The notes beneath the pieces were generated by a model, which searched no databases, had not been told where the DNA came from, and saw only the letters and a program-made list of their open reading frames with translations. Below are positions 1 to 32,480 of a stretch of DNA of 32,480 bases, piece after piece. The position numbers and the translations under genes were made by a program. Position 1 is the first letter of the stretch; the number at the start of each line of letters is the position of its first letter. The stretch covers positions 1 through 32,480 of the forward strand of contig JACUTR010000009.1 in assembly GCA_014859735.1 (NCBI GenBank), given 5' to 3'. The DNA comes from Candidatus Methanophagales archaeon. Lineage in GTDB: Archaea > Halobacteriota > Syntropharchaeia > Alkanophagales > Methanospirareceae.

Positions 1-1
1 T

Positions 2-193
2 ATTTATAATACCATAGTTAACCTGTACAGAAGAGGGCGAATATCTGAAAGAAAAGTTATGACCAGATTAGGAGAGGTAGGATGGTACAATCTGGTAAGA
101 AGCAAAGGGAGTAGAGAACCTTGGGATGTTAGGGGAAGAACCCCTGAAGGTCACAAAGCGTATATCCAGAAGCTAAAGATGAGACAAATATGA
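2..193 (+). CDS. C-terminal fragment of an unrecognised protein (5' end outside window)
   Basis: An open frame enters from the left edge and stops with TGA at 191-193, giving about 63 residues. It is basic and polar, with WYNLVRSKG near the middle and the ending KAYIQKLKMRQI. I do not recognise the family. The stop overlaps an ATG (ATGA at 190-193) that opens a 15-codon frame ending at 237 (MSEIEKIKSHEWLRL). That tiny frame may be the start of a decayed downstream gene. The next gene is a small nucleotidyltransferase, so this end may belong to an accessory or toxin-antitoxin locus. The coding call rests only on the open frame and the ATGA junction. Confidence 0.35.
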   Translation: MYNTIVNLYRRGRISERKVMTRLGEVGWYNLVRSKGSREPWDVRGRTPEGHKAYIQKLKMRQI

Positions 194-269
194 GCGAAAT
201 AGAGAAGATAAAAAGTCACGAGTGGTTGAGATTATAGAAGGTGAATAAAAATGAATAGAGAAAGAGAAA

Positions 270-647
270 TTGAAACGTATACTGGAAGAACTCGGCGTTG
301 AGTATTCCACTATTCTCTTATTTGGAAGTAGAACAGGGAAGAATTTTGAAGAAGAAAGTGATTGGGATTTTTTGATAGTTGTAAAGGGAAATTTAGACCT
401 AAAAGAGAAGAGGGAACTCTGGCATAAAATTTACAGGCGATTTCACGAATATTTCCCGTTCATTTCCGTTGATGTGCGGGTAACGAAAACGCACGACTTG
501 GAAACTATGTTAGCTCTCTATATAGAGAAAGATAAGAAGTTTGAACGCTTTGACAAATTCTTCCTCTCTTTTACTCCATTCAGCCGCTTTCTGATATACA
601 TATTCCGCTTTGTCAAAATCAAATTCGTTTATACCTTCTTTGGATGA
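270..647 (+). CDS. Small nucleotidyltransferase (MNT/pol-beta fold), possibly frameshifted at the start and with a foreign tail
   Basis: Residues 15-35 carry the minimal nucleotidyltransferase signature: LLFGSRTGK, a spacer, then SDWDFLIVV, i.e. GS plus the DxD-like metal-binding acidic pair. A third acidic position is likely in ISVDVRV. Such proteins (MntA type) transfer nucleotides and usually pair with a HEPN (HepT) partner; none is intact here. The only in-frame start is TTG at 270. A better-looking ATG at 251 with GGTG upstream lies in another frame and encodes MNREREIE, which would join naturally to KRILEELG, so a one-base frameshift near 275 is possible. After about residue 90 the protein becomes a Phe/Tyr-rich tail unlike the family. 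The reverse strand there reads as acidic, charged protein, so the tail may be acquired sequence. Confidence 0.6.
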   Translation: MKRILEELGVEYSTILLFGSRTGKNFEEESDWDFLIVVKGNLDLKEKRELWHKIYRRFHEYFPFISVDVRVTKTHDLETMLALYIEKDKKFERFDKFFLSFTPFSRFLIYIFRFVKIKFVYTFFG

Positions 648-753
648 GCTTCAATAAGTTCCAACAGGTGTCATTTCTACGAAGGCTCTCTCAAAGAAAA
701 GATAGTATAGAAGGAAGGTTAATTTAGGAATAAATTAAAAAGATAGATAAAGC

Positions 754-1041
754 ATGATCTCCGAAGCAGAAAAAGGGGAAGTGGATAAACTTGCAGAGCT
801 GCTCGGCATCGATAAAGAGGAAGCGCTGCGGCTCGCACTCAAAGAGGGAATTCATGAACTTCGGATAAGAAAAGCAACCGAACTTTACGCTTCGGGAAAG
901 ACGAGCATGAAGCAAGCGGCACGAGTTGCAGGGCTTGACCTTGCTGATTGGTTTGCTATAGCCCGGGACAAGAATCTCGTTCTGCAAATTCGCCCAGAAG
1001 AGCTTGATGAAGACGTTGAAGTTCTGCAGGATCTCAAATGA
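754..1041 (+). CDS. UPF0175 family antitoxin
   Basis: This 95-residue protein matches the UPF0175 (VapB-like) pattern. A helical segment (LLGIDKEEALRLALKEGI) comes first. Then follow LRIRKATELYASGKTSMKQAA and RVAGLDLADWFAIARDKN, the helix-turn-helix-like part typical of the family, and an acidic tail. It is expected to bind DNA at its own promoter and to neutralise the adjacent nuclease. Its stop overlaps the next start (ATGA at 1038-1041), so the two genes are translationally coupled, as expected for a toxin-antitoxin pair. An A/T-rich stretch at 720-750 precedes the start and may hold the promoter. Family assignment is from sequence pattern alone. Confidence 0.8.
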   Translation: MISEAEKGEVDKLAELLGIDKEEALRLALKEGIHELRIRKATELYASGKTSMKQAARVAGLDLADWFAIARDKNLVLQIRPEELDEDVEVLQDLK

Positions 1042-1547
1042 CTCACTCACCTTCACGCCTTGTCCTCGATTCTACGGTCATTATCGCGTTAGGTATTTTG
1101 CAGCGGTATGACCTTGTACGATGGCCAGTTCTCATCCCAGAAGGGGTGTTGGCGGAACTGAAGAGCGAACTCGCGCAAACGACGCTTGCGACCCTCAAGA
1201 AAGCGGAAAAAGCTGAAATTATGAGACCTAATGCCGAAATGCGCAAGAAAGCCCTTGCTATTCTAGGAGATCAAGAAGAAACGGGAGATTCCGATCTCAT
1301 AGCCACCGTTTTGGAACTGGAAGATGTACTGAGTGCAACAGACGACAGACGGTTGAGATCTATCTGTAAAGTTTTGGGTGCACAGGTGACAGGAACATTA
1401 GGCATAATCGTAGACGCCGTCCAACGTGGCTTTCTTTCGGGAGAAGAAGGGAAAGAACTTTTGAAAAAGCTGGACGCATCAGGTTTTAGAATGACCGTTG
1501 CATTGTATGAGAAAGCTCTTGCTCTTATGAAGAAAGCGAAAAGCTAA
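1038..1547 (+). CDS. DUF3368 PIN-like ribonuclease toxin
   Basis: This 169-residue protein has the acidic residues of a PIN nuclease: D11 in VLDSTVII, E40 in GVLAELKSEL, the GDSDLIA segment around 83-89, and TDDRR at 101-105. The C-terminal segment GTLGIIVDAVQRGFLSG is characteristic of DUF3368. The expected role is metal-dependent RNA cleavage held in check by the UPF0175 protein encoded just upstream with a 4-base overlap. UPF0175/DUF3368 pairs are common in archaea and cyanobacteria as VapBC-like modules. All candidate catalytic acids are present, so the toxin looks intact. No regulatory site other than the shared upstream region is visible. Confidence 0.82.
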   Translation: MTHSPSRLVLDSTVIIALGILQRYDLVRWPVLIPEGVLAELKSELAQTTLATLKKAEKAEIMRPNAEMRKKALAILGDQEETGDSDLIATVLELEDVLSATDDRRLRSICKVLGAQVTGTLGIIVDAVQRGFLSGEEGKELLKKLDASGFRMTVALYEKALALMKKAKS

Positions 1548-1570
1548 ATCCACCTACTATGTTATAAAGT

Positions 1571-1670
1571 GGGTTAACGCAAAGGTTGACGAAAAAGTTG
1601 ACGCAAAAGCCTTGAAAATTAGTTAGCGCTTAAGTTGTCGTTTAGGTTGTCGTTTAGGTTGTCGTTTTTT
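1571..1670 (+). repeat. Two blocks of 12-bp tandem repeats after the toxin gene
   Basis: Two blocks share the core GTTGWCG on a 12-base period. The first (1571-1608) reads roughly GGTTGACGAAAA / AGTTGACGCAAA. The second (1631-1666) has three near-identical AGGTTGTCGTTT units. Twelve bases is four codons: block one reads VNAKVDEKVDAK in one frame, and block two on the reverse strand reads KRQP repeats. Both frames are short and lack starts. The blocks lie between the toxin stop and the convergent DUF1624 gene. Confidence 0.75.
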
Positions 1671-1752
1671 GATCGTAGACATTACTCTCTATTTGGCTCT
1701 CCTTTACAATCAACCACGAGGAAAATCCCCTCATCGATCTTCTTTCACCGCT

Positions 1753-2514
1753 TTATCTGCAGCCGATGGTTACAAAATCGAGGAGATAAAGCACGGTGAT
1801 GAGCAGTGGTTGATGAATCAGATAAATGAGTAACGAATGCCTTCCCAAGAAGGTCAAAAACCGTATAACCGCAAATTTAGAGAGATCATTAAGGTTAAAG
1901 CTCCGTGTATAGTGAGGGTAGAGTGAATTGCCAAAAAACACGCCGATAAGCACCACACCAAACCAGGGCAGCAGCGGGAAATAATCAATAGAGTAAAATC
2001 GGGCTGGCATCAGTCCCAACCACAGGAACCATGGAAACCCCACCGTCGCTTTATTAATAAATATGCCAAGCGCTATGAACACAATACCCAGCAAAAGATT
2101 TCCAAAACGGAGTTTTAAAACCGGATATGCGAGAATAATTGAAATCCCGATAAGATGAAGTATCCCGAATACCACAAATCCCTCGCTCAAAAGGACCCAG
2201 CTCGTTAAGGTTATGACCAGACCCCATGAGAAGATCTTTACGCCGCGTTTGAGATATTTTGGGTATATCGTTTCCCCTGTCCTCTGTGCTTTGGTAGCTC
2301 GTGAAAAACTGAGTGTGAGTGAGATCCCAACCAATAGGAGAAAGATCGCAGCGGTTGCTCGTGCAAAATAGAGCCAAAAACCTGACTGTAAATTGAGATT
2401 ATACGCACCAAAATAAGCCAGATCATAATGGACATGGTAACCGATCATCATGAGTATCGCGACTCCGCGTAAAAGATCAATCTCCCAAAACCGCTCTTCT
2501 AAATTCCGGCCCAT
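1753..2514 (-). CDS. DUF1624 (heparan-alpha-glucosaminide N-acetyltransferase-like) membrane protein
   Basis: A 253-residue protein with about seven to eight hydrophobic segments. The N-terminus reads RFWEIDLLRGVAILMMI followed by GYHVHYDL. The (E/D)xxRGxAI motif and the nearby His are hallmarks of DUF1624/acyltransferase-3-like membrane enzymes. A second family-like stretch is FLGRHSLLIYLIHQPLL near the C-terminus. It probably acylates or modifies an envelope glycan or lipid; the substrate is unknown. The start codon overlaps the stop of the broken MFS gene upstream (TAATG), so the two were one transcription unit. The downstream end faces the 12-bp repeat region. Confidence 0.78.
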   Translation of the reverse strand: MGRNLEERFWEIDLLRGVAILMMIGYHVHYDLAYFGAYNLNLQSGFWLYFARATAAIFLLLVGISLTLSFSRATKAQRTGETIYPKYLKRGVKIFSWGLVITLTSWVLLSEGFVVFGILHLIGISIILAYPVLKLRFGNLLLGIVFIALGIFINKATVGFPWFLWLGLMPARFYSIDYFPLLPWFGVVLIGVFFGNSLYPHYTRSFNLNDLSKFAVIRFLTFLGRHSLLIYLIHQPLLITVLYLLDFVTIGCR

Positions 2515-3501
2515 TAAAATCTCTTCCTAAATGTTCTGGTGCAGCAGTTCAAGAGCCCACCAGCCAACGTGACAATGACAATTGGATAAAAAACCGTTTG
2601 GATACCAAAACTGTCACTGACCACACCCATGAGTGGCCGGGAAATCGACCCGAAGCCGAACCCCGCTAACATTAACAAGCCAAATGCCACGCCTGTTCTT
2701 GACAGTTCGATTTCCTTGCTTATCGTGGTTATTATCGCTGGCAGAACCGCTGGGAAAATCAAGCCCGCAAGCGCTAACGCGAGAATAGCCCAGAAGAGGG
2801 GGAGAAAGGGAACGATAAAAAAGAGCGGAGCAACGAGGAAAAAGCCAAGAGCCATTACTTTTTGCTCCCCTACAAAGTCGGTTAAATGGCCACCGACTAA
2901 TTTACCTAAAGCACCACCAGCGGTAAAAACCGAGGTTATTATCACCGCGTTTTCTGAAAAGTAGGAAGACGATAAATAGTGCGGGAACTGCCAGAAATAC
3001 GTAAACGAACCGCCATCCATAGTAATACGAAATAAATCCCGCTATCAAGGGCGTTATAGCAAGTCCTATGCTCGCACCGGTCTCGTGTACGCCATACGTT
3101 TTCCCTCGATTGACTCTAACTGATCGTGCGATGTGAGACAGAGCAGAAGGATGATAGAAACTGAGAAAGAAGCCCATTCCGATAAAAACAAGGGTAACGG
3201 CTCGAAAATCCCGAGCGAGCAGGAGAAGAGCGGAGAGAAGAGCAGTTGAGAGGAAGCCGAACCTTATCAGCCTTAGTACCTCAACTCTATCCGAGAGCAG
3301 ACCTGCCGGAATGCTTCCCAACCCAATAGCTGCCGCAAACGCAAAGGAGAGCATACCCACCGCAGTGTTCGTTAAGTGAAACTCCTCCTTTACTAATAGT
3401 GACAGCGCGGGGAGTGCAACAGCCATGATGTGCATTAAGCCATGTGATGCCGTCAGAGGTAAAAGGGTAAAAGCAGAAGGGGTGTTCCTTTCTGGTTTCA
3501 T
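2514..3501 (-). pseudogene. MFS transporter broken by an internal deletion and frameshift
   Basis: The N-terminal half (start 3501) has six membrane segments of a major facilitator protein, including AGLLSDRVEVLRLI (loop 2-3 motif A) and YGWRFVYVFLAVPALF (TM6), then runs into LLFRKRG. The rest continues only in another frame, as ITSVFTAGGALGKLVGGHLT and on to FRKRF at 2517. The joint lies near 2945-2965. GGALGKLVGGHLTDFVG is the second motif A, which normally follows TM8. The central loop and TM7 are therefore missing, and the junction is also frameshifted. About 320 codons remain against roughly 400 in intact relatives. The N-half resembles fosmidomycin-resistance-type exporters. A sequencing error alone would not explain the missing segment. 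Confidence 0.75.
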
Positions 3502-3563
3502 TACTAACTAATCACTCCTTAATTTCGCTGATAGGTTTTGTCCTGTTAAACTAAAAAAATCAC

Positions 3564-3624
3564 GTTTTTGCATCGACTAACGGGGCTCCGCCCCGTTGAC
3601 CCCGAAAACCCTGTAAGGGTTTAA
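3564..3624 (+). repeat. R1 palindromic repeat, copy A
   Basis: The core has two hairpins. ACGGGGC-TCC-GCCCCGT is followed by TGACCCCGAA, then AACCCT-GTA-AGGGTT. It shares the leading TTTTTGCA..ACTAACGGGG with copy B at 15634-15696 in the opposite orientation. Its last bases (GGGTTTAAT) contain the TAA stop of the convergent minus-strand DUF1638 gene. Other copies are at 20480-20525 and, expanded, inside nnr at 12794-12874. Confidence 0.9.
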
Positions 3625-4466
3625 TCAGTAAGCCAGTTATGTACCTTTACCGCGTTCAGTGTCTCGTACATAATCTTTGATGACCCTTTTACCAGTTTTA
3701 TTTCCAGGTTAAACTTTCGAGCGAAGTTCTTAACCGTTTGTGCGTATTCCCTTTCTTTCATGTCCGCTTTGGAATACCATATCTTCACGACCCGGTAATA
3801 ATGATTCTTCAGGATCTTTATTATGTGTGGCGTGTCAGCCGCTGCATGCCGGTTCATCCGTCCTGCTATGATAGTGATAGAGGATTCTAAAATTACCTGT
3901 GGCTCCTTTATGAGTGCCGCCCCAACCGGGGTCATGAAAAACGTCCCTACTTCTTCGTTCAGCAACGCCTGAACCTTCTCTCTCCCGAGCGCAATTTCGA
4001 TACAATTGTTCAATATCTCGCCTTCTTCGTCTCGCGGCATCACTACGGGAACAGGTGCCTCATTGAGTACGCGCTCCATTGCTCCCACAGAGCTGCCACA
4101 CAGCCCGTAGCCCAGCACAATAACATCCACCACCAACCCCATTCTCTTTATACTATCCTCAATCTCCACCAGCAGGTTGTCCGGATAATCATGCATCTGC
4201 AGCTCCAGCACGTTAATAATCACGGACTCGTTAAGGTCCCGTTCATGGATTTCCCGCGCTATCTTCTCCAGCGTCTTCTCTTTTACTACCAAGCCGTCCT
4301 CCGCGAACTCACTCGAAAATCGGTCGATTAGTGTCTGATGCCGTACCGTAATCACCGAATTGGTGGTTTCCGGCAGCACAAAAAATACCTCTTCCACACC
4401 GGATTTCCTAACCACCTCTTTTATCTCTCTTCTTAAAATCTCGCAGGTGATGATCCCGATGTGCAT
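3621..4466 (-). CDS. DUF1638 family protein
   Basis: This 281-residue protein begins MHIGIITCEILRREI, and residues 116-127 read VIVLGYGLCGSS. The C near the N-terminus and the GYGLCG motif are typical of DUF1638, a family seen mostly in methanogens and other anaerobes, often near corrinoid methyltransferase genes. Its biochemical role is not established. The conserved cysteines suggest metal or cofactor binding. It lies 76 bp downstream of rpl5 on the same strand and may be read from the cdc48-rps4e-rpl5 unit. Its stop codon lies in the end of repeat R1 copy A. The only possible Shine-Dalgarno sequence is purine-rich (GAGAAGGAGAAG, reverse strand, about 4475-4490). Confidence 0.8.
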   Translation of the reverse strand: MHIGIITCEILRREIKEVVRKSGVEEVFFVLPETTNSVITVRHQTLIDRFSSEFAEDGLVVKEKTLEKIAREIHERDLNESVIINVLELQMHDYPDNLLVEIEDSIKRMGLVVDVIVLGYGLCGSSVGAMERVLNEAPVPVVMPRDEEGEILNNCIEIALGREKVQALLNEEVGTFFMTPVGAALIKEPQVILESSITIIAGRMNRHAAADTPHIIKILKNHYYRVVKIWYSKADMKEREYAQTVKNFARKFNLEIKLVKGSSKIMYETLNAVKVHNWLTD

Positions 4467-4542
4467 GATTTTAACTTCTCCTTCTCCTTCTCTATTTAGT
4501 GGAGAAAAATGGATAAATGCGAAGTGAAAAATGCTACCTACG

Positions 4543-5055
4543 TTACTCCTCCAACACTTCTACGCCATATCCCTTCTCAAGAAAAGCAATGACATCCGCT
4601 CTGTTTATCCTCTGCGTATTCGGCAGCTTCCTCTTCTGTATCCGCCTCTCTTGTATCCTATACCCAGGCCTCTTTAACGACACACACACATCCATTCCAT
4701 ATATCCCGACTTTAGGGTCGTACCGGATGCCAAAGTCGGTATGCTCTGCAACGCCAAATGAAAAATTGCCGTACGTGTCAAACTGACTCTTAAGAAGTTT
4801 ATTCTGTATTTTAAAACACCGCTTAAGGAAATCCCGTGCACGCTCTCCTCGTAACGTGACTTTGCATGCAATAGCCTCGCCTTTTTTTATACCAAAGGGC
4901 TGTATAGTTCTTCTGGTCTTTCTCTTTATCGATTTTTGACCCGCGATGTGATCTAAAAGCTTCTCCGCTTTCGCTAACTTCTCACCACTTTCACCCACAC
5001 CCATGTTGATCACCACCTTCTCCACTTCTATTCTCCTCATCGGGTTTTCTGGCAT
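4543..5055 (-). CDS. rpl5: 50S ribosomal protein L5 (uL5)
   Basis: Core protein of the central protuberance of the large subunit, contacting 5S rRNA. Visible family motifs are RRIEVEKVVINMGVGESG, KAEKLLDHIAGQK, GNFSFGVAEHTDFG and KVGIYGMDVCV, ending VIAFLEKGYGVEVLEE. I place the start at 5055 (MPENPMRRIEVEK): it has a strong GGAGAGAAAGGA upstream and gives about 170 residues, as in other archaea. A longer in-frame ATG at 5133 overlaps the S4e stop (ATGA) and would add a lysine/glutamate-rich 26-residue extension. rps4e precedes it, as in the archaeal ribosomal cluster, but rps14 does not follow; the next gene is DUF1638. Confidence 0.93.
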   Translation of the reverse strand: MPENPMRRIEVEKVVINMGVGESGEKLAKAEKLLDHIAGQKSIKRKTRRTIQPFGIKKGEAIACKVTLRGERARDFLKRCFKIQNKLLKSQFDTYGNFSFGVAEHTDFGIRYDPKVGIYGMDVCVSLKRPGYRIQERRIQKRKLPNTQRINRADVIAFLEKGYGVEVLEE

Positions 5056-5129
5056 TTCCTTTCTCTCCTTTCTTTCGCGTTTTTTGGTATTTGATTTAAT
5101 ATTACTATCCGCTAATAGCTCGGATTTAT

Positions 5130-5855
5130 TCATGATGTACTCAATCCGGGGACTTCTATCTTCTCCTCGCCCACCACGAACACAGAATCCTCAATGGTCT
5201 CGAAAGTTTCTCCTCCATCAAGGGGTTTTATCCGCACGATATTTGGGTGTGAACTTCGCACTATTCTTATCTCCTCTATTTCACCTGTCTGAGCAGAGTG
5301 CTTCCCGCCAATCACTACCACTTTACTCCCTTCCTCGTAAGCAAAATGCTGCACTATCTCGTTATCGGGAATTGAGATCATCAACGAATCATGCGTTTGT
5401 ATCCCCTCACCAGACTCTTCGGGAAGGATGTTTCTACCGTCATGCAAGTTCAGTTGTATCTTTCCTTCTTTTAACATCTGTTTCCCATCCACCCTGCACA
5501 GTTTTGTGGAGACTTCTTCTTCACCTATCTCTACCAGCGATAAATTCCCCTTCTTGTCCAAGAGCATCATATAATACGCCTTCACGAGTGGAATGGAAAG
5601 AATGTCAAAGATACCAACGGCGAACTTTCGGTCTTTCCTCACCTTTCCATTGACTACCACGTTGCCTTCGTTCAGTATCCGCTTTGCCTCTCGACTATTA
5701 TCCGCCAACTTCAGCATATCCCTTATAACCAGGAGCAAAGGCACGCTTCTCGCCTTTGGATGCGCTCCGGGTCGTGGTTTTACTGCCCAGTATGATACTT
5801 TTCTCTCTATTTTCCAGCTACGAGGTGCAGCGATCCGTTTTTGATGTTTTACCAT
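5130..5855 (-). CDS. rps4e: 30S ribosomal protein S4e (eS4)
   Basis: An archaeal/eukaryotic small-subunit protein absent from bacteria. The 241-residue sequence starts MVKHQKRIAAPRSW and contains the S4-like RNA-binding segment (AKRILNEGNVVVNGKVRKD). It is followed by the S4e core (FDILSIPLVKAYYMML) and a C-terminal KOW-like segment (EGSKVVVIGGKHSAQTGEI). A good Shine-Dalgarno (GGAGGGGA) lies just upstream, in the 26 bp after the cdc48 stop, so cdc48-rps4e-rpl5 is probably one operon. The usual upstream partner rpl24 is absent; a two-gene piece of the L14-L24-S4e-L5-S14 string has been relocated or split off. Confidence 0.95.
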   Translation of the reverse strand: MVKHQKRIAAPRSWKIERKVSYWAVKPRPGAHPKARSVPLLLVIRDMLKLADNSREAKRILNEGNVVVNGKVRKDRKFAVGIFDILSIPLVKAYYMMLLDKKGNLSLVEIGEEEVSTKLCRVDGKQMLKEGKIQLNLHDGRNILPEESGEGIQTHDSLMISIPDNEIVQHFAYEEGSKVVVIGGKHSAQTGEIEEIRIVRSSHPNIVRIKPLDGGETFETIEDSVFVVGEEKIEVPGLSTS

Positions 5856-5881
5856 TTTTGGTTTCGTTCCCCTCCATTCAG

Positions 5882-8083
5882 TTATGCATACGCATGTTTT
5901 ACCAAATCCTCTGCTTTTTCTTCAAACTCCTGTAGTGCTCTCGGTGTTGTAGTCGGCTTCACACTCTTCAGAGCAGCTTCAAAATGCTTCTTCTTTATTA
6001 CTACATCCTTTATCGCATCTTTCAACTGTTCCTCGGCTATTCCGGACGCGAGGAACTCACGCAACGCAGCCATTACCGCTTCTTTAATGATAGCCGCTAT
6101 ATCTGCACCGACATACCGGTCGGTCCATTTCGCCAGTTCTTCTCTATCTACATCCTCTCCTATGGGTTTACCTCGCAGGTGAACCGCGAAAATGTCCTTC
6201 CTCGTCTCTTTATCCGGCAGTTGGATGTAGATCAATCGATCAAGCCTGCCGGGTCTGAGCATTGCGGGATCTACAATATCAGGTCTGTTGGTCGCCGCTA
6301 TGACAATCACATCCTTCAGCTCCTCTAATCCATCCATCTCTGTTAAGAGCTGTGAAACTACTCGTTCGGTTACATGCGAGTCATAGCCCGCCCCTCTTAT
6401 CGGTGCAATTGAATCGAGCTCGTCCAGGAAGATAATACAGGGAGCAGCTTGTTTCGCCTTTCTGAATACCTCGCGAACCGCTCGCTCTGACTCTCCTACC
6501 CATTTCGACAAGAGTTCAGGTCCCTTAATCGAGATGAAATTCGCCTCACTCTCATTTGCGACTGCCTTTACGAGCATCGTCTTTCCCGTGCCCGGCGGTC
6601 CAAACAGAAGGATACCCTTCGGAGGCTTTGTATTTAACTGAGAGAAGGCATCAGGATATTTGAGCGGCCACTCCACAACCTCCCTTAGTTCATCTTTCAC
6701 ACGCTCCAAACCGCCGATGTCCTCCCACTTCACATTTGGCACTTCGACAAATACTTCCCTGAGCGCAGAAGGTTCGGTGTTTTTTAACGCTTCACTGAAA
6801 TCTTCATTGGTAACTTTCAACTCTTCCATCACTTCTGGCGGTATCTCCTTCTCTAGATCTATCTCCGGTGCTACTTTTCGGAGCGCATGCATAGCGGCCT
6901 CTTTACAGAGCGTAGCGAGGTCGGCACCGACAAATCCGTGCGTGCGATTTGCAAGTTCTTTGAGATTTACATCATCTGCCAGTGGCATTCCCCTCGTATG
7001 CACATGTAAGATCTCCTCACGACCGTTCCTGTCCGGAATGCCTATTTCGATCTCACGATCAAAGCGACCTCCTCTTCTCAAAGCCTCATCGAGCGCATTT
7101 GGCCTGTTCGTGGCACCGATTACGACTACCTGCCCACGCGATTCAAGACCATCCATTAACGAGAGAAGTTGAGCTACTACTCTTCTTTCCACTTCTCCGG
7201 TTGTCTCTCCTCGCTTCGGTGCTATTGAATCTAACTCGTCAATAAAGATTATAGAAGGGGCGTCTTTCTCCGCCTCCTCAAATATCTCTCGGAGGTGTCT
7301 TTCACTTTCGCCATAAAATTTGCTCATTATCTCTGGACCGGAGATAGAATGAAAATTGGCATCGGTCTCATTCGCAACCGCTTTCGCGATCAGCGTCTTT
7401 CCAGTCCCAGGTGGTCCATGCAGGAGAACACCTTTTGGTGGCTCTATTCCCAGCCGCTCGAAGAGCTCAGGATGTCTGAGCGGCAATTCTATCAGCTCTC
7501 TTATCAGACCTATCTCGCGCTTGAGTCCACCGATGTCCTCGTACGTCACATGGGGAACACCTATCTTCTCTTCCCTCGCCTTACGAAGCACAATCTCGGT
7601 ATCTATATTCGGTATCACGGTGCCTAAGGGAACGGTATTAGTAACGAGAAAAGAAACAGGATTTCCTAGCAACTCAATCCGTATGATTTGCCCTTTAGTA
7701 ACGGGCACACCTTTTACTCTGCTCAATAAGTATCGTTCGCCACCCGCAATTCTTATCGGTTGCGTAGGCTCAAGTGTAATTCTCTTTGCCTCTTTCACCG
7801 TCGTCTTCTTCACCGTCACCTTATCATCCAGAGCGACGCCCGCATTGCTCCTTATATTCCCATCTATGCGTACTAATGCCTTGCCACTATCAGGTGTATA
7901 GCCTGGATGCACAATAGCAGTGGCAATACTCCTACCTTCTATCTCTATCACATCTCCCGGTATGAGTCCAAGCGTTCGCATCGTTTCGGTATCTATTCGT
8001 GCTATTCCTCTACCTGCATCTCGATGATATGCCTCTGCTACCCTTAGTATTACTGATTTATCTTTTTCTTCTTCCTCTGCCAT
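5882..8083 (-). CDS. cdc48: CDC48/VAT-type AAA ATPase
   Basis: A 733-residue hexameric unfoldase feeding protein degradation and disassembly. The N-domain (about 1-180) includes the double-psi barrel ([13 protein letters not shown]). AAA domain 1 has Walker A GPPGTGKT at 223-230 and Walker B IIFIDELD at 278-285. AAA domain 2 has Walker A GPPGTGKT at 495-502 and Walker B IIFLDELD at about 550-557. The arginine-finger region of D1 reads [10 protein letters not shown], with Gly where most family members have Pro. The C-terminus ends HAYA and lacks a classic hydrophobic-Tyr-X proteasome docking motif. Upstream are GGAG six bases from the start and a TATA-like element shared with the divergent aminotransferase gene. 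rps4e follows 26 bp downstream. Confidence 0.96.
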
Positions 8084-8145
8084 CTCCTTATCCTTTCACC
8101 TATTATATCATCAGCATACAATTAAAAAACCTAAGTGTCAGGCTT

Positions 8146-8157
8146 TTATATGCTTTT
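8146..8157. promoter_or_regulatory. Shared, near-palindromic TATA element between divergent genes
   Basis: GCTTTTATATGC sits in the 88-bp gap between cdc48 and the aminotransferase gene. Read rightward it is about 25 bases before the GTG at 8172, implying an almost leaderless mRNA. Read leftward (GCATATAAAAGC) it would start cdc48 mRNA around 8125, leaving a leader with GGAG. A second AT-rich box (TATTATATCA, 8101-8110) is closer to cdc48. Confidence 0.5.
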
Positions 8158-8171
8158 AAGAAAAAAAAATA

Positions 8172-9368
8172 GTGCGAGTACTAACTATGGAAGAAGAGTT
8201 GTTAATGATCCCAGGGCCGGTACCGGTGATACCACGCATTCGTGAAGCGATGTCAAGGCCGATGATACACCATCGTGGAGACGAATTCGCGGAGATCTAC
8301 GAAGGGATAGTTGAAAACCTCAAGAACATCTTTCAAACGAAGAATGACCTCTTCGTGCTCAGCGGATCAGGAACGTGCGCAATGGAAGCGGCGATAGGGA
8401 ATCTTATCCAGAGGAGTAATGGCAGGGGGAGAACGGAAATGGCGTGTATAACAGTAACGAACGGCAAATTTGGTGAACGCTTTAAAGAGATAGCCGAGCG
8501 CTATGGAGAAGATGCTGTTACGCCTGCTCATTTCGAATGGGGACAGCCAATAGAATTAGAAAGGGTAAAGGAAGCGGTGGAAAATAGTCCCCGCCCTAAG
8601 GTCATTACGATGGTACACAATGAAACATCCACGGGCATTCTTAACCCCGCAAAGGATGTGGGGAATCTTGCGAAGAAGCACGATGCCGTCTTCGTACTCG
8701 ACTGCATTACGTCAATCGGCGGTGATGAGGTTCCCGTGGACCAGTTGGGTGTGGACATCGCTATCGTGGGGTCACAGAAATGCCTGGGGACACCACCGGG
8801 GTTATCAGCAATCTCAATTAGCGACAAGGCTCTGGATTTGATGCGGGAGAACCCAAGCAGACCTTTTTACATGGACCTCCTTGCGTATAAGAAGAGCTTG
8901 GAGAAGAGACAAACACCTTACACGCCAGCTTTGCCTCTCTTTTTCGCGCTCAGGGAAGCGTTAGAGGTGATAAGCGAGGAAGGTATGGAGAGAAGGATAA
9001 AGAGACACAGGATACTCTCAAAGGCCGTGCGAGCGGCAGCTACAAGGTTGGGGCTGAGCTTATTCCCAAAGCTAAATGAGGTAAGCGCTTACTCTAATAC
9101 GGTCACGGCAATAAATCTTCCGCTGGCGAATGGCATCACGGATGAGCAACTTCGAGGAGGTATGAGAAAACGAGGTGTGATAGTGGCTGGCGGGCAGGAG
9201 AAACTGAAAGGTAAGATATTCAGGATCGCGACAATGGGGAATATAACAGGCCGGGAAGTGTTGAGGACCATCGAGGTGTTAGAAGAGGTGCTGCTGGAAA
9301 ATAAGGTTATAGAAGAGGAAGGGATAGGATCAGGGGAAGCAAAAAAAGTATTATCCACAATGCTTTGA
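8172..9368 (+). CDS. Class V PLP aminotransferase (serine-pyruvate / alanine-glyoxylate type)
   Basis: A fold-type I PLP enzyme of about 398 residues. Motifs are LLMIPGPVPVIPRIREAM and MIHHRGDEFAEIY at the N-terminus, LSGSGTCAMEAAIGNL, the PLP-aspartate stretch FVLDCITSIGGDEVPVD, and the Schiff-base lysine in VGSQKCLGTPPG. The family transfers amino groups between Ala, Ser or Asp and glyoxylate, pyruvate or similar keto acids. Methanogen relatives (MJ0959 type) have broad specificity and have been linked to phosphoserine formation; the substrate here is not certain. The start may be GTG 8172, at the position expected for a leaderless transcript from the TATA at 8146, or ATG 8187. No Shine-Dalgarno is visible for either. 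Confidence 0.88.
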   Translation: MRVLTMEEELLMIPGPVPVIPRIREAMSRPMIHHRGDEFAEIYEGIVENLKNIFQTKNDLFVLSGSGTCAMEAAIGNLIQRSNGRGRTEMACITVTNGKFGERFKEIAERYGEDAVTPAHFEWGQPIELERVKEAVENSPRPKVITMVHNETSTGILNPAKDVGNLAKKHDAVFVLDCITSIGGDEVPVDQLGVDIAIVGSQKCLGTPPGLSAISISDKALDLMRENPSRPFYMDLLAYKKSLEKRQTPYTPALPLFFALREALEVISEEGMERRIKRHRILSKAVRAAATRLGLSLFPKLNEVSAYSNTVTAINLPLANGITDEQLRGGMRKRGVIVAGGQEKLKGKIFRIATMGNITGREVLRTIEVLEEVLLENKVIEEEGIGSGEAKKVLSTML

Positions 9369-9389
9369 ATATCACCACATTTAGAGGGG

Positions 9390-9527
9390 ATGGAGACTAA
9401 CATCGGTAAAATTAAGGAAATATCAGAGGATAAGGCTGAGGAGAACTGGGCATTTCGAGCTTATCTAAAAGAAGAACTCTGGCACGAAGAAACTTTAAAT
9501 GTTGAGTGGCTCATCGATGAGGGATAG
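9390..9527 (+). CDS. Small unrecognised protein (45 residues)
   Basis: ATG at 9390 follows GAGGGG directly and opens 45 codons. The acidic helical protein METNIGKIKEISEDK..., then WAFRAYLKEELWHEE, ends WLIDEG. It lies between the aminotransferase and the unknown protein at 9532, four bases before the latter's preferred start, so it looks translated and coupled. The Trp/Phe/Tyr spacing argues against chance. I do not recognise a family; it may be a small partner of the next gene product. Confidence 0.5.
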   Translation: METNIGKIKEISEDKAEENWAFRAYLKEELWHEETLNVEWLIDEG

Positions 9528-9531
9528 AATA

Positions 9532-10419
9532 ATGAAACTATCGGAAGAAGATGCTGAACTCTTTTATAAACTCCATCCGGCGTTGCTCTTTTACACTAAT
9601 CAGCGAAAAGGTATACTCAGGGATGCATCCATAACCACATTTGAAGAGTTCAGGCAGTTAGCTCCTGAAGAAGTGAATAAAGTCAGAGAAGCCTTGTACA
9701 AGCACCCAAAACTGATTGATTCCTTTGTGCAGGAGAACCCTTACAATTTCTCGCAGGACGAACTGGAAATAGTTCGTAGCTGGAAGAACTTCCTTAACGA
9801 TGAATTCTATTTGTTCCGCTACCTTAAGCAGTATGCAATCTTTCTCGATGCTGGTTCGCCACCAAGGGCGTATGGTGTGCTCGCACTCAAGAGTGATTTT
9901 CAGGAACTAGTAGGTCCATGGCTTCCGATTTTTCTCAAAGCGGTTCTTTTACCTTTTAAAGGTCAGATTATATATGATGGTATCCTTATACCGTACCCCG
10001 TTACTTTTGGTCCTGGTATTCGACGAGATTTGAAGGAGGCGTATCAAGAAGCAAAAGCGAGATTTGGTATTATAACGTCCCTCCCCTGGGTGGAGAAGGA
10101 GGAAAGTGATGCAGAGCGCTTAAAATCTTACTTGAGCACTGGAGCGATGCGAGAGAAGTATTGGGAAGAGATAGAGAAGTTGATTAAGAAGGATTCAAGT
10201 CTTTTAACGGTGTATCATCAGGAGATGGGTAAAATCCACGCACGAGCGTTGGGTAGGCGTCTATCAGAGCTAGGGCTGAGGAATGCCTGGTTCGCGATAC
10301 TTGAAGGTGAGCTAGTCGCAGGAGGGAGCACGAGGGAAGAGGTTGAACAGATTGTTGATAAGATTGTACCGGGGGAGAAGAGGAAATTTGCTTACGTCTT
10401 CCATTTGAGGGGGAGATGA
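9532..10419 (+). CDS. Conserved protein of unknown function
   Basis: About 295 residues from ATG 9532. An in-frame ATG further upstream (9499) would overlap the 45-codon gene, and GAGGG at 9519-9523 is well placed for 9532. Recognisable blocks are LFYKLHPALLFY, LIDSFVQENPYNFSQDEL, IVRSWKNFLNDEFYLFRYLK, PPRAYGVLALKSDF, LLPFKGQIIYDGIL, GPGIRRDLKEAYQEAK and FGIITSLPW. I recall similar blocks in an uncharacterised archaeal/bacterial family but can name no function. It has no membrane segments or Cys clusters and is probably cytosolic. The HAD gene starts 5 bp after its stop, suggesting co-transcription. Confidence 0.75.
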   Translation: MKLSEEDAELFYKLHPALLFYTNQRKGILRDASITTFEEFRQLAPEEVNKVREALYKHPKLIDSFVQENPYNFSQDELEIVRSWKNFLNDEFYLFRYLKQYAIFLDAGSPPRAYGVLALKSDFQELVGPWLPIFLKAVLLPFKGQIIYDGILIPYPVTFGPGIRRDLKEAYQEAKARFGIITSLPWVEKEESDAERLKSYLSTGAMREKYWEEIEKLIKKDSSLLTVYHQEMGKIHARALGRRLSELGLRNAWFAILEGELVAGGSTREEVEQIVDKIVPGEKRKFAYVFHLRGR

Positions 10420-10423
10420 AGAG

Positions 10424-11134
10424 ATGGTACGAGCACAACGAGTCGGAGAGGTACAGGTCTTTTCGTTCGATGTTGACGGCACGTTAGTAGGCCCGGGATT
10501 TGCTGATAGCGTCTGGCTGCGCGGGATACCAGCGGCGTATGCGGAGAAAGAAGGGCTGAGCTTTGAGGCGGCATTTGAACATATAAAGCGCGAATATGAT
10601 CAAATCGGCGAGAACCGGATCGAGTGGTACAAGATCGATTACTGGCTGAAGCGGTTCGGCCTGGAAATACCCTGCGAGAAGCTCTTCAACGAATACAAAG
10701 GCGAGATAAGGATCTATGAGGAAGTCGAAGGGGTTTTGAACGTGCTCAAGGAGGAGGGATATGAGCTCATAATAAGCTCCAATGCCGCAACTGAGTTCAT
10801 TGAGTTCCAAACCAAACCTCTAAAAAAGTTCTTTTCGCGGGTGTTCTCGGCAACCTCTGATTTCCGCGAGGTGAAGAAATCAGATGATTATTATGCACGG
10901 GTATGCGAGCTTCTGGGTGTGAAGCCGCAAGCGGTTGTCCATACCGGTGACCACTGGGTGTTTGATTTTCTCAATCCTCGTAAGATCGGTATAAACGCGT
11001 ATTATCTTGCGAGAAACAGGAGAAGAAGCCGAGCGGATGAGAAAAGCACGAACAGCGAAGGGGTAAAAGCAAAAGAAGAAGATGAGTTTGTTATAAGCGA
11101 TTTGAATGAGCTGCTCGATAGTCCGGTTTGTTGA
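10424..11134 (+). CDS. HAD-superfamily hydrolase
   Basis: A 236-residue protein with motif I FSFDVDGTLVG (nucleophile Asp at about 16, acid/base Asp two later), motif II LIISSNAA, a Lys in EVKKSDDYY as motif III, and motif IV VVHTGDHWVFDF. A helical cap lies between motifs I and II. It is probably a small-molecule phosphatase; the substrate cannot be told from sequence. The start at 10424 is tightly spaced after the upstream unknown gene. After residue 195 there is a Lys/Arg/Glu-rich low-complexity linker before the normal C-terminal strand (FVISDLNELL). That linker is unusual for the family. Confidence 0.85.
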   Translation: MVRAQRVGEVQVFSFDVDGTLVGPGFADSVWLRGIPAAYAEKEGLSFEAAFEHIKREYDQIGENRIEWYKIDYWLKRFGLEIPCEKLFNEYKGEIRIYEEVEGVLNVLKEEGYELIISSNAATEFIEFQTKPLKKFFSRVFSATSDFREVKKSDDYYARVCELLGVKPQAVVHTGDHWVFDFLNPRKIGINAYYLARNRRRSRADEKSTNSEGVKAKEEDEFVISDLNELLDSPVC

Positions 11135-11140
11135 AATGTT

Positions 11141-11150
11141 CCTTTTATAT
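11141..11150 (+). promoter_or_regulatory. TATA-like box upstream of threonine synthase
   Basis: CTTTTATATT begins about 50 bases before the ATG at 11192. A start site about 25 bases downstream would give a short leader that contains GAGG eight to nine bases before the ATG. Prediction only. Confidence 0.4.
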
Positions 11151-11191
11151 TCTCATTATCTCTATACTATCATCAGTATGAGGTTTTTACG

Positions 11192-12466
11192 ATGAAGGAA
11201 TACGACGTCAAATGCATACGATGCGGTGCACGCTTCCCCAAGGATGATATTGTCTATACCTGCAGGAACTGCGTAAGCGCGGGTCCCCGGGGGGAGCCCG
11301 TGAGTGGCGGTTTGCTGGATATACTCTATGATTATTCCAAGATCGATCGGGAACGAATCGTCAAAGCGACGGGTGAAGGCGTGTGGAGATATCGTGCGTT
11401 ATTGCCGTTTGATGACGAAATTAAGCCGATAAGTATAAATGAAGGGAATACACCGTTGTACCGCTGCGACAGACTTGCAAAGTCCATTGGCATTGAGGAG
11501 TTATGGGTGAAACATGAAGGACTGAACCCGTCAGGATCGTTTAAAGATCGGGGAATGACCGTCGGTGTGACGAAGGGAGTGGAATTGGGTGTAAAGGGTG
11601 TCGCGTGCGCATCGACGGGCAATACCTCTGCATCTCTGGCGATCTTTGCGGCAAAAGCACGTCTTCCCTGCTATGTGCTGCTCCCGAAGGGAAAGGTAGC
11701 ATTGGGGAAGGTCGCACAGGCAATAATGCACGGTGCAAAGGTATTCTCACTCAAAGGCAATTTTGATGACGCCCTCAGGGTTGTTCGCGTGCTCTGTGAG
11801 GAGGAATCAATCTACCTGCTCAATTCCGTGAATCCGTACCGATTGGAAGGCCAGAAGACGATCGCATTCGAGATTGCGGAAAAACTCGGCTGGGCAGTAC
11901 CAGACCGGGTTATTTTGCCGGTCGGGAACGCGGGGAACATCAGTGCGATTTTTAAGGGCTTCTCGGAGTTGATGACATTGGGCATCACCACGACCATCCC
12001 GCGGATGACGGGCATTCAAGCGGCAGGGGCGAAGCCAATAGTGAACGCGTTTAAAGAGAATAAAGAGGAGATAACACCAGAAGATAACCCAGAGACCATT
12101 GCATCGGCGATACGAATAGGGAATCCCGTGAATGCAGCCAAGGCGTTGCACGCGATGAGAAGCTCAGGTGGCGGTGCGGAATCGGTGACCGATGAGGAGA
12201 TAACCGAAGCACAGCTCCTGTTAGCGAGACAGGAAGGTATTGGTGTCGAGCCGGCGAGCGCAGCGTCTATTGCGGGACTGAAGAAATTACTCGAAATGGG
12301 CGAGATCGAACGAGATGAGCGCATTGTCTGCGTTACCACCGGGCATCTCTTGAAAGACCCCGAACGGGTGATACAGATATGCGAACCGCCAATCGAAGTG
12401 GAAGCTGATGTGGACGTGCTCCGGAAGATGGTGAGGAGCCCATTCGAGGCGATGAAATGTATGTAG
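11192..12466 (+). CDS. thrC: Threonine synthase
   Basis: A PLP-dependent conversion of O-phosphohomoserine to threonine. The 424-residue sequence has an N-terminal zinc-ribbon-like segment (CIRC at 8-11, CRNC at 24-27), the substrate loop INEGNTPLYRCDRL, and the PLP lysine K118 in NPSGSFKDRGM. Then come CASTGNTSASLAIFAAKA, the phosphate-binding GNAGNISAIFKG, and VCVTTGHLLKDPE near the C-terminus. Length and the N-terminal Cys pairs fit the archaeal form. It is preceded by GAGG and a TATA-like box, so it probably has its own promoter. It lies 100 bp before nnr on the same strand, with no functional link evident. Confidence 0.94.
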   Translation: MKEYDVKCIRCGARFPKDDIVYTCRNCVSAGPRGEPVSGGLLDILYDYSKIDRERIVKATGEGVWRYRALLPFDDEIKPISINEGNTPLYRCDRLAKSIGIEELWVKHEGLNPSGSFKDRGMTVGVTKGVELGVKGVACASTGNTSASLAIFAAKARLPCYVLLPKGKVALGKVAQAIMHGAKVFSLKGNFDDALRVVRVLCEEESIYLLNSVNPYRLEGQKTIAFEIAEKLGWAVPDRVILPVGNAGNISAIFKGFSELMTLGITTTIPRMTGIQAAGAKPIVNAFKENKEEITPEDNPETIASAIRIGNPVNAAKALHAMRSSGGGAESVTDEEITEAQLLLARQEGIGVEPASAASIAGLKKLLEMGEIERDERIVCVTTGHLLKDPERVIQICEPPIEVEADVDVLRKMVRSPFEAMKCM

Positions 12467-12565
12467 TGCAGATATCTTTTACTCACGTACGGATAACCAT
12501 AACCTAATAATATGAGTATAATCGATGGTAAGACCCCTGAATTCAGAGCAGAGGAATGACTAAAA

Positions 12566-14233
12566 ATGAAAGAAGAAGCATATATCACCTCAGAGGAGAT
12601 GGCTGCGCTGGATGAGAATTGCACCTTCTTCGGGCTTTCTCCGTTACAACTCATGGAAAATGCCGGTGCTCAGGTTGCGAATGAAGTAAAAAAGCAATTT
12701 GAAGGCGAAGAGAGAGGAGTGAAAGTCACGATACTCGCAGGCAAGGGCAATAATGGTGGCGATGCGTTTGCTGCCGCACGGCATCTGCACGGTAAACCCT
12801 TACTGAGCCTTTCAGGCTCGCGGGAACGCGGGCAGAGCCCGCGATTTCGGGGTCAACGGGGCGGAGCACCGTTATTTGACGTGAAGATACTATTGATTGG
12901 GCGTTCACCTGAGCTGAGAACCGAAGAGACGAAGAGGAACTGGCGCATAGTAAAGGAAAGTGGTTATGAGATCGAAGAACTAACCGATTCTTCGGAGTTA
13001 AAGGCAGCCGCGGCAGTTCTCAACGCGTCAGATGTGATAATCGATGCGATCTTCGGCACTGGTGTAAGAGGTAGGATACGAGAGCCGGAAGCGACGGCAA
13101 TCGATTTGATCAATGGATCGCAGGCATTCGTTATTGCGGTAGACGTTCCTTCGGGGTTAGATCCTGATACCGGTGAAGCGGACAAAGCGGTAAAAGCGAA
13201 TCTCACCGTCACGTTCCATAAAGCGAAACATGGCTTACTGAAGAAAGCTGCTGCGGACTATGTCGGTGAACTGGTGGTTGCGGACATAGGAATTCCTGAA
13301 GAAATGGAACGGCTGGCGGGGCCTGGAGATGTGAGGATGGTGGTAAAGAGAAACGCACGAAGCCATAAAGGTGATAATGGCCGTGTGCTCATCGTGGGCG
13401 GAGGCCCCTTTTTCGGTGCGCCCACGTTAGCTGCGCTTGCTGCGCTCCGCGCGGGTGCGGACTGGGTAACCATCGCGGCGCCTAGAAGTGTTTCTGCCAT
13501 AATCTCTTCGTTATCACCCAATTTGATTGTCCACCCCCTTTCTTCTGATATCTTAGTGGAGAAGGACGTGCCTGTGGTATCGAATTTGATCAAACAGCAT
13601 GACGTGGTGGTGCTCGGCATGGGATTAGGAGCAGACGCGGAGACGAAAAGAGCAGCGAGATTGATAATCGAGGATGAAGCGAGTAAGAGGGTGGTCGTCG
13701 ATGCGGATGGCTTTTATGGATTACATCTGCCAATTCAAACTTTAAGAAAGTTTGATCAACAAACTTTTAGAAAAAGTTTGATCAAAAATGCTGCGCATGC
13801 TTCGCTGGAAGAGAAGCTCGCTATCATAACGCCGCATGCCGGTGAGTTCGCGAAGATGGAGGTCGGCGGTGAGGGAGTAACCGTACCTCCAGAAGATAGG
13901 ATGGAAGAGCGGATAGATTTTGTCAGTGAATTTTCACGGCTCAATAACGTTGTTACCTTGATGAAAGGTCCGACCGATATTATATCAGACGGGACTCGTG
14001 TGAAGCTCAACCGAACGGGGAATGCTGGAATGACGGTTGGCGGTACGGGCGATGTATTAGCCGGTATAACCGGCGCGTTCTTCGCTATCACTTCTGACCC
14101 GTTCAAAGCAGCGACTGCTGCGGCGTTTGTCAATGGTACTGCGGGCGATCTCGCATTTGAAGAGAAAGGGTATGGGTTGCTTGCTACCGACGTCGTAGAG
14201 AATATTCCAACGGTTATAAAGGATTTTAGATAA
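12566..14233 (+). CDS. nnr: Bifunctional NAD(P)HX epimerase/dehydratase with two repeat-derived insertions
   Basis: Repairs hydrated NADH/NADPH. The N-terminal YjeF_N epimerase domain (about 1-245) has LMENAGAQVANE, GKGNNGGDAFAAARHL, FGTGVRG and VDVPSGLDPDTG. The C-terminal ribokinase-like dehydratase domain (about 260-555) has SHKGDNGRVLIVGGG, ITPHAGEF and MTVGGTGDVLAG with the catalytic Asp (D496). Two segments do not belong to the family. Residues 77-103, between HLHG and FDVKILLIG, are Gly/Arg/Ser-rich and come exactly from an expanded R1 palindromic repeat (81 bp, 27 codons). Residues about 391-408 come from two tandem R2 repeats. Both keep the frame, so the protein may still work; both lie at likely surface loops. 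Confidence 0.93.
   Translation: MKEEAYITSEEMAALDENCTFFGLSPLQLMENAGAQVANEVKKQFEGEERGVKVTILAGKGNNGGDAFAAARHLHGKPLLSLSGSRERGQSPRFRGQRGGAPLFDVKILLIGRSPELRTEETKRNWRIVKESGYEIEELTDSSELKAAAAVLNASDVIIDAIFGTGVRGRIREPEATAIDLINGSQAFVIAVDVPSGLDPDTGEADKAVKANLTVTFHKAKHGLLKKAAADYVGELVVADIGIPEEMERLAGPGDVRMVVKRNARSHKGDNGRVLIVGGGPFFGAPTLAALAALRAGADWVTIAAPRSVSAIISSLSPNLIVHPLSSDILVEKDVPVVSNLIKQHDVVVLGMGLGADAETKRAARLIIEDEASKRVVVDADGFYGLHLPIQTLRKFDQQTFRKSLIKNAAHASLEEKLAIITPHAGEFAKMEVGGEGVTVPPEDRMEERIDFVSEFSRLNNVVTLMKGPTDIISDGTRVKLNRTGNAGMTVGGTGDVLAGITGAFFAITSDPFKAATAAAFVNGTAGDLAFEEKGYGLLATDVVENIPTVIKDFR
12794..12874 (+). repeat. R1 repeat, expanded copy inserted in frame in nnr
   Basis: It starts TAAACCCTTAC like copy B and ends CGGGGTCAACGGGGCGGAG plus CACCGTTA. 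The normal second hairpin is replaced by two extra hairpins (AGCCT-TTC-AGGCT and GCGGGC-AGA-GCCCGC). The end hairpin has lost one pair (CACCG for CCCCG). The insertion is 81 bp, a multiple of three with no stop in the nnr frame. Confidence 0.88.
13737..13788 (+). repeat. R2 repeat, tandem pair in frame in nnr
   Basis: Two adjacent units, AAACTTTAAGAAAGTTTGAT (then CAA) and AAACTTTTAGAAAAAGTTTG (then ATCAAA). Each is a short inverted repeat ending in GATCAA. They encode roughly QTLRKFDQQTFRKSLIKN between DADGFYGLHLPI and the normal ITPHAGEF segment of the dehydratase domain. Confidence 0.85.
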
Positions 14234-14296
14234 ATTGTAATTCTTTTTAGCCTCTCCTATTGGATTTCAGCGATTAAGCTGTGGGCGGGATAAAAA

Positions 14297-14322
14297 GTTT
14301 CTTTGGTCAAGCTTTCTTTTCC
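14297..14322 (-). repeat. R2-like half repeat spanning the stop of the HMG-CoA reductase gene
   Basis: On the minus strand this reads AAGAAAGCTTGACCAAA then GAAAC, a close match to the R2 core AAGAAAGTTTGATCAAA. The TGA of AAGAAAGCTTGA is the stop codon of the reductase (ending EKKA), the same arrangement as in mtnA (ending SKKV). Confidence 0.7.
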
Positions 14323-15578
14323 AAATAAAGGTTGTTCAGCACTTCTTTTGCCCGATCAATTCTCACCTTCTTCTCCTTCACCAGTATCTCCACAACCTTG
14401 TCTATCAGTTCTCCCGGTGCACCCGCTGCGATAGCAACATTCCGTGCGTGCAGAGACATATGCCCCCGCTGAATGCCTTCGGTTGCTAACGCGCGCAGAG
14501 CTGCGAAGTTCTGTGCAAGGCCGACCGCAGCAATGACTTCCGCAAGCTCGTTCGCCGTCTTCACGCCAAGTATCTTGATATTTGTCTTCGCGGTCGGATG
14601 AACCGTTGTTGCACCACCAACAAGGCCGACTGCAAGTGGCAGCTCAATTGTTCCCACCAGATCATGGTCTTCATTCTTCTCCCAGTGTGTTAAGGGAAGA
14701 TACCGCCCGGTACTGCTTGCATACGCATGTGCACCTGCCTCCACCGCCCTGAAATCGTTGCCCGTGGCGATTACCACTGCGTCTATTCCGTTCAGTATAC
14801 CCTTGTTATGCGTCGCACATCGGTACGGGTCGGATCGTGCAAAGTGGTATGCGCTTATAATTCCATCAACAGCTTCCTCCCCACCTATTACATCCTTGCC
14901 GAAAACAGCGCGTGCAAATGCTAACCGGTACGTCGCAAGGTTTGAAATAATTCGTAAATTTACTTTCCCACCAGTGATCTGTTCAACAAATGGAGAAACC
15001 GCCTCAGCCATCGTATTGACCGCATTTGCGCCCATAGCATCCTTAACGTTAACCAGGAGATGGACAATCACCATTGGACCCACCATCGTATCAATGACCC
15101 GTACCTCGATATCTTTCGCGCCGCCGCCAAGCTTTACAAGCACGGGGTCCTTCTCATTCGCAATCTCTAAGATGCGCTGCTTATCTGCAAGAATGGTAAA
15201 TTTTGCCGATGCGGGATCAGGGACATTGGTCACCTGAATTTGCCCGATCATGATAGGTTCCGTGGATTTTGTCTGGAAACCGCCCTTCGCCCGTGCCATC
15301 TTTGCGGCATTGCTTGCCGCTGCGACCACCGAAGGCTCCTCGATTGCCATTGGTATCAGGTAATCGTTACCATTAATCACGAAATTCACCGCAATGCCGA
15401 GCGGTAAGGGCATGGAGCCAACAACGTTCTCTATCATTCTGTCCGCGAGTTCTCCCAGAGAACCGGTATTACCAAGAACGGTTATCTCCTCTTCAGTTAA
15501 CCCTGCAAAAGCCCTTACAACCTCTAATCTTTCCTTCAAATTCAGCTTATAAAATCCCGATAGTTTCGATGCTCTCAT
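14307..15578 (-). CDS. Class II (bacterial-type) HMG-CoA reductase
   Basis: Forms mevalonate from HMG-CoA for archaeal lipid isoprenoids. The 423-residue sequence follows the Pseudomonas mevalonii class II enzyme, not the usual archaeal class [96 protein letters not shown]. Catalytic residues E81, K259, D275 and H373 are all present. It begins [21 protein letters not shown], as in the class. No membrane segment is present, so it is soluble. Class II enzymes in archaea (Archaeoglobus, Thermoplasmatales) are regarded as gained from bacteria. The last residues and stop are formed by an R2-like repeat. Confidence 0.94.
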
Positions 15579-15633
15579 TTTATTTATTCAATTCTTAATT
15601 GTTCCTCTTTGGTATAAAAATGCACGTGCGCTC

Positions 15634-15696
15634 AGTAAACCCTTACAGGGTTTTCGGGGTCAACGGGGCGAAGCCCCGTTAGTAGGTGCAAAAAAT
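15634..15696 (-). repeat. R1 palindromic repeat, copy B
   Basis: On the minus strand it reads TTTTTTGCACCTACTAACGG, then the hairpin ACGGGGC-TTC-GCCCCGT, TGACCCCGAA, and AACCCT-GTA-AGGGTT. It differs from copy A in the loop (TTC for TCC) and in two bases of the leader. It begins immediately after the stop codon of the minus-strand gene at 15696. Confidence 0.9.
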
Positions 15697-16499
15697 CAGA
15701 GCAATCTTCGTTGCCTCGGATCGGTCAACGAAATCACTGACGTTATGTACCATTCAATACGCTTCTTTTCCCATATAAACTCGCCCTGTGCTCGCTCTGC
15801 CGCTTCTAAAATGAAGTAAACCCTGTCACCTTTTATCTCGGTGCTCTCACCCTGCTCTTCCACCTCCATATCATGACCCACGCACACGCTCTGGTCACAA
15901 AAGAACTGACATCTGCCATCGTAAAAATAAAAACATCTGAATCTCGGCTTTGTCAAACCCAACGTCTTCCCTTTCCAGGCATCGGTATGCAGGAATTCCC
16001 CACTCTCCGCTACTTTTTCCGCAATCCTTATTCGCTCTTCCTCATCCTCTATCGTCCTTGAGTACCTCATCCCATCCTCTTTTAGCCTCAGGCTCTCAGG
16101 TCTTTTCTCCTCCTTGGGGAAGAACTCCTCTACTTCCGCTTCTATCACATCCCAGCGGTATATCTCGTTCTTCACCGGATAAACCCTTTTCAATTCCCAG
16201 TATTCATTTGCTGCGATTGCATGATCCCTTTTGGCAGACAGAATCGTTAACCGCACCTTCTCCGGTAAGAGTTCCGTGAACTTACCGTCCTCAAACCAGT
16301 TTCGTAACGCCCACACCGTTTTATTTCCAGATTTGAACCGAACCAAGCCGATGTCGCCCTGTAACTTCTGCACATATACATGATACGGCGCTTTCTGTTT
16401 CAGTTTCGTTGAGCTCTCTTTTATCTCGTTCCAAGTAACTGGCTTTGCTTTTTCTTCCAGTATCCGTTCTACCTCGTGCCTGAATTTCTCGTAGACCAT
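15696..16499 (-). CDS. Protein of unknown function with N-terminal winged-helix-like region and a Cys cluster
   Basis: 267 residues, no family recognised. The N-terminus (VERILEEKAKPVTWNEIKES..., HVYVQKLQGDIGLVRFKSGN, TVWALRNWF) looks like a winged-helix DNA-binding domain. The middle is charged. Around residues 185-208 there is a cluster CFYFYDGRCQFFCDQSVC (four Cys in 18 residues) that could bind zinc or an iron-sulfur cluster. The tail (DRVYFILEAAERAQGEF, then IEWYITSVISL) is strand-rich. It stands alone on the minus strand, its stop abutting repeat R1 copy B. A regulatory or DNA-binding role is only a guess. Confidence 0.65.
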   Translation of the reverse strand: MVYEKFRHEVERILEEKAKPVTWNEIKESSTKLKQKAPYHVYVQKLQGDIGLVRFKSGNKTVWALRNWFEDGKFTELLPEKVRLTILSAKRDHAIAANEYWELKRVYPVKNEIYRWDVIEAEVEEFFPKEEKRPESLRLKEDGMRYSRTIEDEEERIRIAEKVAESGEFLHTDAWKGKTLGLTKPRFRCFYFYDGRCQFFCDQSVCVGHDMEVEEQGESTEIKGDRVYFILEAAERAQGEFIWEKKRIEWYITSVISLTDPRQRRLL

Positions 16500-16748
16500 G
16501 AGCTGTTCTTACTCTTCTTTTCAATGCTATTTAAAGATTTCTTCCTCGGCTCGTAGCCTCTTCGGACAGTTAGTTCATGAGTTTGGAATTGGTAAAAGTG
16601 CCCGAGTTTGGTTAAAATCGGCCTTTCGGTAGCCAACGGAGACCGAGGTAGGTAAGAAGATTCTATTCGTGTATTTGGGTGGAAGTACATTTAGCAAAAG
16701 TAATTAATTATACCAAACTCTTTGATGATATGGAGGTGATAAAAAAAG
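16500..16748. other. Intergenic region, no gene recognised
   Basis: A 249-bp gap between divergent genes. It contains short imperfect inverted arms (TTCCTCGGCTCGTAGCC near 16540 and GGAGACCGAGG near 16640) about 100 bases apart, and an AT-rich promoter-like stretch (AATTAATTATACC, 16702-16714) before GGAGGTGAT, the Shine-Dalgarno of the next gene. A 73-codon minus-strand frame here has no ribosome-binding site or protein-like composition. No tRNA was found. Confidence 0.5.
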
Positions 16749-16994
16749 ATGCTGTTCATAACTTGCGTGAGAGTTAATCCCGGTAAGGTGGAGGAAGCGC
16801 GGAAATTCGGTGATAAAATTCTTAAAGCACCACCTAAAGGCGTCAAGTTCCTGCACGTTTATCACACGCTGGGTAGATATGACGCGCTCTGGATATACGA
16901 AGCGGAAGACCCAAAACTAATTGAAGAGTTCCTTCATCAAAGCAGGGATGTTGCAACAACCGAAACCTGGGTTGCATTGAAGAGGGAGATATAG
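16749..16994 (+). CDS. Small dimeric alpha/beta-barrel-type protein (GYD/DUF3303- or AsnC-ligand-domain-like)
   Basis: 81 residues: MLFITCVRVNPGKVEEARKF, then GVKFLHVYHTLGRYDALWIY and EAEDPKLIEEFLHQSRDV, ending ETWVALKREI. The strand-helix-strand-strand-helix-strand order and the HTLGRYDALWIYEA motif fit stand-alone ferredoxin-like (dimeric alpha/beta barrel) proteins such as GYD or DUF3303. An Lrp/AsnC effector domain without its helix-turn-helix is an alternative. The start is well supported by GGAGGTGAT ten bases upstream. It is monocistronic: it has its own AT-rich promoter region and a hairpin terminator directly after the stop. Confidence 0.65.
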   Translation: MLFITCVRVNPGKVEEARKFGDKILKAPPKGVKFLHVYHTLGRYDALWIYEAEDPKLIEEFLHQSRDVATTETWVALKREI

Positions 16995-17027
16995 GGGGAC
17001 CTGCTGGCGGTTCCCATTTTTATTTTT
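16995..17027 (+). terminator. Hairpin plus T-run terminator
   Basis: GGGGACC (16995-17001), loop TGCTGGC, GGTTCCC (17009-17015) form a 7-bp stem with one G-T pair, followed by ATTTTTATTTTT. It begins one base after the TAG stop of the upstream small gene. T-runs terminate archaeal transcription; the hairpin may add to it. Confidence 0.65.
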
Positions 17028-17078
17028 CACCCTTTATTTCCAAATTCAGTATTTGGCTACTGGTTATTTGCTCTTATT

Positions 17079-17087
17079 CATATATAT
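17079..17087 (+). promoter_or_regulatory. TATA-like box upstream of mtnA
   Basis: CATATATAT lies about 40-48 bases before the mtnA ATG, with AAGGA 7-11 bases before that ATG (17114-17119). Position and composition fit an archaeal promoter with a short leader. Confidence 0.45.
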
Positions 17088-17126
17088 CCGCTTCTTTTAT
17101 GTCTATGGTAAAGAAGGATTGTTACA

Positions 17127-18125
17127 ATGAGAACGATAGATTGGGACGATGAAAAGGGAGTGGTGGAACTCATTGACCAGACGTTGCTACCCGCGGATTA
17201 TAAAATCGTCGTGTGCGCGCGCGTGGATGAACTTATTGATGCGATAAAAAGATTGAAGGTGAGAGGTGCACCCGCGTTGGGAGTTGCTGGCGCTTTTGGT
17301 GTTGTACTCGCCTGTAAGAACGTGCGGAATGAAACAGAGCTCAAAGCTGAGATAGAGAAGCTCAAAAAAGCGCGACCCACTGCGATAAATCTCTCTTATG
17401 GTGTTAATAGGGCGTTACAGGCAGCAATGCGTGGGAGAACCGTGCAGGAGATGAAAAGCTACGCGTTGGACGAGGCGAAACGACTCGCAGAAGAAGATGT
17501 TGCGGTGAACAAGAAGATAGGGGAATATGGGAGTGAACTTTTGGATGATGGCGATGTTGTGCTGACGCATTGCAACGCTGGTCGGCTTGCCTGTGTGGAT
17601 TGGGGAACTGCTCTGGGTGTGATACGAACTGCAATAGAGAAGGGGAAGAGGATAGAAGTGATAGCAGGCGAGACGAGGCCGCTCAATCAGGGTTCGCGGC
17701 TCACCGTGTGGGAGCTGCTTCAGGATAAAATCCCGGTGACACTCATCACCGACAGCATGGGTGCAGCAGTGATGCGGGAAGGAAGGGTAAATAAGGTGCT
17801 CGTCGGTGCCGATAGGGTTGTCAAAGAGGGAGTTTTCAACAAAATAGGGACGTATATGCATGCGGTGGTCTCGAAAGCGCATGAAATACCTTTTTATGTC
17901 GCGGCGCCACTTTCCTCGTTCGATACGAACAGGAGTTACAAGGACGTTGAGATAGAGGAACGAAGTCCAGAGGAACTTATATTCTGCGGCGAAAAGCAAA
18001 TTGCACCACTCGACGTGAAGGTTTATAATCCTGCATTCGATTTCACGCCGTTTGAGCTGATAGAAGCGGTCATTACGGAGAAGGGTGTAATTCATCCAAC
18101 AAACTTTCTTTCCAAGAAAGTTTGA
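17127..18125 (+). CDS. mtnA: S-methyl-5-thioribose-1-phosphate isomerase (MtnA/eIF2B-like)
   Basis: Converts methylthioribose-1-phosphate to the ribulose form in methylthioadenosine salvage; archaeal members may also act on 5-deoxyribose-1-phosphate or similar sugars. The 332-residue sequence has KVRGAPALGVAGAFGV, the catalytic Cys in LTHCNAGRLACVDWGTALGV (C149), ETRPLNQGSRLTVWEL, ITDSMGAAVM, the catalytic Asp in VGADRVV (D229), NKIGTYMHAVVSKAH and a C-terminal EERSPEEL. Both catalytic residues are present, which favours MtnA over an eIF2B regulatory subunit. HCNAG replaces the commoner HCNTG. The last eight residues (TNFLSKKV) and the stop are encoded by an R2 repeat, so the native C-terminus has been replaced or extended. 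Confidence 0.9.
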   Translation: MRTIDWDDEKGVVELIDQTLLPADYKIVVCARVDELIDAIKRLKVRGAPALGVAGAFGVVLACKNVRNETELKAEIEKLKKARPTAINLSYGVNRALQAAMRGRTVQEMKSYALDEAKRLAEEDVAVNKKIGEYGSELLDDGDVVLTHCNAGRLACVDWGTALGVIRTAIEKGKRIEVIAGETRPLNQGSRLTVWELLQDKIPVTLITDSMGAAVMREGRVNKVLVGADRVVKEGVFNKIGTYMHAVVSKAHEIPFYVAAPLSSFDTNRSYKDVEIEERSPEELIFCGEKQIAPLDVKVYNPAFDFTPFELIEAVITEKGVIHPTNFLSKKV

Positions 18126-18130
18126 TCAAA
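18100..18130 (+). repeat. R2 repeat forming the mtnA 3' end
   Basis: CAAACTTTCTTTCCAAGAAA followed by GTTTGATCAAA. The arms AAACTTTCTT and AAGAAAGTTT pair perfectly around TCC. The TGA of GTTTGATC is the mtnA stop. A second small inverted repeat (ACCCAATAATTTTTGGGT) follows directly and could aid termination. Confidence 0.9.
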
Positions 18131-18191
18131 GACCCAATAATTTTTGGGTAAAACTTCTTCCAAAAGATTTACTGGGGGTTAGAATTTACAG

Positions 18192-18223
18192 GGGATTGGA
18201 TACTATTTGATGTTGGGATTTAT
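18192..18223 (+). repeat. 32-bp direct repeat, copy 1
   Basis: GGGATTGGATACTATTTGAT followed by GTTGGGATTTAT. The matching copy at 19425-19456 is about 27/32 identical in the same orientation. This copy supplies the last codons of the truncated ThiS/MoaD-like frame on the other strand. Confidence 0.7.
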
Positions 18224-18322
18224 GTTCAGCTTTTCCAGCACCCTCTCGTAGGTATCGCCATCCGCAATTTCTATTCTTTTCTCCTTCTCCTTACCTGCGA
18301 GTATCTTTATCTTGAGTTCCAT
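18203..18322 (-). pseudogene. Truncated ThiS/MoaD-like (ubiquitin-like sulfur carrier) gene
   Basis: A 39-residue frame starting at ATG 18322: MELKIKILAGKEKEKRIE, IADGDTYERVLEKL, then NINPNIK and stop. The first 30 residues match the beta-grasp start of ThiS/MoaD/SAMP proteins (strand, turn, strand, then the ATVxDLLEKL helix). Intact relatives run to 65-90 residues and end in Gly-Gly, the site of thiocarboxylate formation; here everything after the first helix is missing. The last codons coincide with a 32-bp repeat also found at 19425-19456, which suggests truncation by a repeat or recombination event. As it stands it cannot carry sulfur. Confidence 0.55.
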
Positions 18323-18376
18323 TTTTTATTTTTGGTAGTTTAGCGTATGCTAAAAGAAAAAAATGATTTCTTTCCG

Positions 18377-18407
18377 TAAACGCTTTCTTTTCTAAAGAAA
18401 GGGTTTA
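18377..18407 (+). repeat. R2-type palindrome at the 3' end of the nucleotidyltransferase gene
   Basis: TAAACGCTTTCTTTTCTAAA then GAAAGGGTTTA: CTTTCTTT pairs with AAAGAAAG. The minus-strand gene's last codons (SKPFL) and TAG stop lie inside it. An inverted related copy borders the other end of the same gene at 19331-19370. Confidence 0.75.
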
Positions 18408-19330
18408 GAGAGCGATCGTATCCACTCACCCTTTGCCGCTCGTGTCGTGCCCACAACCAATCGTGTCTCATCTTCAGTCTTCTCTACCACGCCGCGAGCC
18501 TCTATCTCTTCTCCCGCTACTGCCTGTCCTGCATACGTATGCGTGAACGAAAGAACCTTGGTGATTTCGGGGTGCTCGATTTCATAGATCGCGGGGCTAT
18601 CAAACGAAAAAGAAGCATCTTTTACTTCTGCCCGTATCAGCTTATACCCTGCTTTTTCGCCTTTTTCATAATTCCTTCGATCCAACCGCTGCAATTCGTC
18701 AGAATCTCGCACGTATAAGATATCGAAGTAGGTGCTGCCGATAGCACCCCTGTGGTTCTTCCTCACTTCGTGTGCGACAAACTCCTCATAACTCAACTCA
18801 GGCTTCCTCTTCTGGTAAATGTACCGCCACTTCTCCTCATTTAGCTCTGCGGTGAGACCCTTTTCGCCCGCATCGGTTATCACCTCCCTCGCTTTGTCGA
18901 AGTGCTTCAGCCCATAAATAACAAAATCGAGGTCAGATTTCTCGCCGTTAAGACCGCATAAAAAGGAGCCGGTTATACCTATCCTCGCCCGTGGAATATG
19001 CGCTCTGAGGAGCTCATAAATAGTATTGACCTTCACTTCACGCTCTGCGATTACCGGAAGCCACTGCTCAGGTCTCAGAATCTCCTTAATATCTCCTTTT
19101 GGAACTACATGCACGTCTTTCACATAGTCGGGTCGGTGTGTTCTTAAAAATTCATATGCCTCGTCGAAATCCAACTTTTTGTATCTCCCCCGCTCTGAGA
19201 CTCTCTCCCCCTTTTCATCCGGGACATAGCGCAAGAGGCATTTTAAGTCCTCGCCCCCCAAGTCATAGCTGACCACCGAGAAGATCCAATCGTGCTTTGT
19301 TATAACAAAATCCCGTATTCTTGCGATCAT
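18392..19330 (-). CDS. Archaeal nucleotidyltransferase-domain protein of unknown role
   Basis: 312 residues. The centre has a nucleotidyltransferase signature: RIGITGSFLCGLNGEKSDLD then FVIYG (GS...SDLDF at about 120-138), with FDILYV near 205 as a probable third acidic site. The N-terminal region (IRDFVITKHDWIFSVVSYD) and C-terminal strand-rich region (VAGEEIEARGVVEKTEDE) flank it. It fits the conserved archaeal predicted nucleotidyltransferases (COG1665-like) with no known substrate. The start ATG 19330 lies immediately at the edge of an R2-type repeat and has no visible Shine-Dalgarno. The stop is inside another. The gene is thus bordered by inverted copies of the same element. Confidence 0.75.
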   Translation of the reverse strand: MIARIRDFVITKHDWIFSVVSYDLGGEDLKCLLRYVPDEKGERVSERGRYKKLDFDEAYEFLRTHRPDYVKDVHVVPKGDIKEILRPEQWLPVIAEREVKVNTIYELLRAHIPRARIGITGSFLCGLNGEKSDLDFVIYGLKHFDKAREVITDAGEKGLTAELNEEKWRYIYQKRKPELSYEEFVAHEVRKNHRGAIGSTYFDILYVRDSDELQRLDRRNYEKGEKAGYKLIRAEVKDASFSFDSPAIYEIEHPEITKVLSFTHTYAGQAVAGEEIEARGVVEKTEDETRLVVGTTRAAKGEWIRSLSKPFL

Positions 19331-19370
19331 AACCCTTTCTTTAAACCTTTTCTTAGAAAGAAAAGCGTTA
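19331..19370 (-). repeat. R2-type palindrome at the 5' end of the nucleotidyltransferase gene
   Basis: On the minus strand: TAACGCTTTTCTTTCTAAGA then AAAGGTTTAAAGAAAGGGTT. It resembles the copy at 18377-18407 but in the opposite orientation and with about nine extra bases in the centre. It occupies the position of the gene's leader. Confidence 0.7.
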
Positions 19371-19424
19371 CCAAAGAAATATTTAACGGGGTAATTTTCT
19401 TTTCTGAAAATGGTTTAATTGGTT

Positions 19425-19456
19425 GGGATTAGGCAGTATTTGAAGTTGGGATTTAT
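19425..19456 (+). repeat. 32-bp direct repeat, copy 2
   Basis: GGGATTAGGCAGTATTTGAA followed by GTTGGGATTTAT, the partner of 18192-18223. It lies just upstream of the promoter of the NIL-ferredoxin gene. Confidence 0.7.
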
Positions 19457-19472
19457 TCCCCCTCTCTACATC

Positions 19473-19482
19473 TTTTATATAA
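19473..19482 (+). promoter_or_regulatory. TATA-like box upstream of the NIL-ferredoxin/ribC unit
   Basis: TTTTATATAA begins 37 bases before the ATG at 19510, with AAGGA at 19500-19504 as ribosome-binding site. It probably drives the NIL-ferredoxin, ribC and perhaps ribH genes. Confidence 0.5.
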
Positions 19483-19509
19483 GTATAGGGTCAAATATAA
19501 AGGAACTAC

Positions 19510-19884
19510 ATGAAGCTGCTCTTGACATACCCATTACCTCTGGAAGAAATGCCGTACACGGCTGAAGTAATTCTCGAAACCGGGGTGAAAATAAACATAG
19601 AGAGGGCGACGAGAGGCGAACTTATCATTGATGTCCCGATCGATAAAATAGACCAAGTTGCCGAGCTCTTCAGGGGGAAAGGAGTTGAAGTACGGAGATT
19701 AATGAAACTGATTGCATGGGATGAAGAACGATGTATCCACTGCGGTGCGTGCATCGCGGTCTGTCCAACAAAGGTGTTTAAGTTCAACCCCTCATGGAAC
19801 CTAAACTTGGAAGAGGAGAAATGTATTCGATGCGAGATCTGTGTAAGAGCATGTCCGCTTGGCGCGTTGGCATGCACGGAGTGA
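19510..19884 (+). CDS. NIL-domain ferredoxin (two 4Fe-4S clusters)
   Basis: 124 residues. The N-terminal NIL domain (about 1-70: KLLLTYPLPLEEMPYTAEVI, RGELIIDVPIDKIDQV) is joined to a 2[4Fe-4S] ferredoxin with CIHCGACIAVCP and CIRCEICVRACP. In methanogens such proteins (MA1822 type) work with a DUF39/COG1900 protein in making homocysteine from aspartate semialdehyde, as electron or sulfur donors. That partner is not in this window. The gene sits 6 bp before ribC, so it may instead be co-expressed with flavin synthesis genes. All eight cluster cysteines are present. Confidence 0.85.
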   Translation: MKLLLTYPLPLEEMPYTAEVILETGVKINIERATRGELIIDVPIDKIDQVAELFRGKGVEVRRLMKLIAWDEERCIHCGACIAVCPTKVFKFNPSWNLNLEEEKCIRCEICVRACPLGALACTE

Positions 19885-20355
<471 letters not shown>

Positions 20356-20479
20356 TTGAAAAGTTCAAATTGAAACCACGAGATTTCACAAGAGTAACAC
20401 AGAATAACTATAAATGAAAAATAGAAAAAGAATAAAACTAGAAAAATAAATAATCTCGCGAGAGAAAATCAGTGTAATC

Positions 20480-20525
20480 TAACGGGGCTCCGCCCCGTTG
20501 ACCCCGCAAGCCCTGTAAGGGCTTA
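20480..20525 (+). repeat. R1 palindromic repeat, copy C
   Basis: ACGGGGC-TCC-GCCCCGT, TGACCCCGCA, then AGCCCT-GTA-AGGGCT. Compared with copies A and B the second stem has a paired change (A-T to G-C) that keeps pairing. It lies 26 bases before the ribH start, between ribC and ribH, where it could shape the mRNA. Confidence 0.9.
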
Positions 20526-20550
20526 GTGGTTATAAACCAAGAGGAGAAAA

Positions 20551-20982
20551 ATGGTAAAAGAAGAAGAGGAGATAAAATTGGGTTTTGTCGTCTCAGAGTT
20601 TCACCGGGACATCACCTATCAGATGGAGATACTGGGAAGGGAGCATGCTGAGTTTCTTGGTGCGAAGGTTTATCGCACGGTATATACGCCGGGAACCTTT
20701 GACATGCCGTTAGCCGTGAAGAAGATGCTCACCGATGGAGCAGTAGATGCGGTGGTTACCCTTGGCTGCATCGTAGAAGGTGCAACCGAGCATGATGAAG
20801 TGATCGCATCGCAATTGACGCGAAAGATAATGGACCTTTCACTCGAGTACAACAAGCCGGTGACTCTGGGCGTCTCAGGGCCAGGGATGACGAGGCTGGA
20901 AGCGCAAGAACGGGTGGATTATGCAAAAAGGGCGGTAGAAGCTGCGGTAAAGCTGGTGAAGAGGTTTAGAGAAACAAAATAA
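20551..20982 (+). CDS. ribH: 6,7-dimethyl-8-ribityllumazine synthase
   Basis: Penultimate step of riboflavin synthesis. 143 residues: LGFVVSEFHRDITYQMEILG, YTPGTFDMPLAVKKM, LGCIVEGATEHDEVIASQ with the catalytic His, and PVTLGVSGPGMTRLEAQER. It has a good ribosome-binding site (GAGGAG ending eight bases before ATG). Its last 64 bases overlap the 3' end of the convergent cbiB gene. Repeat R1 copy C sits in its leader. Confidence 0.94.
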   Translation: MVKEEEEIKLGFVVSEFHRDITYQMEILGREHAEFLGAKVYRTVYTPGTFDMPLAVKKMLTDGAVDAVVTLGCIVEGATEHDEVIASQLTRKIMDLSLEYNKPVTLGVSGPGMTRLEAQERVDYAKRAVEAAVKLVKRFRETK

Positions 20983-21875
20983 AAAACAAACAGCACCACG
21001 ATACAAATAACGGCGAAAAGGATTGAAGACCGCTTCATGACCTTTATCGCTCTTTCTACATGCTCCTCGGATGCGCTCTCAAAAGGTTCGCCCACGCTAT
21101 AATGCCCCTTTTTCTCTAACTTCACGTGTAAGGCATGGCTCATCGCCGTTATTGTCAGAGGAATGTTCTCCTTTTCATGCCGCTCGTTTACTAAAGCTCG
21201 CCATTGAGAATTACTCGTCGCCAGTATTAGGCGGGCTGCGATCCGTTCTGGCATGTAATTAAGCACGGCATCCGTTTTCGCAGAGAACCAGCCGAAATGG
21301 AGGTATCTTCTCGTTTTATACCCGACAACGGCATCCAGCGTATTGATCACCCGGTAAACCATAGCACCAAAAACGCCGAAGAGCATGAAGTAGAAGAAGG
21401 GAGCTATAACGCTATCGGTGAGGTTCTCCGCCACTGATTCTATGGTTGCGGAGTCGAGATGCTCGCTATCTAAATCCTTCACTTCCCGACTAACTATTTT
21501 GCCTACCGCTGCTCGCTTTGCTTCCAAATTCGTGGCTTCCATCGTTCTTCTCCCGTATCGTTCCAACCCTTTTATCGTGAAGGTCATTTTGAAAATGAGC
21601 GAGCCTAAAGCAATATATGCGAGTTCAGAAGGGATAAGGAGAAGTAATAAAAGAGGGAGTGAGAAGATGGAGAGTATCAGCAGTGGATACACCACCCCGA
21701 GCATTTTCTCTTTCCTCGGATTTTCTCTCCCCGTTCTTCGGTCAAAGAAATACATCAACCGGCTTATCCACACGATGGGATAAAATCTGTCCATCTTCTC
21801 CGGCGGGTCGCCTATGCTGAGGTCTATAAGGAGCGCAATCGAGAAAATAACGATTTGGTCTATGAAGAAATTCAT
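20919..21875 (-). CDS. cbiB: Adenosylcobinamide-phosphate synthase (CbiB/CobD)
   Basis: A membrane enzyme attaching aminopropanol phosphate to adenosylcobyric acid in cobamide synthesis. 318 residues: N-terminal membrane segment with ALLIDLSIGDPPEKMDRFYP, KGLERYGRRTMEATNLE, SREVKDLDSEHLDSATIESV, AENLTDSVIAPFFYFMLFG, YRVINTLDAVVGY, and four to five membrane segments. These are the diagnostic CbiB motifs. The C-terminal 20 residues (after IVVLFV) are antisense to the ribH end and may be an extension. The start overlaps the stop of the Cys-rich gene upstream (ATGA), so the two are coupled. Confidence 0.93.
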   Translation of the reverse strand: MNFFIDQIVIFSIALLIDLSIGDPPEKMDRFYPIVWISRLMYFFDRRTGRENPRKEKMLGVVYPLLILSIFSLPLLLLLLIPSELAYIALGSLIFKMTFTIKGLERYGRRTMEATNLEAKRAAVGKIVSREVKDLDSEHLDSATIESVAENLTDSVIAPFFYFMLFGVFGAMVYRVINTLDAVVGYKTRRYLHFGWFSAKTDAVLNYMPERIAARLILATSNSQWRALVNERHEKENIPLTITAMSHALHVKLEKKGHYSVGEPFESASEEHVERAIKVMKRSSILFAVICIVVLFVFYFVSLNLFTSFTAASTALFA

Positions 21876-22252
21876 TTCTCTGGCGTCGGTGGATATCTCT
21901 CTTTTACAATCAAGAATATTTCCTTTACTTCTTCTCTTCTTCTCTCGATATCGTCAACGCTCTCTATTCCACATGCCAGGAATTCCACCAGTATTGCCTC
22001 CGCAACGTCCGCGCGATGTATCCAGTAACAGTCTGAACAGCCCCAGATAAGTCCACCGTCCTTCCTCTTCACCCATTCACCACCGATTTCCTCGTCTTCG
22101 CAGGGATAAAACGGGCAGAAACACCACGTGCAATCGTGACCGAGAAAGTGGCAGGGATAATATTCACATGATTCATCAGGCCCGACAAGTTTCTTAGCTT
22201 CCATTACCTTGTTTAGGTATTTGTAAGCAAGTGGATGCATCTTCATGCTCAC
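21872..22252 (-). CDS. Cysteine-rich small-domain protein, cobamide-linked
   Basis: About 126 residues with nine Cys clustered at 29-75: CEYYPCHFLGHDCTWCFCPF, YPCEDEEIGG, IWGCSDCYWIHR. This matches the Cys-rich small domain found beside cobalamin genes in methanogens; metal binding is expected, the role is unknown. A C-terminal helical tail follows. Its last codons overlap the cbiB start (21872-21875), which supports a cobamide function. The start is GTG 22252 or ATG 22246. A TATA-like stretch (CTTTTATAGTATAA on the plus strand, 22261-22274) lies at promoter distance upstream. Confidence 0.8.
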   Translation of the reverse strand: MSMKMHPLAYKYLNKVMEAKKLVGPDESCEYYPCHFLGHDCTWCFCPFYPCEDEEIGGEWVKRKDGGLIWGCSDCYWIHRADVAEAILVEFLACGIESVDDIERRREEVKEIFLIVKERYPPTPEK

Positions 22253-22349
22253 TGGTTTCTCTTTTATAGTATAACCAACTTCCTACCAGATAATTGTATA
22301 ATTTCCTTTTTAATTCCATGCCCTTTTGCTTTCGACCAACCGTACTACT

Positions 22350-23336
22350 CTAACGCGTTTTACCGAGGTATCTACCAAGAGGATAGGAGAAGCCGCAGAT
22401 GCTACAATGGAACCTATCTGCCGGCAGTCCTGTTTTGCAGAGTGGGCATGCATTCTCCTCTTCTTTTGCTTTTGGAACTTCACCCACAACCTCTTTGTAA
22501 ATTTCGTAGAAGAAGAGATGCTCTTTGTTCATGAACTCCATCCCATATACTCTTTTCTTTCTCTCGAACTCGGTATCTGAAATGTCCCCCCTGACAACAT
22601 CTCTGAGCTTTGTTGTTCCCGAACCGACCTCTATCGGGTCTTTCTCTCGCCATGCTACCTCACCTAATTCTTCCTCAAACGCCTTCCTTAAGAGCCACTT
22701 CCCATATCTTCTCCCATCTCTCTCCCTTATTTTTAAGCTGGGATTTAGCTCGAGGGCGAAGTCAACAATTGCTCTATCACAATATGGCTGTTTTATCTCC
22801 ACACCGAGAAACGCTCCAAGCTTGTTGGAGGAGAAATACATCGTTTGTGAGAGCGCGGTTATGTACGTCTTCAACTCCTCGTGCGAGAGGTTATGCATGT
22901 ATGAATAACCTGCAAAGAGCTCATCGGCACCGTCTCCGGTCATTACGCTCTTTATACCGAGCTTCTTTGCTTCCTGTAACGCAGCGTAGATGACCAGATC
23001 ATTAGGAAGCGCGGGATCAAAACTTCTCACCGCTCGAATTACCATCGGTATTTCTCTTAATGCTTCGCTTTCAGTTATGCGAATCAGATGGTGCTCATAA
23101 TGAAACTTCTGAGCTACCCTTTTTGCATAGTCGAGATCAGGAGCATGAGTTCTATCCAGAGCTACGGTAAGCGCCTTCTTGCTTTTAGCCTCATCATTAG
23201 AAAGAACAGCTAAAATGCTCGTGTCTAACCCGCCGGAAAGCAGCAAATCCTCCGCATTGTTCCTTTTCACGGCATCGCTCAATACTTCTCTTAACAAAAT
23301 GCCTGCGTCTTTCTCATCCTTTTTCATCTTTATCAC
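22350..23336 (-). CDS. Asparagine synthase-like ATP-pyrophosphatase with C-terminal zinc ribbon, no glutaminase domain
   Basis: 328 residues. The PP-loop LLSGGLDTSILAVLSN (SGGLDTS at 34-40) and GDGADELFAGYSYMH are typical of the AsnB synthetase domain, as is IKQPYCDRAIVDFALEL. The N-terminal Ntn glutaminase domain of AsnB is absent, so free ammonia or another donor must be used. At the C-terminus CPLCKTGLPADRFHCSIC (about 297-314) forms a zinc ribbon. Archaeal proteins of this layout are annotated as asparagine synthase-related; the substrate may be Asp or another carboxylate. It stands alone on the minus strand, divergent from the UPF0280 gene. Confidence 0.85.
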   Translation of the reverse strand: MIKMKKDEKDAGILLREVLSDAVKRNNAEDLLLSGGLDTSILAVLSNDEAKSKKALTVALDRTHAPDLDYAKRVAQKFHYEHHLIRITESEALREIPMVIRAVRSFDPALPNDLVIYAALQEAKKLGIKSVMTGDGADELFAGYSYMHNLSHEELKTYITALSQTMYFSSNKLGAFLGVEIKQPYCDRAIVDFALELNPSLKIRERDGRRYGKWLLRKAFEEELGEVAWREKDPIEVGSGTTKLRDVVRGDISDTEFERKKRVYGMEFMNKEHLFFYEIYKEVVGEVPKAKEEENACPLCKTGLPADRFHCSICGFSYPLGRYLGKTR

Positions 23337-23471
23337 GTTAAAGGGGCACCATTCGAAATTGAGAGATTCTAGAGCTAACCATCTTACTTGCTGGACTCCA
23401 CTACAAATATGCCCGTGCTGCTCATTTAAAGTAACGTGGAGCTATTAAAATATAGCGAGACCTGAGAGGAG

Positions 23472-24197
23472 ATGAAAGAGAGCTTCAGGATAAAAGAGAC
23501 TTTCGTATGGATAACCACAGATGAAAAGAGGTATATAGAAATTGCAAAAGAGGAGATAATGCAGCGAAGAAGAGAATTGGAAAAGTTCGTCCGCTGGCAT
23601 CCTTATTTTCTTGTAACGCTCGAAAGTTACCGGATAGATGAAACGGAAGTCGGTAATGATAGAAAAAAGGAAGTGATCCCCGAGATAGTGAAAAGAATGA
23701 TAGAATCTTCAGACAAATTTGGCATAGGGCCGATGTCAGCGGTTGCAGGCACGTTAGCTGAGCTCGCCGTGGAGGCGATGCGAAATGCCGGGGCGACCTA
23801 CGCAATGGTGGATAACGGTGGTGACATTGCTTTGCTCACCGATAGAGCGGTACTTGCAGGCATATATGCAGGAGAAAGTAGCTTCTCGAACAAAATTGCA
23901 CTTCGGATAAAACCGTCTCCCTCGTTACTAGGTATATGCACCTCTTCAGGAACGGTCGGGCATTCTATAAGCTTTGGATGTGCTGATGCCGCTACGGTGA
24001 TAAGCAAGAGTGCAGCTCTGTCAGACGCCGCAGCTACCGCGCTCGGTAATGCGGTAACTGATGCTCATTCTATCCCAAACGCTTTCCGCTCGATCAGCCA
24101 TGTGGAAGGCATTGAAGGTGCGCTGGTTATCTACAAGGACATGCTTGCAACGTGGGGAAAAATTCCGGAAATCGTCAGAACGAAAGAAGTAAGATAG
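23472..24197 (+). CDS. UPF0280 family protein (ApbE-like fold)
   Basis: 241 residues: FVWITTDEKRYIEIAKEEIM, RRELEKFVRWHPYFL, KFGIGPMSAVAGTLAELAVE, ATYAMVDNGGDIALL, GICTSSGTVGHSISFGCADA and AAATALGNAV. This is the UPF0280 pattern, common in methanogens. The VDNGGDIAL and Gly-rich SGTVGHS segments resemble flavin-transferase ApbE, so a flavin-linked role is possible but unproven. GAGAGGAG lies directly before the ATG. A 33-bp-arm inverted repeat separates it from thiC. Confidence 0.88.
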   Translation: MKESFRIKETFVWITTDEKRYIEIAKEEIMQRRRELEKFVRWHPYFLVTLESYRIDETEVGNDRKKEVIPEIVKRMIESSDKFGIGPMSAVAGTLAELAVEAMRNAGATYAMVDNGGDIALLTDRAVLAGIYAGESSFSNKIALRIKPSPSLLGICTSSGTVGHSISFGCADAATVISKSAALSDAAATALGNAVTDAHSIPNAFRSISHVEGIEGALVIYKDMLATWGKIPEIVRTKEVR

Positions 24198-24206
24198 AGA
24201 GTATTT

Positions 24207-24303
24207 GTTTACCGCCAAGATCGCGGAGAGCACTGAGATGATGGAAAAAGAGTGGTAAACGATTTTCCTGACTCTCCGTGTTCTTTGCGGGCTCCGCGGT
24301 AAC
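24207..24303. repeat. Imperfect inverted-repeat element (MITE-like) upstream of thiC
   Basis: Left arm GTTTACCGCCAAGATCGCGG..., right arm (reverse complement) GTTACCGCGGAGCCCGCAAA.... They are about 32 bases each, roughly three-quarters identical, around a 33-base centre. A decayed single arm (ACCACGAGATTTCACAAGAG) occurs at 20377-20396. It looks like a non-coding mobile or palindromic element, not a riboswitch. Confidence 0.6.
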
Positions 24304-24378
24304 CATGGACAAAAAAGTTTATACAAACTGCCTCGAATTAATTAAGTAGAGGAAGGAAAGAAAGAAGCACGTTAAAAA

Positions 24379-25677
24379 ATGAGCACCAAGTCTTTTGCCG
24401 TTACGTGGGAAGAGCAAGAATTAGAGGAAGTTTCCGCAGTAGAAGGGGTTAGCGTGGAGAAATTGCAGCGACTGCTCGACGCTGGGAGAGTGGTCATCCC
24501 AAGGAATGCAAAAAGGGCAGCACAGGCAGGGAACCGCGAGGTAGTGCTCAAAGCAATTGGTGAGGGGATGAGCACGAAGGTGAACGTGAATGTAGGGACA
24601 TCAAAAGATTATGTTAACCGTGCTGAGGAGGTTGAGAAGGCAAGGATTGCGGTACAATACGGTGCTGATACAGTAATGGATCTCTCTACGGGTGGGGACC
24701 TCGATGAAATTCGAAGAACTATTCTGAAAGAAATAGATGTGCCCATGGGGACGGTGCCAATATACCAGGCGGCTTTGGAAAAGGCGGGCGTACGAGCAGT
24801 CGTGGAGATGAACTCAGACGATATGTTCAATGCCGTCAGGAAGCACGCAAAAGACGGTATAGACTTTGTTACGATCCATGCAGGTGTAAATCTCAATTCT
24901 TTGGAGAGGTTGCGGAGGAGCGGCCGCATCTTAGATGTGGTGAGTCGGGGTGGCGCGTTCCTCATTGCCTGGATGATTCATAACGAGCGTGAAAATCCGC
25001 TTTACGAGGAATACGAGTATCTTCTGGAGATAGCAAAAGAGTATGAGTTAACGCTCAGTTTAGGTGATGGTCTGCGTCCTGGTTGTATTGCCGATGCTTC
25101 AGACCGTGCGAAATTCATGGAAGCCATTACGCTTGGTGAACTGGTGAAGCGTGCTCGGGAAGAAGGCGTCCAGGCACTCGTTGAAGGACCGGGGCATGTA
25201 CCTCTGGACGAGATAGAAGCATCGGTAAAGGTGATGAAACATATAACTGATTTCGCACCCCTGTATCTCTTAGGACCACTTGTTACTGACATCGCACCGG
25301 GATATGACCATTTGGTGAGTGCGATAGGAGGAGCGGTTGCGGGAATGTATGGCGCTGATTTTCTCTGCATGGTTTCGCCTTCAGAGCATTTAGCGTTGCC
25401 CTCCGTGAAGGATATAAAGGAAGGGACGATCATCACGAAGATAGCAGCGCATGCTGCAGACCTTGTAAAAGAGGGGCAACGGGAGAGGGCACGACGATTA
25501 GACGACGAAATGGCATTTGCACGAAAGAACCTCGATTGGAAACGGCAATTTGAACGTGCGATAAACCCCGAGGAAGCTCAGCGAATAAAAAACAGCAGAC
25601 CTTCGGAGAGCGATGCCTGTTCGATCTGTGGTGATTTGTGCGCGATCAAATTGGTCAAGGAATTTTTAAAGAAGTAA
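24379..25677 (+). CDS. thiC: Phosphomethylpyrimidine synthase (ThiC)
   Basis: A radical SAM enzyme turning aminoimidazole ribotide into the thiamine pyrimidine. 432 residues, the short form. Motifs: [119 protein letters not shown]. The C-terminal cluster motif is CSICGDLC (C414, C417, C421), i.e. CX2CX3C, where the longer bacterial enzymes have CX2CX4C. A TATA-like TTTATACAA lies at 24318-24326. No TPP riboswitch was found in the leader. The rest of the thiamine pathway is not in the window. Confidence 0.95.
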
Positions 25678-25707
25678 CTATCCTCTTTTTGTTCTGGAGA
25701 CCAATAG

Positions 25708-25914
25708 CATACTTTTAGGGCAGATGGAGCGTATGTAAAGCAGCTCGTCGAGTTTAAAGAGAAACTTTATGTCCGGGTTTCGTTTAAAGCAGCCACGCCT
25801 GAAGGATTTACGCAGCGAACGGGAGCTATTGGACGCTATTATGAACTCCCGTTAGCGATTTGGAAAATAAGGGAAGTTTATGCGCTTCTACTTAATCACT
25901 CATCCGGTGCTTAG
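25708..25914 (+). pseudogene. C-terminal remnant of an unrecognised protein gene
   Basis: An open frame of 68 codons between a TAG and the TAG at 25912-25914 has no usable start. Its product looks like real protein: ADGAYVKQLVEFKEKLYVRV, then SFKAATPEGFTQRTGAIGRY, then YELPLAIWKIREVYALLL. The other frame just upstream reads SILLGQ up to the same point, so a frameshift near 25718 may have cut off the start. The stop overlaps the convergent purD stop by two to three bases. The family is not recognised. Confidence 0.45.
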
Positions 25915-27311
25915 CCCCTCAACTCCTTCATCTTCCGTATGCTCCGCTCTATATGATGCCGTGCACCGATATCCCAGCGGTTCCATAACGCACCGTTTAT
26001 ATGTCTAATGCCATCCAGCGATATTTCCCTCGCTTCCTCTATAGTTTCACCGATACCGACGGTGCACACCGCTCGTGAACCGAGCGCATATGTAGCTCCA
26101 TCTTCCTGTAACTCCATAGAGCCCGGATAAATTCTCAAATTATCGCCGTAGTTCTCCTTCAACGCATACGCACCACTCAAATCCACCCTCCTATCCCCGC
26201 TATACGTTATCCGGTAATCCCCGTAGTCCATAGGCACTGCATACGTCACCACCGTTGCTCTCTTCACACATTCTATCCTCTCAAGAGTGCCTTCGATCAT
26301 GCGAAAGCAGACGTCCACAAAATCGTTCTTCAGCACGGGTAGTATGTTCTGTATCTCAGGGTCGCCTGGCCGGCTATTGATCTCCAATATCTTTGCGCCT
26401 TCGCTCGTATGCATAAACGCTACGTAGAAGGGGATACCCCTCAGCCCTTCATTTTCACCACTCCCTCTCAGGTCCTTGAATATCCTCTGAACCAGCTTCT
26501 CCTCCTCTTCTCGGTCACGCTTGTTCAGAAAAGGCAGCCAATCTTCTTGAGCTTTATAAGAGCCCATCCCACCGGTGTTAGGCCCCATATCTGAATCAAA
26601 CGCCCGTTTATAATCCCTCGTGTCAGGAAGAGCGACGAGCCTTTTACCGTCACAGAACGCTTGAAAACTCGATTCTTCACCCTCAAGTTTCTCCTCTATG
26701 AGCACATCACTGCCACTCTCAAAGATGGACCGGACATGATCAAAAAGCTGCTCTCGACTTCTAAAGTGGTCACCCCACACACCCACACCCTTGCCCGCTG
26801 CGGGTTTATCCGGCTTGACCGCAACTTCATTCCCGATCTCATCTAAAAAGCCCCGGACAGCGTCCCTCGCTTCACCTACACTCTTATACTCCGTACGATG
26901 AAACACTTTAAATCTTGGATTTGCCTCAGCACAGCATTCCTCAATCAGATACCGCTGCGATGCTTTACTCCCTTCGATCGCATATCGTTTCGTGGGACAT
27001 ATCAGGGCTACTCCGGTCTTACGCTCAACGACGTCCCTAACACCCGCTATTATCGGCTTCTCAGGGCAGCAGATACCAAAATCGATGGCGTTTTTATTCG
27101 CTTCAATGAAGTCGCATATCTTTTCTACATCGAGATCCGGAATGACCACGTGCTTCTCTGCATGCTCCACGTTATACGGATTCCTCTGCTTGTCAGCAAC
27201 ATAGAAACGCACCTCATAATTCTCGCTTCTGCTCAGCGCATCGATCACCGCAGCCGCCCTCGACCCATAAGAAATAACCACTATCCCTACTTTCTCTCCC
27301 TCTTCGCTCAT
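25911..27311 (-). CDS. purD: Phosphoribosylamine-glycine ligase (GAR synthetase)
   Basis: An ATP-grasp enzyme, second step of purine synthesis. 466 residues: central ATP-grasp segments AVKPDKPAAGKGVGVWGDHF and VLIEEKLEGEESSFQAFCDG, FDSDMGPNTGGMGSYKAQED, and the metal site AKILEINSRPGDPEIQNILP. The N-terminal loop reads VISYGSRAAAVIDALS where most PurD have a GGREHA-type phosphate loop, so the N-domain is divergent. The C-terminal domain includes SRAVCTVGIGETIEEARE. It stands alone on the minus strand, convergent with the remnant at 25708 and divergent from pfdB. Confidence 0.93.
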   Translation of the reverse strand: MSEEGEKVGIVVISYGSRAAAVIDALSRSENYEVRFYVADKQRNPYNVEHAEKHVVIPDLDVEKICDFIEANKNAIDFGICCPEKPIIAGVRDVVERKTGVALICPTKRYAIEGSKASQRYLIEECCAEANPRFKVFHRTEYKSVGEARDAVRGFLDEIGNEVAVKPDKPAAGKGVGVWGDHFRSREQLFDHVRSIFESGSDVLIEEKLEGEESSFQAFCDGKRLVALPDTRDYKRAFDSDMGPNTGGMGSYKAQEDWLPFLNKRDREEEEKLVQRIFKDLRGSGENEGLRGIPFYVAFMHTSEGAKILEINSRPGDPEIQNILPVLKNDFVDVCFRMIEGTLERIECVKRATVVTYAVPMDYGDYRITYSGDRRVDLSGAYALKENYGDNLRIYPGSMELQEDGATYALGSRAVCTVGIGETIEEAREISLDGIRHINGALWNRWDIGARHHIERSIRKMKELRG

Positions 27312-27379
27312 GATGTTTTATATGTAAAAGAGTCAAAGAATAACTTAGGCAAAGCACGAATGTAGTAAAAATAAAGAGG

Positions 27380-27766
27380 ATGATAGATAAGATGAGTGGA
27401 AGTGGAGAAATACCCCCTCAGGTGCAAAATCTGTTTGCCCAGCTCCAGCAGCTTAAAGCTCAAATAGAAGCGTTGGGAAGGCAAAAGATGCAGGTAGAAG
27501 CTCTGTTACGAGATGCTGAAAATGCATTAGAGGAATTGGAAAAAGTTGATGAGAACTCGTTGATCTACAAAAATGTTGGCGAGTTACTGATAAAAGCAAG
27601 TAAAGAAACGGTAAAGGAGGATCTGGCAGAGAAGAAGGAGACCTACGACTTGAGACTGAAGACCTTGGAAAGACAGGAGGAAAGAGCCCAGAAGCGATAT
27701 CAGCAGTTACAAGAACAGTTGCGAGAGGCGTTAGGTGCAGTCACGCAGCCGACGAGCAGCGCATAA
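27380..27766 (+). CDS. pfdB: Prefoldin beta subunit
   Basis: A subunit of the hexameric archaeal co-chaperone that captures unfolded protein for the thermosome. 128 residues: long coiled-coil helix (VQNLFAQLQQLKAQIEALGR), the beta-hairpin segment with VDENSLIYKNVGELLIKASK, and the second helix ending LKTLERQEERAQKRYQQL. The order and length match family beta subunits. Start ATG 27380 has GAGG right against it; ATG 27392 is better spaced from that same sequence and gives 124 residues. The Gln/Ser/Thr tail is family-typical. rtcB follows after 99 bp. Confidence 0.9.
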   Translation: MIDKMSGSGEIPPQVQNLFAQLQQLKAQIEALGRQKMQVEALLRDAENALEELEKVDENSLIYKNVGELLIKASKETVKEDLAEKKETYDLRLKTLERQEERAQKRYQQLQEQLREALGAVTQPTSSA

Positions 27767-27865
27767 GTTGGTCAGCATCATGGCCCAACGTGTTATTCCT
27801 CTCTTATTTTAGTTCCAATTTTGGTAACGCGTGCAATCATAAAGGCAAAAGAGGCGTTTTAAAAG

Positions 27866-29374
27866 ATGGACATCCCACTTAAAAGAATACGGGAAGATGT
27901 ATGGGAAGTACCACAGTCGTATAAAGAGTATATGAGGACCCCGGCGAGGATATACGCTGCGGAAGAACTGTTAGATAAGATGAAACGCGACCTGACACTG
28001 CAACAAACGATCAACGTCGCTTCGCTTCCCGGTATAGCGAAATACTCGATGGTTATGCCGGATGGACACCAGGGATATGGCTTTCCGATAGGCGGCGTTG
28101 CGGCTACCGATTTCGAGGAAGGTGTCATTTCACCGGGTGGTGTTGGTTACGATATAAATTGTGGTGTACGACTTGTTCGAACCAATCTGAGCGAGAAAGA
28201 TATCAGACCTCGGCTGTCTGGGATAGTGGATGGCTTGTTTGACTATATTCCATCAGGGCTGGGATTATCAGGAAAATTGAGGCTCTCATTTAGCCAGTTA
28301 GATGAGGTGCTCAGGGGGGGTTCGGAGTGGTGCGTTGAGAATGGCTACGGCTGGGAGGAAGATGTGGAGAGGACAGAGGATGGTGGGAGATTAAAAGCAG
28401 CAAATCCAGATAAGATCGACGAGAAGTCAAGGCAGCGAGGTGCACCTCAGCTCGGCACGCTCGGCTCGGGCAACCATTTTTTAGAAGTGCAGATCGTGGA
28501 TGAGATCTTTGACGAACGGCTCGCAAAGGCATTTGGCATAGAAGAGAAAGGGCAGGTGACCGTTTTAATACATACGGGTGGTCGAGGTTTCTCACACGGC
28601 GTTTGCTCTTACTATTTGAGAAGATTTGAACGTGAGATGAGCAAAGATCCGGTATTATCAAAAATACTCGGTTTAGAACGTGAATTGGCGTGCGCTTATT
28701 TACGGAGCGGCACAGGCATGGATTATTTCGAAGCGATGTGTGCATGCGCGAATTACGCGTTTGCAAACAGACAACTCGCAACACATTGGGTAAGAAAAGT
28801 GTTTGAAGACCTGCTGGGGAGAAAAGCGGATGAGATGGAAATACAGCTCGTGTATGACATTGCACATAACATCGCGAAAGAGGAAGAGCACGTGGTGGAG
28901 GGCAAGCGGAGGAAGCTGTGTGTGCACCGGAAAGGAGCAACGAGGGCGTTTCCAGCAGGCGACGAGCGATTACCGCATGTTTACAGAAGTATAGGTCAGC
29001 CCGTATTGATTCCCGGTTCGATGGGTACACGCAGTTTTTTAGCTGTGGGTACCGAGCTCGCGAAGGACGAGACATTTGGAAGCTGCGCACATGGATCTGG
29101 CAGAGAGATGAGCAGGACCGCGGCAATGAGGAAATATAAAGGGAGCGACGTGAAAGAAGCGTTAGAGAGAAGGAATATTGTAGTAAAAGCGCGAGAACGA
29201 AGCAAGGGAGATGTGAGGAGGAAGCGAGGGGTTCCATTTGATCGATATGGTGAACTGGCAGAGGAGGTATCAGCTGCTTATAAGGACCCTGAGGTGGTAC
29301 TTCGGAGCTGCGAGGTAGCAGGGATCGCGAAAAAGGTAGCGGCTTTCAGACCTATAGCGGTTATAAAAGGCTGA
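27866..29374 (+). CDS. rtcB: RNA-splicing ligase RtcB
   Basis: Joins tRNA exon halves (2',3'-cyclic phosphate or 3'-phosphate to 5'-OH) with GTP and Mn2+. 502 residues: MVMPDGHQGYGFPIGGVAAT, the Mn/Cys site GGVGYDINCGVRLVR (C99), QLGTLGSGNHFLEVQ, IHTGGRGFSHGVC (usually HSGSRG), VYDIAHNIAKEEEH, and the guanylylation His region CAHGSGREMSR, ending VVLRSCEVAGIAKKVAAFRP and VIKG. All metal-binding His/Cys/Asp positions I can place are present. No intein is seen. cmk follows 67 bp downstream, separated by an R2 hairpin. Confidence 0.96.
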   Translation: MDIPLKRIREDVWEVPQSYKEYMRTPARIYAAEELLDKMKRDLTLQQTINVASLPGIAKYSMVMPDGHQGYGFPIGGVAATDFEEGVISPGGVGYDINCGVRLVRTNLSEKDIRPRLSGIVDGLFDYIPSGLGLSGKLRLSFSQLDEVLRGGSEWCVENGYGWEEDVERTEDGGRLKAANPDKIDEKSRQRGAPQLGTLGSGNHFLEVQIVDEIFDERLAKAFGIEEKGQVTVLIHTGGRGFSHGVCSYYLRRFEREMSKDPVLSKILGLERELACAYLRSGTGMDYFEAMCACANYAFANRQLATHWVRKVFEDLLGRKADEMEIQLVYDIAHNIAKEEEHVVEGKRRKLCVHRKGATRAFPAGDERLPHVYRSIGQPVLIPGSMGTRSFLAVGTELAKDETFGSCAHGSGREMSRTAAMRKYKGSDVKEALERRNIVVKARERSKGDVRRKRGVPFDRYGELAEEVSAAYKDPEVVLRSCEVAGIAKKVAAFRPIAVIKG

Positions 29375-29403
29375 ATCCTACTATCAAAACTACAAGAAAA
29401 ACT

Positions 29404-29443
29404 ATTTCTTTGATAAAAGTTTCTTTTTTAAAGAAAGTTTTAT
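29404..29443 (+). repeat. R2 palindrome abutting the cmk start codon
   Basis: ATAAAAGTTTCTTT (29413-29426) pairs with AAAGAAAGTTTTAT (29430-29443), with one mismatch. TTTCTTTGAT just before it completes the R2 core in reverse. The right arm overlaps the A and T of the cmk ATG at 29442-29444. Confidence 0.85.
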
Positions 29444-29969
29444 GCGAATAACGATAAGTGGTCTTCCAGGCAGTGGAACAACTACGGTTGCAAAGTTGCT
29501 CGCAAACGAGTTAGCTCTGGATGTCATTTCCGCTGGCGAGCTGTTTCGCAAGCTAGCGGAGGAAAAGAGTTTGCTGTTAGAGCAATTCAGTAAATTAGCA
29601 GAGGACAATGATGATTTTGATAGATGGATAGACGAGAAGCAAGGAGAAGAGGCGCTGAAACGGGAGAATGTTATTGTGGAAGGCAGGCTGTCTGGATTCT
29701 TCGTTCCTCATGCTGATTTAAGGATATGGCTGAAAGCGCCGGTAGAAGTAAGAGCGGGGAGGGTTGCAGGTCGTGAGAATATCGCTTATGAAGAAGCGCT
29801 TTCTGCAATGAAGAGCAGAGAGCAGTCAGAATACATGCGATATGAGAAATATTACGGGATACATTTGGACGACCTGTCCGTTTACGACCTCATAATAGAT
29901 TCCTCACGATGGAGTGAGAATGATATAGTAAAGATAATACTGGTGGCAAAGGAGCGGGTGAGGGAGTAA
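29442..29969 (+). CDS. cmk: Cytidylate kinase (archaeal, AAA-like short form)
   Basis: Phosphorylates CMP/dCMP. 175 residues: P-loop ISGLPGSGTTTVAKLLANEL (GLPGSGTTT at 7-15), VISAGELFRKLAEE, DFDRWIDEKQGEEAL, NVIVEGRLSGFFV, the lid Arg-rich ADLRIWLKAPVEVRAGRVAG and ALSAMKSREQSEYMRYEKYY. This is the archaeal CMP kinase pattern. The start is fixed by the P-loop position, yet no Shine-Dalgarno precedes it; instead an R2 hairpin runs up to the ATG. In many archaea cmk belongs to a ribosomal/adk cluster; here it follows rtcB. Confidence 0.93.
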   Translation: MRITISGLPGSGTTTVAKLLANELALDVISAGELFRKLAEEKSLLLEQFSKLAEDNDDFDRWIDEKQGEEALKRENVIVEGRLSGFFVPHADLRIWLKAPVEVRAGRVAGRENIAYEEALSAMKSREQSEYMRYEKYYGIHLDDLSVYDLIIDSSRWSENDIVKIILVAKERVRE

Positions 29970-30004
29970 AAAATTATCGATGCAGCCTTTTTTTCTTCTG
30001 CCAT
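29882..30004 (-). pseudogene. Relic of a gene start (DsrE-like N-terminus) facing into cmk
   Basis: On the minus strand a perfect GGAGGTGATGATA precedes ATG at 30004. The frame begins MAEEKKAASIIFYS and then runs antisense into cmk for a total of 40 codons. The opening resembles DsrE/DsrF-type proteins (MAEEKKxASIIVxSG). A TATA-like TTTTTATAAC lies upstream on the same strand (30034-30043). Only the promoter, ribosome-binding site and about a dozen codons appear to survive, cut off where cmk ends. The DsrE link is a weak guess from a short match. Confidence 0.4.
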
Positions 30005-30123
30005 TATCATCACCTCCTTCCCTATCCTTTAAGTTATAAAAAGGGGTATTTGAGATTTTCTATTATAGGAAAAACAGTTGTATTAATGGAATCCTGCATG
30101 CCAAAGGGGAGGTTTACGTCAAA

Positions 30124-31134
30124 TTGAAAGAGGCGATGTTCTATGAGAAACTGGAAGAGAGCACCGTTAGATGCCATCTCTGTCCACATCTGTGCAAGAT
30201 AAACGAAGCGCGGCGAGGGATATGTGGCGTTAGAGAAAACAAGGACGGAGTCCTTTACAGCCTGGTCTATGGAAAGGTGGTTGCAGGTGCGATAGACCCG
30301 ATAGAGAAGAAACCACTCTTCCATTTCTACCCCGGTTCAACGGCATATTCGATTGCGACAGTCGGTTGTAACTTCAGATGTAAGAACTGCCAGAACTTCG
30401 ATATCTCTCAGATGCCTAAAGAAGACAGGAATCTGATAATAGGAGAAGATGCACTTCCTCATGAGATTGTAACAGCCGCCAGGCAGAATAATTGCAAAAG
30501 CATCGCCTATACGTACACCGAACCTACTATCTTTTTTGAGTATGCCTATGACACGGCTAGATTGGCACATGAAGAAGGGGTATGTAACGTCTTTGTCACA
30601 AACGGGTATAGTACGGAGGAGGCTATACGCACCATCGCTCCTTATTTAGATGCGGTAAATGTAGACCTGAAGGGGTTATCTGAGGAGCTGTATCACAAGA
30701 ATTGCGGGGGTCACTTGGACCCTGTCCTCGATGCGATAAAGCTTTATAAGAGTTTAGGAATTTGGATTGAAGTAACGACGTTGGTTATACCGACGCTGAA
30801 CGATTCTGAGGACGATTTCAGAGGGATCGCCGAGTTCATCAAAAGTGTCGGCGTTGACATCCCCTGGCATATCTCACAGTTCTATCCTGCTTATAAGCTC
30901 ACCAATCTCCCTCGAACACCGGTTACAACCCTACGTGAAGCACGAGACATTGGGTTGGAAGTAGGCTTGAGATACGTGTATGAGGGCAATGTCCCAGGCG
31001 AGGGAGGCGAGAATACCTACTGCTATAAGTGCGGAAGGTTGCTCATCCAACGCTATGGATTCCAGATTCTGGGGAATACCCTAAGCGATACAAAATGCCC
31101 ACATTGTGGTGCCACGATTGATGGCAGATTATAA
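30124..31134 (+). CDS. AmmeMemoRadiSam-type radical SAM enzyme (AmrS-like)
   Basis: 336 residues, pyruvate formate-lyase-activase-like. The N-terminal Cys-rich part (RCHLCPHLCKINEARRGICG, VRENKDGVLYSLVYGK) precedes the SAM cluster motif CX3CX2C in GCNFRCKNCQN (C82, C86, C89). Then follow YTYTEPTIFFEYAYD, VTNGYSTEEAI and VNVDLKGL. A C-terminal zinc ribbon is formed by CYKCGR and CPHCGA. This matches the AmmeMemoRadiSam system radical SAM protein, normally with AMMECR1 and MEMO partners; neither is in the window. The start is probably TTG 30124, 11 bases after GGGGAGG; ATG 30136 is the alternative. Reaction unknown. The convergent YyaL gene ends 3 bp away. Confidence 0.9.
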   Translation: MKEAMFYEKLEESTVRCHLCPHLCKINEARRGICGVRENKDGVLYSLVYGKVVAGAIDPIEKKPLFHFYPGSTAYSIATVGCNFRCKNCQNFDISQMPKEDRNLIIGEDALPHEIVTAARQNNCKSIAYTYTEPTIFFEYAYDTARLAHEEGVCNVFVTNGYSTEEAIRTIAPYLDAVNVDLKGLSEELYHKNCGGHLDPVLDAIKLYKSLGIWIEVTTLVIPTLNDSEDDFRGIAEFIKSVGVDIPWHISQFYPAYKLTNLPRTPVTTLREARDIGLEVGLRYVYEGNVPGEGGENTYCYKCGRLLIQRYGFQILGNTLSDTKCPHCGATIDGRL

Positions 31135-31137
31135 GTG

Positions 31138-32480
31138 CTACTTCTGGCGAGATAACGCTCGTTTTAAATCTTCCCGGTCTGTAATAGGAGTCCTGCACGT
31201 GTAGTTTTCACAGATATACACGGTTGGATTGCCTTGAATAGCCACCTTGTCTTTGATCAACGGCATCAGACCCGGAAGTTCATCGTCAGTAACGCCCGAC
31301 ATTGAGAAAACAATGACTTTCTGAGGCAGAAAATGGCGGCTCACCTCGGCTGCAAATGGCTGAGCATCTTCTCTATTTTCACTTGCCAGTACGGCGTGCA
31401 TAGGAATGCTGAGGTAGAAATTGAGCGCACAAAGCATTTGTGCGTGCTCTAACGGGCTCTGTTCCAGTGACGCACGGAAAGTGAGGAAGGTATCTTTAGC
31501 ACGTGTTCGTAGTTCCTCATCACCGGTAAGTGTAGCAAGGCGAAGGAGGTTCTGCGCTGCGATCGAATTGCCCGATGGAATTGGACCGTCATCGGCCTCC
31601 TTTATGAACGCAGGGAGTTCTGTTTCATCACGACGAGTGAAGAAGAACCCACCTTCCGTTTTATCCCAGAACAGCTCTACCATACGATCATTCAGGTGGA
31701 GTGCTTCGCGTAACCATTGGGAATCGAAACTGGCTTCATATACGTCGAGCAATGCCGCGATAAGAGCGGTGTAATCTTCCAGCGTTCCGGGAATTGAAGC
31801 TTCGCCGTCTCGGTACCGTCTCAATAAGTAGCCGTCTTTTCTGAGATGGGTAAGTATGAAGTGAAGTGCAGAAGTCGCTGCTTCAAGAAAGCGCTTCTCA
31901 CGTAATACCTGGTATCCAGTAGCGAAAGCTGAGATCATGAGTCCATTCCATCCGGTTATAATTTTATCATCGGTCGCTGGTCGTATTCGTTTGTTCCTCG
32001 CCTCAAGAAGTTTCTCTTTACTTCTACCGAGAGTATCCGGTTCATCGATCTCCTCGGATGGCTGAGCGATATACAGCACACTTTTGTTCCCCTCAAAGTT
32101 CCCTTGTGGTGTTACTCCGTAGTAGCGACAGAGGGCTTCGCCCTTCTCTTCACCAAGAACCGATTTTATCTCCGTGGGATCCCATAGATAGAAGGCGCCT
32201 TCAATGCCCTCGCTGTCTGCGTCCAACGCCGAGTAGAACCCGCCATTGGGATTGGTCATCTCTCGCAGCACCCAATCCAATGTCCGGTTCGCTATCCGCG
32301 CAAAGAATGGGTCACGTGTCACTTGATATGCCTCAAGGTAAACCCGAGCTAAGAGCGCGTTATCGTAGAGCATCTTTTCAAAGTGAGGAACAAGCCAGCG
32401 CATATCGGTTGAATAGCGATGAAACCCCCCGCCCAGCTGGTCGAAGATTCCGCCCTGTGCCATTGCATAAAGGGTCTTCG
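31138..32480 (-). CDS. DUF255/YyaL-type thioredoxin-domain protein, C-terminal part (gene continues beyond window)
   Basis: The visible 447 codons cover the (alpha/alpha)6-barrel part of the YyaL/spermatogenesis-associated 20 family: GGIFDQLGGGFHRYSTDMRW, VPHFEKMLYDNALLARVYLE, NGGFYSALDADSEGIEGAFY, KIITGWNGLMISAF, IPSGNSIAAQNLLRLA, and CENYTCRTPI near the end. The frame is open to 32480 (KTLYAM before the first visible Met), so the N-terminal thioredoxin-like domain lies off the right edge and ATG 32463 is not the start. The family is often annotated as a thioredoxin-domain protein with glycosidase-like barrel; its function is unknown. The AmrS-like gene converges from the left with a 3-bp gap. 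Confidence 0.92.
   Translation of the reverse strand, partial: KTLYAMAQGGIFDQLGGGFHRYSTDMRWLVPHFEKMLYDNALLARVYLEAYQVTRDPFFARIANRTLDWVLREMTNPNGGFYSALDADSEGIEGAFYLWDPTEIKSVLGEEKGEALCRYYGVTPQGNFEGNKSVLYIAQPSEEIDEPDTLGRSKEKLLEARNKRIRPATDDKIITGWNGLMISAFATGYQVLREKRFLEAATSALHFILTHLRKDGYLLRRYRDGEASIPGTLEDYTALIAALLDVYEASFDSQWLREALHLNDRMVELFWDKTEGGFFFTRRDETELPAFIKEADDGPIPSGNSIAAQNLLRLATLTGDEELRTRAKDTFLTFRASLEQSPLEHAQMLCALNFYLSIPMHAVLASENREDAQPFAAEVSRHFLPQKVIVFSMSGVTDDELPGLMPLIKDKVAIQGNPTVYICENYTCRTPITDREDLKRALSRQK

Follow-up and report, generated by a model that had tools for sequence, protein, structure and literature searches.

Is the stretch of 27 codons that separates HLHG from FDVKILL in the epimerase domain of this archaeal Nnr a genuine part of the enzyme, or a repeat that has come to be read as protein? 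The gene in question, nnr (positions 12566-14233, forward strand), encodes a bifunctional NAD(P)H-hydrate epimerase/dehydratase of 555 amino acids, assigned by Pfam and TIGRFAM matches, and lies in a 32,480-nucleotide stretch (the window) of the genome under study (G000), a draft metagenome assembly of 1.68 Mb in 150 contigs from an anaerobic methane-oxidizing archaeon (ANME-1, Methanophagales). The initial annotation proposed that positions 12794-12874 (forward strand; residues 77-103, KPLLSLSGSRERGQSPRFRGQRGGAPL) are an in-frame copy of a dispersed palindromic repeat, R1. The segment is exactly 81 bp long, contains no stop and preserves the frame. A whole-genome search identified copies at C38:38710, C72:9594, and C38:43906 with 98-99% identity over 80-81 bp (E 5e-35 to 4e-34), so that the resemblance is not due to chance. 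Furthermore, the last 30 bp match some 20 short R1 copies in the genome at 93-97%, and the single-strand fold z of the nnr copy (-4.0) compares with -4.1 to -5.1 in others. Both the sequence and its near-identical dispersed copies thus bear out the proposal, and the end hairpin has indeed lost one pair, as had been stated (AACGGGGCGGAGCACCGTT vs. AACGGGGCGGAGCCCCGTT). The two additional hairpins are instead not a gain of the nnr copy itself, as was first thought, but common to an 81-bp R1 subfamily with the near-identical members L002, L003, and L004.

The basic unit of R1 is 42-46 bp, reaching at least 81 bp when nested. In its short form (42-45 bp as inserted), the hairpin AARCCCTTACAGGGYTT is followed by the spacer KCGGGGTC and a second hairpin, AACGGGGCGRAGCCCCGTT or GTGGGGCGGAGCCCCAC; the whole, TAAACCCTTACAGGGTTTTCGGGGTCAACGGGGCGRAGCCCCGTTA, is a discrete unit within unrelated flanks. 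The two hairpins fold separately (z about -4.3), and the ends of the element do not pair with each other. Stems remain paired through double changes, such as AAA/TTT to AAG/CTT and AAC/GTT to GTG/CAC; in a covariation test 17 cells were altered on both sides, a value reached by none of 500 shuffles. Judging from sequence alone, the 81-bp subfamily apparently arose when the short form received another two-hairpin unit within its first hairpin. The window holds three further copies, all of the short form, detected with a covariance model: 3578-3623 (reverse strand, 46 bp, 76.7 bits), the intergenic 15636-15681 (forward strand, 75.6 bits, fold z = -4.3), and the intergenic 20480-20525 (reverse strand, 75.6 bits, fold z = -4.3), the last with the stem variant AAGCCC...GGGCTT. 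The leading TAA of the first, also intergenic, provides the stop codon of the reverse-strand gene at 3621-4466.

The same covariance model gave 116 hits in 97 clusters across the genome. For each cluster, open frames and Pfam matches were inspected in the stretches around the hits. In this search for intragenic copies, which the initial annotation had called for, 30 of the 97 clusters proved to lie in frame within coding genes, 29 of them backed by Pfam matches of the host and one, in the L003 gene, by relatives only. The hosts are nnr, PolD large subunit, CTP synthase, CarB, enolase, ArgRS, ABCE1, chorismate synthase, TruA, TruD, Pus10, PurL, DNA polymerase IV (two), a diphthamide-synthase-domain protein, an HdrA-like oxidoreductase, an Lhr-type helicase, a MobA-like transferase, a PLP enzyme, a RACo-like protein, a glycogen-debranching-like protein, a RIO kinase, ribosomal protein S3 (in the C-terminal tail), a radical-SAM/TRAM protein, a LysA-like decarboxylase, a ThiI/NFACT protein, a TraB-family protein, a DUF1015 protein, MoaA (at a contig edge), and the L003 gene. 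One DNA polymerase IV gene carries two short copies, both in frame (L026 and L027; C22:11342 and 12272). Where R1 sits at the start of a gene (CarS, TorD-like, TFB, precorrin methylase, GDPD), it was left out of the count because the true start may be downstream.

Several of the six frames of R1 contain stops; all verified intragenic copies are stop-free and keep the frame of the host. Twenty are read as KPLQG..., five as SPYRA... or NPYRV..., and one in the TAA frame, where the stop has been altered. Since a criterion based on open frames would by itself conceal broken genes, the other 67 clusters were submitted to a rough two-flank test, which revealed no gene broken by R1. Five candidates from this test were read through, and none resembles a broken gene; each seems to be a non-coding shadow frame, the point where two genes meet, or a hypothetical gene with its frame intact. 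Similarly, an "NAD-GH" match on the strand opposite to L004 was taken as a shadow frame and excluded from the 30.

Comparison with related genomes provides additional clues. In all four genomes of the genus, R1 occupies exactly the same position of Nnr, though in different forms: the short 45-bp form in G002 and G003 (15 residues), the 81-bp form in G000 (27 residues), and the 81-bp form with a short copy nested in it in G001 (41 residues). Outside this genus, both in the rest of the family and in the outgroups, the position shows HLHG-FDVK or its equivalent, with no element. Thus the 27-residue segment is absent from every other genus of the family or class examined, and the finding that would have refuted the initial annotation, the same segment in relatives devoid of R1, was not encountered among the relatives compared. 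Elsewhere in the gene, G006 has a reverse-oriented R1, in frame, in a different linker, and G003, G014, and G016 have a copy at the start of nnr. A contig titled Candidatus Nitrosotalea (L118; DYFG01000097.1) encodes an Nnr 86-92% identical to the ANME-1 protein; this public record seems to be mislabelled or mixed.

Thirteen host genes besides nnr were compared by alignment with their counterparts in congeners and in other genera, using a concatenated query of the joined flanks and fetched stretches (PurL of G002 was left out, as the query fell on Pus10 and gave no usable alignment). For all 14 genes, nnr included, at least one relative lacks the element at the same codon position. Single short units account for a net insertion of 42 or 45 bp, and the elements in enolase and ArgRS are partial. 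Junctions include those of PALP (GAA|AATAGG), ABCE1 (TATATA|AAGGGCG), and PurL (CAAAT|ATGAGG), and no target duplication longer than about 1 bp is visible against the empty alleles in PALP, ABCE1, PurL, TruA, or the L003 gene. The latter repeats the series seen in nnr, being empty in G001 and occupied by the short form in G002, the 81-bp form in G000, and the 81-bp form with a nested copy in G003. The species tree is (G001,(G003,(G002,G000))). The PALP gene (L009) has an identical element in G000 and G001 and is empty in G002 and G003, while TruD (L051) is filled in G000 and G001, shows element sequence at a contig end in G003, and in G002 keeps the unmodified sequence replaced elsewhere. These two patterns depart from the species tree and require recurrence, gene flow, or loss as an explanation.

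Could R1 have been recruited by its hosts, its basic Gly/Pro-rich loops or its mRNA hairpins being of benefit in regulation, RNA stability, or surface interactions? There is a sense-strand bias, with 26 of the 30 intragenic copies in sense orientation and 4 in antisense (p = 3e-5 against 0.5; 0.0015 against 0.6 sense open frames). The compensatory changes in the stems point the same way, as does a short form identical between genera. However, an active or converting repeat would look equally homogeneous, the host genes are functionally unrelated, and presence in a given gene is patchy among species, with clean empty alleles; in CarB and PurL the insertion was found in G000 alone among the genomes compared. 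We thus consider recruitment improbable. In another scenario R1 would be removed before or during translation, by intron-like splicing or by ribosome bypass as with the byp elements of yeast mitochondria, leaving a normal protein. The presence of stable hairpins within genes as conserved as those of PolD, ABCE1, and enolase makes this worth considering, but removal requires neither an open frame nor a length that preserves it, and the rough two-flank test turned up no intragenic copy out of frame; moreover, the partial copies of enolase and ArgRS would have to be removed as well. There is very little to recommend this scenario. Finally, an assembly or binning artefact, or the chance likeness of an ordinary lineage-specific loop, has practically no standing: misassembly is common at repeats and this is a draft of 150 contigs, yet three independently assembled congeners have the nnr site occupied in different forms, 98-99% identical copies exist elsewhere, and the frame is preserved in 30 genes.

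The most likely explanation remains insertion of a selfish element that the host protein tolerates, and the Nnr protein itself can be examined in this light. Its domains are well supported (YjeF_N, 1.4e-43; Carb_kinase, 7e-49; TIGR00196 and TIGR00197 above cut-offs), and the motifs GNNGGD, DVPSGLD, and GGTGDVLAG are all intact. Outside the insert, dN/dS is 0.165 against G002 and 0.169 against G001, a sequence-based estimate (about 0.17) by which nnr is under purifying selection. In an AlphaFold model (mean pLDDT 80), whose fold resembles the solved Nnr TM0922, confidence falls below 50 only at residues 1-3, 77-101, and 391-415. The last two correspond to two repeat insertions, each between regular structural elements, and residues 77-101 form a loop joining a helix to a strand. 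The R1 segment is thus predicted to be a disordered loop, in line with the surface loop envisaged initially. Low pLDDT is only partial evidence of disorder here, given that few aligned sequences span the inserts, and structure prediction covers this one host, with no biochemistry.

The second insertion, at approximately 13734-13799 (forward strand; about residues 391-411), amends the initial annotation. It is an AT-rich palindromic repeat (AAACTTT...GATCAA; AAACTTTAAGAAAGTTTGATCAACAAACTTTTAGAAAAAGTTTGATCAAAAA) with 22 matches genome-wide, is in frame, is unrelated to R1, and is missing from G002 and most other genera. A copy of R1 is nested inside this repeat in the congener G001, and likewise at C125:12392.

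Taken together, we put forward, with a probability of roughly 0.9, that the nnr segment is R1, a selfish, non-autonomous two-hairpin element of ANME-1 that works in the manner of Rickettsia palindromic elements (RPEs) and is tolerated as a disordered peptide. R1 would spread through the genome; that it is inserted in open genes, its net length being a multiple of three and its frame open, is directly observed. Translation of the insert, its exposure as a disordered loop, and the continued function of the host enzyme are all inferred, since there are no protein or transcript data and the genomes are metagenome assemblies; selection would purge only those insertions that break frame or fold. Further R1 copies are found inside existing ones, and new insertions into resident copies, or conversion between copies, may lengthen the segment stepwise, from 15 to 27 to 41 residues in nnr across species.

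No mobilizing enzyme for R1 was found. Of the 51 genomes of the family, 39 contain R1, with as many as 125 matches; of 15 outgroup genomes, two have it, each as a single hit. These hits, in genomes outside the ANME-1 family but of the same phylum (G035:C1:580555-580598) and the same class (G029:C164:3736-3779), are high-scoring, and either horizontal transfer or contamination is possible. The R1-rich genomes G000, G001, and G005 have no HUH transposase (Pfam Y1_Tnp, PF01797), G002 and G003 do have one, and a reverse transcriptase is missing from G000 and G002; neither enzyme correlates with R1 copy number, and both were rejected as candidate movers. A bolder hypothesis, which we hold to be doubtful, is that R1 constitutes a novel kind of active mobile system: two-hairpin DNA of 42-45 bp that lacks terminal inverted repeats, leaves no target duplication, has no recognizable mobilizing enzyme, re-enters the same codon positions, and inserts preferentially into its own copies. 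If so, the housekeeping proteins of ANME-1 would grow stepwise by translated nested elements, and the recurrence at the same site in PALP and TruD would be the product of targeting, not of loss or gene flow.

In-frame palindromic elements are established in Rickettsia and Wolbachia, and in Rickettsia the host enzyme Gmk was shown to be active despite its insert (PMC2229807, PMC3767692, PMC10969869, PMC2996958). The Rickettsia elements, already named as a precedent in the initial annotation, remain one, with the amendment that palindromic repeats with coding potential had been reported in an archaeon, Methanocaldococcus jannaschii (Suyama 2005, FEBS Lett 579:5281, as cited in PMC2229807 and PMC2996958). 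Similarly to R1, the RPE and Wolbachia elements are dispersed palindromes found in intergenic regions and in frame in unrelated conserved genes, and share orthologous sites between related species; they are tolerated in unstructured regions, as is inferred for R1 (PMC2229807, PMC3767692, PMC2996958). In contrast, the alphaproteobacterial RPEs measure about 100-150 bp and carry terminal inverted repeats, whereas R1 is a 42-46-bp tandem of two G+C-rich hairpins that grows by nesting in ANME-1 archaea. R1 therefore does not belong to the RPE families proper on size and terminal inverted repeats (only architecture was compared). Nevertheless, R1 is a multicopy dispersed palindrome inserted in frame in conserved, unrelated genes with element-free orthologs, and if, as the Nnr model suggests, its peptide lies in an exposed unstructured region of a working protein, it qualifies functionally as a protein-coding palindromic element; it probably works as RPE-like elements do but differs from RPE in size and architecture. 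The M. jannaschii elements are also archaeal palindromic repeats, some fused in frame to protein genes; they belong to another archaeal lineage, and the Suyama study reportedly involved few intragenic cases only, compared with 30 in the ANME-1 genome.

REP/BIME sequences and MITEs are likewise short, non-autonomous, hairpin-forming, and high-copy, but they lie for the most part between genes. The terminal inverted repeats and target-site duplications typical of MITEs are not seen for R1, and REPs are usually accompanied by a Y1 transposase in the same genome, which G000 lacks. Thus, R1 fits neither a classical MITE nor, in G000, a REP with its own transposase. In the literature searched, with subscription papers and preprints outside its scope, we found no description of these repeats in ANME-1/Methanophagales, and a search on in-frame archaeal MITEs brought up none either.

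In-frame palindromic elements have so far been seen mainly as a trait of reduced intracellular Rickettsiales, besides the small methanogen case. R1 represents the same phenomenon in free-living, environmentally important archaea, affecting no fewer than 30 genes in a single genome of 1.68 Mb, among them those of the PolD large subunit, ABCE1, and enolase. The proteins of ANME-1 thus probably carry pieces of parasitic DNA as floppy loops, translation being inferred, and gene models and structures from this group should be viewed with caution for repeat-derived loops. Given that filled and empty sites are polymorphic at the species level, the birth, nesting, and loss of R1 can be traced directly, making it a natural experiment on the gain of protein segments and a route to an unknown mechanism of mobility.
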